In this document: positions 1 through 64,000 of the stretch, in pieces
Position numbering within the stretch: position 1 is the stretch's first letter
How the letters are laid out: the number at the start of each line of letters is the position of its first letter
Source of the DNA: Geodermatophilus pulveris
Lineage (GTDB): Bacteria; Actinomycetota; Actinomycetes; Mycobacteriales; Geodermatophilaceae
Direction of reading: 5' to 3'
DNA: 64,000 nt
Assembly: GCF_900188375.1 (NCBI RefSeq)
Contig: NZ_FZOO01000005.1
Span: 1-64,000, forward strand
The notes under the pieces: generated by a model
Databases searched by the model: none
Seen by the model: only the letters and a program-made list of their open reading frames with translations
Told to the model about the DNA's origin: nothing
Translations under genes and position numbers: made by a program

Positions 1-137
1 CGCTCTCGATCAATCAACCAAAGGAACCCACAAAGGGGTCAAATACTTGGCACTGACTTTCGGCACGCTGTTGAGTTCTCAAAGAGCGGACGCGCTCGTA
101 CCCCGGCCTTTCGGCCTTCGTTCGAGGCGGTGTCCCC
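1..137 (-). other. rRNA operon leader (5' of a 16S gene beyond the left edge)
   Basis: Read on the minus strand, this stretch has the layout of an actinobacterial rRNA leader. A small hairpin, GGCCGAAAGGCC (116 down to 105), is followed by the antitermination-type box CTTTGAGAACTCAACA (84 down to 69) and then by lower-GC sequence with TTTGACCCCTTTGTGGG (43 down to 27). Leaders of this kind lie directly before 16S rRNA, so an rRNA operon transcribed leftwards should start just outside the window. The 16S gene itself is not visible. Confidence 0.75.
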
Positions 138-166
138 ACTGTACACCGGGCTCCGCAGCAGTCGGA
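138..166 (-). promoter_or_regulatory. Promoter of the rRNA operon
   Basis: On the minus strand TCCGAC (166-161) is followed after exactly 17 bases by TACAGT (143-138), a good housekeeping-sigma arrangement. It lies just upstream of the leader. Initiation would fall near position 130. Further rRNA promoters may exist upstream, but I see no equally good match before the alkB-like gene ends at 270. Confidence 0.55.
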
Positions 167-269
167 CCTCGGGGGTTCGACCGGCGGTGGACCGGGCTGG
201 CCGCCCGCCCCGTTCTCGCTCGGTGCAGAGAGCACCGTACACCCCCCACGGGCCCCTCTGCAGGGGGTC

Positions 270-893
270 TCAGGCCACGCCGCGGGGACGGAACTGCACG
301 CTGACCCGCGGGCCGACGGGGCGGGCCGTCTTCGGGATGCAGTGCTCCCACGTGCGCTGGCAGGAGCCGCCCATGACGACGAGGTCCCCGTGGCCCAGCG
401 GGAAGCGCAGGCTCTCCCCGCCACCGACCTGACGCAGCAGCAGGGGGCGCGGCGACCCGAAGGACACGATGGCCACCACGGTGTCGGCGCTGCGGCCGCG
501 GCCGAGCCGGTCGCCGTGCCAGGCCACGCTGTCCCGGCCGTCGCGGTACAGGCACATGCCGGCGCTGACGAACGGCTCGCCGAGTTCCGGGCCGTAGTGC
601 GCGTCGAGCGCCTCGCGCGCCCGGGTGAGCAGCGGGTGCGGCAGCGGTTCGCCCGCGCCGTACCACCGCAGCAGCCGCGGGACGGCGACCTCGCGCTCGT
701 ACATCTGCCGCCGGTCGGCCCGCCAGCCGATGTCCCCGAGCAGCACCTCGAGCACCTGGTCGGAGCCGGCGACCCAGCCGGGCAGGTGGTCGACCCAGGC
801 GCCGCGGCCCAGCCGGTGCCGGGTGACCGCGAGGGGACCCAGCGCCGCCTCCTCGGCGACGTCCCACATGGAGGGCTGGTGTGCGAGCGGCAT
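270..893 (-). CDS. AlkB-like 2-oxoglutarate/Fe(II)-dependent dioxygenase
   Basis: The 207-residue protein belongs to the AlkB family, which oxidatively removes alkyl groups from damaged nucleic acid bases using Fe(II), O2 and 2-oxoglutarate. The iron ligands are visible as H126 and D128 in WHGD and H184 in EHCIPK. The arginines that hold 2-oxoglutarate are in RVSVQFRPR (about 196-203). The YRDGRDSVAWHGD stretch is typical of the family. Length is normal for a single-domain bacterial AlkB. It lies directly downstream of the RecQ-type helicase on the same strand (39 bp gap), which suggests a small DNA-repair unit. A short CCCCT/AGGGG hairpin follows the stop. Confidence 0.9.
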   Translation of the reverse strand: MPLAHQPSMWDVAEEAALGPLAVTRHRLGRGAWVDHLPGWVAGSDQVLEVLLGDIGWRADRRQMYEREVAVPRLLRWYGAGEPLPHPLLTRAREALDAHYGPELGEPFVSAGMCLYRDGRDSVAWHGDRLGRGRSADTVVAIVSFGSPRPLLLRQVGGGESLRFPLGHGDLVVMGGSCQRTWEHCIPKTARPVGPRVSVQFRPRGVA

Positions 894-932
894 GGCCGGA
901 GGCTACGCCTGGTCGAACGTGTGTACGAGACC

Positions 933-3152
<2,220 letters not shown>

Positions 3153-3232
3153 GGCCCCGACACTAGGCAGCCCGGGAGACAGGACCGGTCGGCGCGCGCA
3201 TGCTGGGGACGATGCGGGAGGATCCACAGGCG

Positions 3233-4051
3233 ATGCGACCACCGGACAACCACGTGCACACCAGGTGGTCCTGGGACACGTCCGACTCCTCCACGATGCA
3301 GCGCGCGTGCGAGCGGGCGGTGGCCCGGGGCCTGCCCGCCATCGCCTTCACCGAGCACCTGGACTTCACGACCTGGACGCCGGAGGACCGCGCCACGGCC
3401 GACGGGCTGGTCGACCGGCACGCCTCCCGGCACCTGCCCATCGACGTCGACGGCTACTTCGCCGAGCTGGAGGAGTGCCGCGGGCGCTTCCCGGAGCTGC
3501 GGATCTGGTCCGGGGTGGAGACCGGCGAGCCGCACCTGTTCGCCGCCAGCGTCGCCGCGCACCTGCGCGACTCCCCCGTCGACCGGGTGCTCGGCTCGCT
3601 GCACTCGCTGAGCCAGGACGGCCGGCTCTACGGCGTGGGCCGGTTGCTCTACCCCGACCCCGACACGACGATGCGCCGCTACCTGGCCGAGGTCGTCGAC
3701 ATGGTGGAGGGCAGTGACGTCTTCGAGGTGCTCGCGCACGTCGACTTCCCGCGCCGCTACTGGCCCGGCGGCAGCGACCGGTACGCGGAGAAGGACTACG
3801 AGGAGGAGTACCGGGCGGTGTTCCGCGCGCTCGCCGGCACCGGCCGGGCGCTGGAGGTGAACACGACCAGCCCGCTGGCCTCGGTCGACCAGGTCCGCTG
3901 GTTCCACGAGGAGGGCGGCCAGGCGGTCAGCTTCGGCAGCGACGCCCACCAGCCGGCCGTCGTCGGCCAGCACTTCGACCTCGCGGTGGACGTCGTCGAG
4001 GCGGCCGGGTTCCGGCCCGGGCGGGACGCCTTCGACTTCTGGCGCCGCTGA
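3233..4051 (+). CDS. PHP-domain phosphoesterase (histidinol-phosphatase HisK/HisJ-like)
   Basis: This is a PHP (polymerase and histidinol phosphatase) domain protein of about 272 residues. Metal-binding motifs are spread as expected: HVHTRWSWD near the N-terminus, FTEHLDF, GVETGEPH, GSLHSLS, LAHVDF and GSDAHQP near the C-terminus. The family hydrolyses phosphate monoesters, and histidinol phosphate is the classical substrate, but no his genes are nearby so the substrate is uncertain. The chosen ATG at 3233 follows GGGAGG (3216-3221); in-frame ATGs at 3200 and 3212 are alternatives. It is divergent from recQ and 40 bp upstream of the carbamate kinase gene. Confidence 0.8.
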   Translation: MRPPDNHVHTRWSWDTSDSSTMQRACERAVARGLPAIAFTEHLDFTTWTPEDRATADGLVDRHASRHLPIDVDGYFAELEECRGRFPELRIWSGVETGEPHLFAASVAAHLRDSPVDRVLGSLHSLSQDGRLYGVGRLLYPDPDTTMRRYLAEVVDMVEGSDVFEVLAHVDFPRRYWPGGSDRYAEKDYEEEYRAVFRALAGTGRALEVNTTSPLASVDQVRWFHEEGGQAVSFGSDAHQPAVVGQHFDLAVDVVEAAGFRPGRDAFDFWRR

Positions 4052-4091
4052 GGGCCCCGGCGCCGAGGGACCACCGGCTACGGTCGGCCCG

Positions 4092-5120
4092 GTGATCTCC
4101 GGCCGCGTCGTGATCGCCCTCGGGGGCAACGCGATGACCGGCCCGGACGGCTCGGCCACCCCCGGCGCGCAGCGCGACGCCATCGCCGTGGCCTGCCGGC
4201 ACGTCGCGGCCGTCGTGGCCACCGGCGCGCAGGTGGTGCTCACCCACGGCAACGGGCCGCAGGTGGGCAACCTGCTGGTGAAGAACGAGCTGGCCGCCCA
4301 CGAGGTCCCGCCCGTGCCGCTGGACTGGTGCGTGGCCCAGACGCAGGCGACGATCGGCTTCACCGTGGCCGACGAGCTCGACGCCGCGCTGGCCGCCCGC
4401 GGGCTGCCGCAGCGCACCGCCGCCCTGGTCACCCGCACCCTGGTGGACGCCGACGACCCGCACTTCGCCGAGCCGTCCAAGCCGATCGGCCGCCACCTGC
4501 CGCGGGAGGCGGCCGAGCGGTCCATGGCCCACGGCCAGGTGTGGGAGGACCGCGGCGAGCGCGGCTGGCGGCGGGTCGTCGCCTCGCCCGAACCGCGTGG
4601 CGTCGTCGACGTGCCGGCGGTGCACGCGCTGCTGGCGGCCGGGTTCGTCGTCGTCTGCGCCGGCGGGGGCGGCGTCCCGGTGGTGGACGACGGCCCTGTC
4701 CCCGGGGGACGGGCGCTGCGCGGCGTCGAGGCCGTCGTCGACAAGGACCTCACCGCCGCGCTGCTGGCCCGCGAGCTGCACGCCGGCACGCTGGTGATCG
4801 CCACCGCCGTGCCGAACGTGGTGCTCGGCTTCGGGACGCCGGCCGCCCGGCCGCTGGGCCGGGTCACCCCGGCCGAGCTGCGGGTGCACGCCGCGGCCGG
4901 GGAGTTCGCCCGCGGCTCGATGGGCCCCAAGGTGGAGGCCGCGCTCCGCTTCGTCGAGTCGTCCGGGCCCGGCCACCCCGCGCGGGCCGTCGTCACGTCC
5001 CTCGAGCACATCGCCGACGCCGTCACCCGGGACGACGTCGGCACCGTCCTGCAGAAGGACCCTGCTGCCCCCCACCGCTCGCAGCCTCGCGGCGGGCACC
5101 TGCAGCAGGGCCACTCGTGA
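4092..5120 (+). CDS. arcC: Carbamate kinase
   Basis: The 342-residue amino-acid-kinase-fold enzyme interconverts carbamoyl phosphate + ADP and ATP + carbamate. Family motifs are clear: ALGGNAM near the start, THGNGPQVG, a glycine loop GGGGVPVV and the [11 protein letters not shown] segment. In catabolic settings it recovers ATP from carbamoyl phosphate. There is no arginine deiminase or ornithine transcarbamylase here. Instead the gene sits 14 bp before a ring-opening amidohydrolase, and an FdrA/DUF1116 transcarbamylase pair lies 9 kb further on, so the carbamoyl phosphate probably comes from cyclic ureide or pyrimidine breakdown. GTG start at 4092. Confidence 0.92.
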
Positions 5121-5134
5121 GAGAAGAGGAACCA

Positions 5135-6238
5135 GTGCCCGCACCGATCGAGGTCCGCAAGATCCCGCTGCACAACGTCAGCGACGCCTCCGAGCTGGCG
5201 AGGCTCGTCGACGACGGCGTCATGGCCGCCGACCGGGTCGTCGCCGTCATCGGCAAGACCGAGGGCAACGGCGGGGTCAACGACTACACGCGGATCATCG
5301 CCGACCGGGCCTTCCGCGAGGTGCTGCTCGAGTTGGGCACGCGGTCCAAGGAGGAGGTCGGGGAGATCCCGATCGTGTGGTCCGGTGGCACGGACGGCGT
5401 CATCAGCCCGCACGCGACGGTCTTCGCCACGCTCCCCGAGGACGCCGTCGAGCCGACCGACGAGCCGCGGCTGACCGTCGGCCACGCGATGAGCGACGTC
5501 GTCCTGCCCGAGGACATCGGCCGCCTCGCCATGGTGGAGAAGGTCGCCGCGGGCGTGCGCCGGGCGATGCAGCAGGCCGGCATCACCGACCCGGCCGACG
5601 TGCACTACGTGCAGACCAAGACGCCGCTGCTGACCATCGAGACCATCCGTGACGCGAAGAGCCGCGGCCGGGACACCTACTACGACGAGCCGCACGGCTC
5701 GATGGACCTGTCCAACGGGACGACGGCGCTCGGCGTCGCGGTGGGCCTCGGCGAGATCGAGATGCCGCGGCAGGAGCAGGTGATGCGCGACCTGTCGCTC
5801 TACAGTGCGGTCGCGTCCTGCTCGTCGGGCGTGGAGCTGGACCGGGCGCAGATCGTCGTCGTCGGCAACGCCCGCGGGCACGGCGGGGCCTACCGGATCG
5901 GCCACTCGGTGATGCGGGACGCCCTCGACCAGGACGGCATCTGGGCCGCCATCCGCGACGCCGGCCTCGACCTGCCGGAGCGCCCGCACCCCAGCGACCT
6001 CGGCGACCGGCTGCTCAACGTCTTCCTCAAGTGCGAGGCCGACCCGACCGGCTACGTGCGCGGCCGGCGCAACGCGATGCTCGACGACTCCGACGTCTCG
6101 TGGCACCGGCAGATCAAGGCGACGGTGGGCGGGGTGGCCGCCTCGGTGACCGGCGACCCGGCGGTGTTCGTGTCGGTGGCCGCGGTGCACCAGGGGCCGT
6201 CGGGGGGTGGGCCGGTGGCGGCCATCGTGCGCGCGTGA
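5135..6238 (+). CDS. Ring-opening amidohydrolase (barbiturase / cyanuric acid hydrolase family)
   Basis: This 367-residue member of the AtzD/barbiturase family hydrolytically opens barbiturate (to 3-oxo-3-ureidopropanoate) or cyanuric acid. The three-fold repeat of the family shows as [16 protein letters not shown] (Ser83), [19 protein letters not shown] (Ser230-231) and [11 protein letters not shown] near the C-terminus. K162 (QTKTP) sits where the AtzD active-site lysine is expected. Start GTG at 5135 has a GAAGAGGA ribosome site 4 bp upstream. The sequence alone does not fix the substrate. The UraA-type permease and Mo hydroxylase in the same region favour barbiturate; carbamate kinase next door fits either substrate. 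Confidence 0.88.
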
Positions 6239-6364
6239 CCACTGCCGGTCGCCACGGCGGGTGCGGCGCGCCTCACGCCGGGTGACCGGCGGCGACCTAC
6301 CGTGAGCGCGCACCGCCGAGTCCGCGGCCGGTGCCCACCCACCGGGTCGGCCGAGGAGGCACGC

Positions 6365-7615
6365 ATGCGCAGGTCGTCCGTCCAGGAGGCCGTCGTGCCC
6401 GGGCCCCGGCCGGCGCCGCGGCCGGCTCCCCGACCGACCGGGAGCCCGGCGCGCCGGCGGCTCGGCCGCGAGGGCGGGGCCGAGGACGCCGCGCAGCGGG
6501 CCGGGGTGCTCGCCCAGGCCAGCCGGGAGGTCTCCGAGACCTCGCAGCAGGCCGCGGAGTCCCTCACGGAGCTCCGGTCCGCGATCGGCGACATCGCGGA
6601 GTGCACGACGCGCGCCTCGACCGTCGCCGCGGAGGCCGTCCGCGACGCGCAGGCCGTGGACGAGCGGATCGCCGCGCTGCAGGGGGCGACCGAGGCGATC
6701 AGCGAGATCGTCCGGCTGCTGGCGGCCATCAGCCAGCAGAGCCGGTTCCTGGCGCTCAACGCCTACGTCGAGGCCGCCCGCGCCGGGGAGGTCGGCCGCG
6801 GCTTCGCCGTGGTCGCCGACGAGGTCAAGCAGCTCGCCGAGCGCACCGCCCGGGCCGCCGGCGACATCGGCGCCCAGGTCGAGGCGGTGCACCGGGAGAC
6901 CCGCTCGGCGGTCGACGTGGTCTCGCGGATCAGCACGACGCTGGGCTCCATCGCCGCGGCGCAGGACACCGTGGCGGCGGCCGTGGAGCAGCAGCGGGCG
7001 GCCACCGACCGCGTCGTCGACAGCGTGGAGCGGGCCGCCGGGGGGTCGGCGCGGATCAGCGAGGCGGTCGCCGCCCTGGCCCAGGAGCAGCGCGAGACCT
7101 ACGTCCGGCGGGCACTCGCCGTCGCCGGGGACCTGCTGGAGGAGGCCGGCGGGGTGGCCCTCGGCGAGGGCCGCCGCCGGGTGACCGTCCGCGACCAGGT
7201 CACCGGCGCCGCGCGCGAGGTCGACCTGCCCGACCTGCTGCTCGGCGGCGTGCCGGTGACCCGGGACGACGACCCGCGCCGGCCCGCACCGCTGGTCGAC
7301 GAGGTGGTCGAGCTGGTGGGGGGCAGCTGCACGCTGTTCCAGCGGCTGGACGGCGACGGCGGCATGGTGCGCGCGGCCACCACCGTGCGCACCGCGCAGG
7401 GACGGCGCAACGTGGGCACCGCCATCCCGCCGCGCAGCCCCGACGGCAGCCCCAACCCGGTGCTGGCCGCCGTCCTGGCCGGGCGGACCTACACCGGCCA
7501 GGCGACCGTCGCCGACCGCCCGTTCTTCACCGCCTACGAGGGCCTGCACTCCCCCGACGGCGAGCTGGTCGGGATGCTCTACGTCGGGCTGCCGCTGGAC
7601 GCGCTGCCCGGCTGA
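6365..7615 (+). CDS. Soluble methyl-accepting chemotaxis-like receptor with C-terminal Cache domain
   Basis: The 416-residue protein has a Pro/Arg-rich N-terminus (1-35) and an MCP signalling hairpin, with the tip region around [20 protein letters not shown] (about 123-142) and [15 protein letters not shown]. From about residue 235 it carries a single Cache-type sensor domain (ending [20 protein letters not shown] ... GMLYVGLPL). There is no transmembrane segment, so it should be cytoplasmic, and the sensor follows the signalling domain, the reverse of textbook receptors. Start ATG at 6365 has AGGAGG 6 bp upstream; an upstream GTG at 6302 is less likely. No che genes are in the window. Confidence 0.85.
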
Positions 7616-7636
7616 GGCCCCGCTGGCATCAGCCGG
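7608..7636. terminator. Candidate bidirectional terminator
   Basis: CCGGCTGA (7608-7615) pairs with TCAGCCGG (7629-7636) across a 13-base loop. The stop codons of both convergent genes lie inside the stem. There is no T-tract, which is usual at this GC content. Confidence 0.4.
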
Positions 7637-8147
7637 TCGACGCGGGCCGGCGCCCGGCCGCCAGCCGGTCGCGCTCGGCCGGCCAGCGGCGGACCGCCCC
7701 GTCGATCTCCGCCCGCAGGAACGCCATGAAGTCGCGGGTCTCGGCCAGCCGGCGACCCCCCGGCCGGTCGAGGCCGAGGAGGTCCACGCCCCCGGTCACC
7801 GCGTCCTCGAAGCGCTGCAGCGTGGCGAGCTCAGCGGCCATGAAGCGCGACCACAGGTCGCGGTCGTCGAGCACGTAGAGGTCGCTGCGCGTGCCCGGTT
7901 CCCGCTCGCGGACCAGCAGGCCGAACTGGACGAGCTGGCGCACCGCGCCGCTGATCGCGGCCGGGCTGACGTCCAGGCCGCGGGCGAGCTCACCGGCGGT
8001 GTACCGGTCGGCGTCGTCGGCCAGCGCGTAGGCGAACACCCGTGCCGGCATCGGCGCCATCCCCGCCTCGCGGAGCACCAGGGCGAAGCGCTCCACGAAG
8101 CGCAGCAGGGCCATCCGGTCGTCGTCCCCGGCCGCCGCGGTGCCCAC
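7629..8147 (-). CDS. GbsR/MarR-type winged-helix transcriptional regulator
   Basis: A MarR-like DNA-binding protein with the winged-helix segment TAGELARGLDVSPAAISGAV, followed by RQLVQFGLLVREREPGTRSD and a C-terminal helical dimerisation region. It is divergent from the two-gene ABC exporter operon beginning at 8222 and probably controls it. An 18-bp perfect palindrome lies between the two start codons. The start is uncertain: GTG at 8147 leaves room for promoter and operator, while GTG at 8183 and ATG at 8114 are in frame. The convergent chemoreceptor gene ends 14 bp from its stop. Confidence 0.75.
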   Translation of the reverse strand: MGTAAAGDDDRMALLRFVERFALVLREAGMAPMPARVFAYALADDADRYTAGELARGLDVSPAAISGAVRQLVQFGLLVREREPGTRSDLYVLDDRDLWSRFMAAELATLQRFEDAVTGGVDLLGLDRPGGRRLAETRDFMAFLRAEIDGAVRRWPAERDRLAAGRRPASTG

Positions 8148-8184
8148 CGCCCCACGGTATCCGACTGATCGGGGTATCAACACA

Positions 8185-8202
8185 CTTCACACATGTGTGA
8201 AG
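8185..8202. promoter_or_regulatory. 18-bp perfect palindromic operator
   Basis: CTTCACACATGTGTGAAG is a perfect inverted repeat between the regulator (minus) and the ABC operon (plus). It lies 20 bp before the ABC start codon and is the obvious binding site for the divergent MarR-like regulator. A GGTATC direct repeat lies next to it (about 8156 and 8173). Confidence 0.65.
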
Positions 8203-8221
8203 GATCTGTAGGCTGTCCGCC

Positions 8222-9142
8222 GTGACCACAGCGATCTCGGTGTCGGGTCTCGTCAAGGGCTTCGGGAGCGTCCACGCCCTCGACGGCCTGGACCTGGAGG
8301 TGGCGACCGGGGAGGTGCACGGCTTCCTCGGCCCCAACGGCGCGGGCAAGTCCACGGCCATCCGGGTGCTGCTCGGGCTGCTGCGCGCCGACTCCGGGCG
8401 GGTCCGGCTGCTGGGCGGTGACCCCTGGGCGGACGCGGTGGCGCTGCACCGCCGGTTGGCCTACGTCCCGGGTGACGTGACGCTGTGGCCGCAGGTCACC
8501 GGCGGCGAGGCCATCGACCTGCTCGGCAGGCTGCAGGGCGGGCTGGACCCCGCCCGCCGGGCCGAGCTGCTCGAGCGCTTCGACCTCGACCCCCGGAAGA
8601 GGGCCCGCACCTACTCGAAGGGCAACCGGCAGAAGGTCGCGCTGGTGGCCGCCCTGGCCTCCGACGTGGAGCTGTACGTGCTCGACGAGCCGACCTCCGG
8701 GCTCGACCCGCTGATGGAGGCGACGTTCCAGGACGAGGTGCGGCGGCTGCGCGCCGAGGGCCGCACCGTGCTGCTGTCCAGCCACGTCCTGGCCGAGGTC
8801 GAGGCGCTGTGCGACCGGGTCAGCATCGTCCGGCACGGCCGCGCCGTGCAGAGCGGCAGCCTGACCGAACTGCGCCACCTCACCCGGACCTCCATGGTCG
8901 TCGAGACAGCCCGCCCGGTCAGTGGGTTGGCCGGGCTCCCCGGCGTCCACGACCTGTCGGTGGACGGCGGGCGGGTGCGCCTCGACGTCGACGGCGACGC
9001 CCTGGACGCCGTCGTCCGGCACCTGGCCGGGGCCGGCGTCCGGTCGCTGACCAGCACGCCGCCCACGCTGGAGGAGCTGTTCCTGCGGCACTACGGCGAG
9101 GACCTGCACGAGGAGCAGACCCCTGCGGCGGTGCGGTCGTGA
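8222..9142 (+). CDS. ABC transporter ATP-binding protein (DrrA-like exporter)
   Basis: The 306-residue ATPase subunit of an ABC-2 type exporter powers export of a substrate, often a drug or lipid, through the permease encoded next. Walker A is GPNGAGKST, the signature segment is YSKGNRQKV and Walker B is [12 protein letters not shown]. The C-terminal 80 residues (from about [10 protein letters not shown]) form the regulatory extension seen in DrrA-type proteins. The GTG start at 8222 is so close to a candidate -10 (TAGGCT, 8209-8214) that the message may be nearly leaderless. The stop overlaps the start of the permease gene (GTGA). Confidence 0.9.
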
Positions 9143-10731
9143 CCGGCCGCCTGCCGTCAGTGACCGGGACCGGCACGCTGCTGCGGTTCGCGCTGCGCTG
9201 CGACCGGGTCCGGTTGCCGGTCTGGGTCGCGGCCGGCGCGCTGCTCGTGACCGTCCAGTCGGTGTCGAGCCAGGCGCTGTACGACACCCCCGCGGACCTC
9301 GCCGCCTACGCGGCCTCGGTCGGCAGCAACGCCGCGGCCGTCGCACTGGCCGGGCCGCCGGTGGGCCTGGACACCGTGGCCGGGGCGGTGGCGTTCGAGA
9401 TCTCGTCGTTCGTGGTCGTGGTGGCAGCGCTGATGGCGGTGTCCACGATCGGCCGACACACCCGTGCCGACGAGGAGGCCGGCCGCACGGAGCTGGTCCG
9501 TGCCACCCGGGTGGGCCGGCACGCTCCCCTGCTGACGGCCGTGCTCACCGCTGCGATCGCCTGCACCGCCACCGCGGTGGCCATCGGGGCCGCGGCCACC
9601 GCCACCGGGCTGCCGGCCGGCGGCTCGTTCCTGCTCGGCGCCTCCGTCGGCGCCGCCGGCCTGGTGTTCGCCGGCGTGACGGCACTCGCCGCACAGGTGA
9701 CCGGCTCGCCCCGCGCCACCCAGGGCGTCGCCGGCGCGGCCGTCGCCGCCGCCGTCGTGCTGCGGGCGGTCGGGGACGTCGAGGGCAACGGGCTGGTGTG
9801 GGCCTCGCCCATCGGCTGGGCCCAGGCCACCCACCCGTACTCCGGCGACCGGTGGTGGCCGCTGCTGCTGTGCCTGGCCGCGACCGGCGCCCTCGCCGCC
9901 CTGGCCGGGGCACTCCTGGACCGCCGCGACCTGGGCGCCGGCCTGGTCGCCCCCCGGCCGGGACCGCCGGCCGCCTCCCGCGCGCTGACCTCGCCGCTCG
10001 GCCTCGCCCTGCGGCTGCAGCGCGGCGCACTGGCGGCCTGGACGGTCGGGCTGACGCTGCTCGGCCTGGTCTACGGGAGCCTGGCCGGGTCGGTGGAGAC
10101 GCTGTTCGTGGACCCCCAGGCGCGCGCGTTGCTGCCGGACGCCGCCAGCCTGACCGACGCCTTCCTCGCCACCACGCTGGCCACCACGGCTCTCCTCGCC
10201 GCCGCCTACGCGGTGTCGGCGGTGCTGCGCGCCCGCACCGAGGAGTCCGAGGGGCGCGCCGAGCCGGTGCTGGCCGCCGCGGTCGGCCGGCCGGCCTGGC
10301 TGGGCGGCCACGCCACCGTCGCGCTGGCCGGCCCGGCCGTGGTGCTGCTGGCCTCGGGCGCGGCCACCGGCGCCGTCCGGGCCGTCGCGACCGGTGACGG
10401 CGGCGAGTTCGGCCGGCTCCTCGCCGCGGCGCTGACCCACCTGCCCGCCGTGTGGGTGGTGGCGGCGGTGGCCCTGGCGCTGTTCGGGCTGGTGCCGCGG
10501 GCCGCCGTCCTGGCCTGGGCCGCGGTCGGCTACGTCGCCGTGACCACGCTGTTCGCCGGCCCCTCCGGCTGGCCGGCCTGGGTCGACGACGCCTCGCCGT
10601 TCGCCTGGACCCCGGCGGTGCCGATCGAGGCGTGGCGGGCCACCCCGCTGGTCGCGCTGTCCGTCGTCGCCGCGGGCCTGCTCGCCGTGGGCCTCGCCGG
10701 GTTCCGCCGGCGCGACCTGGTCACCGGCTGA
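9139..10731 (+). CDS. ABC-2 type exporter permease
   Basis: The 530-residue polytopic membrane protein has two halves, each with about six hydrophobic segments. Examples are [15 protein letters not shown] near the N-terminus and [18 protein letters not shown] near the C-terminus. The duplicated architecture matches actinobacterial ABC-2 permeases paired with DrrA-type ATPases. Translation starts at the GTG of a GTGA overlap with the ATPase stop, so the two are made in fixed ratio. The substrate is not predictable. The divergent MarR-like regulator suggests a self-resistance or efflux role. Confidence 0.85.
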
Positions 10732-10737
10732 CCGGCC

Positions 10738-11025
10738 TCACACCGGGAACTGGACCCGCGCGATCTCCTCGCACACGGGGTCGAACAACTCCCGCCGGAT
10801 GCGGTTGTGCTCGGCCTCGGCGTCGTAGGCCCGGTAGGCCTCGGCGTCGACGAAGTCGCTGGTGATGGCGAAGCTCCAGGCGCCGGCGCGCAGGCCGGCG
10901 TCCAGGCCGACCCGCACGTCGACCAGCCCCTCGACGGGCAGGGCGACGATGGCGTCGAGCGCCTCCTGGACCCGGGCGGGGTCGGTGCCCGGGCGCACCC
11001 GGCCGACGACGACGTTGCGGATCAC
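10738..11025 (-). CDS. Dabb-family stress-responsive alpha/beta-barrel protein
   Basis: The 95-residue ferredoxin-like barrel protein belongs to the Dabb (dimeric alpha-beta barrel, Stress_responsive) family. It begins IRNVVVGRVRPGTDPARV, has the family segment WSFAITSDFVDAEAYRAYD and ends EIARVQFPV. Members are dimeric; in actinobacteria the role is mostly unknown. The start is GTG at 11025. It is convergent with the ABC permease, with 6 bp between the stops. Confidence 0.8.
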   Translation of the reverse strand: MIRNVVVGRVRPGTDPARVQEALDAIVALPVEGLVDVRVGLDAGLRAGAWSFAITSDFVDAEAYRAYDAEAEHNRIRRELFDPVCEEIARVQFPV

Positions 11026-11117
11026 CGGGACAGTGTGCCGCCCCCGGGTGCGGGGGGCACCGGCAACCGGCCGTTCCGTGCACCCGCGTCGGGCGGCTGC
11101 TGGCCGAGGCCGCCCAG

Positions 11118-11369
11118 GTGTTCGGCGTCATCCTGCCCTTCGCCGTGGTCAACGACCTGGGCTGGGCCGCGCCGATCGGCTCGGGGCTGGTCGGGCTGAT
11201 GTCCCTGCCGGCGGTGCAGATCGGCGACGACCTGGCCGAGCCGTTCGCCGACGCCGTCCACGACGTCCCGGTGACCGCGCTGTCGCGCACCATCGAGGTC
11301 GACCTGGTGGAGGTCATCGGGGCCGAGCCGCCCAGCGCGGTGCGCCCGGTCGACCGCGTGCTCTGGTAG
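11118..11369 (+). pseudogene. C-terminal remnant of a bestrophin-like membrane protein
   Basis: The open frame (continuing in frame upstream to about 11079) reads FGVILPFAVVNDLGWAAPI, then a hydrophobic stretch GSGLVGLMSLPAVQ, then PFADAVHDVPVTALSRTIEV. The order LPF...LGW...PF...D(V/L)P...RTIE is that of the last part of bestrophin/UPF0187 anion-channel proteins, which are normally about 280-300 residues. The N-terminal two thirds are absent, because the Dabb gene occupies the space. I call it a truncated remnant. A short genuine membrane protein is possible but less likely. Confidence 0.45.
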
Positions 11370-11547
11370 CCGTCCCGGCCGCTCAGCGCGAGTGGCGCCG
11401 GACGGCCGGCGGTCGCGTGTGATGGGGTTGGCACTCTCCGTGACGGCGCTCGCCCCTGCACGCTGGCGGCCTCGGGTGGCATCACCGCCGGCACCACGGG
11501 GGTCCCACAGGTCGTACCGTGCCGGCCGCACCATCCGTGGAGGCGTC

Positions 11548-13452
11548 ATGGACGACGGATCCGAGGGCCGGGCGGCGAGCAACGGCTCGGCCACGACTCG
11601 CACCACGACAGCGCCCGCCGCCGATCCGCCGGAGCTGGAGTGGGCGGCCGACCCGATCAAGCTGGCGCTGGACGGGAGCGCGCTGGCGCGAGGAGGCCGC
11701 GTCCCGGAGCCGTTCTGCATCGAGGTCGGCCGACGCCTGCTCCTGGCCCAACTCGAGTTCAGCCGCTGGGTGCTGCGCCGGGTGGAGACGGTCTCCTTCG
11801 GCGAGGGCCGCAGCGTGCTGCGCCGGACGACGATCGAGCTGCGCGTGCCGGACGAGGCTCCGGTGTTCGTCATCGAGCAGCCCGACGGGAAGACGGAGAG
11901 CTGTTGGCTGGTCCCGCTGACGGTGATGAAGCGCCGGACCCTGGTCGACTTCCACCTCGCGAAGGAGGACGGGACCCCGATCACCCCGCTGGGCCTGCGG
12001 TTGAACCAGCAACTGGACGAGTCGATGCTGCTCGCGGCCGCCGCGACGCTGGACCCCCCCGGCGAGGAGGTCCGTCAGTTCGCCGAGCAGGTCGTGGCCG
12101 GCGACCGCGAGGTCGTCGAGGCGGCGATCAGGCGCTACGAGGAGGCGCGGTGGGGCAGACAACTGGCGAGGCTGCGCCACCACGCGCTGTTCGTGATGAC
12201 CCTCGACCGGCTGCGGTACAACTTCACCCAGTACGTGTTGCTCCCGCAGGGCAGCGGTCGGCACCGGCTGCTCAGCATGTCCTTCGTCGAGCCCGTCGCC
12301 TGGCGGTACCAGCACCCCGCCCTCACCAGGGAGAGCGACGGCCGGTGGCTCTACGAGCCGATGAAGCCGGCCCCGTGGAACCTCGGGCACCTGGCCTCCG
12401 AGCTGGGGCTGGTGCCGACCCGCGTCCGGCTGCAGATCCCCGCCGCCGAGCACGCGGCCAGCTACCACCTCGAGGTCGAGGCTCCCCCCGGCGTGCGCAT
12501 CGTCGCCGCGACCCTCCTCGCCGGCCGTCCGCACGAGCCGGAGCACGAGGACGGCCGGCAGAGGTTCACCCTCGACTCGCAGCGCGGGGACTCGCTCACC
12601 GTCGGCCTGCACGGGGTGGAGGTGCCGCAGAACTCGCTGTGCCGGGCCCACCTGGAACTCCGCGTGCAACGCATGGGGTGGCTCACCACGCTGCTCAGCG
12701 TCACGGTCGCCGTCATGCTGGTGCTCGGCACGCTGGCCGGGCACGTGCTCTGGCAGGAGGCCCCTGACCCGGACCAGGACACCAACGCGGTCGTCCTGCT
12801 GATCGCCACCTCCGCGGCGGCGGCGGCGTTCCTCTCCCAGCGCGACTTCACCGGGGTCGCGGCCCGGCTGATCGTCGGCATGCGGGCCGTGGGCGCCGCC
12901 TCCATGGCGCTCCCGGTCGTGGCCGCCGGGGTCCTCACCTACGAGGACGTCACCCGCCCCGAGGCGCTGCAGCTGCTGCAGCTGCCCGAGCCCGCGTCGA
13001 CCTCCACGAAGGCGTTCATCTCGTTCCTCGCCCTCGCCTCCGCGGCACTGTGCGCCCTGGTCGCCGTCACCTGGTTCCGCACCCGCGGCGCCGAGAAGGA
13101 CGTGGTCACCTCGCCGTGGGACCAGTCCCGGCAGGCCCGGCCCGATCGGGACGAGGAGGCGCGCGTCAAGGAGCTCAGCTACGGGGAGGCGCTGAAGGAG
13201 TACGGCTTCCGGGAACCGGCCGTCGGGGTGCGCTCCTCGGAGGGCTGGCACCACGTCTACCGGTGGCTGGACCCGGACTTCGAGCAGGCCAGCGAGGACC
13301 TGGGGCAACCGTCGGACGACCGCGGGATCGTCCGCCGGTACCCGTGCGTGCACCAGTCGGGCTGCCCGCGCGTGGGGACCGACGCCTGCGCGGCCCGGGT
13401 GCGCGCCCGGCAGCCGGACCCCGAGGCCACCGCGGCGCCGGGCCGGGACTGA
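11548..13452 (+). CDS. Unknown membrane protein with about four transmembrane helices
   Basis: I do not recognise the family. The 634-residue protein has a soluble N-terminal region of about 375 residues, rich in beta-type sequence, with conserved-looking blocks SRWVLRRVETVSFGEGRS and NFTQYVLLPQGSGRHRLLSM. Four hydrophobic segments follow (about 377-400, 413-430, 448-465, 490-510). A charged cytoplasmic tail ends in a four-Cys pattern C-x4-C-x6-C-type (CVHQSGCPRVGTDAC). Start ATG at 11548 has GGAGG 5-9 bp upstream. The gene stands alone between the bestrophin remnant and the convergent DUF1116 gene. Confidence 0.75.
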   Translation: MDDGSEGRAASNGSATTRTTTAPAADPPELEWAADPIKLALDGSALARGGRVPEPFCIEVGRRLLLAQLEFSRWVLRRVETVSFGEGRSVLRRTTIELRVPDEAPVFVIEQPDGKTESCWLVPLTVMKRRTLVDFHLAKEDGTPITPLGLRLNQQLDESMLLAAAATLDPPGEEVRQFAEQVVAGDREVVEAAIRRYEEARWGRQLARLRHHALFVMTLDRLRYNFTQYVLLPQGSGRHRLLSMSFVEPVAWRYQHPALTRESDGRWLYEPMKPAPWNLGHLASELGLVPTRVRLQIPAAEHAASYHLEVEAPPGVRIVAATLLAGRPHEPEHEDGRQRFTLDSQRGDSLTVGLHGVEVPQNSLCRAHLELRVQRMGWLTTLLSVTVAVMLVLGTLAGHVLWQEAPDPDQDTNAVVLLIATSAAAAAFLSQRDFTGVAARLIVGMRAVGAASMALPVVAAGVLTYEDVTRPEALQLLQLPEPASTSTKAFISFLALASAALCALVAVTWFRTRGAEKDVVTSPWDQSRQARPDRDEEARVKELSYGEALKEYGFREPAVGVRSSEGWHHVYRWLDPDFEQASEDLGQPSDDRGIVRRYPCVHQSGCPRVGTDACAARVRARQPDPEATAAPGRD

Positions 13453-13481
13453 GCCCGGGGCTCCCCCGCCGCGCCGGACGG

Positions 13482-14885
13482 TCAACCGGCCGCGCGGGCC
13501 TCCTGCGCGAGCGCGGCCAGCGCGGCGTCGAAGCACTCCCGCGGCGGCTGCACCAGGCCGGCGCCCACCTGGCCGGTCCCGGCCACCCGGCCGGCCATGC
13601 CGGTGTTGATCTGCGGCAGCCAGCCGGTGCGCGCGACGGCGAGCACGTCGATGCCGGTCGGCGCGCCGCGGAAGCCGAGGACGGGCACCTGCATGGCCGG
13701 GTTCTCGGCCAGCGTCAGCTGGTACATCCGCTCGGTGGTGGCCAGCGCGTCGGGCACGGTGCCGCCGACGAACCGGACGATCGCCGGTGCCGCGGCCATG
13801 CAGAAGCCGCCGACGCCGTAGGTCTCCATGATCGCGGAGTCGCCGATGTCGGGGTTGGCGTCGTCGGGGCCGTAGTCGCCGAGGAACAGCCCGACCGGGG
13901 TGTTGGCCGGGCCGGTGAACCAGCGGTCGCCGGTGCCCGCAGTGCGGATGCCGAACTCGGTCCCGTTGCGGGACATCACGGTGACCATCGTCGAGCCGGG
14001 CACCTGCCCGGCGGCGTCCAGGGCGAGCTTCGCCGTCGGCATGCCGAGGTTGAGGAAGAAGTGCTCGTTGCCGCCGATGAACCGCAGCACCGCCGCGATC
14101 TCGGACGACGGCGCGTCCACCTCCACGACCGCCGGGGACAGCTCGCGCAGCGTCATCAGCGAGCCGGCGCGGTTGCGGTTGTGCCCCTCGTCGCCCATCT
14201 GCAGCATCTGCGCGAGCACCGCCTTGACGTCCAGCGGCTCGGGCATCGACCGCACGGCGGCCTGCAGCACCGGCCCCAGGACGTCGCGCATCCAGCGCAG
14301 CCGGTCGAGCACGTCGGCGCCGAAGGCACCCATCCGCAGCACCTTGCCCAGGCCCTCGTTGAGGTTGCAGAACGCCTGCCCGCCGGTGACCGGGTCCTGC
14401 AGGCACCACAGCCACATGGACGGCGAGGTCACCCCCGCCATCGGGCCGACCGTGCGGTGGTGGTGGCACGGGTCGAGGGCGACCCCGCCCGCGGCCAGCA
14501 GCCGCTCGGCCTCCTCGACGGTCGACGCCCAGCCCTCGAACAGGCAGGCGCCGACCAGGGCGCCGCGCAGCGGGCCGGACGCGTCGTCCCACCCGATCGG
14601 CGGGCCGGCGTGCAGCAGGGTCCGGTCGGGCAGCCCGAGCACCTCGCGCGCCGGGCGGACGTCGACCAGGTGCGACCCGGCGGCCATCACCCGCTCCACG
14701 GCGGTGCGGTTGGCGGCGGCCCGGCGCCGGTCGAGGGCGAGCGCGGCGAGGTCGGCGGGGTCCGCCGACGGCGGCGGGCGCCAGTCGACGTCGTGCACGT
14801 CGGCGCCCTGGGCGCGCAGCGCGGCGGAGAAGACGTCGACACCGGCGGCGACGACCGCCGGCGTCCCGGAGAGCAGGTCCCTCAC
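13482..14885 (-). CDS. DUF1116 (YlbE/AllG-like) transcarbamylase subunit
   Basis: The 467-residue DUF1116 protein is homologous to E. coli YlbE, which together with FdrA and YlbF was reported as oxamate transcarbamylase (AllFGH). That enzyme splits oxalurate with phosphate into oxamate and carbamoyl phosphate. Visible family segments are CHHHRTVGPMAGVTSPSMW, GDEGHNRNRAGS, GGNEHFFLNL, TVMSRNGTEFGIR and METYGVGGFCMAAAP. The GTG start overlaps the FdrA stop (GTGA), so the two subunits are co-translated. The third E. coli partner (YlbF, DUF2877) is not in the window. The carbamoyl donor here may be a different ureide (see findings). Confidence 0.85.
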   Translation of the reverse strand: MRDLLSGTPAVVAAGVDVFSAALRAQGADVHDVDWRPPPSADPADLAALALDRRRAAANRTAVERVMAAGSHLVDVRPAREVLGLPDRTLLHAGPPIGWDDASGPLRGALVGACLFEGWASTVEEAERLLAAGGVALDPCHHHRTVGPMAGVTSPSMWLWCLQDPVTGGQAFCNLNEGLGKVLRMGAFGADVLDRLRWMRDVLGPVLQAAVRSMPEPLDVKAVLAQMLQMGDEGHNRNRAGSLMTLRELSPAVVEVDAPSSEIAAVLRFIGGNEHFFLNLGMPTAKLALDAAGQVPGSTMVTVMSRNGTEFGIRTAGTGDRWFTGPANTPVGLFLGDYGPDDANPDIGDSAIMETYGVGGFCMAAAPAIVRFVGGTVPDALATTERMYQLTLAENPAMQVPVLGFRGAPTGIDVLAVARTGWLPQINTGMAGRVAGTGQVGAGLVQPPRECFDAALAALAQEARAAG

Positions 14886-16351
14886 CGCGCGGCTCCCAGC
14901 AGGTCCAGCGCGTGCCGGGTGGCCCGCGCGTTGGAGGCGTGCACCGCGGCGCCGGCCGCGGCGAGCGCGTCGGCCTGGCGTGACCAGCCCTGCGGGTCGG
15001 CCTCGGTGCCGACCAGCGCGACGACGGCGGGCAGGCCGGCCGCGCGCAGCGCCGGGGCGAGCGTCGCGGCCGGATCGGGGTCGGCGCCGTGGCCGAGGAC
15101 GACGTCCAGGAGCACCACCGCGGGCTCCCCGGACGCCACGACCCGGGCCAGGGCCTCCAGCCGCAGCGTGGGGTCGATCATCGGGTGCGCCCGGCCCACG
15201 GTGAGCGCGTCGTCGCCGAAGTCGACCACCACGTGTCCCGGGGCGGACAGGTCCGTGCCGAGGTCGAGCTCCGGGCGCAGCGGGGTGTTGGAGCGGACGT
15301 CGCCGAGCAGGGGCGCGGCCAGCAGCATCGCCTCGTCGGCGAGGGTGCCGCCGGCGTAGAGGCCCTTGAGGACGGCGCCGGGCGAGGCCGGGCGGGTCGT
15401 GCCCCGGGACGGCCACGGCGGCACCGCGACGCCCAGGTCGGCGAGCAGCGCCTCGACGGCGGCGGTGAGGTCGGGGGTGTCCGGGGACAGCGCCGCCGAC
15501 CGGACGGGCACCGACAGCCGGCCGGCGGCCTCGGCCACCCGGGCCGCGACCGCCGGCGCCGGCGGCTTGGACACCAGCAGCACGTGCTCGGTGGCCGGGT
15601 CGGCGTCCAGCAGGGCCAGCGCGTCGAGGGTGGCCAGCCCGCCGACGGCCTCGGACAGGTCCCGGCCGCCGACGCCGAGCAGGTGCGAGACGCCGACGCC
15701 GGCCGCGTCGAGCAGGCAGGACACCTGCTGGGCGCCGGTGCCGGACGCCGCGACCACCCCGACCGGGCCGCGCCGGACCACGTTGGCGAAGCCGAGCGCG
15801 AGGCCGGCGACGATCGCCGTCCCGCAGTCCGGGCCCATGACCAGCACCCCGGCCTCGTGCGCGGCCCGCTTGAGCGCCACCTCGTGCTCGACGGGCACGC
15901 CGTCGGAGAAGACCAGCACGCTGCGGCCGGCGGCGACCGCGTCGGCCGCCTCGGCGACCGCGTACGGCCCGGGGACGCTCACCACGGCCAGCACCGGTCC
16001 GCCGTCGAGGGCGTCGAGGCCGGTGCCGACCGTGCGCGGCGGCACGGCCTGCGCGGGGCCGGCGGTGCGCCCGCGGGCGGCCAGCGCGGTGTCGACGGCG
16101 GCGACCGCGGCGGCCAGCGCGGCGTCGTCCGCGGCGGCGACCGCGACGAGCAGCTGGTCGGGCGAGGCGCCGCCGTCCGGGGCCAGGCCCATGCCGGCGG
16201 CCAGCTCCAGGTTCAGCGGCGTGGCCATGGCGACGAGCACCGCGGTGACCCCGTCCCGGGCGGCGACCTCCCGGCTGACCTGCATCAACCGGACGGAGTC
16301 GGCGTACACGCCGCCGCGCAGGGAGACGTGCCGGACGCCGGTCGTGGTCAC
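14882..16351 (-). CDS. fdrA: FdrA-like (AllF) transcarbamylase subunit
   Basis: The 489-residue protein has a succinyl-CoA-synthetase-like fold. It starts VTTTGVRHVSLRGGVYADS, has MGPDCGTAIVAGLALGFAN (CoA-ligase-type loop), a VVAASGTGAQQVSCLLD segment, and in the second half KGLYAGGTLADEA and GRAHPMIDP, all characteristic of FdrA. E. coli FdrA/YlbE/YlbF act on oxalurate in allantoin breakdown. This copy is coupled to the DUF1116 gene, divergent from a UraA-type permease plus Mo hydroxylase, and accompanied by carbamate kinase and a ring-opening amidohydrolase 9-12 kb away. No allantoin genes are visible. Confidence 0.85.
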   Translation of the reverse strand: MTTTGVRHVSLRGGVYADSVRLMQVSREVAARDGVTAVLVAMATPLNLELAAGMGLAPDGGASPDQLLVAVAAADDAALAAAVAAVDTALAARGRTAGPAQAVPPRTVGTGLDALDGGPVLAVVSVPGPYAVAEAADAVAAGRSVLVFSDGVPVEHEVALKRAAHEAGVLVMGPDCGTAIVAGLALGFANVVRRGPVGVVAASGTGAQQVSCLLDAAGVGVSHLLGVGGRDLSEAVGGLATLDALALLDADPATEHVLLVSKPPAPAVAARVAEAAGRLSVPVRSAALSPDTPDLTAAVEALLADLGVAVPPWPSRGTTRPASPGAVLKGLYAGGTLADEAMLLAAPLLGDVRSNTPLRPELDLGTDLSAPGHVVVDFGDDALTVGRAHPMIDPTLRLEALARVVASGEPAVVLLDVVLGHGADPDPAATLAPALRAAGLPAVVALVGTEADPQGWSRQADALAAAGAAVHASNARATRHALDLLGAAR

Positions 16352-16394
16352 CCGGCCGACCGTACCGGCGCGGCCGGGCCCGGCGCCCGGGCGC

Positions 16395-16781
16395 TCACCG
16401 GGCCTGGCGGACTCCACGGCGGAGGTGCTGCCGTCGATGGTGACGGTCATGCCCGAGGAGCTGCCGGCCGCCTCCACCACGGTGCGGTCCATCTCCGCGG
16501 TGGTCGCGGTCTGCTCCTCCACCCACTGGGTACAGTCGGCCTGGACGGCGTGATCGGCCCGGAGGTCTCCGTGGTGGCCCGGGCGGTCTCCTGGCGAGCT
16601 CCTCGACCTCGTCGGCGACGACGGCGGAGCCCTCGCCCGCCTCACCGGCGCGGGCGGCCCCGATGGTGGCGTCGAGCGCCAGCAGGTCGGTCCGCTCGGC
16701 GATCGCCGTGGTCGTCCCGACCACGCTGGGGGTCTGCAGCGAGGCTCCACCGGCTCCCGCGCCGCGACGACGACTTAGCAC
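16395..16781 (-). pseudogene. Degraded methyl-accepting chemotaxis protein fragment
   Basis: On the minus strand one frame reads [20 protein letters not shown], then [24 protein letters not shown], the signalling tip of a chemoreceptor. Further on, another frame reads [20 protein letters not shown]. So the match breaks by frameshift, and neither the sensor nor the N-terminus is left. It lies between fdrA and the permease gene in the divergent intergenic space. It may be a relic of a receptor once associated with this catabolic locus; the intact soluble receptor at 6365 is only distantly similar. Confidence 0.6.
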
Positions 16782-16867
16782 TGAGGTACTTCCGTCCCGT
16801 CTCCCGGGCGTGCCACATTGGCGCGCCTGGGGCGGGCACGGCCCCCGGGGCGGTCGAGGAGGCGGGC

Positions 16868-18382
16868 ATGGCGTTCGGCTGGAAGCTCTACGGGGACGGC
16901 AGGACCCCGCCGCTGGGCGAGGCGGTGGCCCCCGACGAGCGGCTGTCCTGGCCGCGGACGGCCGGCATCGGCGCCCAGCACGTCGTCGCCATGTTCGGCG
17001 CCACGTTCGTCTTCCCGATCATCATGGGGCTGGACGCCAACCTCGCGATCATGATGAGCGGCGTCGCGACGGTCATCTTCCTGCTCGTCGTCAAGAACCG
17101 GGTGCCGAGCTACCTGGGCACCAGCGCGGCGTTCGTCGGCGGCGTGGCGGCCATCCGCGCCAACGGCGGCGACTCCGGCGACGTCGTCGGCGCCCTCCTG
17201 GTCGCCGGCGTGGTGCTGGCGCTGGTCGGCCTGCTCATCCACGTCGCCGGCCTCGGCGTCATCAACACGGTGCTCCCGCCCGCCGTCACCGGCGCGGTGG
17301 TCATGCTCATCGGCTTCAACCTGGCCCCGGTGGCGGCCACCACGTACTGGCCGCAGGACCAGTGGGTGGCCCTGGCCACGATGACCTTCGTCATCGTCGC
17401 CTCGCTGGCCCTGCGGGGCTTCCTCGCCCGCATCTCCATCCTGCTCGGGCTGGTCTTCGGGTACCTGCTGTCGGTCCTCCTCGACGTGGGCGCCGGGCCG
17501 ATCACCTCGCCGGGCCCGACGGGCGAGGTGTCCACCCGCGACCGGATCAGCTTCGACTCCGTCGCCGCCGCGGACTGGTTCGGCCTGCCCACCTTCACCA
17601 CCCCGTCGTTCTCCCTGAACTACAGCCTGCTGGTCATCCCGGCCGTCATCGCCCTGGTCGCGGAGAACGTCGGCCACGTCAAGGCGGTCGCGGAGATGAC
17701 CAAGCGCGACCTGGACCCGGTGATGGGCCGCGCCGTGATGGCCGACGGCGTGGCCACCGTCGTCGCCACGTCGGTCGGCGGGTCCCCCACCACCACCTAC
17801 GCCGAGAACATCGGGGTCATGGCCGCGACCCGCGTCTACTCGACGGCGGCCTACTACGTGGCGGCGGTCGTCGCGATCCTGCTCGGGCTCATCCCCAAGT
17901 TCGGCGCCCTGATCAACATCGTGCCGGGCGGGGTGCTCGGCGGGATCACCGTCGTCCTCTACGGGATGATCGGCCTGCTCGGCGCCAAGATCTGGAAGGA
18001 GAACCGGGTCGACTTCGCCAACCCCATCAACCTGGTGCCGCTGGCCGCCGGGATCATCATCGGGATCGGCAACGTCACCCTGGTCTTCAGCGACGAGTAC
18101 GTGCTCAACGGCATCGCGCTCGGGTCGATCGTCGCCGTGCTGGCCTGGCACCTGGCCCGGGCGCTGGCCCCGGCGGACATGAAGGCGGCGCTGCTGCGCG
18201 AGGGCCCGCACCCCGCGGCGGGCACCACCTTCGGCCATGACCACGGGGATGCGGCCCACGGGGATGCGGCCCACGGGGATGCGGCGCACGGCGAGGCGGC
18301 CGACCCGTCGTCGGTCGACGAGGTGGGCCGCCCGGGTGTCACCGGCGGGCGGACGCCGGGAGAGGGCACGCTGCCCCGGTGA
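16868..18382 (+). CDS. NCS2-family uracil permease (UraA-like)
   Basis: The 504-residue nucleobase:cation symporter-2 protein has about 14 membrane segments. The substrate-binding region reads [11 protein letters not shown] (E266) and [18 protein letters not shown] (E313). The second segment matches the UraA pattern TTYGENIGVMAITRVYS rather than the QN-containing sequence of xanthine/urate carriers, so uracil or another pyrimidine is the likely cargo. The start is ATG 16868. An unusual C-terminal tail carries four copies of [10 protein letters not shown] encoded by a 15-bp tandem repeat. The stop overlaps the start of the Mo-hydroxylase FAD subunit (GTGA), tying uptake to oxidation of the cargo. 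Confidence 0.88.
18241..18300 (+). repeat. 15-bp tandem repeat inside the permease gene
   Basis: Three perfect copies of CCACGGGGATGCGGC (18241-18285) and one diverged copy (18286-18300) encode the HGDAA repeats of the permease tail. The unit is a multiple of three, so copy-number changes keep the frame. Confidence 0.9.
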
Positions 18383-19257
18383 AGCCCGCCCCCTTCCGGT
18401 ACGCCGACCCCGGCTCGGTCGCCGAGGCGCTCGAGGTCCTCGCTGGCGAGGAGGGGGCCAAGGTGCTCGCCGGCGGCCAGTCGCTGCTCCCCCTGCTGTC
18501 CATGCGGCTCGCGGCGCCCGCGGTGCTGGTCGACCTGAACCGGGTCCCGGGCCTGGACGCCGTCGAGGTGACCGAGGACGGCGTGCGGGTCGGGGCGCTG
18601 GTCCGACACGCCGAGCTGCTGGCCCACGCCGGGGCCGCGCGGGTGCAGCCGCTGCTGACCCGGGCGACGGCGAACGTCGCCCACCCGGCCATCCGCAACC
18701 GGGGGACGACGGTCGGCTCGATCGCGCACGCCGACCCCTCCGGGGAGATGACCGCGGTGCTCGCCCTGACCGGCGGATCGGTGACCGTGGCCGAGCCGTC
18801 CGGGGAGCGCACCGTCGGCTGGCGGGACCTGTTCGTCGGCCCGCTGGAGACCTCGCTGCCGGCCGCCGCCGTGGTCACCGCCGCCGCCTTCCCCGCGCTG
18901 CCGCCGCGGTCGGGCACCGCCTTCGCCGAGGTGTCCCGCCGCCGGGGCGACTACGCGGTGTGCGGCGCGGGCGTCGTCGTCACCCTGGACGGGGACCGCC
19001 GCGTCGCCGCCGCCCGCGCCTCCTACGTGTCCGTGGGGCCGGTGCCGGCGGTCCACGACCTCACCGGGGCCGTGGCCGGCTCCCCGGTGGAGGACGCCGA
19101 CTGGGCCGCCGCCGGCGCGCTGGCCCGCACGCTGGTCGACCCGGACGGCGACCTGCACGCCAGCGCGGACTACCGCCGCCTGCTGGTCGGGGTGCTGACC
19201 GAGCGGACGCTGGCCTCCGCGGCCGCCGAGGCCGCCGCGAAGGCGACCGCCGCGTGA
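18379..19257 (+). CDS. Molybdenum hydroxylase FAD-binding subunit (CoxM-type)
   Basis: The 292-residue medium subunit of a xanthine-dehydrogenase-family enzyme carries FAD and passes electrons from the Fe-S subunit to the acceptor. FAD-site motifs are LAGGQSLLPLLSMRLA, HPAIRNRGTTVGSIAHADP and FAEVSRRRGDYAVCGAG. It starts at a GTG overlapping the permease stop, and its own stop overlaps the Fe-S subunit start. Order M-S-L-G is that of the cox-type operons, but the large subunit is not a CO dehydrogenase. Proposed role: oxidation of the pyrimidine brought in by the permease. Confidence 0.88.
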   Translation: MKPAPFRYADPGSVAEALEVLAGEEGAKVLAGGQSLLPLLSMRLAAPAVLVDLNRVPGLDAVEVTEDGVRVGALVRHAELLAHAGAARVQPLLTRATANVAHPAIRNRGTTVGSIAHADPSGEMTAVLALTGGSVTVAEPSGERTVGWRDLFVGPLETSLPAAAVVTAAAFPALPPRSGTAFAEVSRRRGDYAVCGAGVVVTLDGDRRVAAARASYVSVGPVPAVHDLTGAVAGSPVEDADWAAAGALARTLVDPDGDLHASADYRRLLVGVLTERTLASAAAEAAAKATAA

Positions 19258-19778
19258 GCACCTCCGCGGACGCCGAGCGGACCGTCCGGCTCACCGTGAA
19301 CGGCGTCCCGCGCGAGGCCACCGTGCCGGTCCGCCGCGTGCTGGCCGACGCGCTGCGCGACGACCTCGGGCTGACCGGCACGCACGTCGGCTGCGCGCAC
19401 GGCGTCTGCGGCTCGTGCACCGTGCTGGTCGACGGCGACCCCGTGCGCTCCTGCCTGGTGCTCGCCGTCCAGGTCGACGGGGCGGCGGTGACCACGGTCG
19501 AGGGGCTGGCCCGCGACGATGGGCGGGGCGGGCAGGTGCTGCACCCGGTGCAGGAGGCCTTCCGCGAGTGCCACGCGCTGCAGTGCGGCTTCTGCACCCC
19601 CGGCTTCCTGGTCACCATCGCCGCCGGGCTGGAGGCGCGGGACGCCTCGACGGAGATCACCGACGAGGAGGTCGAGGACCTCGTGGGCGGCAACCTCTGC
19701 CGGTGCACCGGCTACGCGAACATCAAGAAGGCCGTGCGGCACGCGGCGGCGACGATGCGGGAGGGGGGACGGCCGTGA
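19254..19778 (+). CDS. Molybdenum hydroxylase 2Fe-2S subunit (CoxS-type)
   Basis: The 174-residue small subunit has two [2Fe-2S] clusters. The plant-ferredoxin-type cluster uses C47, C52, C55 (GCAHGVCGSC) and C67. The C-terminal four-helix cluster uses CGFC and CRC (QCGFCTPGF, NLCRCTGY). Length and motif spacing are normal. It is translationally coupled on both sides by GTGA overlaps. It carries electrons from the molybdopterin centre of the large subunit to FAD in the medium subunit. Confidence 0.92.
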   Translation: MSTSADAERTVRLTVNGVPREATVPVRRVLADALRDDLGLTGTHVGCAHGVCGSCTVLVDGDPVRSCLVLAVQVDGAAVTTVEGLARDDGRGGQVLHPVQEAFRECHALQCGFCTPGFLVTIAAGLEARDASTEITDEEVEDLVGGNLCRCTGYANIKKAVRHAAATMREGGRP

Positions 19779-22189
19779 CGACGAAGCTGTTCGGCGAGCC
19801 GGTCCGCCGGCGGGAGGACGCCCGGCTGGTCACCGGCCGCGGCCGCTACCTCGACGACATCGGCGCCGGCGCGCTGGCCGCCGCGTTCGTGCGCAGCCCG
19901 CACGCGCACGCCCGCGTGCTGGACGTCGACGTGGACGCCGCGCTCGACGTCGAGGGCCTGGTCGCGATCTACACCTACGAGGACCTCACCGGCCCGCTGG
20001 CCGAGCCGCTGCCGGTGCTCATCCCGCACCCGCAGCTGCACGCCCCGCGGACCGGCCACCCCCTGGCCAACGGCGAGGTCAACCACGTCGGCGAGCCGGT
20101 GGTCATGGTGGTCGCCACCGACCGCTACGTCGCCGAGGACGCCGCCGAGCGGATCGCCGTCACCTACGAGGAGCTGCCCGCCGTCGTCGGGGTGGACGCC
20201 GCCCGCGAGGCGCGGGCGAGCGTGCACGCGGAGATCCCGGACAACGTCGCCGCCGTCCACCACCAGGAGACCGGGGACGTCGAGGAGGCGTTGCGCGGCT
20301 CGAGCCGGACGCTGTCGTTCACCCAGTACGTCGAGCGCAGCGCGTGCATGCCGCTGGAGGGCAAGGGCGTGCACGCCCGCTGGGACGCCGACGACTCCTC
20401 GCTGCGGGTGCACACCAGCACCCAGGCCTCCACCTCGGTGCGCGCGGCGATCGCGGCGAAGCTGCAACTCCCGCTGGACCAGGTGGAGGTGGTCGCCCCG
20501 GACGTCGGCGGCGGCTTCGGCGTCAAGATCGTGCACCCGTGGCCGGAGGAGCTGCTGGTGCCGATGGCCGCCATCGCGCTGGGCCGCGAGGTGAAGTGGA
20601 CCGAGGACCGCCGCGAGCACTTCATCTCCAGCGCCCACGAGCGCCAGCAGCGGCAGGAGATCCGCGTCGGGTTCGACGACGACGGCCGGCTCACCGCGCT
20701 GGACGTGCACATCTGGCACGACAACGGCGCCTACACGCCCTACGGGATCATCGTGCCGATCGTGACCGCGACCCAGTTGGTCGGCCCGTACGTGGTCCCG
20801 ACCTACCGGGTGCGGGTGGAGAGCGTCTACACGAACACGGTCATCGTCACCCCGTACCGCGGGGCGGGGCGCCCGCAGGGCTGCTTCGCGATGGAGCGGA
20901 CGATGGACCGCATCGCCGACGCCCTCGGCCTGGACCGGGCCGTCGTCCGCGAGCGCAACCTCATCCGGCCCGACCAGTTCCCCTACGACCACCACCTCAC
21001 GTTCCAGGACGGCCGGCCGGTCATCTACGACTCCGGCGACTACCCAGGGCTCCTCGGGAAGCTGACGGCGCTGGTCGGCTGGTCCGCGGCCGGGGAGCTG
21101 CGCGCCGCGGCCGCGGAGCGCGGGAAGCTGCTCGGCATCGGGATGGCGCTGTACGTGGAGGGCACCGGCCCCGGCCCGTACGAGGGCGGGCACGTGCAGG
21201 TGCTGGGCAGCGGCAAGGTGCTGGTGTCGACCGGGCTGACCTCGCAGGGCCAGGGGCACGAGACGGTGTTCGCCCAGATCGTGGCCTCCGAGCTCGGCGT
21301 GCCGATCGACGACGTCGAGGTGACCACCGGCGACACCCGCCGCTTCGGCTACGCGGTGGGCACCTTCGCCTCAAGGGCGGCGGTGATGAGCGGCAACGCG
21401 GTGGCGCTGGCCGCCCGCGGGGTGCGGGAGAAGGCGCTGCGGATCGCCGCGGAGGTGCTGGAGGCCGAGCCGGACGACCTGGAGATCGAGGACGGACTGG
21501 TGCAGGTGCGCGGCACGCCGGGGACGTCGATCCCGCTGCGCACCGTCGCGGTGCTGTCCAACCCGCTGCGCTACGCCTTCGACGAGGCCGCGAAGCAGGC
21601 CACCCAGTTCGCCACGCACGACGACTCGAAGCCGCCGGTGGCCCCGGGGGACGCGCCGGGCCTGGAGCACCGCGAGTACTTCTCCCCGCTGCGCTCGACG
21701 TTCGCCTCCGGCGCGCACGCGGCGGTCGTGGAGGTCGACCCGCAGACGTGGGAGATCGACGTCGTCACGTACGCGGTGGTGCACGACTGCGGCAACGTGG
21801 TGAACCCGATGATCGTCGAGGGGCAGGTGCACGGCGGCGTGGCACAGGGCGTGGGCGGGGCGCTGTACGAGCGGATGGCCTACGACGCCGACGGGCAGCT
21901 GCAGAACGCCTCGTTCATGGACTTCCTCATGCCCTACGCCTCCGAGGTGCCCGACGTCGTGATCGACCACCAGCAGACGCCCTCGCCGCTCAACCCGCTG
22001 GGCATCAAGGGCGCGGGCGAGGCCGGCGTCATCCCGGGGTCGGCGGCGCTGGCGTCGGCGATCGAGGACGCGGTGGGGAGGCGGATCACCTCGATGCCGA
22101 TCTCCCCCACCGAGCTGTACGACCTGGTGCGGGACCCCGGCGCGGAGCGGACGGCGGCGTCCGCCCGCCGGGCGGGGGCCCCGGCGTGA
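19775..22189 (+). CDS. Molybdenum hydroxylase catalytic subunit (CoxL/XdhB-like)
   Basis: The 804-residue molybdopterin-cytosine-dinucleotide-type large subunit contains PDVGGGFGVK, TPYRGAGRPQGCFAMERTMD, TSQGQGHETVFAQI and, near the end, IKGAGEAGVIPG with the base-catalytic Glu. The active loop lacks the AYRCSFR signature of form I CO dehydrogenases, so hydroxylation of an N-heterocycle or aldehyde is expected instead. With a UraA-type permease at the head of the operon, uracil/thymine dehydrogenase (uracil to barbiturate) is a reasonable hypothesis. The sequence does not prove the substrate. Confidence 0.88.
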   Translation: MTTKLFGEPVRRREDARLVTGRGRYLDDIGAGALAAAFVRSPHAHARVLDVDVDAALDVEGLVAIYTYEDLTGPLAEPLPVLIPHPQLHAPRTGHPLANGEVNHVGEPVVMVVATDRYVAEDAAERIAVTYEELPAVVGVDAAREARASVHAEIPDNVAAVHHQETGDVEEALRGSSRTLSFTQYVERSACMPLEGKGVHARWDADDSSLRVHTSTQASTSVRAAIAAKLQLPLDQVEVVAPDVGGGFGVKIVHPWPEELLVPMAAIALGREVKWTEDRREHFISSAHERQQRQEIRVGFDDDGRLTALDVHIWHDNGAYTPYGIIVPIVTATQLVGPYVVPTYRVRVESVYTNTVIVTPYRGAGRPQGCFAMERTMDRIADALGLDRAVVRERNLIRPDQFPYDHHLTFQDGRPVIYDSGDYPGLLGKLTALVGWSAAGELRAAAAERGKLLGIGMALYVEGTGPGPYEGGHVQVLGSGKVLVSTGLTSQGQGHETVFAQIVASELGVPIDDVEVTTGDTRRFGYAVGTFASRAAVMSGNAVALAARGVREKALRIAAEVLEAEPDDLEIEDGLVQVRGTPGTSIPLRTVAVLSNPLRYAFDEAAKQATQFATHDDSKPPVAPGDAPGLEHREYFSPLRSTFASGAHAAVVEVDPQTWEIDVVTYAVVHDCGNVVNPMIVEGQVHGGVAQGVGGALYERMAYDADGQLQNASFMDFLMPYASEVPDVVIDHQQTPSPLNPLGIKGAGEAGVIPGSAALASAIEDAVGRRITSMPISPTELYDLVRDPGAERTAASARRAGAPA

Positions 22190-22842
22190 GGTTCGAGGGC
22201 TCCGCGGTGCTGCACGCCGACCCCGAGCGGGTGTGGGCGGTGATCACCGACCCGGAGGTGCTCGCGCGCACCATCCCCGGGTGCCGGTCGCTGGAGGCGG
22301 TGGGCGCGGACTCCTACCGGCTGGACGTGTCGGCGGGGGTGGGCGCGATCCGCGGGACCTACGCCGGAGAGGTGCACCTCACCGACCAGCAGCGGCCGAC
22401 GTCCTACGTGATGCACGCGTCCGGCGCCGGGGCCCCGGGGCAGGTGCGGGCGACGGTGCGGATCGAGCTGGCGCCGTCCGAGGACTCCTCGACCGTGCTG
22501 ACCTGGACGGCCGACGCCGTGGTGGGCGGCCCGGTGGCCGGCGTGGGCCAGCGGATGATCAGCGGCGTGGCCAAGCGGACGGCCGCGCAGTTCTTCACCG
22601 CGGTGGACACCGAGCTGACCGGCACCGTCGTGCCGATCGACGCCGCCCCGTCGGCCGTCGCGGCGAGCCGCTCCGACGCCGCGACGCCGGCAGCCCGGCC
22701 ACGGGTCTTCGCCGGCCGGGCCGGCGTCCCCGCGGGAACGCCCGGCGACCTGCGCACCCTCGCGCTGGGCGCCGCCGGCGGCAGCCTGCTCACCCTGGTC
22801 GGCGTCGCCGTCGGCTGGCTGCTGGGCCGCCGACGGGGCTGA
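22186..22842 (+). CDS. CoxG-type SRPBCC protein with C-terminal membrane anchor
   Basis: The 218-residue protein has an SRPBCC (START-like) fold in the first 150 residues (FEGSAVLHADPERVWAVITD; IPGCRSLEAVG; TWTADAVVGGPVAGVGQRM). A Pro/Ala linker follows, then a single transmembrane helix GAAGGSLLTLVGVAVGWLLG ending in RRRG. CoxG proteins recruit the Mo hydroxylase to the cytoplasmic membrane. It is the last gene of the permease-M-S-L-G operon and overlaps the large-subunit stop by four bases. Confidence 0.85.
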   Translation: MRFEGSAVLHADPERVWAVITDPEVLARTIPGCRSLEAVGADSYRLDVSAGVGAIRGTYAGEVHLTDQQRPTSYVMHASGAGAPGQVRATVRIELAPSEDSSTVLTWTADAVVGGPVAGVGQRMISGVAKRTAAQFFTAVDTELTGTVVPIDAAPSAVAASRSDAATPAARPRVFAGRAGVPAGTPGDLRTLALGAAGGSLLTLVGVAVGWLLGRRRG

Positions 22843-22880
22843 CGGACCACCCGGGGGTGCGCGGCAGCCGGCGGCCCGGC

Positions 22881-25094
22881 TTACGCCACCGGCTCGTGGA
22901 AGGTCCACTCACCCGGGGCGTCGAAGAAGGCCCAGGTGCCCTGGCGGCCCGTCTCGTCCACCCCGGGCCGCGTGTAGTCGCACACGCCGGTCGGGAAGAC
23001 GTCCCGCAGCTGCGCCCACTGCCCGTCGGTCATCTCCGGGTAGTCGCCCTGGGACGGCTCCCGCAGCTGGCAGGTGACGACGTCGCTCGCGAGCGGCCCG
23101 CCCGCCACGATCCGCGGCGAGGCGAACGACGGGTACAGCCGGTTGCAGCGGGTGTCGCCCCGGTACACCTGCTCCTCGACGATCTTCGTGCCGTCGGGTG
23201 CGAAGCAGGCCTCGACGAGGTCGGCCGGCTTGGCGGCGACCACCACGTCGTGCCGGTCGTCCCCGCTGCCCACCGTCGCCTGCACGGCGAGGATCCAGCG
23301 GTCCATCTGCTCCAGGGCCGACACGAGCACCGGGCTGTCGGGGCTGAACAGGCCCAGGGTGTCGTCCTCGACCAGCATCACCTGGTTGTCGGCGTCGCCG
23401 TTGGCCTCGATCAGCCGCTCGCGGGTGGAGAACGAGTGGTAGCGCATGTGGATGTCACCGACCGGCAGGTCGTCGGTGTACGCCCGGTAGTCGATGATCG
23501 GGACGTCGGCGAGGCCGCCCCCGTCGAGCATGCGGCCGGTCTCGTAGGCCGCCCGCCGCGCCAGCGGGTCGGCGCTCATCCGGTCGGCGACCACGCCGGC
23601 GTCGGTGTCCAGCCCGCCGATGCGGTCGTTGAGGTCGAGGAACTGGTCGATGCCGATCGTCCCGTCCGCGAGCGCCTGCAGGCCGTACTGCACGCCCACG
23701 TTGTCCAGCGGCCGCCGGGCCGAGCCGGTCCGCGGATCGACACCGTAGGCGTTGCGGGTGTGGTCCCACACGGTCGCCCGGGCGCCGTCCGGGTTGCTCT
23801 GCGGGTCGTAGCGCTCCTCCTGCGGCACCGACGGGTCGAACTCGGCCTGGGGGTCCAGCCGCTGGGCGCCGGTGCTCTGGTTCGCGATGGCGGCGTGCAC
23901 GCCGAAGCCGGCGACCGCGAGCTCCTGGGCCTCGTCCATCGCAGCCGGGGCGGTGACGGTGGAGTAGTGGTGGAGCAGGCGGGCGTCGGCGAGCTTCTGG
24001 GACGTGGCGAACCCGACGTCGGGGAAGCTGCAGCCCACGACCATGCCGTCGAGGAGCCCCGGGTAGGCGTCGACGGCCTGGTGGGCCTGGTACGAGCCGC
24101 CCGAGCAGCCCCAGCCCATGGTGTAGGTGGGCACACCGTGGGTCTCGATGAACTCCTCGCGCGTCGTGCTCAGCGTCTCCGAGGTCAGCAGGTCGCTGCA
24201 GTTGTTGCCGAAGACGTTGAGCGAGTTGGAGGCCACGGCGAACCCGCGGGAGAGCATGGGGTCGACCAGCACGCCACCGGTGGCGGCACCCTGCCGGTAC
24301 CACCCGCCGCGGCACCCGCCACCGAGGGTGTGGACGAGGCGGTCGTTCCAGGCCCGGTTGCGCGCGAAGGGGCTGGGGTCGACCCCCTCGCCGGGGTCGT
24401 GCAGGACCGCGAACTCGTACACGCCGCGGTTGACCGTGCCCGTCTCCACGCGGACCACGTACGGGGTCACGACCCCCTCCAGCGTCGTGGTGGTCGCCAC
24501 GTCGGCGGGCAGGGCCGCGGGGTCGGCCAGCGGCTGGAAGGTCCCCGCGGTGGTGCGGTACACGTACTCGACGCGGGGGGTGACCGAGCAGTCCTCGTCG
24601 AGCGGCTCACCGAGCACCTGGCCGGTCACCGTGGCGAACTCCGCCGTCTCGCAGACGAACGGTTCCTCCTGGGGACCGGAGAACACCGGCCCCGTCCCCG
24701 GGTGGGCCGTGACGTCCACGGCGCCGGTGCCGGCGCCCCGGGCGGAGGCGCGGATCGTGTGCCCGCCGGGCGTGAGGCCGTCGACGAGTCCGAGCAGACC
24801 GCCGTCGGTGGGGCGCAGGTCGCCGGAGACGTCCTCCCCGTCGACGGACACCCGGACCCGCTCGGGCCGCACGCCCGGGGGGAGGTCCACCCGGACGAGC
24901 GCGTCGCCCCCGCTCACGGCGTCCGGACGGCTGGAGACCACGGAGACCCGCAGCTCCCGGCTCTCCGCAGCCGGCACGTCCCCGGGCCGGTCCGGCGGGC
25001 GCTCACCGGCCACCGCCGTCGACACCCCGAGCGGCAGGACCACCGCGGAGACCGCGGCGACGACGAGCGCCCGGCTGGAGTGGGGGCTGCGCAT
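22881..25094 (-). CDS. Secreted alpha/beta-hydrolase-like protein (DUF6351-type)
   Basis: The 737-residue protein has a clear signal peptide (MRSPHSSRALVVAAVSAVVL ... STAVAG). An Ig-like N-terminal region is followed by a large domain with the nucleophile-type motif GWGCSGGSYQAHQ, AFAVASNSLN-like and GCSFPDVGF segments, and a C-terminal region ending WAFFDAPGEWTFHEPVA. Several Cys are placed as in extracellular proteins. This resembles DUF6351 proteins, which look like tannase/feruloyl-esterase or depolymerase relatives, but the substrate is unknown. The ATG start at 25094 has GAGAGAAGAGG upstream. Confidence 0.7.
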   Translation of the reverse strand: MRSPHSSRALVVAAVSAVVLPLGVSTAVAGERPPDRPGDVPAAESRELRVSVVSSRPDAVSGGDALVRVDLPPGVRPERVRVSVDGEDVSGDLRPTDGGLLGLVDGLTPGGHTIRASARGAGTGAVDVTAHPGTGPVFSGPQEEPFVCETAEFATVTGQVLGEPLDEDCSVTPRVEYVYRTTAGTFQPLADPAALPADVATTTTLEGVVTPYVVRVETGTVNRGVYEFAVLHDPGEGVDPSPFARNRAWNDRLVHTLGGGCRGGWYRQGAATGGVLVDPMLSRGFAVASNSLNVFGNNCSDLLTSETLSTTREEFIETHGVPTYTMGWGCSGGSYQAHQAVDAYPGLLDGMVVGCSFPDVGFATSQKLADARLLHHYSTVTAPAAMDEAQELAVAGFGVHAAIANQSTGAQRLDPQAEFDPSVPQEERYDPQSNPDGARATVWDHTRNAYGVDPRTGSARRPLDNVGVQYGLQALADGTIGIDQFLDLNDRIGGLDTDAGVVADRMSADPLARRAAYETGRMLDGGGLADVPIIDYRAYTDDLPVGDIHMRYHSFSTRERLIEANGDADNQVMLVEDDTLGLFSPDSPVLVSALEQMDRWILAVQATVGSGDDRHDVVVAAKPADLVEACFAPDGTKIVEEQVYRGDTRCNRLYPSFASPRIVAGGPLASDVVTCQLREPSQGDYPEMTDGQWAQLRDVFPTGVCDYTRPGVDETGRQGTWAFFDAPGEWTFHEPVA

Positions 25095-25213
25095 GGCGGG
25101 CCTCTTCTCTCGACGACCCCCACGGCGGGGTGCTGCGGGCAGACGACCACAGTCCGCTCACCCGGGCCAACCGGGCGCAGTCATCCGGCGGGAGGTGGGG
25201 GCCCGGCCGCGGC

Positions 25214-26143
25214 TCAGGCCCTGCGCACGTCCACCGGGAGGCCGGTCTCGCGCTCGGAGACCCGCCACAGGGTGTCGATCTGCTCCTGCAGGCCGGGCCG
25301 GCGCAGGACGGACCGCCGCACCGCCGGGCCGTGCGAGCCGTACCGCGGCGCGTAGAGCTCCCCGCCGCGGGCCCGCGGGTCGGTCGCGGCCCGCAGCTGC
25401 GGCCGGGCGCCCTCGAACGGCGACATGCCCGACCGCGCGGTCAGCACCGCGAAGGCCGCGCCCACCCAGCCGGCGCCACCCGCCCGCACCGCCCGCGCCT
25501 GCAGGTCGGTGTCGGTCAGCCCCGGGTGCGCGAGCAGGCTGATCGCCGGCACGCCGGCCGCGGCGAACCGCCGCTGCAGGCCCAGCCCGAAGTGCAGGTT
25601 GGCCAGCTTCGACCGCGCGTACGCCGCCCACGGCCCGTAGCCGCGCCGCAGGTGCACGTCGACCGGGTCCAGCCGCCGGGCCCGGTGCCGCGCCGTGCTG
25701 GTCACCGTCACCACGCGCGCGGCGGGTGCCCTCAGCAGCGCCGGCAGCAGGTGCGCGGTCAGCGCCCAGTGCCCCAGGTGGTTGACCCCGAACTGCGTCT
25801 CGAAGCCGTCGGCGGTCGTCCCCCGCGGCAGCGCCATCACCCCGGCGTTGTTGACCAGGAGGTCGACGCGCCCGTGCCGGGCCAGCACGGCCCGCGCCGC
25901 GGCGGCCACCGACGACAGGTCGCCGAGGTCCAGCCGCACCACCTCGACCGACGCCGAGGAGTGGGCGGCCCGCAGCCGCGCCTCCGCAGCGGCCGTCCTG
26001 CCCGGGTCACGGGCGGCCACCACCACGTGCGCACCGGCACGCACCAGCGCCAGCGCCGTCTGCAGGCCGAGCCCGCCGTTCGCGCCGGTCACCACCGCCG
26101 TCCGGCCGGTCAGGTCCGGGACGTCCCGCTCGGTCCACACCAT
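25214..26143 (-). CDS. Short-chain dehydrogenase/reductase (SDR)
   Basis: The 309-residue NAD(P)-dependent oxidoreductase has TGANGGLG (cofactor loop, about 19-26), NNAGVM, the catalytic VTVTSTARH serine and YARSK (Tyr/Lys). It resembles the retinol-dehydrogenase/oxidoreductase-type SDRs common in actinobacteria. It lies upstream of the secreted hydrolase gene on the same strand with a 119-bp gap. The substrate is not predictable. Confidence 0.88.
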   Translation of the reverse strand: MVWTERDVPDLTGRTAVVTGANGGLGLQTALALVRAGAHVVVAARDPGRTAAAEARLRAAHSSASVEVVRLDLGDLSSVAAAARAVLARHGRVDLLVNNAGVMALPRGTTADGFETQFGVNHLGHWALTAHLLPALLRAPAARVVTVTSTARHRARRLDPVDVHLRRGYGPWAAYARSKLANLHFGLGLQRRFAAAGVPAISLLAHPGLTDTDLQARAVRAGGAGWVGAAFAVLTARSGMSPFEGARPQLRAATDPRARGGELYAPRYGSHGPAVRRSVLRRPGLQEQIDTLWRVSERETGLPVDVRRA

Positions 26144-26155
26144 GCCGCGGCCTGG

Positions 26156-26542
26156 CTACGCCGTCACGACGTCGACCATGGGGAGGGCCCGCAGCCGACG
26201 ATCCGTCGTCACGAGCACCGCGGTCCGGACCGCCGCCAGTTCCACGTAGAGCGCATCCACGAGCCGGAGCTGCTGGCGTCGGGCCCAGGCGCCGGCCAGC
26301 AGGTCCGACACCGAGTGGCGTTCCAGCGGCGCGTCAGCGACACGGGCGAGCAACCGGGTGACCGTGTCGTCGTCCAGGCTCCCGGCACGGTGCAGCCGCC
26401 CGAGAGCCGAGAGCACCTCGGCATCGACGTGGGCTGGTGCGTGCAGCTCATGGCCGGCCAGTCGTGCGCGCACGGCGGCGCCCAGGGAGTCCTGCAGGAG
26501 CAGGTCCACGAGGGCGGAGGCGTCGAGGACCACCTCAGCCAT
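26156..26542 (-). CDS. vapC: VapC-type PIN-domain toxin
   Basis: The 128-residue PIN-domain ribonuclease has the acidic residues expected for Mg2+ binding: D7 in VVLDASALVD, E42 in VDAEVLSAL, D95 in LVDALYVELA and D113 in VTTDRRL. In VapBC modules the toxin cleaves RNA until it is neutralised by VapB. Its start overlaps the end of the antitoxin gene by 8 bp, the usual arrangement. Confidence 0.88.
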   Translation of the reverse strand: MAEVVLDASALVDLLLQDSLGAAVRARLAGHELHAPAHVDAEVLSALGRLHRAGSLDDDTVTRLLARVADAPLERHSVSDLLAGAWARRQQLRLVDALYVELAAVRTAVLVTTDRRLRALPMVDVVTA

Positions 26543-26762
26543 GTCGCGTCGCAGGTTCGTCCCGCGCCGCGTCGAGCGCTGCGAGCGCGTCGTCGTGCGA
26601 CACCGGCGACGCGGCAGGCTGGAGCGTCGCCAACCAGGCGTCCGTCGTCCGTCCGGCGAGGTGACGCCTGATGGCGTCCTGCGTCAACGACGACAGGTTG
26701 ATCCCGGCCGTCCGCACCGCCGCGGCGAGGTCGTCGGGGAGGTAGATGTTCACCCGAGGCAT
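26535..26762 (-). CDS. vapB: Ribbon-helix-helix antitoxin (VapB-like)
   Basis: The 75-residue protein has an N-terminal RHH DNA-binding motif (MPRVNIYLPDDLAAAVRT) and a C-terminal tail (from about WLATLQPA) that would wrap the toxin. I chose the ATG at 26762; an upstream in-frame start would put seven Cys/Arg-rich residues translated from the operator repeats in front of the RHH. The upstream direct repeats probably mediate autorepression. Confidence 0.82.
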   Translation of the reverse strand: MPRVNIYLPDDLAAAVRTAGINLSSLTQDAIRRHLAGRTTDAWLATLQPAASPVSHDDALAALDAARDEPATRHG

Positions 26763-26781
26763 ACACACACGATACACACAC
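26761..26781 (-). promoter_or_regulatory. Direct repeat, likely VapB operator
   Basis: ATACACACAC occurs twice on an 11-bp pitch (26761-26770 and 26772-26781; plus-strand reading), abutting the vapB start codon. Same-face repeats at one helical turn suit an RHH repressor binding as paired dimers. Confidence 0.5.
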
Positions 26782-26811
26782 AACCGTCGGGCACGACCTC
26801 CACCGTCGTAC

Positions 26812-26835
26812 CCGGCGTTCCCGCGGGAACGCCGG
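26812..26835. terminator. 24-bp perfect palindrome, probable terminator
   Basis: CCGGCGTTCCCG (26812-26823) is followed immediately by its exact reverse complement CGGGAACGCCGG. It lies 5 bp past the stop of the beta-lactamase-like gene and upstream of vapB. As RNA it would form a 10-bp or longer hairpin. A protein-binding site is an alternative. Confidence 0.5.
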
Positions 26836-26840
26836 AGTGA

Positions 26841-27956
26841 TCACAGCGAGGCGTAGACCGCCCGGACGTAGGCCTCGCTGCGGTCCGAGCCGAGGACGCC
26901 GGGCGCCATCCGGTTCATCAGGTAGCTGATCGTCAGCCGGCGGTCCAGGTCCATGACGACCAGCGACCCGCCCCAGCCGCCCCAGAAGAAGGTGCGGCCC
27001 GCGGGCACGTACGGCACCAGCGGCGAGCCCAAGCAGTAGCCGACGCCGAACCGGAACGGCGCGCCGAGCACCAGGTCCACCCCGTCGGACTGCTGCTCGA
27101 AGACCGTCTCGACCGTCCGCGGGGACAGCAGCCCCCCGCCGCCGAGGCTGAGCGTCCGCATCACCTGCAGCAGTCCGCGGGCGTTGGTGTGCCCGTTGAG
27201 CGCACCCAGGTCGGCGCGGCGCCACTCCGGTGAGTTGGCCGCCGCGGCCGAGGCGAGCGGCGCGGTGAACGTCCGGTACGCCACCGACTCCGGGTCCAGC
27301 TCGCGCGGGTCACCCGAGGGCGGCGGCGGGACGACCGGGGCGATGCGGTCCCAGTCCTCCTCGCGGGCGCCGATCTGGTAGTCCGCGCCCAGCGGCCCGG
27401 CGACCTCCTCGGCCACGAACTGCTTGAGGGTGCGCCCGGTGATCCGCCGGACGACCTCGCCGACCAGGTGCCCCTGGTTGTTGGCGTGGTAGCCCGACGC
27501 CGTCCCCGGCTCCCACCACGGCCGCTGCCAGGCCAGCCGCTCGGTGGCGCTCTCCCAGTCGTACATGTCGCGGATCGAGAAGGGCGGGTCCCAGCCGGAG
27601 ACGCCCGACGTGTGCGACAGGAGGTGGCGCACCTCGACGTCCCGCTTGCCCTTCGCGGAGAACTCCGGCCAGTAGTCGCCGACCGGCGCGTGCACGTCGA
27701 GCTCCCCGCGGTCGACCAGCAGCAGCGCGGCCAGCGCGAGCACGCACTTCGTCGTCGACCAGCCGTTGACGATGGTGTCCGCGGTCCAGGGCGTCGTCCG
27801 CTCGGTGTCGCGGTACCCACCCCACAGGTCGACGACGGTCTCCCCGTCCAGGTCGACGGCGACCGACGCGCCCAGCTCGTCGCCGTCCAGCGCCAGCGCC
27901 AGCGCCTCCCGCACGCCGGCGAAGCGGTCGTCGCAGCTGCCGTGCACCTCGGCCAT
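26841..27956 (-). CDS. Serine hydrolase of the beta-lactamase/esterase EstB family
   Basis: The 371-residue penicillin-binding-protein-like esterase shows the SxxK nucleophile motif (STTKC, about 68-72), a YxN-type motif (YHANNQG) and GHTNA near the C-terminal third; WGGWGGSLVVMDL follows. Members hydrolyse esters or beta-lactams, and many act on small esters. No signal peptide is seen, so it is cytoplasmic. Start ATG at 27956. The divergent neighbour is the CHRD protein gene. Confidence 0.85.
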   Translation of the reverse strand: MAEVHGSCDDRFAGVREALALALDGDELGASVAVDLDGETVVDLWGGYRDTERTTPWTADTIVNGWSTTKCVLALAALLLVDRGELDVHAPVGDYWPEFSAKGKRDVEVRHLLSHTSGVSGWDPPFSIRDMYDWESATERLAWQRPWWEPGTASGYHANNQGHLVGEVVRRITGRTLKQFVAEEVAGPLGADYQIGAREEDWDRIAPVVPPPPSGDPRELDPESVAYRTFTAPLASAAAANSPEWRRADLGALNGHTNARGLLQVMRTLSLGGGGLLSPRTVETVFEQQSDGVDLVLGAPFRFGVGYCLGSPLVPYVPAGRTFFWGGWGGSLVVMDLDRRLTISYLMNRMAPGVLGSDRSEAYVRAVYASL

Positions 27957-28089
27957 CAGGCCCTCCCCTCCCCGGCGCGGCCCCGGACGCCGCGTGCCCC
28001 GATGAGACCACGGGGCCCCGGCGGTGAACGCCCGCGACGCGGGCTCCGTAGACCCGGGTGACCTGCACGACCCCGAGTCAGGAGCTCCC

Positions 28090-28791
28090 ATGTCCCGTAC
28101 GACGCTCGTCCGCACCGCCGTGGTCGCCGGAGCCGCCGGGGCACTCGCCCTCACCGGCGCAGGCACCGCCGCCGCCGAGACCGAGGTCCCCGAGCCGGCC
28201 TCCTTCACCAGCGCCTTCACCGCGATGGCCACCCCGGACATGGTCGTCGACCCCGACGGGGCGGCGGCCCCGGGCGAGCCCGGTGCCACGGGCACGTTCA
28301 CCTACCGGATCAACTCCGACACCGAGGTGATCTGCTACGACATCCGGCTCGACGGCGTGACCCCGCCGTATCAGAGCCCCGCCAAGACGGCGACGCACAT
28401 CCACGAGGCCCCGGCCGGCCGCCCCGGCCCGCCGCGCATCGCGCTGCCCAACCCCGAGGACGACGGCAGCGGCCGGCTGGTGAGCGAGGGCTGCCTGCAG
28501 GGCCCGTTCACCACCGGGGTGGCTCCCAACGGCACGGACACCGGTGACGGCTTCACCCTCGACCAGATCGAGGCCGACCCGTCGGCCTTCTTCACCGACA
28601 CGCACACCTCGGCGTACGTCGCCGGCGCGGTGCGCGGCCAGCTCACGGCCGTGCCGGTGGGCGGCGTGGCGACCGGTGCCGGCGGCACCGCGGACGACGA
28701 CGGCGCGCCGGCCGGGCTGGCCGCGCTGGCCGGGGCCGCCGTCCTCGGCACCGCCGGTGCGGTGGCGCTGCGCCGGACCCGCCGGCAGTGA
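28090..28791 (+). CDS. Exported CHRD-domain protein with C-terminal membrane anchor
   Basis: The 233-residue protein has a signal peptide (MSRTTLVRTAVVAGAAGALA ... GTAAA). The CHRD domain includes TFTYRINSDTEVICYDIRL, THIHEAPAG and YVAGAVRGQL. The tail has one hydrophobic helix (GLAALAGAAVLGTAGAVAL) and ends RRTRRQ. CHRD proteins are extracellular and of poorly known function. The tail looks like a cell-wall sorting signal, yet no LPxTG or LAxTG pentapeptide precedes the helix. The sortase gene starts inside its stop codon (GTGA), so the pair is coupled. AGGAG lies 6 bp before the ATG. Confidence 0.8.
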   Translation: MSRTTLVRTAVVAGAAGALALTGAGTAAAETEVPEPASFTSAFTAMATPDMVVDPDGAAAPGEPGATGTFTYRINSDTEVICYDIRLDGVTPPYQSPAKTATHIHEAPAGRPGPPRIALPNPEDDGSGRLVSEGCLQGPFTTGVAPNGTDTGDGFTLDQIEADPSAFFTDTHTSAYVAGAVRGQLTAVPVGGVATGAGGTADDDGAPAGLAALAGAAVLGTAGAVALRRTRRQ

Positions 28792-29393
28792 CCGGTCGCG
28801 GGCCCCTGCGCACGCTCGCCGCGACCGCGGGGGCGCTCGTCGCCCTCTCCGGGTGCGCGGGCGCGGCGCAGGGGTCCGCGGCGCCAGAGCCGCCGCCCGT
28901 GACCCCGGCGGCGGCCGGCGCAGCCCCCGTCGTCGCCGACCCGCGGAGCAGTCCGGAGCCGACGGCGGTCGCCGTCCCGGCCATCGGTGTCTCCTCGCCG
29001 CTGCTCGCCCTCGGCGTGGCCGCGGACGGCTCCGCCGAGGTGCCGGAGGAGTACGAGCGGGCCGGGTGGTTCGACGGCGGCGGCCGGCCCGGGGCCCGCG
29101 GCCCGACCGTGCTGCTCGGCCACGTCGACTCCACCGACGGCCCCGCCGTCTTCTTCGACCTGCGCGAGCTGCGCCCCGGCGACCTCGTCGAGGTGACCGT
29201 CGCCGACGGCACCGTGGCCCGGTACGCCGTCGCCGGCACCGAGCGCTTCGCCAAGGACGCCTTCCCGACGGCAGCGGTCTTCGGCGCGACGGCCGACGAC
29301 GTGCTGCGGCTGGTCACCTGCAGCGGCGAGTTCGACCGCGGCGCCCGCAGCTACACCGACAACCTGGTCGTCACCGCGCAGCGCGTGGGGTGA
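28788..29393 (+). CDS. Class F-type sortase, lipoprotein-like
   Basis: The 201-residue transpeptidase has the catalytic His in LLGHVDS, Cys in LVTCSGEF and Arg in DRGARSYTDN. The N-terminus has a lipobox-like LSGC (about 19-22), so it may be lipid-anchored on the outer face of the membrane. Short actinobacterial sortases of this class often accompany an exported substrate gene, here the CHRD protein. It is convergent with the OYE gene (13 bp between stops). Confidence 0.85.
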   Translation: MTGRGPLRTLAATAGALVALSGCAGAAQGSAAPEPPPVTPAAAGAAPVVADPRSSPEPTAVAVPAIGVSSPLLALGVAADGSAEVPEEYERAGWFDGGGRPGARGPTVLLGHVDSTDGPAVFFDLRELRPGDLVEVTVADGTVARYAVAGTERFAKDAFPTAAVFGATADDVLRLVTCSGEFDRGARSYTDNLVVTAQRVG

Positions 29394-29406
29394 CCACCGT
29401 GGTGCC

Positions 29407-30495
29407 TCAGCCGGCGCGCAGGGTCGGGTAGTCGGTGTAGCCCTCGGCGCCCGGCGCGTAAAACAGGTGTGCCCTCGGCTCGTTCTCGGGCTGCTCGCCG
29501 GCCCACCGCTCCACCAGGTCGGGGTTGGCGATGGCGGCCCGGCCCACGGCGACGGCGTCGGCGTGCGCGGCGTCGATCAGCCGCACCGCCTCCTCGCGGG
29601 TGGTCACCGAGCCGAAGCCGCTGTTGGCGACCAGCGGCCCGCCGAAGCGCTCGCGCAGCTCCTGCACCAGCTCGCCGGCCGGCTCGGCGTGCAGCACCGA
29701 CAGGTAGGCCAGGCCCAGCGGGCGCAGGTGGTCCAGCAGCGCGCCGTAGGTGGCGCGGACGTCGTCCCGGTCGGTCTCGTAGGCGTCCTGGATGTCGTGC
29801 TCGGGGGAGATCCGCAGGCCGACCCGGCCGGCACCGACGGCCGCGGCCACCGCCGTCACCACCTGGACGACGAACCGCGCCCGGTTGGCCGGTGAGCCGC
29901 CGTACTCGTCGGCGCGCCGGTTGGACGCCGGGGACAGGAACTCGTGCAGCAGGTAGCCGTTGGCGCCGTGGATCTCCACGCCGTCCATCCCGGCGTCGAC
30001 CGCGCGCTTGGCCGCGGAGACGAAGTCCTGCAGCGTCTGGCGCGCCTCGTCGACGGTCAGCGCGTGCGGCACCGGGTAGGGCTGCTTGCCCCGCGACGTG
30101 CGGCCTTCGCCGTCGATGGCGAGGGCGCTGGGTGCCACGACCCGGCGCCCGCCGTTGACGTCGGGGTGGGTGACCCGGCCGCCGTGCATGACCTGCATGA
30201 CGATCCGGCCGCCCCGGGCGTGCACGGCGTCGGCCACCCGCCGCCAGCCGGCGGCCTGCTCGCCGGTGACGATGCCCGGCTGGCCGACGAACGCCTGACC
30301 CTCGCGGCTGGGGTAGGTGCCCTCGGTGACGATCAGCCCGAGGCCGGCACGCTGCCGGTAGTGCTCGACGACGAGGTCGCCGGGCACGCCGGACTCGCCG
30401 GAACGCATCCGGGTGAGCGGGGCCATGACGACGCGGTTGGCGAGCTCGAGGTCGCCCAGGATGACAGGGGAGAACAGGTCCACGCCCTGTTCCAT
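29407..30495 (-). CDS. Old yellow enzyme-type alkene reductase (NemA-like)
   Basis: The 362-residue FMN TIM-barrel oxidoreductase reduces activated C=C bonds with NAD(P)H. Motifs are RVVMAPLTRMRS, MQVMHGGRVTHP (normally LWHVGR), HGANGYLLHEFLSPASNRR, and ADAVAVGRAAIANPDLVERW. The W-to-M and V-to-M changes in the active-site strand are mild. It is single, between the sortase and the first regulator of the PKS region. No link to the PKS is evident apart from proximity. Confidence 0.88.
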   Translation of the reverse strand: MEQGVDLFSPVILGDLELANRVVMAPLTRMRSGESGVPGDLVVEHYRQRAGLGLIVTEGTYPSREGQAFVGQPGIVTGEQAAGWRRVADAVHARGGRIVMQVMHGGRVTHPDVNGGRRVVAPSALAIDGEGRTSRGKQPYPVPHALTVDEARQTLQDFVSAAKRAVDAGMDGVEIHGANGYLLHEFLSPASNRRADEYGGSPANRARFVVQVVTAVAAAVGAGRVGLRISPEHDIQDAYETDRDDVRATYGALLDHLRPLGLAYLSVLHAEPAGELVQELRERFGGPLVANSGFGSVTTREEAVRLIDAAHADAVAVGRAAIANPDLVERWAGEQPENEPRAHLFYAPGAEGYTDYPTLRAG

Positions 30496-30585
30496 CGCGG
30501 TGAGGGGCTAGACCATTCCGGCCCACCCCCGTCACCCCGCTCACAGGCAGGACGTCCCTGCCCGCACCGCTCGCAGCTCGCGGCC

Positions 30586-30602
30586 GGCCCCTGCAGGGGG
30601 CC
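30586..30602. terminator. Candidate terminator after the first regulator
   Basis: CCCCTGCAGGGG (30588-30599), flanked by GG and CC on the two sides, forms a GC-rich hairpin 1-2 bp after the stop of the regulator gene on the minus strand. There is no T-tract. Confidence 0.35.
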
Positions 30603-30603
30603 G

Positions 30604-31443
30604 CTAGGCGGCCGGCGACCGCTCCCGGGTCACCAGGATCGCCAGCTCCGTGCGCGACCGGATGCCCAGCCGGCGCATCGACGCGGTGAGGTGGCTCTTG
30701 ACCGTGGCCAGGCTGAGGAACAGCCGGCCGGCGATCTCTTCGTTGCTCAGCCCCTGGGCCACCAGCTCGGCGACCTCCCGCTGGCGGTCGGTCAGCCGGT
30801 CGAGCGGGCTCAGCACGGGGGCGGACACGGTCAGCGGGTCAGCGGTCAGGTGGCGCACCAGGTGGCTGGTGGCCGCCGGGTCCAGCGCCGCCCCGTTGCG
30901 GGCGAGCGCCCGCACGCCGTCCACCAGCCGCTGGGCACCCGACCGACGGGGCAGGAACCCGCGGACCCCCGCCCGGAGCATCTCCACCAGCTCGGGCTCG
31001 GAGTCCGTCTCGGGCTCGGCGAGCACGAGCACCGCGGTGTTGCGCTCACACAGCTCGCGCAGCAGCGGCAGGGCGTCGCCGGCGACCAGGCCCTGCCGGA
31101 CGACGACGACCACGCTGCCCTCCCCCTCGGCGGCCTCCAGGGCCTCGGGCAGGTGCGTGGTCTCGGCGACCACCGCCATGTCGGGTTCGGCCTCCAGCAC
31201 CACCCGCAGGCCGATGCGGAACACCTCGCGGTCCTCGCAGAGCAGCACGGTCACCAACGTCGTCGGCGTCCGGCAGGCGTGCGGCCGGAGCGGGACCGGC
31301 CCGCTTCGGCGAGGTGCGGGCACGGCTGTCGCCGTGCCGTGGTGCGTCGTCGATGTCATGTGTGTTCGTGCGGGTGTGCTGACCTCGTACTGGTCCATGT
31401 CGTCCCCCTGCAACCGGCCCGCGTGAACCGGCACCGTCGACAC
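30604..31443 (-). CDS. LuxR-type regulator with degenerate receiver domain (I)
   Basis: A NarL/FixJ-like protein of about 279 residues. The C-terminal HTH is clear (LTDRQREVAELVAQGLSNEE, then IAGRLFLSLATVKSHL). The receiver keeps the first acidic pair (LLCEDREVFRIGLR), but the strand that should present the phosphorylated Asp reads VVVVVRQGLVAGDAL, so no acceptor is present. Regulation is thus probably phosphate-independent, as in several antibiotic-cluster activators. GTG at 31443 has AAGGAG 8 bp upstream; ATG 31398 (AGGGGG upstream) is the alternative. It lies next to the second such regulator and the PKS operon. Confidence 0.8.
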   Translation of the reverse strand: MSTVPVHAGRLQGDDMDQYEVSTPARTHMTSTTHHGTATAVPAPRRSGPVPLRPHACRTPTTLVTVLLCEDREVFRIGLRVVLEAEPDMAVVAETTHLPEALEAAEGEGSVVVVVRQGLVAGDALPLLRELCERNTAVLVLAEPETDSEPELVEMLRAGVRGFLPRRSGAQRLVDGVRALARNGAALDPAATSHLVRHLTADPLTVSAPVLSPLDRLTDRQREVAELVAQGLSNEEIAGRLFLSLATVKSHLTASMRRLGIRSRTELAILVTRERSPAA

Positions 31444-31555
31444 GTGCCCGTCTCCTTCAGGCTGTAGTGACTCTAGCGTCACATTGGTGGTTGGCGCCCA
31501 GCAGGCTCCCAGAGAATTCCCAGGGACGTAACCACTCCCTGCGCGGCGGACCGGC

Positions 31556-32284
31556 TCAGTGGCCCGCCGGCCGGGCCCGGCCGTCGCCCGGCCGGGTGCT
31601 CCGGTGCACGTGGATCGCCAGCTGGGTCCGGTCGCGCAGGCCCAGCCGGCGCAGCGCCACCGTGATGTGCCCCTTGACCGTGGGCCGGCTGACCTCCAAC
31701 CGGGCCGCGATCTCCGCGTTGGTCAGTCCCTCGGCCACGAGCGCGGCCACCGCCTGCTGCCGGGCGGTCAGCGCGCCGTGCGGCGGCTGGTGGCCGTTGC
31801 CGTCGGACGACCGCGGACCGCGGTCCAGGCGGTGCAGCAGCTCCCCGGTGACGCTGGCGTCGAGGACGGTCTCGCCCCGCGCCACCGCCCGCACGCACTC
31901 GACCAGCCGCTCCGGGCTGACCGTCGTGTGCACGTAGCCGCGCGCGCCCGCCCGCAGCACCTCCACCAGGTCGCTGCCGGCGCCGGCCTCGCCCAGCAGC
32001 ACCACCCGGACCCCCATGGCGGTCAGCTCCCGCACGAGGTCCTGCAGCACCGGGCCCTGGCCGTCGAGCCCGACCAGGGTGACGTCGGGACGGACGGCGG
32101 CGGCCAGCGACAGCGCCTCCCCGACACCTCCGGCCTCGGCCACGACGGACAGGCCGGGGATGCGGCGCAGCACGGTGCGCAGACCGTGCCGCAGGACCTC
32201 GTGGTCGTCGCAGATCAGCACCCGGACCGGTGGACAGGAGCCGGAACCCACCGGGCCGTGGCCCGTGTCATCCGGTTCGTCCAT
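31556..32284 (-). CDS. LuxR-type regulator with degenerate receiver domain (II)
   Basis: The 242-residue NarL/FixJ-like regulator has a receiver with VLICDDHEVLRHGLR, but the phospho-acceptor strand reads PDVTLVGLDGQGP, with Gly in place of the Asp. The HTH is LTARQQAVAALVAEGLTNAE, then IAARLEVSRPTVKGHI. It is paralogous to the regulator just downstream. It is divergent from the PKS operon (383 bp between starts), the natural place for a pathway-specific regulator. Start ATG 32284. Confidence 0.85.
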   Translation of the reverse strand: MDEPDDTGHGPVGSGSCPPVRVLICDDHEVLRHGLRTVLRRIPGLSVVAEAGGVGEALSLAAAVRPDVTLVGLDGQGPVLQDLVRELTAMGVRVVLLGEAGAGSDLVEVLRAGARGYVHTTVSPERLVECVRAVARGETVLDASVTGELLHRLDRGPRSSDGNGHQPPHGALTARQQAVAALVAEGLTNAEIAARLEVSRPTVKGHITVALRRLGLRDRTQLAIHVHRSTRPGDGRARPAGH

Positions 32285-32667
32285 GGACCTGCTCCGCTCC
32301 TGACCCGGCCTCGGAGGTCACCGGGTCGTCCCGGAAGCTAGGCCCCCACCCGTCCCACCCGCCACACCCGTCTGCAAGGCACCGCGCCGGTGACCGGCGA
32401 GTTCATACCCGGGTAGGGGTCCGGTCCGCTCCGCGGCGGGGGGTCCTCCGCCCTCCGACCCGGGTGGACCCTCCTGCGGCAGGGGATGGATGCGCCCTCC
32501 GGTGGTGATGCCTGCCACCCCCGACGGTCGGGGCGCAGACCCCCCCGTCCCCGTGGACGTGCCCCCCGGATCGGACCTGCGGCCGATGCCCGGACCCGCC
32601 CCGCCGCCCTAGCGTCGGTGTCACCCCCCGAGCCCCCTCCGGGCCGCAGCGACGCTGGGAGTCCCCC
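32285..32667. promoter_or_regulatory. Divergent control region between regulator II and the PKS operon
   Basis: No gene is seen in these 383 bp. ACCCGGGT occurs twice (near 32408 and 32459). CTAGCGTC (32608-32615), followed by GTGTCAC, resembles the quasi-palindrome GTGACTCTAGCGTCAC before regulator I (31467-31482) and could be a shared operator. TAGCGT at 32609-32614 could serve as a -10 for the PKS message, but no good -35 is visible. Confidence 0.35.
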
Positions 32668-32994
32668 GTGCACCAGACCATGATCATCGCCAAGATGGCG
32701 CCGACCGACGCGGATGCCGTCGCCGCCGTCTTCGGCCGCTACGACGCCACCTCCATGCCCCACCAGATCGGGGTCCGGCAGCGGTCGCTGTACCGCTTCC
32801 ACGAGCTGTACGTGCACCTCATCGACTTCGACCGGCCCGCCGACGAGGCCATGAAGATCGCCCAGGCGCTGCCCGAGTTCCGCACCCACAGCGAGGACCT
32901 GCGGCCCTACATCGAGGCCTACGACCCCAACTGGCGTTCCCCGCGGGACGCGATGGCCAGCCGCTTCTACCACTGGACGTCGTCCGCGGAATGA
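32668..32994 (+). CDS. TcmI-family polyketide cyclase
   Basis: The 108-residue dimeric ferredoxin-like-barrel cyclase closes later rings of aromatic polyketides. Typical features are MHQTMIIAKMAPTDADAVA, HELYVHLIDF and the C-terminal SPRDAMASRFYHW. It is the first gene of the type II PKS operon. GTG at 32668 is preceded by GGGAG; an in-frame ATG 12 bp downstream is an alternative. The closest functional analogues are WhiE ORFVII and TcmI. Confidence 0.88.
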   Translation: MHQTMIIAKMAPTDADAVAAVFGRYDATSMPHQIGVRQRSLYRFHELYVHLIDFDRPADEAMKIAQALPEFRTHSEDLRPYIEAYDPNWRSPRDAMASRFYHWTSSAE

Positions 32995-33022
32995 GCGAGC
33001 TCCGGACGACTGGGAGGCCGTC

Positions 33023-34732
33023 ATGACACGTTCCCCGGTGACCACGGCTGCGGCCGTCCCCGCCGGCCCCGAGCAGGCCGGCTGGGTGTGCTGCCCCGAC
33101 TGCGGGTGGCTGCTGTACCGCAAGCGCCTGGACCGCAACCTGCACGTCTGCCCCGAGTGCGACCACCACCTGCGGCTGTCCGCGCGGGCCCGCATCGTCC
33201 TGCTCGCCGACCCGGGCAGCTTCAGCGAGGTCGCGTTCCAGCCCGGCGCGCCGGACCCGCTGACCTTCACCGACCTGCGCGAGTACCCCGAGCGGCTGGC
33301 CGAGGCCGAGCGCCGCTCCGGGGAGACCGAGGCCGTCGTGGTCGGCATCGCCCGCATCGGCGGCGCCGAGACGGTGGTCGCGGTCATGGACTTCGCCTTC
33401 CTCGGCGGCAGCATGGGCGTCGAGGTGGGCCGCCGGGTGAGCGGTGCCGCGGAGCTGGCCCTGGAGCGCGGGCTGCCCCTGGTCACCGTGTGCGCCAGCG
33501 GCGGTGCCCGCATGCAGGAGGGCGTGTTCTCCCTCTTCCAGATGGCCCGGGTCAGCCAGGCGTTCGGCCGGCTGCGCGAGGCCGGCCTGCTGTCGGTCTG
33601 CGTGCTCACCGACCCCACCTACGGCGGCGTGTCGGCGTCCTTCGCCACCCTCGCGTCGGTCCTGGTCGGCGAGCGCGGCGCGCACGTCGGCTTCGCCGGC
33701 CCCCGCGTGGTCCAGGAGACCATCCGCGCCGAGCTGCCCGCCGACTTCCAGACCGCCGAGTTCCTCCTCGCCCACGGCCTGGTCGACCGGGTGGAGACCC
33801 GCGCCGACCTGCGCCCGCTGCTCATCCGGCTGCTCGCCCTGCACGGCGCCGGCGCCACGCTCGAGGCGGCCACCGCCCGGGACGCCGGGGACACCGCGCC
33901 CGACGCGGGGGACGCCGACCCGTGGGACGTCGTCCAGAAGGCGCGCGACGTGGACCGGCCGACGACGCTGGACTACCTGCACACCGCCTTCGACGACTTC
34001 GTCGAGCTGCACGGCGACCGGGCCTTCGCCGACGACGCCGCCGTGGTCGGCGGGGTCGCCTCCATCGGCGGGCGCACCGTCGTGGTCATCGGCCAGGAGA
34101 AGGGGCACACGGTCCGCGAGCGGGTGGCCCGCAACTTCGGCATGCCGCACCCGGAGGGCTACCGCAAGGCGATGCGGCTGCTCGACCACGCCGAGATCTT
34201 CGGGCTGCCGGTCGTGACCCTCGTCGACACCCCCGGGGCGCACCCGGGCCCGGAGGCCGAGCAGCGCGGCCAGTCGCACGCGATCGCCGAGACGATCATG
34301 CGCAGCAGCCGGCTGCGGGTCCCGGTCGTCGCCGTGGTCACCGGCGAGGGCGGCAGCGGCGGCGCGCTGGCGCTGTGCACCTCCGACCGGCTGCTGGTGC
34401 TGGAGAACGCCTACCTGTCGGTGATCAGCCCCGAGGGCTGCGCGGCCATCCTGTGGCGGACGGCGGTGGCCGCACCGACCGCCGCCCGCGCGATGCGGCT
34501 GGGCGCGGCCCACCTGCGGGAGTCCGGCATCGCCACCTCGGTGGTGCCCGAGCCTCCGGGGGGCGCGCACACCGACCCCGGCGAGGCGGCCCGCCTGCTG
34601 CGCGCGGCCCTGATCCGCGAGCTCGAGGACGTCTGCCGGCTGGACGTGGCGACCCTGCTGGACACCCGCTCCCGGCGGCTGGACCGCATCGGCGGGGACA
34701 GCGGCCGGGTCCTGCAGCCGGTGGAGGGGTGA
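33023..34732 (+). CDS. accDA: Acetyl-CoA carboxylase carboxyltransferase, fused beta and alpha subunits
   Basis: The 569-residue protein joins AccD and AccA. The AccD half (about 1-285) has an N-terminal zinc ribbon C-x2-C-x15-C-x2-C (CCPDCGWL ... CPECDHH) and VCASGGARMQEG. The AccA half (about 300-569) has DDFVELHGDRAFADD, GQEKGHTVRERVARNFGMPH, VTLVDTPGAHPGPEAEQRGQ and TGEGGSGGALAL. It transfers CO2 from carboxybiotin to acetyl-CoA to make malonyl-CoA. Together with accB and accC just downstream it makes a complete, cluster-dedicated carboxylase that would raise malonyl-CoA for the PKS. Confidence 0.93.
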   Translation: MTRSPVTTAAAVPAGPEQAGWVCCPDCGWLLYRKRLDRNLHVCPECDHHLRLSARARIVLLADPGSFSEVAFQPGAPDPLTFTDLREYPERLAEAERRSGETEAVVVGIARIGGAETVVAVMDFAFLGGSMGVEVGRRVSGAAELALERGLPLVTVCASGGARMQEGVFSLFQMARVSQAFGRLREAGLLSVCVLTDPTYGGVSASFATLASVLVGERGAHVGFAGPRVVQETIRAELPADFQTAEFLLAHGLVDRVETRADLRPLLIRLLALHGAGATLEAATARDAGDTAPDAGDADPWDVVQKARDVDRPTTLDYLHTAFDDFVELHGDRAFADDAAVVGGVASIGGRTVVVIGQEKGHTVRERVARNFGMPHPEGYRKAMRLLDHAEIFGLPVVTLVDTPGAHPGPEAEQRGQSHAIAETIMRSSRLRVPVVAVVTGEGGSGGALALCTSDRLLVLENAYLSVISPEGCAAILWRTAVAAPTAARAMRLGAAHLRESGIATSVVPEPPGGAHTDPGEAARLLRAALIRELEDVCRLDVATLLDTRSRRLDRIGGDSGRVLQPVEG

Positions 34733-35250
34733 CCGTGTCCCCGAGCGAGCTCTCCCCGCGGATGAGCGCCACTCCCGCCCCGGAGCCGGCCGACGAGGCC
34801 CGCGCCCTGCGCGAGGAGGTCGTGAAGCTGGCCTACAGCCTGCCCGGCGGGCTGCGCCGGCTGACCGTGCGCGACGGCGACCGGGCCATCGAGGTCGAGT
34901 GGGCCGCCGAGGTCGCGGGAACCGCGGCACCCCCGGCGGCGCCAGGGACCACCACGGCCCGGGACCTCCCCGAGGCGGCACCGGACGCGGACGAGGGGAC
35001 GACCGCCGTCCGTTCCCCCCTCGTCGGCACCTTCTACGCCGCGCCCTCCCCCGGTGCGGACCCGTTCGTCCGCGTCGGTGACGAGGTCGAGCCCGGCCAG
35101 ACCGTCGGGATCGTCGAGGCGATGAAGCTGATGAACCCGATCCTGGCCGACGAGGCGGGGGTGGTGGCCGACGTCCTCGTCGGTGACGCCGAGTCCGTCG
35201 AGTACGACCAGGTCATCATGCGGCTGAGGCCGTCGGGGCGGGCCCGGTGA
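34729..35250 (+). CDS. accB: Biotin carboxyl carrier protein of acetyl-CoA carboxylase
   Basis: The 173-residue BCCP has an N-terminal helix for subunit contact (REEVVKLAYSLPGG), an Ala/Pro/Thr linker and the biotinyl domain from about residue 90 (RSPLVGTFYAAPSPGADPFV). The biotinylated Lys lies in EAMKLMNPI. The GTG start overlaps the accDA stop; GTG at 34735 is nearly as likely. It shuttles carboxybiotin between the AccC and AccDA proteins of this operon. Confidence 0.9.
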   Translation: MTVSPSELSPRMSATPAPEPADEARALREEVVKLAYSLPGGLRRLTVRDGDRAIEVEWAAEVAGTAAPPAAPGTTTARDLPEAAPDADEGTTAVRSPLVGTFYAAPSPGADPFVRVGDEVEPGQTVGIVEAMKLMNPILADEAGVVADVLVGDAESVEYDQVIMRLRPSGRAR

Positions 35251-36767
35251 TCGGCCGCCTGCTCATCGCCAACCGCGGTGAGATCGCCGTCCGGGTCGCC
35301 CGCGCCTGCCGCGAGCTCGGCATCGAGGTCGTCGCCGTCTACTCGACCCCCGACCGGCACTCCGCGGTGGTCGACCTGGCCGACGAGGCCGTGCACATCG
35401 GGCCGGCCGCCGCGCGGCGCAGCTACCTGCACGTGGCCAACGTCGTCGAGGCGGCGTTGCGCACCGGGGCGGACGCGATCCACCCGGGGTACGGCTTCCT
35501 CTCGGAGGACCCGGACTTCGCCGAGATCTGCGCCGCCGAGGGGCTGACCTTCGTCGGCCCGCCGCCGGCGGTGATGCAGCAGATGGGCAACAAGGCGACC
35601 GCGCGCCGGCTCATGGCCGAGGCGGGGCTGCCCCTGCTGCCCGGTGTCGTCGAGCCGGTGGGCACCGTCGACGAGGCGCGCTCCATCGCCGCCCGGATCG
35701 GCTACCCGGTGATCATCAAGGCGGCCGCCGGCGGCGGCGGGCGCGGGATGACCGTGGTCCGCGACCCCGCCGACCTGGCCGAGGCGTTCACCAGCACCCG
35801 GGCCACCGCCCGTGCGGTGTTCCGTGACCCGGCCGTCTACGTCGAGCGGCACCTCGCCGGCGCGCGGCACGTGGAGGTGCAGGTCCTCTGCGACACGCAC
35901 GGCAACGGCGTGTCCCTGGGCGAGCGGGACTGCTCGCTGCAGCGGCGGCACCAGAAGCTGCTGGAGGAGGGGCCGGCCGGCCACCTCACCCCCGAGCAGC
36001 GCGCCGAGCTGGGCCGGCTGGCCGTCCACGGCGCCCTGTCGGTCGGCTACACCGGCGCCGGGACGATGGAGTTCCTCGTCGACGGCTCCGGGTCGGCGTA
36101 CTTCATGGAGATGAACGCCCGGATCCAGGTCGAGCACCCGGTCACCGAGCTGCTCACCGGCGTGGACCTGGTCCGGGAGCAGATCCTGGTCGCCGCCGGC
36201 CGGCGCCTGCAGCTGCGCCAGGAGGACGTCGTCCCGCGGGGCGCGGCCATCGAGTGCCGGATCAACGCCGAGGACCCCACCCGCGGGTTCGCCCCGGCGC
36301 CCGGCCGACTCGACGTGCTGCAGGTGCCCGACGGCCCCTGGACCCGCTTCGACACCGGCTACCGGCAGGGCGACACGGTCAGCCCGGACTACGACTCGCT
36401 GCTCGGCAAGCTCGTCGTCTGGGCCCCCGACCGGGAGCAGGCCATCCGCCGGATGGACCGCGCCCTGGCCGAGCTGCGGGTCGAGGGCCCCGGGGTGCAC
36501 ACCACCGTCGCCCTGCACCGGGCCCTGCTGCGCGACCCCGACGTCACCGCCGACCGGCACGACGTGCAGTTCCTCGACCGCGCGCTGCCCGGCGTGCTCG
36601 CCCGGGCCGCCGCGCTCGCCGACGCCCCGGCCGCCGGCCTCCCCGCCGCCGCCCGCGGCTCGCTGTCCCTCGTCCAGACCCCGGCCACGGACCCGCGGCC
36701 GGAGAACACCACACCGGAAGGACCCGAACCGTGCCCGACACGACCTTCACTCTCAGCGACCTCATGA
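35247..36767 (+). CDS. accC: Biotin carboxylase
   Basis: The 506-residue ATP-grasp enzyme carboxylates biotin on AccB. Visible motifs are LIANRGEIAVRVARACRELG, HPGYGFLSE, KAAAGGGGRGM (ATP loop), EVQVLCDTHGN, RDCSLQRRHQK, MEMNARIQVEHPVTE and INAEDPTRGFAPAPG. The C-terminus runs about 50 residues beyond the usual bacterial AccC end, in Pro/Ala-rich sequence. Its last 37 bases overlap the ACP gene in another frame. GTG start overlaps the accB stop. Confidence 0.93.
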   Translation: MIGRLLIANRGEIAVRVARACRELGIEVVAVYSTPDRHSAVVDLADEAVHIGPAAARRSYLHVANVVEAALRTGADAIHPGYGFLSEDPDFAEICAAEGLTFVGPPPAVMQQMGNKATARRLMAEAGLPLLPGVVEPVGTVDEARSIAARIGYPVIIKAAAGGGGRGMTVVRDPADLAEAFTSTRATARAVFRDPAVYVERHLAGARHVEVQVLCDTHGNGVSLGERDCSLQRRHQKLLEEGPAGHLTPEQRAELGRLAVHGALSVGYTGAGTMEFLVDGSGSAYFMEMNARIQVEHPVTELLTGVDLVREQILVAAGRRLQLRQEDVVPRGAAIECRINAEDPTRGFAPAPGRLDVLQVPDGPWTRFDTGYRQGDTVSPDYDSLLGKLVVWAPDREQAIRRMDRALAELRVEGPGVHTTVALHRALLRDPDVTADRHDVQFLDRALPGVLARAAALADAPAAGLPAAARGSLSLVQTPATDPRPENTTPEGPEPCPTRPSLSATS

Positions 36768-36991
36768 GCCTGCTCTCGGAGAAGGCGGGGCTGCCCGCGA
36801 CGGCGCACACGACCGACCCGGACGCCCGCTTCGCCGACATCGGCCTGGACTCGCTGGCCTTCCTGTCCATGCAGACCGAGCTGCAGGACCGCTTCGGCAC
36901 CGAGATGCCCGACGACAGCCCGGACAACTACACCCTCGGTCAGATCGTGGAGCGGGTCGACGCCGCCCAGCGCTCGGCCGGCATGGCCTGA
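36731..36991 (+). CDS. Acyl carrier protein of the type II PKS
   Basis: The 86-residue ACP has the phosphopantetheine Ser in DIGLDSLAFLSMQTEL (DSL motif) and a hydrophobic C-terminal helix IVERVDAAQR. It carries the growing poly-beta-keto chain. GTG at 36731 is preceded by GGAAGGA (36716-36722) and lies inside the 3' end of accC, a longer overlap than the four-base overlaps elsewhere in the operon. No second ACP is present. Confidence 0.92.
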   Translation: MPDTTFTLSDLMSLLSEKAGLPATAHTTDPDARFADIGLDSLAFLSMQTELQDRFGTEMPDDSPDNYTLGQIVERVDAAQRSAGMA

Positions 36992-37002
36992 AGGAGGACG
37001 AC

Positions 37003-37500
37003 GTGAGCAGCACCCTGGAGCCCGGCACCGAGACCGCCGGGCACACGGAGAACTCGATCTACATCGACGCCGACATCGACCACGTCTGGCGGATGACCAA
37101 CGACCTGCCGAGCTGGCCGGACCTGTTCACCGAGTACGCCGAGGTGGAGATCCTGGCCTCGACCGACACCTGGTTCCGGTTCCGGCTCAAGATGCACCCC
37201 GACGAGAGCGGCCGGGTGTGGAGCTGGGTGTCCGAGCGCGAGCTCGACGAGGCCGCGCGCGAGGTCCGCGCCCGCCGCGTGGAGCCGGGGCCCTTCGAGT
37301 TCATGGACATCCGGTGGAACTACGAGCCCGAGGGCTCCGGCACCCGGATGCGCTGGGTCCAGGACTTCCGGATGCGCCCGGAGGCCCCCATCGACACCGA
37401 GGGCATGACCAAGCGGATCAACGCCAACAGCAAGATCCAGATGGAGGTCATCAAGGGGAAGGTGGAGGCGGCGGCCGCGGCCGGGGAGCCGGCGACGTGA
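37003..37500 (+). CDS. SRPBCC aromatase/cyclase of the type II PKS
   Basis: The 165-residue single-domain START-like cyclase/aromatase acts in first-ring folding and aromatisation. The N-terminus reads HTENSIYIDADIDHVWRMTN; DLPSWPDLFTEYAEVEIL and RRVEPGPFEFMDIRWNYEP follow, all typical of the WhiE-ORFVI/TcmN-N group. A perfect AGGAGG ribosome site (36993-36998) lies 4 bp upstream of the GTG. The mono-domain type usually goes with chains cyclised from the C9-C14 side, as in spore pigments, but the regiochemistry cannot be fixed here. Confidence 0.9.
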   Translation: MSSTLEPGTETAGHTENSIYIDADIDHVWRMTNDLPSWPDLFTEYAEVEILASTDTWFRFRLKMHPDESGRVWSWVSERELDEAAREVRARRVEPGPFEFMDIRWNYEPEGSGTRMRWVQDFRMRPEAPIDTEGMTKRINANSKIQMEVIKGKVEAAAAAGEPAT

Positions 37501-38462
37501 GCGGGGGCCCGCCCGCCGTCGCCGTCGTCCTGGCCGGCGAGGCGGGCGTCCGTGCCGGCGCGGTCGACGCCTGGCTCGGTGACGAGGCCGCGCGGCAGGT
37601 GGTCGACGAGGCCTCCGCCGTCGTCGGCCGCGACGTCGCGACCTGGTGGCGGGACCCGCTGGCGCTCAGCTGCGACACCACGGCGGCGCACGTCGAGGTC
37701 GTCGTCAGCGGCGTCGCCGGCTACCGCAGCCTGGTGGCGCGCGGCCTGCGGCCGGTCGTCGTCGCCGGCCACGGGGTGGGCGAGTACGCCGCCCTCGTGG
37801 CCACCGGCGCCCTGCCGCTGGACCAGGCCGTCGAGCTGGTCCACTGGCGCGCCGAGCTGCTGTCGCTGTCCCCTCGCCCGTCCTGCGCGGGGATGGCCGC
37901 CGTCGTCGGCCCCGGCGCCGCCGAGGTCGCCCGCGCGGTCGTCGTCGACGTCGGCGCCACCGGCACCCTGGCGGTCGCCTCCGTCGACGGCCCGGCCCAG
38001 GTGGTGCTCGCCGGCGGCTGCGACGAGCTGGCCCGGGCGCGGGAGGCGGTGCTCGCCGCCGGCCTGGACATGGTCCGGCTGCCCGGGCGCACCGCCTGCC
38101 ACAGCCCGCTCGTGGCGACGACCGCCCGGCACCTCGCCGCCGCGCTCGCCGACCTCGAGTGGTCCGAGCCCGACGTGCCGGTCGTGCCCAACGCCGACGG
38201 CCGGCCCACCCGCGACCCGCAGCAGCTGGCCCAGTGCCTGCGGGCGCACCTGACCTCGACGGTGCAGTGGGAGGCGACCTCCCGCGCGCTGGTCGAGGCC
38301 GGGGCGACGGCGGTCGTCGAGGTCGCCGCCGTCCCCGTCCTCGGACCCCTGGTCCGCCAGGTCCACCCCGACCTCCCGGTGCACCTCGCCGCCGGGCCCG
38401 GGACCCCGATCCCCACGGAGCACGCCACCGCGGTGCCCGTCCCCACCGGAGGAGAGTCATGA
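37497..38462 (+). CDS. Acyltransferase (malonyl-CoA:ACP transacylase)-like protein lacking the catalytic serine
   Basis: The 321-residue protein has the fold of FabD-type malonyltransferases. The nucleophile elbow, normally GHSxGE, reads [11 protein letters not shown], with Gly93 (codon GGG) where Ser should be. The N-terminal PGQGSQ motif is also absent ([12 protein letters not shown]), while the catalytic His survives in RTACHSPLV. It is therefore probably not an active acyltransferase in the usual way. It could be a scaffold or chain-length/priming helper, or a decayed enzyme kept by translational coupling. Both ends overlap neighbours by four bases. Confidence 0.8.
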
Positions 38463-38893
38463 CCACCATCCAGCACGCACCGTCGGCGAAGGTGCGCTGC
38501 GGCCCGACCGTGCACCGGGCCGACACGCCCCCCAACCGGCGCCGGGGCGGCGACATCCGCGTCCTGCTGTCGCCGGCCAGCGTCGGCTCCACCGCCGGCT
38601 TCATGGGCACCCTCACCCTGGAGCCCGGCGAGGTCGTCACCGAGCACTGGCACCCGTACTCCGAGGAGTTCCTCTACTGCCAGGAGGGCGACGTCCTGGT
38701 CACCCTGGACGGCGAGGAGCGGCGGCTGACCTCCGAGTCCGCCGTGCACATCCCGATCGGCGTGAAGCACCGCATCGTCAACGACTCCGCGACCACGGCC
38801 ACCTTCGTGTTCCTCTGCGGCCCGCTGGCCCCGCGGCCGGAGCTCGGCCACGTCGACACCGAGCCGTCGCCGGGCTCGATGGGTGTGCAGTGA
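38459..38893 (+). CDS. Cupin-domain protein of the PKS operon (WhiE ORFII-like)
   Basis: The 144-residue protein is a single conserved beta-barrel cupin. Metal-ligand motifs are [15 protein letters not shown] (first motif) and [13 protein letters not shown] (second motif). Cupins of this kind accompany spore-pigment-type type II PKS genes and are thought to help later processing of the polyketide, though the reaction is not settled. GGAGGAGAG precedes the ATG, which overlaps the previous stop (ATGA). Confidence 0.85.
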
Positions 38894-40185
38894 GCACCGG
38901 TCGACGGCGGGTGGTCATCACCGGGATCGGGGTGGTGGCGCCGGGGTCCATGGGCCGTGAGGGCTTCTGGGACATGATCACCGCCGGCCGGACGGCGACC
39001 CGCCGGATCACCTTCTTCGACCCGGCCCGCTTCCGGTCGCAGGTGGCCGCCGAGGTCGACTTCGACGGCCGCAAGCACGGGCTCACCGCCCAGGAGGTGC
39101 ACCGCAACGACCGCTTCGTGCAGTTCGCGATGGTGGCCGCCGACGAGGCGGTCGCCGACAGCGGGCTGCGCATGGGCGTCGGCGGCGCCCCGGACGCCCC
39201 CGAGCCCGAGCGGGTCGGCGTCACCATCGGCAGCGCGGTCGGGGCCACCACCCGGCTGGAGGACGAGTACGTCGACGTCAGCGACGCCGGCAAGCACTGG
39301 CTGGTCGACCCGCGCTACGCCTCGCGGTTCCTGCACCAGGCGCTCGTGCCCAGCTGCGCGGCGACCGAGGTGGCCGTGCGCTTCCGGGCGCAGGGCCCGG
39401 GGACGGTCGTGTCCACCGGCTGCACGTCGGGCATCGACGCGGTCGGCTACGGCAGCCAGCTGATCGAGGACGGCGACGCCGACGTGGTGATCGCCGGGGC
39501 CAGCGACGCGCCCATCTCCCCCATCTCGATGGCCTGCTTCGACACCATCCGGGCGACCACGGGCAACAACGCCGACCCGGAGCACGCCTCCAAGCCCTTC
39601 GACGCCCGCCGCGACGGCTTCGTCATGGGCGAGGGGTCGGCGGTCATGGTGCTGGAGGAGCTGGAGCACGCCCAGCGCCGCGGCGCGGAGATCTACTGCG
39701 AGGTCACCGGCTACGCCAACCGCTGCAACGCCTTCCACATGACCGGGCTGCGCCCGGACGGCGTGGAGATGTCCGAGGCGCTGGACCAGGCGCTGGCCCA
39801 GGGGCGGATCGACGGCAGCGAGGTCGGCTACGTCAACGCCCACGGCTCGGGCACCAAGCAGAACGACCGCCACGAGACCGCCGCGGTCAAGCTCAGCCTC
39901 GGCGCGGCCGCCTACAAGGTGCCCATGAGCTCGCTGAAGTCGATGGTCGGCCACTCCCTGGGCGCCATCGGCTCCATCGAGATCGCCGCCACGGCGCTGG
40001 CCGTGCAGCGGCAGGTCGTCCCCCCGACGGCCAACTACGAGGTGCCCGACCCCGAGTGCGACCTGGACTACGTGCCCAAGACCGCCCGGGACCACAAGGT
40101 CGACGTCGCCGTCTCGGTCGGCAGCGGCTTCGGCGGTTTCCAGTCGGCCATCGTCCTGGCCAAGCCCGATCGGAGGCCCGCATGA
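38890..40185 (+). CDS. Type II PKS ketosynthase alpha (KS-alpha)
   Basis: The 431-residue ketosynthase catalyses decarboxylative condensation of malonyl units on the ACP. The active-site Cys178 is in [10 protein letters not shown], and the two His in [12 protein letters not shown] and [11 protein letters not shown]. All catalytic residues are intact. It pairs with the chain-length factor encoded next, whose ATG lies in its stop. Overall gene content resembles the whiE/spore-pigment family of type II systems rather than a fatty-acid KS. Confidence 0.95.
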
Positions 40186-41525
40186 CCGACTCCACCGTGA
40201 TCAGCGAGGAGGGCGTGGTCACCGAGGTGGTCGGCCCCGCCCGGGACACCGCCCCGCGGGGCCGGACGATCACCGCCCCCCGGCACGGCACCACCCGGCT
40301 GCTGGTCACCGGCATCGGCGTCGTCGCGCCCACCGGCATCGGCGTCGAGGAGCACTGGCAGGCCCTGCTGCGCGGGGAGCTGGCGGTGCGCCCCATCGAG
40401 GGCTTCGACGCCAGCCAGTACGGGGTCACCGTCGCCGGGCAGGTCCGCGGCTTCGACGCCGAGCAGTACATCGCGCCCCAGCTCAAGGTGCAGACCGACC
40501 GGTGGTCGTGGATGTCGCTCGCCGCGGCCACGCTGGCCGCCGAGGACGCCGGGTACATCCCGCCGGAGGAGGCCTACGCCACCTCGGTGTTCCTCGCCGC
40601 GGGCTCCGGCGGCAACGAGTTCAGCCAGCACGAGATCCAGCGGCTGTGGTCCAGGGGCCCGCGGTCGGTGGGCGCCTACCAGTCCATCGCCTGGTTCTAC
40701 GCGGCCAGCACCGGCCAGGTGTCCATCCGCGACGGCTACAAGGGCCCCTCCGGCGTGGTCGTCAGCGAGGGCGCCGGCGGGCTGGACAGCATCGGCTGGG
40801 CGCGGCGGGTCGCCCGCCGCGGCACCCCCGCGGTGCTGGTGGGCGGCACGGAGGCCGGCGTCACGCCGTACGCGCTGCTGTGCCAGGTCACCAGCGGGCG
40901 GCTGTCCACCGCGCCGCGTCCGGAGGACGCCTACAAGCCCTTCGACCGGCGGGCCAACGGCCAGGCCATCGGCGAGGGCGGGGCGATCCTGCTGCTGGAG
41001 GAGGCCGACGCCGCGGCCGGCCGCGGCGCCCAGCGCATCTGGGGCGAGGTCGTCGGCTACGCCGCCACCCACGACGCCCACCACCACGAGGACCCCGCAC
41101 CGGACGCCGCCCAGTACACGCGGGCCATCCGGCTGGCGCTGGCCGACGCCGACGTGGCGCCCGGCGAGGTGGGCATGGTCGTCGCCGACGGCGCGGGCAT
41201 CCCCGAGCTCGACGCGCTCGAGGCGTCCGCGATCACCGCGGTGTTCGGCGAGCGCGGCGTGCCGGTGACGGCCCCGTCGAGCTGGACCGGGCGGCTGATG
41301 GCCGGCGGGTCGGCGCTCAACGTGGCGACCGCCCTGCTGGCGATGCGTGACGGGCTGGTGCCGCCCACCGGCAACGTCGAGGAGCCGGTGGAGGAGTACG
41401 GGCTGGACCTGGTGCGCGAGACGCGGCAGCAGGAGCTGGACGTCGTCGTCGTCCTCGCCCGCGGCTTCGGCGGCTTCAACAGCGCCCTGGTGCTGCGCCG
41501 GCACCGCCCGGAGGTGGGGGCGTGA
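40182..41525 (+). CDS. Type II PKS chain-length factor (KS-beta)
   Basis: The 447-residue KS-beta is homologous to KS-alpha, but the catalytic Cys region reads [14 protein letters not shown], with no Cys. The usual chain-length-factor Gln is not at this place either. A 40-residue N-terminal extension precedes [20 protein letters not shown]. It forms the heterodimer with KS-alpha and helps set polyketide chain length. ATGA overlap with KS-alpha implies 1:1 synthesis. Confidence 0.93.
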
Positions 41526-41863
41526 CCGAGCCGGGGACCGCGGTGCGCACGATCCTGCGGATGCGCACCCGGGAGGGCTGCGAGGCGGAGTTCGAGGCGG
41601 CCTGGCGCCGGGCCGCCGAGGAGATCAGCCGGGTCCCCGGCAACCGGCAGCAGGAGCTGATCCGGGACGCCGACGACCCGCGCACGTTCCTCATCACCAG
41701 CGACTGGACCGACCGGGCCGCGGTCGACGCGTTCGGCCGCAGCAGCGCCCGGGAGACCCTCACCGAGGCGCTGCGCGACCTGCGCGAGGACGCGGCCCGC
41801 AACACCTACGAGGTGCTGGCGGTCGTCCCGGGCGGGCAGGGCCCGGAGGAGGGGACGTCGTGA
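41522..41863 (+). CDS. ABM-family (antibiotic biosynthesis) monooxygenase
   Basis: The 113-residue ferredoxin-like protein of the ABM family works on aromatic polyketides as a cofactor-independent quinone-forming oxygenase. It reads ILRMRTREGCEAEFEAAWRR ... ITSDWTDRAAVDAFGRS. It is closely similar along its length to the first domain of the next protein, so the two arose by tandem duplication. It overlaps both neighbours by four bases. Confidence 0.88.
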   Translation: MTEPGTAVRTILRMRTREGCEAEFEAAWRRAAEEISRVPGNRQQELIRDADDPRTFLITSDWTDRAAVDAFGRSSARETLTEALRDLREDAARNTYEVLAVVPGGQGPEEGTS

Positions 41864-44688
41864 CGGTGCCCGGGGGCGGCGGCCGGGCGGCCGTGCGGAC
41901 GATGCTGCGGATGCAGGCCCGCGAGGGCTGCGAGGCGCAGTTCGAGGCCGCCTGGCACCGGGCCGCCGCCGAGATCAGCCGGGTGCCCGGCAACGTGCGT
42001 CAGGAGCTGATGCGCGACGAGGGCGACCCGCGCTGGTTCGCCATCGTCAGCGACTGGACCGACCGGGCGTCGGTGGACGCCTTCGGGCGCAGCGCCGCCC
42101 GCGAGGCGCTCACCGAGTCGCTGCGCGACCTGCGCGAGGACGCCACCCGATCGACGTTCACCGTGCTGGCCACGGTCGACGCCGCCGAGCAGCCCCGGCC
42201 GGTCCGCATCGACTTCTCCACCAGCGTCAAGCCCGGGGAGCAGGAGGCCTTCGAGCGGGCCTACCGGACGGTCACCGAGCGGATCGGGGACGCCCGCGGG
42301 TACGTGCGGGAGGAGCTGCTGCGCGACGCCGCCGGCCTGCGGTACCACATCTTCGCGGAGTGGGAGTCCGAGGACGACTTCGTGCAGTGGGTCGAGGACC
42401 CCTCCCACATGGCGGCCGGCGCCCCGCTGGCCCGGTGGCACTCCGTGGAGTTCCGCCGCGAGGTGCTGGAGATCCGCCGGCGCCCGGACGCCGACACCGA
42501 CTTCCCGTCCCTGGCCTCGCCCGGCGGGGACGTCGAGGTGGACCGGGTGCGCATCGACACCGCCGTCGCCGTCGAGCCCTGGGAGGCCGAGGCCTTCGAG
42601 CTGGCCTACCTCGCCGCCGCGCAGCTGGCCCGCAGCGTCCCCGGGCACGCCCGCGAGGAGCTGCTGCGCGAGCCCGACGGGCGGCGCTACCACGTCGTCG
42701 CCGAGTGGGACTCCGAGCAGCAGTTCACCGACTGGGCGGCCGAGCCGGCGAACTGGTCGGCGGGGCCGCTGGGCCGCTGGCTGGCGCGCGGTGAGGACCG
42801 CCGGGTGTTCGCGCTGCGCGTGCGGCCGGTGCCCCCGTCGGTCGCCGCAGCCGCCGCGTCGGCCGCACCGCCGCCCCCGCTCGTCCCCGAGGGCGTGCCC
42901 GCCACCCCCGAGCCGGACCTGGAGCTGGTGGCCGGGCAGCCGGTGACGGTGCCCAGCGCCAGCGTCCAGGAGTTCGTGGGCAAGCCGGAGGACACGCCCG
43001 CCACGGCAACGGTGGTCCTCGACGCCGCGGACGTCGCCGCGCGGCCCGGCCGGCCGGCCGAGGTGCTCGTCGTCGGCGCCGGGCCCGCGGGCCTCACCCA
43101 CGCCATCGAGCTGGCCCGCCGCGGCGTCGCCGTCCGCGTCGTGGACAAGCGGCCCCAGGCGTCCACCCAGGCGGACAAGGCGATCGGCATCCACTGCCGG
43201 ACGATGGAGATCTGGGAGGACCAGGGCATCGTCACCGAGGCGATGGACGCCGGCATCTGGCTGCACGGGCAGACGGTGTTCGTCAACGGCGTGCAGACCC
43301 ACCAGGTCGACTGGTCCGGCCTCGACGAGCTGCCCTACGCCCACCTGGGGCTGCCGCAGTACGACACCGAGCGCCTCCTCACCGGGCGGCTGGCCTCGCT
43401 CGGCGTCCAAGTGGAGCGCGGCGTCGAGCTGGCCGCCTTCGGCCAGGACGACGAGGGCGTCACCGCGCAGCTGAGGCACGCGTCCGGGGAGGTGGAGACC
43501 ACCCGCGCGCAGTACCTGGTCGGCTGCGACGGCGCGCACAGCGCCGTCCGCGCCGGGCTGGGCCTGCAGTTCGAGGGCGGGCTGTCGATGTTCCCGCAGC
43601 TGTTCATGCTCGGGGACGTCGACGTCGACTGGGACCTGCCGGCCGGCCACCTGGTCCGCTTCGTGCGCATCGAGAACGAGGACGACTTCACCGGGATGCT
43701 CGTCTGCGTCCCGCTCAAGGGCCGCAACCGCTACCGGATCGCCACGCTGGCGCCGCAGAAGTGGCAGGACGCGGTCGGCACCGGCGTCGTCCCGGCGGGG
43801 TTCTGGCAGGAGTACGAGCCGCCCACGCTGGCCGACGTGCAGGCCGCGATCGACGACCAGGGCCCGCCCGGGACGACGGCCAGCAACCTGCGCTGGTCGT
43901 CGATCTTCCGGATCAAGCACGGCATCGTCGACCGCTACCGCGAGGGGCGGGTCTTCGTCGCCGGCGACGCGGCGCACCTGCACCCGCCGGCCGGCGGGCA
44001 GGGCATGAACACCGGCATCCAGGACGCCTGGAACCTCGGCTGGAAGCTCGCCCTCACCGTCCGCGGGCTGGCCGCCCCCGGGCTGCTGGACAGCTACGAG
44101 GCCGAGCGCCGCCCGGCCGGGAAGATGATCGTGGACCGGGCGGTGTCCATCGCGTTCACCGACGAGATGGACATGGAGGACGAGAAGGCCCAGTTCCTGC
44201 TCGAGATGCAGATGACCATGAACTACGCCGGCAGCCCGCTGGTCGGGGAGACGCCCGGCTTCACCGCCGGCCCCGAGCCCGGCCACCGGGCGCCGGACGT
44301 GCAGGGCCTGCGGCGCTTCGGCGTGGCCCACCCGCTGCGGCTGTTCGACCTGACCCGCGGCACCCGGTCCACGCTGCTCCTGCACGCCGACGCCGACGTG
44401 TCCGAGGAGCAGCTGCTCGCCCTGGAGAAGCTGGCCGTGGGCGTGCGCCAGTACAGCCGCGGCGAGGTCGACCCCTACCTGGTGGCCGACCCCGACGCGC
44501 GCGTGCCGCTGCTGGTCGACCTGCCGGTGGTCCGTGACGCGGACCGGTCCTTCGCCGTCGCCTACGGCACCGCCGGTGCCGCGACGGCCGCCTACCTGGT
44601 CCGCCCCGACGGGCACGTCGGCTTCCGCACCCGGCCGGTGAGCGAGGCCGCGCTGATGGACCACCTCGCCGGCGTCTTCGCCCAGTGA
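41860..44688 (+). CDS. Fusion of three ABM domains with an aromatic FAD hydroxylase
   Basis: The 942-residue protein has three ABM-like ferredoxin barrels: about 8-105 (near-copy of the preceding gene), 110-205 (SVKPGEQEAFERAYRTVTER) and 225-320 (AVEPWEAEAFELAYLAAAQL). A Pro/Ala linker follows, then a PHBH-type flavoprotein monooxygenase with VLVVGAGPAGL (about 402-412), VGCDGAHSAVR and FVAGDAAHLHPPAGGQGMNT (about 697-716), and a C-terminal thioredoxin-like domain usual in this hydroxylase class. It would hydroxylate and oxidise the aromatic core. WhiE-type clusters encode such activities separately. Confidence 0.88.
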   Translation: MTVPGGGGRAAVRTMLRMQAREGCEAQFEAAWHRAAAEISRVPGNVRQELMRDEGDPRWFAIVSDWTDRASVDAFGRSAAREALTESLRDLREDATRSTFTVLATVDAAEQPRPVRIDFSTSVKPGEQEAFERAYRTVTERIGDARGYVREELLRDAAGLRYHIFAEWESEDDFVQWVEDPSHMAAGAPLARWHSVEFRREVLEIRRRPDADTDFPSLASPGGDVEVDRVRIDTAVAVEPWEAEAFELAYLAAAQLARSVPGHAREELLREPDGRRYHVVAEWDSEQQFTDWAAEPANWSAGPLGRWLARGEDRRVFALRVRPVPPSVAAAAASAAPPPPLVPEGVPATPEPDLELVAGQPVTVPSASVQEFVGKPEDTPATATVVLDAADVAARPGRPAEVLVVGAGPAGLTHAIELARRGVAVRVVDKRPQASTQADKAIGIHCRTMEIWEDQGIVTEAMDAGIWLHGQTVFVNGVQTHQVDWSGLDELPYAHLGLPQYDTERLLTGRLASLGVQVERGVELAAFGQDDEGVTAQLRHASGEVETTRAQYLVGCDGAHSAVRAGLGLQFEGGLSMFPQLFMLGDVDVDWDLPAGHLVRFVRIENEDDFTGMLVCVPLKGRNRYRIATLAPQKWQDAVGTGVVPAGFWQEYEPPTLADVQAAIDDQGPPGTTASNLRWSSIFRIKHGIVDRYREGRVFVAGDAAHLHPPAGGQGMNTGIQDAWNLGWKLALTVRGLAAPGLLDSYEAERRPAGKMIVDRAVSIAFTDEMDMEDEKAQFLLEMQMTMNYAGSPLVGETPGFTAGPEPGHRAPDVQGLRRFGVAHPLRLFDLTRGTRSTLLLHADADVSEEQLLALEKLAVGVRQYSRGEVDPYLVADPDARVPLLVDLPVVRDADRSFAVAYGTAGAATAAYLVRPDGHVGFRTRPVSEAALMDHLAGVFAQ

Positions 44689-44716
44689 CCCCCCTCCCCG
44701 ACCCCCTGGAGACGAC

Positions 44717-45970
44717 ATGACCCAGACCGCACCGCCCGCGAGCGACGACGTCGTCCCCGGCGCGGAGATCTACACCCCCGAGTTCCGGGCCGACCCCTAC
44801 CCCGTCTACGCCCGGCTGCGCGCCGAGCGCCCCGTGGTCAAGGTGCGCACGCCGCGGTTCGACTCCTTCCTGGTCACCCGCTACGAGGACGCCCGGCAGG
44901 CGCTGTCGGACGCGCGGCTGTCCAAGGACCTGTACCGCGCCGGCGACACCTACCTGGCGGTGTTCGGCGAGAAGGCGCGGCAGATCAACACCAACATGCT
45001 CAACTCCGACCCGCCCGAGCACAGCCGGCTGCGGCGGCTGGTGACTCAGGCGTTCACCCCGCGGCGGATCGAGGCCATGCGCCCCCGGGTGGAGGAGATC
45101 GTCGAGGGCCTGCTCGACCGGATGGCCCCCACGGGGCGGTGCGAGTTCGTCGACGAGTTCGCCCTGCGGCTGCCGCTGGCCGTCATCGGCGACCTGCTCG
45201 GCATCCCCGAGTCCGACCACGAGGAGATCCTGGCCGGCACGCAGGTCATCCGGACCGTCGGCACCGGCGGGCGCAGCCCCCAGGAGGACCGGGCGGCCAT
45301 CGGTCAGGCCCAGGAGCGGCTGCACGCCTACTTCACCGGCCTGGTGGCGGCCAAGCGCGCCCGGCCCGGCGAGGACCTGGTCAGCGCGCTGATCACCGCC
45401 CGCGACGGCGACGGCCGGCTCTCGGAGGCCGAGCTGGTCTCCACCTGCTTCCTGCTGCTGTTCGCCGGCTACCAGACGACCTCGGACTTCCTCGGCAACG
45501 CCATCGTGGCGCTGCTGACCCACCCCGAGGAGATGGCCGAGCTGCTGGCCGACCTCGACCGGGTGCCCGACGCGGTGGAGGAGCTGCTGCGCTTCGACGG
45601 CTCGGTGCCGGTCTCCAGCTTCCGGTTCGCCACCGAGGACCTGCAGATCGGTGGCGTCACCGTCCCCGCGGGGTCGATCGTCACGATCGTGCTCAGCTCG
45701 GCCAACCACGACCCGGCCCTCGTCGACGACCCGGACGCCCTGGACCTCAGCCGCGGCGACACCCCGCACATGGCCTTCGGCCACGGCGTCCACTACTGCC
45801 TGGGCACCGCCCTGGCCCGGCTGGAGGCGACGACGGCGCTGCGGCGGATCCTCGTCCGCCTGCCCGACCTGCAGCTCGACGTCCCCGTCGAGGACCTGCA
45901 GTGGCTGCCGGCCGCCTCGGCCTTCCGCGGGCTGCTCGAGCTCCCGCTCCGCTACACCCCCACCCCCTGA
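44717..45970 (+). CDS. Cytochrome P450
   Basis: The 417-residue class I bacterial P450 has the I-helix AGYQTT (250-255), the ExxR in EELLR and the heme loop FGHGVHYCLGTALARLE with Cys361. It resembles CYP107/CYP105-like tailoring oxidases. It is preceded by a 28-bp gap, and CCCTGGAGACGAC supplies the ribosome site. It likely performs a late hydroxylation or oxidative coupling of the polyketide; partner ferredoxin genes are not in the window. Confidence 0.93.
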   Translation: MTQTAPPASDDVVPGAEIYTPEFRADPYPVYARLRAERPVVKVRTPRFDSFLVTRYEDARQALSDARLSKDLYRAGDTYLAVFGEKARQINTNMLNSDPPEHSRLRRLVTQAFTPRRIEAMRPRVEEIVEGLLDRMAPTGRCEFVDEFALRLPLAVIGDLLGIPESDHEEILAGTQVIRTVGTGGRSPQEDRAAIGQAQERLHAYFTGLVAAKRARPGEDLVSALITARDGDGRLSEAELVSTCFLLLFAGYQTTSDFLGNAIVALLTHPEEMAELLADLDRVPDAVEELLRFDGSVPVSSFRFATEDLQIGGVTVPAGSIVTIVLSSANHDPALVDDPDALDLSRGDTPHMAFGHGVHYCLGTALARLEATTALRRILVRLPDLQLDVPVEDLQWLPAASAFRGLLELPLRYTPTP

Positions 45971-46007
45971 CCCGGCACCCGTCCCTTCCACCCGCAGAGG
46001 AGCAGTC

Positions 46008-46718
46008 ATGACCTGGCGCCCGTTCCGCAATGTGATCGTCTGCCACATGGTCCCCGGCAGCGAGGACAAGGTCGGCCCCGTCTTCGGCCAGTTCGACCCG
46101 ACCACCCGGCCGCAGGACCTCGGCGTCGTCGGCCGGATGCTGCTGTCGTACGAGGACCTCTACATCCACGTCATCGAGCGCAAGGAGGACCCGGAGATCT
46201 CCGGCCAGCGCCGGGGGCTCCCGGCGTTCCAGCAGATCGCCGAGGCCATCGCCCCGTACGTGACGCCGTACCCGAGCTACTGGCAGAACCCGTCGCACTC
46301 GGTGGCCAAGCAGTTCTACGAGTGGCTGCCCGAGGGCGACGTGCCCGAGGACCGGGAGCTGACCGTCATCGTGCAGCGGATGAAGCCGGGCTCGGAGGCC
46401 GACATCGCCCGGGTGTTCGCCGAGTCCGACGCCACCGGCCTGCCGACCGAGACCGGCGTGACCGGCCGCTGGCTGTACGGGATCGAGGACTGCTTCGTGC
46501 ACCTGCTCGAGCAGGACGCGGCGAAGGCGGCCGCCGTCCGGGCCGACCACGAGTCGAACGCGCCGGCACCGGCGTTCATCAAGGTCATGGAGGCCCTGCG
46601 CCCGTACGTCAGCCCGTACCGGCCGGAGACCTGGCAGAGCCCCAAGGACTCGGTCGCGCACGTGTTCTACCGCTGGCAGGCCGAGGACTGGCATCCCGAG
46701 CTCGAGGCCGCCCGATGA
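46008..46718 (+). CDS. Tandem TcmI-type polyketide cyclase (two domains)
   Basis: The 236-residue protein is made of two TcmI cyclase barrels: about 1-110 (FRNVIVCHMVPGSEDKVGPV ... HSVAKQFYEWLP) and 115-230 (ELTVIVQRMKPGSEADIARV ... DSVAHVFYRW). TcmI is a homodimer of such barrels, so this looks like a covalent dimer. With the single-domain copy at 32668 the operon codes for three TcmI barrels. AGAGGAG lies before the ATG. Confidence 0.87.
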   Translation: MTWRPFRNVIVCHMVPGSEDKVGPVFGQFDPTTRPQDLGVVGRMLLSYEDLYIHVIERKEDPEISGQRRGLPAFQQIAEAIAPYVTPYPSYWQNPSHSVAKQFYEWLPEGDVPEDRELTVIVQRMKPGSEADIARVFAESDATGLPTETGVTGRWLYGIEDCFVHLLEQDAAKAAAVRADHESNAPAPAFIKVMEALRPYVSPYRPETWQSPKDSVAHVFYRWQAEDWHPELEAAR

Positions 46719-47146
46719 GCCTGCGCGGGTTCAACGCGCTCATGTTCCTGGTGGACGACGTGGCCGCGGCCACCGAGTGGTACACCGAGTTCCTGGGCGC
46801 CCCGCCGGTGTTCACCCGCCCCGGGCGGGGCGGGCGGACGATCTACGCCAAGTTCGCCGTCGGGGAGGACCAGCACGAGCTTGCCCTGGCGGACAGCAGT
46901 CGCGCCCCGGAGGGCCGGCCCGCCGGGCCTGGCGGCGCGGTCGTGCACTGGTCGGTCGACGACGTGGAGGCGACGCTGGCCCGCCTCACGTCGATGGGCG
47001 CCCGGGAGTACGTGCCGGTCACCCCGCACGGCCCGTTCGTGACGGCGATCGTCGTCGACCCGTTCGGCAACCTGCTCGGCCTGCACGGGGTCCTCGCCAC
47101 CCCGCACTACAGCGACGAGGACCTCGCGCCCGCGCGGACCAGCTGA
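46715..47146 (+). CDS. VOC-family protein (glyoxalase/extradiol dioxygenase fold)
   Basis: The 143-residue vicinal-oxygen-chelate protein reads FNALMFLVDDVAAATEWYTE at the start and ends with TAIVVDPFGNLLGLHG. It is the last gene of the PKS operon (ATGA overlap with the tandem cyclase). It might bind or process the product; self-resistance by sequestration is another known role of VOC proteins. The terminator follows 8 bp after its stop. Confidence 0.85.
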   Translation: MSLRGFNALMFLVDDVAAATEWYTEFLGAPPVFTRPGRGGRTIYAKFAVGEDQHELALADSSRAPEGRPAGPGGAVVHWSVDDVEATLARLTSMGAREYVPVTPHGPFVTAIVVDPFGNLLGLHGVLATPHYSDEDLAPARTS

Positions 47147-47154
47147 CCGCCGCC

Positions 47155-47184
47155 GACCGGCCCGGGGTGCCCCCCGGGCCGGTC
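47155..47184 (+). terminator. Terminator of the PKS operon
   Basis: GACCGGCCCGGGG (47155-47167) pairs perfectly with CCCCGGGCCGGTC (47172-47184) around a TGCC loop, a 13-bp stem just after the VOC gene. There is no T-tract, which is normal for this GC content. Confidence 0.75.
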
Positions 47185-47543
47185 GCCGGGCTCGGTCAGG
47201 ACGGCCGGACGCCCAGCGTGGCGTCCGGGCCCGTGTACCGGAGGGGCTGCTCCTGCGCGGCCACCTCGTCGATCCGCGCGGCCTGCGGGGCCCGGCCACC
47301 ACCCCCGCCCGGACGTCGTCTCCCGCACGCCGGAGGGTCTCCCGCCCACCCTGCTGCTGCCCGCCACCCCGCGCCACGCGCCCGACCCGCTCACCCGCGC
47401 CTACGAGGACGTCGCCCTCGCCGTCGCGGCCGAGGCAGCACGGTCACCGGCCCGGTCCGTCGCGGACGGTGAGGCGGTGAGCGCGCATCCGGGCGTGTCG
47501 TCGGCCTGTCGGCCGACGGACTCGACAGGTCTGGGCCCAGCGA

Positions 47544-47572
47544 TTGTCACGGATTGGTCACGGCCCTACGTT
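47544..47572 (+). promoter_or_regulatory. Promoter of the riboswitch/transglycosylase transcript with an MtrA-like direct repeat
   Basis: TTGTCA (47544-47549) and TACGTT (47567-47572) are separated by 17 bp. Overlapping the -35, GTCACG occurs twice on an 11-bp pitch (47546-47551 and 47557-47562), matching the GTCAC-N6-GTCAC layout bound by the cell-wall regulator MtrA in actinobacteria. The region from 47185 to here holds no gene I can support. Confidence 0.6.
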
Positions 47573-47616
47573 CTGGGCGTCCGGCAGGTCGTCCGCTCCC
47601 GCCCGGGGGGCGCCGT

Positions 47617-47752
47617 GCCGGATGCCGCCGAGTCGCACACGCGAGCCGGGGACCCACCTGTACCACCGGGGTGAGTCCCGCTCCCGGACACCCGGGAGCG
47701 GGTAGGGCACTCCCAGCCCGAACCCGTCAGCTGACCTGGTAGGCGGCCAGGG
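47617..47752 (+). ncRNA. c-di-AMP riboswitch (ydaO-yuaA type)
   Basis: The conserved blocks of the actinobacterial ydaO element appear in order: GCCGCCGAGTC, GCCGGGGACCCACC, GGGGTGAGTCCC, a variable GC-rich hairpin (CTCCCGGACACCCGGGAG), AACCCGTCAGCTGACC and TGGTAGGCGGC. In actinobacteria this riboswitch precedes secreted cell-wall hydrolases and turns expression off when c-di-AMP is high. It lies 50 bp after the promoter, and about 270 bp of leader separate it from the transglycosylase-like gene. Confidence 0.85.
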
Positions 47753-48024
47753 GAGAACGGAGCACCACTGCGCGCGGGCCCTCAGCGCCCGCGCCCCCAG
47801 GTCCGGGACCGTCGCGCTCCCGCCTGCCCTCACACCAGGACCCCGCCGTCGCACGGCACCCCGCAGCCGGATCGAGCCCGACGTCCGGCCGGTGCCGCGC
47901 GCCCGGCCGCCGATCCCTGCCCGTCCGGCCTCGAGCCACGACTCCCCCGTCCGACCCGCTACCCCGCGCCGTCGGCCGTCGACGCGCGCGTCCACGCGAA
48001 CCGCACCCCCAGGAGAACTGCCCG

Positions 48025-48597
48025 ATGCACGCACGCAGCAGCACCCGCCGCGCCCTGCACCTGCTCACCGCCGCGGGCGCCATGACCGTCGCGCTGACCT
48101 TCACCGGCCAGGCTGTCGCCCAGGCCGCCCCGGGCGACTCCGGCCCAGGTTGGAACGGTGACCGGTCCGACGGGGACCGGCAGCGGTGGGACCGCGACGA
48201 CGCGGCCGACGCCGCGGCGCCCGCCGCCGAGGCCCCCGCTCCGGCACCCGCCCCGGCACCCGCCCCCGCCCCCGCACCTGCTCCCGCACCGGCCCCCGCC
48301 GCCACGGGGGAGCAGGCCTACAAGGACTACGCCGCCGGCCAGGTCGGCGACGCCGCCCAGTTCGACTGCCTCGACGCGCTGTGGGAGGCGGAGAGCGGCT
48401 GGAACCCGAACGCGCAGAACCCGACCAGCACGGCCTACGGGATCGCCCAGTTCCTCGACTCGACCTGGGCGGGCACCGGCATCGCCAAGACGTCGGACCC
48501 GTACCGGCAGATCGACGCCGGCCTGGTCTACATCGAGAACCGCTACGGCAGCCCCTGCGCGGCCTGGTCCTTCCACGAGGCCAACAACTGGTACTGA
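48025..48597 (+). CDS. Secreted transglycosylase-like cell-wall protein
   Basis: The 190-residue protein has a signal peptide (about 1-35, ending VAQAAPG), an acidic/Arg-rich spacer and an (Ala-Pro) repeat of about 22 residues (70-92). A small lysozyme-like domain follows, with LWEAESGWNP (putative catalytic Glu), AYGIAQFLDSTWAG and the closing SPCAAWSFHEANNWY. Two Cys (about 115 and 178) probably form a disulfide. It resembles aggregation-promoting-factor/SLT-type muralytic proteins. AGGAG lies 10 bp before the ATG. The c-di-AMP riboswitch and MtrA-like box upstream fit a cell-wall remodelling role. Confidence 0.85.
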   Translation: MHARSSTRRALHLLTAAGAMTVALTFTGQAVAQAAPGDSGPGWNGDRSDGDRQRWDRDDAADAAAPAAEAPAPAPAPAPAPAPAPAPAPAPAATGEQAYKDYAAGQVGDAAQFDCLDALWEAESGWNPNAQNPTSTAYGIAQFLDSTWAGTGIAKTSDPYRQIDAGLVYIENRYGSPCAAWSFHEANNWY

Positions 48598-48611
48598 GCA
48601 CCGGCCGCTGA

Positions 48612-48650
48612 CCGGCCGCCCGTGCCCCGACCCGGGGCACGGGCGGCCGG
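48612..48650. terminator. Strong bidirectional terminator
   Basis: CCGGCCGCCCGTGCCCC (48612-48628) and its exact reverse complement (48634-48650) enclose a 5-base loop. The 17-bp perfect stem lies between the convergent transglycosylase and selenoprotein-like genes. Confidence 0.75.
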
Positions 48651-48656
48651 CGGCGG

Positions 48657-49316
48657 CTACTGCCGGCCGGGCGGGTGCTCGGCGCGCCAGGCGTCGAAGG
48701 CGTCCAGGAAGGACGTCGCCATCGCCGTCTCCTGCTGCACCTCGTGGCGGTCCCGCTCGTCCACCATCCGGCCGGCCAGCGCCGTGGTGTTCATCTTGAT
48801 CGCCCGGAAGTAGGAGATGAACCGCTCCGGGGTGAAGGCCCGCTCGGACGGCTCCGGGCGCACCCCCTCGGGGCGCCACGGCGCCGGGTCCGGCAGGGCG
48901 GGCAGCCCCAGCCCCTCCAGAGCGGCGAGCACCGGCTCGTCGTCCGGCCGGTCGGTGAAGTCCCGCGACAGCTCGCGGAACACCTCCCGCCCGTCCGGGG
49001 CGAGGGCCAGCACCACCGGCCGGAAGATCGACGCATCGTCGTCCCACGCCGCCAGCGGGCGGGCCAGCCGGGTGCCGTCGGGGTCGCTCACCCAGCGGAA
49101 CGGCAGGTGCCAGGTCTCGTCCATCGCCAGCTGGACCTCCGGCGGGTCGACCGAGGCGAGCACGACCTCCGTGCCGGCTGCGCTCAGCCGGGGCAGCTCC
49201 TGGGCCAGGCGGACCGCCTGGGCGCAGCAGTAGGGCTACCAGTCGCCCCGGAGGCCGACCAGGAGGAGGGCGGCACGATCGTCGGTGCGCAGGGCCAGCA
49301 GGTCGGAGGTGTCCAT
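48657..49316 (-). CDS. Thioredoxin-fold (AhpC/TSA-like) selenoprotein candidate with in-frame UAG at codon 27
   Basis: Translated from ATG 49316 (GGGAG upstream) the protein starts MDTSDLLALRTDD and reaches LLLVGLRGDW. It then meets TAG (49238-49236) and continues in frame as PYCCAQAVRLAQELPRL, ASVDPPEVQ, FRWVSDPDG and PVVLALAPDGREVFRELS to a TGA near 48657, 219 residues in all. Both sides of the TAG are one thioredoxin-like domain, and the TAG sits exactly where the first Cys of a W-C-P-Y-C redox motif belongs, giving W-U-P-Y-C. A SECIS-like hairpin follows. The alternatives are a pseudogene, or a 168-residue protein starting at GTG 49163 that would lack the active site. Confidence 0.75.
49205..49221 (-). 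other. SECIS-like hairpin for UAG-directed selenocysteine insertion
   Basis: On the minus strand, CCAGGC (49221-49216), loop GGTCC, GCCTGG (49210-49205) forms a stable hairpin whose loop starts 20 bases after the TAG. In E. coli fdhF the comparable apical loop GGUCU begins 18 bases after UGA, and the GGU of that loop is what SelB reads. Size, distance and loop bases all agree. The stem can close one more pair to leave GTC as loop. Confidence 0.65.
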
Positions 49317-49365
49317 CTCCCGACCGTAGGCAGGCCGCCCGCCGTCCGCAGGGCGAGCCGGGTCC

Positions 49366-50361
49366 TCAGGCGGGGACGGCGGCCATCCCCTCCGCGGTGA
49401 GCTCCACCGACCGCAGCCGGCCCTCCACGCCCGGGACCTGGTGGGCCACGATCAGCTCGTCGGCGCCGGCCTCCGCCGCGAAGGCGGTGAGGTGGTCCCG
49501 CACCTCGCCTGCGGTGCCGACGGCGGTGTGGGTCAGCATGGTGTCCACGTGCGCCCCGGCGCCGCCGTCGAGCAGCAGCTGCGCCTCGTCGTCCGACAGC
49601 GGGCGGCCGCGGCCGAACAGGCCCACCGCCAGCCGGCGACGGGCGGCGGCGAACGCCTCCTGCGCGGCCTCGCGGGTGTCGGCGGCCACCGCGTTGACGC
49701 CGGCCAGCACGTACGGGCGGTCCAGCTGCGCCGACGGCCGGAACTCGCGCCGGTAGGCCTCCACCGCCGGGCGCAGCATGGCCGGCGCGAAGTGCGAGGC
49801 GAACGCGTAGGGCAGGCCCAGCGCGGCGGCCAGCGTCGCTCCGAACGTCGAGGACCCGAGGATGTACAGCGGGACGTGCGAGCCCCGGCCGGGGACCGCG
49901 TGGACGCCGGGCACCCGCGTCTCGCCGGTGAGGTAGCCCTGCAGCTCCTGCACGTCCTGCGGGAAGCGGTCCGCCGAGCGCGGGTCGCGGCGCAGCGCGT
50001 ACATCGTGTTCTGGTCCGAGCCCGGCGCCCGGCCCAGGCCCAGGTCGATCCGGCCCGGGTGGGCGGCCTCCAGGGTGCCGAACTGCTCGGCGACGGTCAG
50101 CGGCGAGTGGTTGGGCAGCATGACGCCGCCGGCGCCGAGCCGGATCGTCGAGGTGTGCGCGCCGACGTGCGCGATGAGCACGCTGGTCGCCGAGGAGGCG
50201 ATCGTCGGCATGTTGTGGTGCTCGGCGTACCAGACCCGGCGGTAGCCGCTGGCCTCCGCCCGGCGGGCCAGCGCGACGCTGGCGGCGATGCTGTCGGCGG
50301 GCGTCTGGCCCCGCGAGATGGGCGCCAGGTCGAGGACGGACAACGGGATGGGCACGGGCAC
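49366..50361 (-). CDS. LLM-class flavin-dependent oxidoreductase (MsnO8-type)
   Basis: The 331-residue luciferase-like TIM-barrel protein uses FMN or F420. It begins [20 protein letters not shown], then [38 protein letters not shown] and [11 protein letters not shown], a pattern typical of the MsnO8-type LLM group. GTG at 50361 is preceded by AGAGAGG. The substrate is unknown. It stands alone, divergent from the GAF-EAL gene. Confidence 0.88.
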
Positions 50362-50487
50362 GACCTCTCTGCTGGTGTCACCGGGGCAACCACGTCCGGC
50401 CCGGTGTCCTTCCCCCTGGCGGGTGAGGCGGGCTCCAGTCCCGGGCCCGGCCGCTCGATGACCGTCGAGGACGAGAGGAGGCCGCCC

Positions 50488-51705
50488 GTGCGCACGGAGC
50501 GAACGGCTGCCGAGCAGCAGATCGCCGACCTGCTGGGGACGGCGAGGAGGTCGCTGGACCTGAGCGTCGCCTTCCTCAGCCGGCTGGACGGCACGACCCA
50601 GCACCTGGAGGTGGTGGAGTCCTCCGTGCCGTTCATCCGGGACGGCGCGACCCAGCGGCAGGACACCTCGTTCTGCCAGGCGATCCTCGACGGCCGGCTG
50701 CCCACCGTCATCCCCGACGTGAAGCGGGAGCCGGTGGCGATGGCGCTGCCCGCGGCGCGCATCCCGCGCATCCGCAGCTACGTCTCCGCTCCTGTGACGC
50801 TCAGCGACGGCAGCCTGTACGGCACCTTCTGCGCGTTCGGCTTCACCTCCGACAAGGAGCTCGGCAAGCGCGACGAGGCCCTCATGCAGGTCCTCGCCTC
50901 CGCGGCCGCGGTCGTCGTCGAGCCCGAGGTCCGCGCCCAGGAGCGGCGCACCGAGATCGAGGACCGGCTCGGTCGGGTCGCCGCCGAAGGCGGCCCCCTC
51001 GTCGTCCTGCAGCCCATCGTCGACCTCGCCACCGGCCGCCGCGTGGGCGCCGAGGCGCTGTCCCGCTTCCCGGCCGACTGGGAACGCACGCCCGACGTCG
51101 TCTTCGCCGAGGCGCACAGCATCGGGCTGGGCCACGAGCTGGAGCTGCAGGCCCTCGCCGGCGCCGCCGCGCACCTGGACCGGGTCGACGGCTACGTCGC
51201 CATGAACGTCTCCCCCGCCACGCTGCTCACCCCCGGGTGCACGCGGCTGCTGGGCGCCCTGCCGCTGGACCGGGTCGTGCTCGAGCTCACCGAGCACGAC
51301 GCGGTGGAGGACTACGACGCGCTCGCGGCCGTCCTCACGCCGTTCCGGGCCGCCGGGCTGCGGCTGGCGATCGACGACGTCGGCGCGGGCTTCTCCTCGC
51401 TGCGGCACATCGTGACCACCGCCCCCGACGTCATCAAGCTCGACCGCAGCATCGCCAGCGGCGTCGCCACCGACCGGGTGCTGGCCGCGCTGGTGGGCTC
51501 GATGGTCGCCTTCGCCCACGGCTCGGGCGCCCGGGTCGTCGCCGAGGGCGTGGAGACGGCGGCGGACGCCGCCGCGCTGGGTGCCCTGGGTGTCGACCTC
51601 GGCCAGGGCTGGTTCTTCGGCCGGCCCGGCCCGCCCGAGGCGCTCGGGCCGGTTCACGCGGCCAGCGCGGGCTCCCGGTCGCCGGCGGCCACCAGCGCGG
51701 CGTAG
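50488..51705 (+). CDS. GAF-EAL protein, putative c-di-GMP phosphodiesterase
   Basis: The 405-residue protein has an N-terminal GAF sensor domain (about 10-150; [23 protein letters not shown]) and an EAL domain (about 170-400). The catalytic signature is mostly present: [47 protein letters not shown] and [14 protein letters not shown] replaces the common DDFGTG. It would degrade c-di-GMP in response to a GAF ligand. GTG 50488 has AGGAGG 6 bp upstream; ATG 50458 is an alternative. Its 3' end overlaps the convergent ABC exporter gene by 52 bp. Confidence 0.87.
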
Positions 51706-53495
51706 CGGCCGCCCCGGGCGACCAGCTCGGCGTGCGTGCCGCTCTCCACGACCCGGCCGGCGTCCAGGACGGCGATCCGGTCGGCGTGCCGCACGGTGGA
51801 CAGCCGGTGGGCGATGGTGATCGTCGTCCGGCCCCGGGCGGCCTCGTCCAGCGCGGCCTGCACCGCCCGCTCGGTGCCGGTGTCCAGCGCGCTGGTGGCC
51901 TCGTCGAGCACGAGCACCCGCGGGTCGCGCAGCAGCGTGCGGGCGATCGCCAGCCGCTGCTTCTCCCCGCCGGAGAACCGGTGCCCGCGGGCGCCGACGA
52001 CGGTGTCGTAGCCGTCGGGCAGGGCCGCGACCACGTCGTGCACCTGCGCGCGGCGGGCGGCGTCCTCGATCTCGGCGTCGGTCGCGCCGGGCCGCGCGTG
52101 CCGCAGGTTCTCCCGCACGGTGGTGTGCAGCAGGTAGGTCTCCTGCGAGACCACGCCGACCACCCGCGACAGCGTGTCCAGCGACAGGTCGCGCAGGTCG
52201 ACGCCGTCCACGGTGACCCGGCCGGCGGTGGGGTCGGCCAGCCGGGCGACCAGCGAGGCCAGCGTGCTCTTGCCCGAGCCGGTGCGGCCGACCAGCGCCA
52301 GCGTCGCCCCGGCGGGGACGGCGAGGTCGACGCCGTCCAGCGCCGGCCGGTGCCCGTCGGGGTAGGTGAACGAGACACCCTCCAGGAGCACGTCGCCGCG
52401 GACGCCGGCCGGGTCCAGCGGCACCGGGTCGGCCGGGTCGTCCACCTCCACGGGCAGGTCGAGGTACTCGAACACCCGGCTGAACAGCGCCATCGAGGCG
52501 GTCACCTGCACGCCGACGTCCAGCAGGCCCATGAGCGGGCGGAACAGCGTGCCCTGCAGCGCGGTGAAGGCGACCAGCGTGCCGATGGTCATGCCGCCGG
52601 AGGTCGCCGGCAGCCCCGCGGCGAGGTAGATCAGCGCCGGGATGCCGGCGAAGACGATGCTCATCGTGGCCATCCGCCAGCGGCCGGCGAGCTGGGCGCG
52701 CACCTCCAGGCCGACCAGGTCCTGCGAGGTGTCGGCGAACCGCCGCGACTGGGCCGGCCCGGCGCCGAGGGTCTTGCCGAGCAGCACGCCGCTGACGGAC
52801 AACCCCTCCTCGACCTGGGCGTGCAGGTCGGCCAGGTGCCGCTGGCGCTGCGCGGTGACCGCGCGGCGCATCCGGGCCACCCTGCGGGTCAGCAGCACCG
52901 CGGGCGGCAGGACGACCAGCGAGAGCAGCGACAGCCGCCAGGACAGCGCGACCATCGCCGCGATCGTGCCGACGACGGTGGTCGCGTTCGAGGCCAGCGA
53001 CGTGGCCGTGGAGGTCACCACCGACTGCATGCCGGAGATGTCGTGGGTGAGCCGCGACTGCACCTCCCCGCCCCGCGTGCGGGTGAAGAAGCCCAGCGAC
53101 TGGCGCTGCAGGTGGCCGAACACGGAGGTCCGCAGGCCGTGCATGACCCGCTGGCCGACGGTCGTGGACAGCCAGGTCTGCACCACGCCGAGGACGGCGG
53201 TGGTCGCGGTGACGGCGAGCATGCCGAGGACGGCCCACACCAGCAGCCGCACGTCCTGCCGCGGCAGCGCCTCGTCGATGACCAGCCGGACGAGGAACGG
53301 CGTCGCCAGCGCCACCACGGAGGAGACGACGATGAGCGCGACCACCACGGCGACCTGCCGGCGGAAGGGCCCGAACAGCGCGGTCACCCGGCGCAGCGCC
53401 ACGGGGTGGCGCTCGAGCTGGGCGCGGTCGGCCGGGTCGGCCCGCTGTCCTGAGCGGCCGCTGCCCGGTCCCCTGGTGTCGCCGATGCCGACCAC
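51654..53495 (-). CDS. ABC exporter with fused membrane and ATPase domains
   Basis: The 613-residue half-transporter has six transmembrane helices (about 40-320; [20 protein letters not shown] ... [11 protein letters not shown]) and an ATPase domain (about 365-600). The ATPase carries Walker [10 protein letters not shown], the [20 protein letters not shown] signature and [11 protein letters not shown], with [13 protein letters not shown] as switch. It would work as a homodimer exporting drugs or lipids. The start is uncertain: GTG at 53495 directly follows AGGAGG. It is divergent from a MarR regulator with overlapping palindromes between. Confidence 0.92.
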
Positions 53496-53505
53496 CTCCT
53501 GGTCC

Positions 53506-53526
53506 TGAGGTTACCTCACGGTGAGG
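53506..53526. promoter_or_regulatory. Overlapping palindromes, operator for the MarR regulator
   Basis: TGAGGTTACCTCA (53506-53518) and CCTCACGGTGAGG (53514-53526) are two overlapping perfect inverted repeats sharing CCTCA. They lie in the 62-bp gap between the ABC exporter and marR-like starts. On the minus strand TAACCT inside the first could be the exporter -10. Confidence 0.6.
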
Positions 53527-53557
53527 CAGCCGCACGGTCGCGGCTACGATCCCCGGC

Positions 53558-53974
53558 ATGCCGGACGACCCCGAGGCCCTGGGCGAGCTGCTCGTGCGGG
53601 TCGCCCGCGGGCAGCGCCGGCGGTGGCGGGAGGCGCTGGCACCGTGGGAGCTGTCCCCGCATCACGCCCGGGGGCTGCGGGTGGTCACCGACCGGGCCGG
53701 CACCCGGCTGTCCGACCTCGCCGAGGCGCTGCACATCGCGCCGCGCTCGGCCACCGAGGTCGCCGACGCGCTGCAGGCCCGCGGCCTGGTCCAGCGGGCG
53801 CCGGACCCCACCGACCGGCGCGCCGTGGTGCTGACCGCGACCGACGAGGGCCGCCGGGTGCAGGCGGAGATCGCCGGGGCCCGGGCGGCCGACACCCGGG
53901 ACCTGTTCGCCCGCCTGGACGCCGCCGACCGCGCGACGCTGGCCCGCATCCTGCGCACCCTCGCCGACGACTGA
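53558..53974 (+). CDS. MarR-family transcriptional regulator
   Basis: The 138-residue winged-helix protein has the recognition region [20 protein letters not shown] and the wing [17 protein letters not shown]. The DxRxxxV/L-T pattern is diagnostic of MarR. It is divergent from the ABC exporter and probably represses it, with ligand release by the exported compound or a related one. Confidence 0.9.
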
Positions 53975-54112
53975 CGGAGGACCACTCGTCCCCCCACGCC
54001 TCGCGGGCTCGGCGCGGGTCCCTGACGAGTGGCCGCCCCCGGTGCGGCTCCGCTGCACCCGTCCGCGCGAGGCACCTCCCGCGGCGCCCGGCCGTGCGCC
54101 ACGATCGGAGAC

Positions 54113-54544
54113 GTGATCGAGCCGTTGCACCCCGACCAGCTGCGCGTGTCCGACCCGGAGCGGGCCGCCGTGCAGGAGAGGCTCCGCCGCGCCGTCGGGG
54201 CCGGCCAGCTGGACCTGGACGAGTTCGACACCCGGGTGCGGTCGGTGTGGGCGTCGCGCACCCGCGGCGAGCTGGCCCGGGTCACCCGGGACCTGCCCGA
54301 GCCGCCGCCGGACCCTCCGCCCCCGCCGCCGCCGGGCCGCCGGTTCTCCGACGACGACGCCGGCACCACGATGCGGGTGCTGGCGATCGTCTGGGCGAGC
54401 ATCGCCACGGTCAACCTCGTGGTCTGGGGACTGGTCTCGGTCACCGCCGACGGGGACGTGTACCCGTGGCCGATCTGGCTGTCGGTCCCCGGGGCGGTGC
54501 TGCTCGTCCTCTACGCCGCCGGCGTCGGCCGGCCGCGGCGCTGA
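54113..54544 (+). CDS. DUF1707 membrane protein
   Basis: The 143-residue protein has the N-terminal DUF1707 (SHOCT-like) motif LRVSDPERAAVQERLRRAVG, then QLDLDEFDTRV, followed by a poly-Pro stretch and two hydrophobic helices (VLAIVWASIATVNLVVWGLV and PWPIWLSVPGAVLLVLYAAG). DUF1707 proteins in actinobacteria are small membrane proteins of unknown role. GTG at 54113 has GGAG just upstream. The next gene starts 1 bp after its stop. Confidence 0.8.
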   Translation: MIEPLHPDQLRVSDPERAAVQERLRRAVGAGQLDLDEFDTRVRSVWASRTRGELARVTRDLPEPPPDPPPPPPPGRRFSDDDAGTTMRVLAIVWASIATVNLVVWGLVSVTADGDVYPWPIWLSVPGAVLLVLYAAGVGRPRR

Positions 54545-54545
54545 G

Positions 54546-55631
54546 GTGACCGCGGCCCTGACCCGCCGGCAGGTGCTCGACCTGCGGGTGCAGGCCCAGC
54601 AGATCGGCCGCGCCGCCGGCGGCCCGGCCGACACCGCCGTGCTCGACCTCGGGGTGCAGGACACCGGGCCGGACGGCGGGCGCTGGGCGCTCGCGCTGCG
54701 CGGGGTGGACGCCCGCGACGGCGCGGGGCTGGTCACCGTGTGGACGATCCGCGGCGCCCCGCACCTGTACCGGCGGGCCGACCTCCCCGGGGTCGCCGCG
54801 GCCGCCGCGCCGTTCTCCGAGGCCGACGCGACCAAGCGCGTCTTCGACGCGGCCAGGCCGCTCACGGCGGCCGGGATCGGCACGCTCGAGGCGCTGGACA
54901 CCGTGGCCGCGACCATGCGGTCGGTCGTCACCGCCCCGATGGTGAAGGGGGAGGTGTCCGGGCGGCTGACCGCGCTGCTGCCCGCCCCCTACCTGCGCCA
55001 CTGCCGCCCGTGCGGCGCCACCCACGTCTACGAGCAGCCCTTCCGGCTGGCCGCGCTGCCCGCCGGGCTCGAGCTGGAGCCGGGGACCTCGCCCCCGGTG
55101 CTGCGCCCGGTGCCCGGCCTCGCGCCGGCGGCCGAGGTGCCCCCGCACCTGGACGTCGTCCGCGGGTACCTGCGGCTGCTCGGCCCGGCGACCCCGGCGC
55201 TGGTGGCCGGCTACCTCGACGCGCCGGTGAGGGACGTGCGGGCCCGCTGGCCGCGGGACGCCGTCGAGGTGACGGTGGACGGCGAGCGGCGCTGGCTGCT
55301 GGCCGGGGACGCCGCCCGGCTGCCCGACGTCCCGACGGCGCGCGGCGTGCACCTGCTCGGGCCCTTCGACCTGTTCCTGCAGGCCCGCGACCGGCCGCTC
55401 CTGGTCCCCGACCCCGCGCGCGCCCGGACCCTGTGGCCGGTGCTCGGCCGGCCCGGCGCGGTGCTGGCCGACGGCGAGGTCGCCGGCACCTGGCGGCCCC
55501 GCCGGGCCGGCGCGTCGCTGACCGTCACCGCCGAGCTGTGGGCGCCGGTCGCCCGGGACGCGATCGAGGCGGCCGCGGAGCGACTGGCCGCCTCCCGCGG
55601 GGTACCGCTGCGGCACCTGCACACCGACTGA
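54546..55631 (+). CDS. Winged-helix DNA-binding protein (AlkZ/HTH_42-like)
   Basis: The 361-residue protein of the winged-helix family includes the AlkZ-type DNA glycosylases that unhook interstrand crosslinks. It has RRQVLDLRVQAQQIGRAAG at the N-terminus, VWTIRGAPHLYRRADLPGV (the HTH_42 core) and GPFDLFLQARDRPLLVPDPA near the C-terminus. Whether it has glycosylase activity is not settled by what can be seen; a QxQ-like QAQQ is present early, not in the usual place. It may be cotranscribed with the DUF1707 gene. Confidence 0.75.
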   Translation: MTAALTRRQVLDLRVQAQQIGRAAGGPADTAVLDLGVQDTGPDGGRWALALRGVDARDGAGLVTVWTIRGAPHLYRRADLPGVAAAAAPFSEADATKRVFDAARPLTAAGIGTLEALDTVAATMRSVVTAPMVKGEVSGRLTALLPAPYLRHCRPCGATHVYEQPFRLAALPAGLELEPGTSPPVLRPVPGLAPAAEVPPHLDVVRGYLRLLGPATPALVAGYLDAPVRDVRARWPRDAVEVTVDGERRWLLAGDAARLPDVPTARGVHLLGPFDLFLQARDRPLLVPDPARARTLWPVLGRPGAVLADGEVAGTWRPRRAGASLTVTAELWAPVARDAIEAAAERLAASRGVPLRHLHTD

Positions 55632-55640
55632 GGAGATCCC

Positions 55641-55799
55641 GTGACCGGTCCCGACGACGCCTTCCTGGCGCCCGACGACGCCCTGCTCGACCCCGACGAG
55701 GAGCCCACCGGGCCCGACGACGTCGACCGCCCGAGACCCTCCGGCTCCGCCGTCGAGGACGCCGGCCGCTCCGGGACCGACGCGGAGGAGACCGGGTAG
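55641..55799 (+). CDS. Small acidic protein, unknown function
   Basis: A 52-residue, strongly acidic and Pro-rich peptide (VTGPDDAFLAPDDALLDPDE ... DVDRPRPSGS ... GTDAEETG) follows the winged-helix gene by 9 bp. It has a good ribosome site (GAGGAG) before its GTG. It has no recognised domain and no hydrophobic segment. Composition resembles the two small acidic proteins at the right end of the window. The tandem repeat array begins 4 bp after its TAG stop. Confidence 0.6.
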   Translation: MTGPDDAFLAPDDALLDPDEEPTGPDDVDRPRPSGSAVEDAGRSGTDAEETG

Positions 55800-55802
55800 C
55801 CC

Positions 55803-55985
55803 CTCAGCGCCCGGCGGCTCCGCCTCAGCGCCCGGCGGCTCCGCCTCAGCGCCCGGCGGCTCCGCCTCAGCGCCCGGCGGCTCCGCCTCAGCGCCCGGCG
55901 GCTCCGCCTCAGCGCCCGGCGGCTCCGCCTCAGCGCCCGGCGGCTCCGCCTCAGCGCCCGGCGGCTCCGCCTCAGCGCCCGGCGG
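55803..55985. repeat. 21-bp tandem repeat copied from the 3' end of the gamma-glutamyltransferase gene
   Basis: Eight full copies of CTCAGCGCCCGGCGGCTCCGC plus a 15-bp partial copy. The partial copy (55971-55985) is the actual end of the gamma-glutamyltransferase gene (minus strand ...GCCGGGCGCTGAG). Each unit holds the last codons with the TGA and a GGCGG/CCGCC mini-hairpin. The array sits between convergent genes. Confidence 0.95.
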
Positions 55986-57783
55986 CGTAGCCCTGCATGC
56001 CGCGCGGGTTGGCCCCCGCGCGGAGCAGGCCGCTGTCCGGGTCCCGGGACACCGCCGACAGCCGGCCCAGCGACCAGGCGTCGGAGACGGTGACCTCGTG
56101 CCCGCGGCGGCGCAGCTCGGCGATCGTCGCGTCGCCGAGCCGGGACTCCACGACCACCTCGCCGGGCGTGGCCTCCCGCGGGTAGAACGACGACGGGAAG
56201 CTGGTGGTGTGCCAGGCCGGCGCGTCGATGGCCGCCTGCAGGTCCAGCCCGCCGACGGTGTGGGCCAGCCAGAAGCACAGCTGCCACTGCTCCTGCTGGT
56301 CCCCGCCCGGGGTGCCGAAGGCGAGGGTCGGCACCCCGCCGCGCAGCGCCAGCGACGGGGTGAGCGTGGTGCGCGGGCGCCGGCCGGGCGCCAGGGAGTT
56401 GGGCAGCCCGGGCTCCAGCCAGAACATCTGCGCCCGGGTGCCCAGGGCGAAGCCCAGCGACGGGATCACCGGCGAGCTCTGCAGCCAGCCGCCCGAGGGC
56501 GTGGCCGAGACCAGGTTGCCCCACCGGTCGACGACGTCGACGTGGCAGGTGTCGCCGCGCGTGGTGCCCCGGGTGTCCACGGTCGGCTCACCCACCCCGG
56601 CGAGGGTCTGCGCCGACGGGCGCCCCCGCGACGATGCCTCCGTGACGAAACGCGGCAGCACCGGCGGGCGCCCGCCGGGTGAGCCCGGGCGCAGCTCCCG
56701 GTCGGCCCGCTCGCCGACCAGCGCCCGCCGCTGGTCGGCGTAGCCCGCCGACAGCAGGTCGTCGACCGGGACGCCGGCCGCGTCGCCGTACCAGGCCTCC
56801 CGGTCGGCCATCGCCAGCTTGACCGCCTCGACGGAGGCGTGCACCAGGTCGGCGCCGGCGACACCGCCGGGGTACCCGGCGGGCCCGGAGGCCGGCAGCC
56901 CGTCGAGGACGGCGAGCGCCTGCAGCAGCGCGGGCCCCTGCGACCACGGCCCGGCCTTGGCCAGCGTCCAGCCGCGCCAGTCCAGCGTGACCGGCGCCTC
57001 GTACCGAGGCGTCCAGGCGGCCATGTCCTGCCCGGTGAGGAACCCGGCGTGCTCGCTGCCCGAGTCGTCCATCACCGGCTCCCGGCAGAACGCGTCGACC
57101 GCCTCGGCGACGAAGCCGGAGTACCAGGCCGCCAGCGCCGCGTCGATCTGCGCCTCCCGGGAGGGACCGCGGGCCTCCTCCAGCAGCCGCCGGTAGGTCG
57201 CGGCGAGGGCCGGGTTGCGGAACAGCGCGCCGCCGGCCGGGGGTGTGCCGTCGCCGGCGAGCCAGGTCGCCGCCGAGGTGGGCCAGTGGGCGCGGAAGTG
57301 GTCGGCGACCGAGGCGACCGTCGCGGCGGCCCGCGGGACCATCGGGTGGCCGTCCTCCGCGTAGCCGATGGCGAAGCGCAGGACGGCGTCCAGCGGCATC
57401 GTGCCGTGGTCGCGCAGCAGGGTGAGCCAGCCGCCCACCGCGCCGGGGACGGTCGCGGCCAGCAGACCGGTGCCGGGGACCAGCGGCAGCCCGAGGTCGG
57501 TGAACGCCTCGATGCTCGCCGCGGCCGGGGCGACCCCCTGCGCGGACAGCACGACCGGCCGGCCGGCGTCGGTCCCCTCCGCGCGGGCGAACAGCACCGG
57601 CACCTCGCCGCCGGGGCCGTTGAGGTGCGGCTCGACGACCTGGAGGGTGAACCCGGCCGCGACGGCCGCGTCGAAGGCGTTCCCCCCGGCCTCGAGGGTC
57701 GCCATCCCCGCGGCACTGGCCAGCCAGTGCGTGGAGGCCACCATGCCGAAGGTGCCGGTCAGCTCCGGTCGGGTCGTGAACAC
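55972..57783 (-). CDS. ggt: Gamma-glutamyltransferase family protein
   Basis: The 603-residue Ntn-hydrolase is made as a precursor and cleaved before the nucleophile Thr in GDTCHVDVVDRWGNLVSATP. Other motifs are MVASTHWLASAAGMATLEAG, GGNAFDAAVAAGFTLQVVEP, LNGPGGEVPVLFA and RPRTTLTPSLALRGGVP. It hydrolyses or transfers gamma-glutamyl groups, for example from glutathione analogues. There is no signal peptide in the chosen start (GTG 57783, AGGTGG upstream), so it may be one of the cytoplasmic members. Its last 14 bases form part of the tandem repeat array. Confidence 0.88.
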   Translation of the reverse strand: MFTTRPELTGTFGMVASTHWLASAAGMATLEAGGNAFDAAVAAGFTLQVVEPHLNGPGGEVPVLFARAEGTDAGRPVVLSAQGVAPAAASIEAFTDLGLPLVPGTGLLAATVPGAVGGWLTLLRDHGTMPLDAVLRFAIGYAEDGHPMVPRAAATVASVADHFRAHWPTSAATWLAGDGTPPAGGALFRNPALAATYRRLLEEARGPSREAQIDAALAAWYSGFVAEAVDAFCREPVMDDSGSEHAGFLTGQDMAAWTPRYEAPVTLDWRGWTLAKAGPWSQGPALLQALAVLDGLPASGPAGYPGGVAGADLVHASVEAVKLAMADREAWYGDAAGVPVDDLLSAGYADQRRALVGERADRELRPGSPGGRPPVLPRFVTEASSRGRPSAQTLAGVGEPTVDTRGTTRGDTCHVDVVDRWGNLVSATPSGGWLQSSPVIPSLGFALGTRAQMFWLEPGLPNSLAPGRRPRTTLTPSLALRGGVPTLAFGTPGGDQQEQWQLCFWLAHTVGGLDLQAAIDAPAWHTTSFPSSFYPREATPGEVVVESRLGDATIAELRRRGHEVTVSDAWSLGRLSAVSRDPDSGLLRAGANPRGMQGYAAGR

Positions 57784-57902
57784 AGGGCTACCACCTGGGG
57801 GATCGGGCCGACGGGCTGCCGGCGGGGACGGGCTGCCGGTCCGACGCCCACCGGCCGGGCAGGGGACCGCCCGGGGGCCGCTGGGAGCCGTCCGGCGGGG
57901 GC

Positions 57903-58945
57903 TCAGGGGGCGCCGAGGCGGCGTCGACCTGCCCGGTCCACGAGTATCGCCCGGGACGATCGAGCTCGCCGGGCGACGTCGCCGACCGGGACGGTGGCCC
58001 GGTCCCACCCGCCCTCGACGAGCACCTCGATCACCGGGTGGCCGGAGGCGCCGTCCGGAGCGACCGGCGTCCGCCGGCCGGTCTGCACCTCTCCCGCGCC
58101 GTCGGTCGCCCGTGCCGCGATCCGGTGGACGCCCGGCGTGGCGTCCCAGGGCAGCACCCACTGGCGCCAGACGTCGACGTCGTGGGGCGCGGCCAGCTCG
58201 GCCTCCTGCCACGGCCCGTCATCGACGCGCACCTCGACCCGCTCGATGCCGCGGGTGGGCGCCCAGGCCGCCCCGGCGATCGGCGTCCGCCGCGGCGGGT
58301 CGGTCGCGCCCGCGGCCGGGACGTCGATCCGGGACTGCGTCCTGACCGGCCCCTCCTCGCCCCAGCCGCGCGGGATCCGGTACCCGTCGACGTCCCAGGT
58401 CGTGAGCTCGATGGCCGCGAGCCACGTGGTGGCCGAGACGTAGCCGTACAGCCCGGGCACGACCAGCCGGGCAGGGTAGCCGTGCTCGGCCGGCAGCGGC
58501 TCCCCGTTCATCCCCACCGCGACCATCGCCTCCCCGAGGTCGAGCGCGGTGATCGTGGGGAACCCGGCGGTGAGGCCGTCGACGGAGCGGCCGACGAGCC
58601 GGGTCGCACCCTCCTGCACACCGGCCCGCTCCAGCAGCGCCCGCAGCGACACCGCCCTGCCAGCGGGCGTTGCCCACCAGGTCGCCGCCCACCTCGTTGG
58701 AGACGCACACCAGCGTGATGTCCGCCTCGACCTGCGGCAGCTCCATGAGTTCGTCATGGGTCAGCGTGAAGGGGGCGGGTTGCCCCGCCGTCCGCCGAGG
58801 TGTCCGGCGGCCGGCGGGCTGCCCTGGCCAGCCGGAGCAGCCACCGGAGGACGGCGACGCCCACGGCGGCGCCGGCCGGCGCGACGAGGGCCGTCAGCAG
58901 CACCGCCCCACGGGGGTCGGCGGCAGCGGCCAGGACCCCGGTCAC
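57903..58945 (-). pseudogene. Broken sulfite-oxidase-type molybdopterin oxidoreductase
   Basis: The C-terminal 270 codons look like an actinobacterial membrane-linked sulfite-oxidase-type enzyme (LVGRSVDGLTAGFPT; MNGEPLPAEHGYPARLVVPG; APTRGIERVEVRVDDGPW; RQWVLPWDATPG). Near 58650 an extra G shifts the frame: LVCVSNEVGGDLVGNARWQG continues in a different frame. Upstream, a frame at 58754-58945 carries hydrophobic TM-type sequence (GAVLLTALVAPAGAAVGVAV) and ends at a stop. The part of the molybdenum domain that should lie between is missing. So it has a frameshift plus an internal deletion. Confidence 0.75.
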
Positions 58946-59227
58946 TGCGAACAGGAGGATCCCGACGGCGCCGGGGACGGCACCGCCCCGACCGCGGCCC
59001 GGAGGCGGCGGCTCGCCGGGATCCGCGATCCCACCGAGGGGCGCTGCGTGGTGCTGGAGCGCAACGGGGGCGGTCCGCGTGGTCCGCCAGGACGAGCCGC
59101 TCGACCCCTGGCTGATCTCCGACGTCCCCGGCGTCGAGCTGCCGAGCGGTGCCGTCGGGGGAGCGCGGCACAGCCCGCCGGGGCCTGGCCTCCTGCCCCG
59201 GTTCCCTCGACCCTAGGGTGTCCGCGC

Positions 59228-61303
59228 ATGGAGCCCCGCCGGATCCGCATCGGCGTCGACACCGGCGGGACGTTCACCGACGTGGTGGCGGTGGACGAGG
59301 CGACGGGCGCGACGACGACCACCAAGACGCCGTCCACCCCGGCCGACCCGGCGGCGGGGTTCCTCGCCGGCGTCCGCAAGGTGCTCGACCTGCTCGGGCT
59401 GGACGGCACGGCGGTCACCGCGGTGAGCCACGGGACGACGGTGGCCACCAACCAGCTGCTCGAGGGCCGGCTGGACCGGATCGGGTTCATCACCACCGAG
59501 GGCTACGAGTCGGTGCTGGAGATCGCCCGGCAGTCGGTGCCCGACGGCTACGGCAACAGCTGGTTCTGGGTCAAGCCGCCGCGGATCGTCCCCGCCGACC
59601 TGGTGCGCACCGTGCGCGGCCGGCTGGACCACCGCGGGCACGAGGTCCGCCCGCTGGACGAGGACGACGCCCGCGCCGCCGCCCGCTCCCTGCGCGAGGC
59701 GGGGGTCACCACGGTCGGCGTCTGCCTGCTGCACTCCTACGCCGACGACGCCCACGAGCGCCGCGTCCTGGAGGTCCTGCGCGAGGAGCACCCGGACGCC
59801 GTGGTGAGCATCAGCTCACAGGTGCTGCGGGAGTACCGCGAGTACGAGCGGTCGGTGACCACCCTGGTCGACGCCGCGGTCAAGCCGCGGGTGGCCGCCT
59901 ACGTGAGCGCGATCCGCGAGCGCCTCGACGGCGTCGCGCCGGGCGTGCCGTTCTCGGTGATGAAGAGCAACGGCGGCGTGCTGTCGGCCGAGGAGGTGGT
60001 GCACCAGCCGATCACCACCGTGCTGTCCGGCCCGGCCGCCGGCGCGCTCGGCGCGGCCCTGGTCGCCGGGGCGGCCGGGTTCGACCGGGTGCTCACCTGC
60101 GACGGCGGCGGCACCTCCACCGACGTCACCGTCGTCGTCGACGGCGAGCCGGCGCTGACCACCGAGGGCTCGGTCGGCGCCTTCCCCTCGAAGATCCCGA
60201 TGATCGACGTCGTCACCGTCGGCGCCGGCGGCGGCTCGATCGCCTGGCTGTCGCCGGAGGGCACGCTCAAGGTGGGCCCGCGCTCGGCCGGCGCCGACCC
60301 CGGGCCGCTGTGCTACCCCTCGGGCGGCGAGGAGCCGACGGTCACCGACGCGCACCTCGTCCTCGGCCGCATCCCGCCGCACCTGCTGGGCGGGGAGATC
60401 CCGCTGTCGGCCGACGCCGCGCGGGCCGGGCTGGCCGCGCTGGGCGAGCGGCTGGGCCTGTCACTGGAGCGGACGGCGCTCGGCGTCCTGGAGGTCTCCG
60501 CGTGGAACCAAGCCAACGCGCTGCGCCAGGTGACCGTCGCCCGCGGCCTCGACGTCCGCGACTTCACGCTCACCACCTTCGGCGGCTCCGGGTCGCTGCT
60601 GGCCTGCCGGCTGATGGACGTCCTCGGCATCCCGCGCACGCTCGTCCCGCGCGACCCCGGCAACCTCAGCGCGTTCGGCCTGCTCACCGTCGACGTCCGC
60701 AACGACCACGTGCAGACCGCGATCAGCCGGCACGACGACCTCGACCCCGACCGGGTGCGGGCGCTCTACGCCGGGCTGGAGGCCGAGGCGCGGCGGGCGC
60801 TGGACGGCGAGGGCTTCGGCCGCGGCGAGCAGCGGCTGCAGCGCAGCGCGGACCTGCGCTACGCCGGCCAGGCCTTCGAGGTGCGGGTGCCGGTGGCCGC
60901 CGGGGAGGTCACCGGCGCCGTCGCCGACGACGTGGCGGCCGCGTTCCACGCCGCGCACCGGCAGCTCTACGGCTACGACCTCGCCGGGGACCCGCGGCAG
61001 GCCGTCGAGTGGGTGAACCTCCGGGTGAGCGGCATCGGGCCGATCCGCCGTCCGGCGCTGGTGGAGCTGCCGGCCGCCTCGGGGCCGGGAACGGACCGGG
61101 CCGTCACGGGCACCCGGCCGGTCTGCTTCGACGACGGGTGGGCCGACACCCCGACCCACGACCGGGCGCGGCTGGCCCGCGGCGACGTCGTCCGCGGGCC
61201 GGCGGTGGTGGAGGAGTTCGGCTCCACCGTGCCGGTGCACCCCGGCTTCCGGGCCTCCGTGGACCGCCTCGGCAACCTGCTGATCGAGAGGGACGCCCGA
61301 TGA
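59228..61303 (+). CDS. hyuA: Hydantoinase/oxoprolinase family protein, A subunit
   Basis: The 691-residue ATP-binding subunit of the hydantoinase A/acetone carboxylase beta/5-oxoprolinase superfamily has the N-terminal phosphate loop GVDTGGTFTDVVAVDE, SHGTTVATNQLLEG, TCDGGGTSTDVTVV and TVGAGGGSIAWL. These enzymes use ATP to open lactams or cyclic imides, or to carboxylate ketones. It overlaps the B subunit by four bases (ATGA). It would suit a ureide or hydantoin substrate, but it is 36 kb from the pyrimidine-type genes and the substrate is unknown. Confidence 0.9.
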   Translation: MEPRRIRIGVDTGGTFTDVVAVDEATGATTTTKTPSTPADPAAGFLAGVRKVLDLLGLDGTAVTAVSHGTTVATNQLLEGRLDRIGFITTEGYESVLEIARQSVPDGYGNSWFWVKPPRIVPADLVRTVRGRLDHRGHEVRPLDEDDARAAARSLREAGVTTVGVCLLHSYADDAHERRVLEVLREEHPDAVVSISSQVLREYREYERSVTTLVDAAVKPRVAAYVSAIRERLDGVAPGVPFSVMKSNGGVLSAEEVVHQPITTVLSGPAAGALGAALVAGAAGFDRVLTCDGGGTSTDVTVVVDGEPALTTEGSVGAFPSKIPMIDVVTVGAGGGSIAWLSPEGTLKVGPRSAGADPGPLCYPSGGEEPTVTDAHLVLGRIPPHLLGGEIPLSADAARAGLAALGERLGLSLERTALGVLEVSAWNQANALRQVTVARGLDVRDFTLTTFGGSGSLLACRLMDVLGIPRTLVPRDPGNLSAFGLLTVDVRNDHVQTAISRHDDLDPDRVRALYAGLEAEARRALDGEGFGRGEQRLQRSADLRYAGQAFEVRVPVAAGEVTGAVADDVAAAFHAAHRQLYGYDLAGDPRQAVEWVNLRVSGIGPIRRPALVELPAASGPGTDRAVTGTRPVCFDDGWADTPTHDRARLARGDVVRGPAVVEEFGSTVPVHPGFRASVDRLGNLLIERDAR

Positions 61304-63189
61304 CCGCCGTCGACCCGGTGCTGGTGGAGATCGTCGCGGGCACGCTGGCCGCCATCGAGCGGGAGGTGGAGACCTCCATCGGGCGGACGTCGCGGTCGCC
61401 GATGATCCGCGACGCGCACGACTTCCGCGCCGGCATCCACGACCGCCGGCTGCGCAAGCTCACCGGCCGCTCCTACTCGGCGCTGGTGCACCCGGTGGTC
61501 CGCGACCACCCGGTCGCGGGCATGCACCCCGGCGACGTCTACTTCCACAACGACGTCTACCTCTCCGAGGGCGGCATCGGGCACCTGCCCGACCTGTGCG
61601 TGACGGTGCCGGTGTTCGCCGACGTCGACGGCGCGCCCACGGTCGTCGCCTTCGTGCAGGCGTTCGGCCACCACGACGACATCGGCGGCTCGGTGCCCGG
61701 GTCGATGCCGTCGGCGGCGACCAGCGTGTACGAGGAGGGGCTGATGGTCCCGCCGATCAAGCTGTGGGACCGCGGCGTCCGCAACGAGGCGGCGCTGGCC
61801 ATCATGACCCGCAACTCCCGGATGCCGGACTCGCTGGCCGCCGACCTCGACGCGGAGTGCTCGGCCTGCCTGGCCGGGGCGCGGCGGCTCGGCGAGCTGT
61901 TCGACCGCTACGGGGTGGCCGCCGTCGAGGCCTGCTTCGACGCGATCCTGGCTGCCTCCACCGAGGTGTTCCGGCGGGAGCTGCTGTCCCGGATCCCCGA
62001 CGGCACCTACGTGTGGGAGGACTACGCCGAGCACGACGGCGTCGACCCGCCGCGGCTGCACCGCCAGCGGATCACGCTGACCATGCGCTCGGACCACGAG
62101 GTCCCGCTGGTCGTCGACTTCACCGGCACCGGCCCGCAGGCCCGGGGCCCGATCAACCACTGCGGGGACTACGCCGACGGCAACTTCCTCAAGAAGTGGC
62201 TGGCCCCGATCCTGCGCAACCTGGCCGAGACGCCGGAGCGGATGGCGCAGCTGGACGTCAACGAGGGTGTCGTCCCGCTGATCGAGATGCGCTTCCCGGA
62301 GAAGGGCACGCTGCTCACCCCGGTCTTCCCGGCGCCCACCAACGCCCGCACCTTCGTCATCCTGCGGCTGCTCGGCGTGCTGGCCGGGGTGCTGGCCAAG
62401 GCCACCGGCGGCCGCATGCCCGCCGACCAGGAGACCATCCGCTACACCGGCGTGTACGGATTGGACGACGACGGGCAGCCGTACCTCATGCGCGAGGTGC
62501 TCGGTGGCGGCTCGGGCGGGCGGTGGTACGCCGACGGGGAGGACACCATCCACGTCGTCCCGGACTCGCGGAACCTGCCGACGGAGTCCACCGAGTCCCG
62601 GTTTCCGCTGCGGGTGGAGCGGCTCGGCCTGGCCGTGGACTCCGGCGGCCCGGGGCGGTACCGCGGCGGCTGCGGCTACGAGAAGCACATCCGGGTGCTG
62701 CGCGACGCGCGCTTCATGTCGATCGCCGACCGGTCGATCCTGTCCTGCTGGGGGGTCAACGGCGGCCGGGCCGGGCGGCCGTTCCGGGTCACCGTGGACC
62801 CCGGCGGCCCCGGCGAGCACGACGTCGACGCCCTGGCCGACGCCGAGCCGCTGCCCGCGGGGACGGTGGTCCGCATCCGGACGACCGGCGGCGGGGGCTG
62901 GGGCGACCCGCTGGACCGGCCGGTCGACGACGTGCTGCGCGACGTCGCCTGGCGCAAGGTGTCGGTGCGCGGCGCCCGGGAGGACTACGGCGTCGTGCTC
63001 CGGGACGACGGCACGGCCGACGAGGCCGCCACCGGGGCCCTCCGCGCCGGCCGGCGGGCCGCCCGCACCGGCGACGAGCCGTTCTTCGACCGCGGCCCGG
63101 GGTACGCGACCCTGTCCGGCGGGGCGACGGCCAACGAGTTCGACCGCTACGAGGGCTCGTCGGCCCCGCTCTCCAGCCCGTCCTCGTAG
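61300..63189 (+). CDS. hyuB: Hydantoinase/oxoprolinase family protein, B subunit
   Basis: The 629-residue partner of HyuA shows VDPVLVEIVAGTLAAIEREV at the N-terminus, GDVYFHNDVYLSEGGIGHLP (metal-binding region), PINHCGDYADGNF, GGGSGGRWYADGEDT and TTGGGGWGDPLDRPV near the C-terminus. A less usual feature is RDAHDFRAGIHDRRLRKLTG in place of the common DMSCAIFD-type segment, so the substrate may be unlike classical hydantoins. The 3' end overlaps the antisense small acidic gene by 43 bp. Confidence 0.9.
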   Translation: MTAVDPVLVEIVAGTLAAIEREVETSIGRTSRSPMIRDAHDFRAGIHDRRLRKLTGRSYSALVHPVVRDHPVAGMHPGDVYFHNDVYLSEGGIGHLPDLCVTVPVFADVDGAPTVVAFVQAFGHHDDIGGSVPGSMPSAATSVYEEGLMVPPIKLWDRGVRNEAALAIMTRNSRMPDSLAADLDAECSACLAGARRLGELFDRYGVAAVEACFDAILAASTEVFRRELLSRIPDGTYVWEDYAEHDGVDPPRLHRQRITLTMRSDHEVPLVVDFTGTGPQARGPINHCGDYADGNFLKKWLAPILRNLAETPERMAQLDVNEGVVPLIEMRFPEKGTLLTPVFPAPTNARTFVILRLLGVLAGVLAKATGGRMPADQETIRYTGVYGLDDDGQPYLMREVLGGGSGGRWYADGEDTIHVVPDSRNLPTESTESRFPLRVERLGLAVDSGGPGRYRGGCGYEKHIRVLRDARFMSIADRSILSCWGVNGGRAGRPFRVTVDPGGPGEHDVDALADAEPLPAGTVVRIRTTGGGGWGDPLDRPVDDVLRDVAWRKVSVRGAREDYGVVLRDDGTADEAATGALRAGRRAARTGDEPFFDRGPGYATLSGGATANEFDRYEGSSAPLSSPSS

Positions 63190-63311
63190 ACCTCCTCCGG
63201 GACGTTCCCCCGGTCGTCGTCGTCCCCGCCCGGGACGACGGCGGGGGGCACGTCCCGGGACATGGCGTCGCTGGGGACGTCGCCGTCGGTCGGGCCCGGG
63301 CTCTGCGTCAT
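63147..63311 (-). CDS. Small acidic protein, unknown function
   Basis: The 54-residue peptide (MTQSPGPTDGDVPSDAMSRD ... GGDDDDRGNVPEEVYEDG ... ADEPS) is acidic and Pro-rich, with no recognised domain. A strong ribosome site GGAGGAG lies 5 bp before the ATG. It forms a two-gene unit with the next small acidic gene (38 bp between). Its end overlaps hyuB on the opposite strand. Confidence 0.55.
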   Translation of the reverse strand: MTQSPGPTDGDVPSDAMSRDVPPAVVPGGDDDDRGNVPEEVYEDGLESGADEPS

Positions 63312-63349
63312 GGGTCTCCTCCAGGGGTCTGCTGCGGGGGTCGGGACGG

Positions 63350-63523
63350 TCAGGTGCCGAGCTCGGTGCTGCCGGCCTGCGGCTTGGCGCCGTCACCGGT
63401 CTGCCCGTCCTCGTCGGTGCCGGCCTCGTCGTCGGCGGCGGCGACGTCCTCGGGGGCCAGCGGCGTCTCCTGCAGCACGTTCTCGCCGGCCTGGTCGCGG
63501 TCGGTGCCCGGTACCTCGGTCAT
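63350..63523 (-). CDS. Small acidic protein, unknown function
   Basis: The 57-residue, highly acidic peptide (MTEVPGTDRDQAGENVLQET ... APEDVAAADDEAGTDEDGQT ... STELGT) has AGGAGG 6 bp before the ATG. It has no hydrophobic segment and no Cys. It ends in neither GGE nor GGQ, so it is not a Pup protein. It is the first gene of a two-gene unit of similar small proteins. The roughly 220 bp upstream hold no gene I can support. Confidence 0.6.
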   Translation of the reverse strand: MTEVPGTDRDQAGENVLQETPLAPEDVAAADDEAGTDEDGQTGDGAKPQAGSTELGT

Positions 63524-63745
63524 GGTGACCTCCTCAGCGTCGCGGACCCGGTCCCTACCCGTGCCGGTACCGCCTACCCGGCCGGCGGCGCGGGTTCGCT
63601 GCCGGCGGAACGGAGGGACGCGGCCGGCCACCGGGCGGTGGCCTCGTCGGCGGGGAGCCGGCTGGCTGGTGCTCCAGGCCGTCCTCGTCGCCGCCTCCGC
63701 CGCCCTGCAGGCTGTCGGCCTGCGCCGTCCCTGACCGGGTGCCGG

Positions 63746-64000
63746 TCAGGGTGACCGTCGCCACCGGAGCCGCCACCGTCGCCGCCGGGCCGGCGACGGC
63801 ACCGTCAGCGGCTCCGGCGGCTGCGGCGGCGGGCGGGTGGCCTGCCAGAGCCGCACGAGGGCGTCCTCGTCGGCCAGGCCCGGGACGGCGTCCGGCCCGT
63901 CCTGGGGACGGCGCCAGTGCTGCTCGACGCGGGCGTTGAACTCCGCGACGGTGGCCCGCACCGCCGCCTCGCTGGGCAGCGCCGGCACCCGCAGCGCGAG
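63746..64000 (-). CDS. C-terminal part of a DUF1992 (DnaJ-homologue-like) protein, cut by the window edge
   Basis: The frame enters from the right edge as LALRVPALPSEAAVRATVAE, then FNARVEQHWRRPQDGPDAV and LADEDALVRLWQATRP, and ends in a Pro/Arg-rich tail. The pattern of a LPSEAAVR...FNARV...RRP.DGP block followed by D...L..LW matches the C-terminus of actinobacterial DUF1992 proteins as I recall them. The N-terminal conserved domain would be outside the window, so the assignment is tentative. Confidence 0.5.
   Translation of the reverse strand, partial: LALRVPALPSEAAVRATVAEFNARVEQHWRRPQDGPDAVPGLADEDALVRLWQATRPPPQPPEPLTVPSPARRRRWRLRWRRSP

Follow-up and report, generated by a model that had tools for sequence, protein, structure and literature searches.

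In Geodermatophilus pulveris, a reading frame on the minus strand of the window (the whole stretch of DNA that was analysed, 64,000 nt in length) runs from an ATG at 49316, through an in-frame TAG at codon 27 (49238..49236), to a terminal TAG ending at 48657. The sequence around codon 27 reads GLRGDW-TAG-PYCCAQAVRLA, confirming an initial annotation in which the frame was described as coherent on either side of the TAG (GDW-TAG-PYCC). The predicted gene (48657..49316, minus strand) would encode a peroxiredoxin-like (Prx-like, AhpC/TSA) selenoprotein of 219 residues with UAG as the codon of residue 27 and TAG as the terminal stop; the in-frame TAG (49236..49238, minus strand) is the proposed selenocysteine (Sec) codon. 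The plain list of open reading frames holds only a fragment of 168 amino acids at this locus (48657..49163, minus strand), which has a GTG start at 49163 and lacks the active site, as had been anticipated for automatic gene calling. Thus, plain gene calling drops the active site of such proteins.

A bacterial SECIS-like hairpin lies at 49205..49221 on the minus strand, with a stem formed by CCAGGC (49221..49216) and GCCTGG (49210..49205) around the loop GGTCC (49215..49211). The stem occupies bases 15-20 and 26-31 past the TAG and the loop begins after 20 bases, so the hairpin is present as first described. One extra pair is closed inside the loop by the energy model. The folding energy of the hairpin alone is within that of shuffled sequences (z -1.01 and -1.07). 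Similarly, an open frame spanning a TAG is weak evidence when taken alone in the GC-rich DNA of the window, since 36 of its 265 TAG codons, counted over all six frames, are preceded by 25 or more open codons and followed by 150 or more. No tRNA was found in the 64,000 nt. Elsewhere in the window, a c-di-AMP riboswitch (47616-47760, plus strand, 73.9 bits) is located upstream of a small open reading frame (48025-48597) whose start, by eye, is signal-peptide-like.

Within Geodermatophilaceae, orthologues were detected at E 1e-10 in 30 of 112 genomes (own included) and 5 of 12 genera, and were missing at this threshold from the other 82 genomes. All 30 carry TAG at the homologous codon and none has a Cys form. 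The 28 intact orthologues extend 191-195 codons downstream of the TAG, end in TAG (14) or TGA (14), and are invariant over residues 21-38 except for the TAG itself. In eight pairwise comparisons with the window gene, dN was lower than dS both before the TAG (codons 2-26: dN 0.039-0.177, dS 0.268-0.684) and after it (codons 39-219: dN 0.149-0.239, dS 0.429-0.613). A protein tree grouped the window gene with ten copies from genus g2, in which the named contigs belong to Blastococcus, with support of 99/97. A scan of named records by two peptide patterns returned matches only in Blastococcus, Modestobacter and Geodermatophilus. Named strains are thereby available for testing whether UAG is recoded in a redox protein. 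Nothing firm emerged from the gene neighbourhood, which was compared over 22 named loci (L070-L091, flanks of up to 3 kb each) and L133-L136. At E 1e-10, tblastn gave no match in these loci to the upstream luciferase-like gene or the small downstream protein, while an EAL-type neighbour showed 60-63% identity in L085, L090 and L091 and 31% in L135 (all three neighbours named by eye).

More distant homologues were sought across the phylum. A profile (A2) made from 18 of the 28 intact genes was run against a sample of 396 genomes and matched 39 of them (own included), with 41 matches outside the family. The site codon could be read in 28 of 29 outside loci (all but L124; 12 further matches without a locus were left out) and is TGA in 25 and TGC in three, within the motif GDW-(U/C)-P-(Y/F)-C in every case. 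The alignment of homologues at codon 27 that had been recommended thus returned TAG in every orthologue and TGA or TGC in the distant forms. Among the 12 matches without a locus, five have a TGA inside and seven have no stop. In total, 30 of the 41 outside matches have an internal TGA and 11 have no stop, so Cys or other forms are more frequent than the 28 readings suggest. The TGA homologues also fold a hairpin at this position, and 18 of the 25 have GGTC at bases 21-24; of the three Cys forms, one keeps the hairpin and two have lost it or have a weak one. The initial annotation had considered that its proposal would fail if close relatives proved frame-disrupted with neither Cys nor Sec at codon 27. 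The picture obtained is one of 28 intact genes out of 30, TAG at the site in all 30, and TGA or Cys outside the family.

The hairpin is covered by codons 29-38. Over these ten codons, synonymous diversity is 0.042 as against 0.272 in the rest of the gene, the lowest of 214 ten-codon windows; the next-lowest windows apart from the hairpin have 0.086 and 0.088. Codon 36 alone varies synonymously in this stretch, with C or T in third position, which leaves the pair as G-C or G-U. The six-pair stem is intact in 114 of 114 cells for 19 distinct sequences (16 TAG and three TGA, the latter being L096, L097 and L108, picked from 25 for a same-register stem with the other 22 left out), and versions slid along the sequence reach at most 49.1%. 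Across these 19 sequences one stem pair appears as G-C, G-U, C-G and U-A. As for covariation among close relatives, a check that had been advised, the TAG orthologues vary between G-C and G-U at one pair only, and the two-sided changes come solely from the three TGA homologues. It is comparison with relatives that sets the TAG and its hairpin apart from chance: every one of the 30 orthologues has the TAG, all 28 distant homologues that were read have TGA or Cys instead, synonymous variation over the hairpin is low, and the stem shows paired changes.

For analysis with domain programs, the TAG was treated as Cys. The window protein matched the Pfam family AhpC-TSA (PF00578) with E 2e-10 and 41.1 bits, above the cut-off of 26. 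Its active site reads W-U-P-Y-C-C, and U27-P-Y-C30 is found in all 28 intact orthologues, which places an AhpC-TSA domain together with a U-x-x-C motif. An AlphaFold model had a mean pLDDT of 91.2, and a Foldseek search with this model gave peroxiredoxins as best matches; in the model, the domain begins with a strand encoded ahead of the TAG. The modelled fold is hence Prx-like although the TxxU motif is absent. Two narrower assignments were rejected. Classical peroxiredoxins (T-x-x-C/U) also accept Ser three residues ahead of the peroxidatic residue, and at residue 24, where Thr or Ser would thus be expected, all 28 intact orthologues have Gly. The SelL-related redox proteins (NF040769) gave a weak score of 15.6 bits against a curated cut-off of 120. 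A sequence search of the PDB returned weak matches only, the best being a protein disulfide-isomerase (E 0.00097). The motif of classical selenoperoxiredoxins is given as TxxU in the accessible text of PMC13188914. The original reading as a redox protein holds, with the refinement that the protein is Prx-like with UxxC and is not a classical TxxU peroxiredoxin.

The machinery for Sec insertion was searched for in the genome of the strain (4,379,198 bases in 26 contigs), and the tRNA-Sec with a CUA anticodon, selA, selB and selD, whose presence the initial annotation had proposed to check, were all found in one cluster. A tRNA-Sec (RF01852) at C15:57962-58053 scored 64.2 bits against a cut-off of 47; its anticodon is CTA, and ARAGORN labels it as tRNA-Pyl. 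The RF01852 search of this genome gave eight matches, of which one other exceeded the cut-off (48.2 bits) and was read as tRNA-Ser. The specificity of RF01852 alone is low, with matches at E 0.001 in 14 of 14 control genomes and above the cut-off in five. On one side of the CTA tRNA is selD (TIGR00476, 380.8 bits), and on the opposite side are selA (TIGR00474, 413.8 bits) and selB (TIGR00475, 288.2 bits), each above its curated NCBIfam cut-off, so that the tRNA is placed between selD and selA. The joint absence of selB and a CUA tRNA-Sec, which had been named as grounds for abandoning the proposal, is thus not what the genome holds. With the SECIS-like hairpin downstream of the codon, an anticodon-matched tRNA-Sec and selA, selB and selD, the sequence has the components expected of a bacterial Sec insertion system.

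In the genomes checked, the anticodon follows the codon. Ten of ten TGA genomes checked were positive for tRNA-Sec, and the anticodon was TCA in 11 of 11 loci. In the family of the window, tRNA-Sec was matched in 108 of 112 genomes, and the anticodons read in 31 loci are CTA in 23 and TCA in eight. Among the 30 genomes with an orthologue, the anticodon was read in seven and was CTA each time; the other 23 have a tRNA-Sec match. Within the family, TCA tRNA-Sec occurs in genera g5, g6 and g7, from which the gene is absent in the orthologue search (E 1e-10), and as a second copy in genome G058. Given TAG with CTA inside the family and TGA with TCA outside it, the codon for Sec and the anticodon of its tRNA are judged to have changed together. 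Seven family genomes of genera g5, g6 and g7 (L041-L046 and L049) carry a UCA tRNA-Sec, and the switch to CUA may therefore have occurred inside the family. The gene would in this way offer a natural record of a change of Sec codon, in which codon and anticodon moved together and the hairpin stayed in place.

Genome G058 has both kinds of tRNA-Sec (L130 = G058:C17:1-14000 and L131 = G058:C11:6000-24000). Its CUA tRNA-Sec lies beside selA, selB and selD, and the second, UCA tRNA-Sec is in a stretch of lower GC content (0.68 vs 0.78). Over 14 kb of this second stretch, selA, selB and selD were not matched at E 1e-10.

Taken together, these data make it very probable that the window gene encodes a Prx-like selenoprotein in which UAG 27 is read as Sec, and the relatives, the CUA tRNA-Sec, the sel cluster and the hairpin all lend support to the UAG-encoded selenoprotein first suggested for this locus. 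The argument is built from sequence, namely from a conserved TAG, the tRNA, the sel cluster, a conserved hairpin, and an anticodon that switched in step with the codon. In the proposed mechanism, the gene of this Geodermatophilus-group actinobacterium would yield a selenoprotein with a W-U-P-Y-C active site, its in-frame UAG 27 being decoded as Sec, with insertion of selenium, by a Sec-tRNA with anticodon CUA. SelB would deliver this tRNA and recognize the hairpin that starts 15 bases past the codon, and a UAG without such a hairpin, e.g. the last codon of the window gene, would still terminate translation. Judging from the UxxC motif, Sec27 and Cys30 would form a redox pair of attacking and resolving residues, which could react with peroxide or disulfide through a selenenylsulfide.

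Several other explanations of the TAG were weighed against Sec insertion. Had a Cys codon simply mutated to TAG in a decaying gene, the extra frameshift borne by two orthologues would find a ready explanation, and it is not unusual in this GC-rich DNA for a TAG to be surrounded by open frame by chance. A pseudogene is nevertheless very improbable, because the TAG is kept in every orthologue in five genera with no Cys form among them, dN is below dS on either side of it in all eight pairs, and the synonymous diversity of the gene reaches its minimum (0.042) over the hairpin. A pair of separate products, with termination at the UAG and independent translation of the downstream 168-residue frame, is even less credible. 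The GTG start downstream of the TAG and the ORF list are compatible with such an arrangement, but the codons before and just past the TAG are conserved along with it, and the fold model puts the domain's first strand ahead of the TAG.

The UAG might otherwise be decoded as pyrrolysine or by another amber-suppressing tRNA, in line with the label that ARAGORN assigns to the CTA tRNA. Against this, the tRNA fits the tRNA-Sec model and its gene is flanked by selD and selA, and the best score of the PylS C-terminal model in the genome was 22.1 bits against a cut-off of 178.15, a score exceeded by one of 14 control genomes. Distant relatives have TGA or Cys at the homologous position, and UCA is the tRNA-Sec anticodon in those TGA genomes that were checked. 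General suppression of amber codons is further opposed by the use of TAG as the last codon in half of the intact orthologues (14 of 28). The chance that pyrrolysine or amber suppression accounts for the codon is accordingly put at next to nil.

In two of the 30 orthologues, the frame is shifted by the loss of one base between the TAG and the hairpin stem (L038 in G104, and L039 and L089 in G029, Blastococcus sp. CT_GayMR19). The deletion is identical in both genomes and lies just ahead of the stem, which is intact, and both halves of each gene are open and conserved. The two copies share 74% DNA identity and are not clearly sisters on the tree. Decay, repeated slippage, assembly error or frameshifting are possible origins of this deletion. 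It is very doubtful that these copies are still expressed, with the hairpin promoting both Sec insertion and a coupled -1 shift; if true, one RNA element would drive two recoding events.

Additional UAG selenoprotein candidates were observed in this and related genomes. In the genome of the strain, a formate dehydrogenase gene (C18:81912-83312; NF041513, 1930.1 bits vs 1400) has one in-frame TAG, followed by a hairpin with the loop GGTCT at 18 bases downstream. Two proteins of the UGSC family (NF041046) have one TAG each in the U-G-S-C motif, one scoring above the curated cut-off (130.5 vs 125 bits) and the other below it (100.4). Another protein of AhpC/TSA type, whose in-frame TAG falls at one codon common to all copies, was detected at E 1e-30 in four of 112 family genomes (L142, G029:C16:23269-23748; L143, G040:C8:382694-383167; L144, G052:C9:36284-36739; L145, G111:C22:504631-505098). 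Three of the copies are 69-74% identical to that of G029, and all four have the identical GAGCTGTCCCAGTTGGGAC hairpin stretch after the TAG. This protein has neither TxxU nor UxxC and is a candidate for a second UAG selenoprotein of the same fold.

UAG-directed Sec insertion in Geodermatophilaceae was reportedly described by Mukai and colleagues in 2016, with a CUA tRNA-Sec and UAG codons in formate dehydrogenase and UGSC proteins. All three elements of that system are in the genome of the present strain too. The accessible text of a later paper reports three Geodermatophilaceae genomes with CUA tRNA-Sec and names Mukai et al. 2016 as the source for the formate dehydrogenases and UGSC proteins (PMC5330540, Santesmasses et al., 2017), a citation that agrees with the account of that work in the initial annotation. 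To this the same text adds, as a finding of its own, an AhpC with Sec-TAG and a bSECIS in Blastococcus saxobsidens DD2.

The AhpC of DD2, as presented in that text, shares with the window gene the UAG Sec codon, the AhpC family, a bSECIS after the codon and a CUA tRNA-Sec. It differs in genome and genus, and the two were matched via the orthologue in genome G009. G009 is taken to be DD2, since its transaminase equals PDB 8pnw over all 281 residues except the first (the DNA has a GTG start) and the accessible text of PMC10671532 assigns the 8pnw enzyme to that strain. Of 13 AhpC/TSA matches in G009, a TAG is present in one alone, and this one is orthologous to the window gene at 81% identity, so the family of the window gene is almost certainly that of the published AhpC. 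UAG-Sec AhpC in Geodermatophilaceae, a rare use of the codon, is thus already known in kind. Among the matches listed in literature searches, whose coverage lay outside subscription papers, there was no other report of a UAG-Sec AhpC gene.

The window protein also fits the Prx-like thiol:disulfide oxidoreductase selenoproteins, on account of the Gly at residue 24 and of Cys30, which makes UxxC. These are characterized by PF00578 and UxxC (the table of PMC13188914; PMC9312934, as accessible), and the window protein is alike in its PF00578 match and its U-x-x-C (UPYC), a likeness of domain and motif. They differ in the Sec codon, which is UGA there and UAG here; in the accessible UAG passages of PMC13188914, UAG is mentioned solely as a stop or as a codon engineered to specify Sec. 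Compared with these known systems, what is new here is the breadth of the family, the match of codon and anticodon, the two frameshifted copies and the second UAG AhpC/TSA family (4 of 112 genomes), and where a single UAG-Sec AhpC had been reported, there are now 30 orthologues that share the UAG position.
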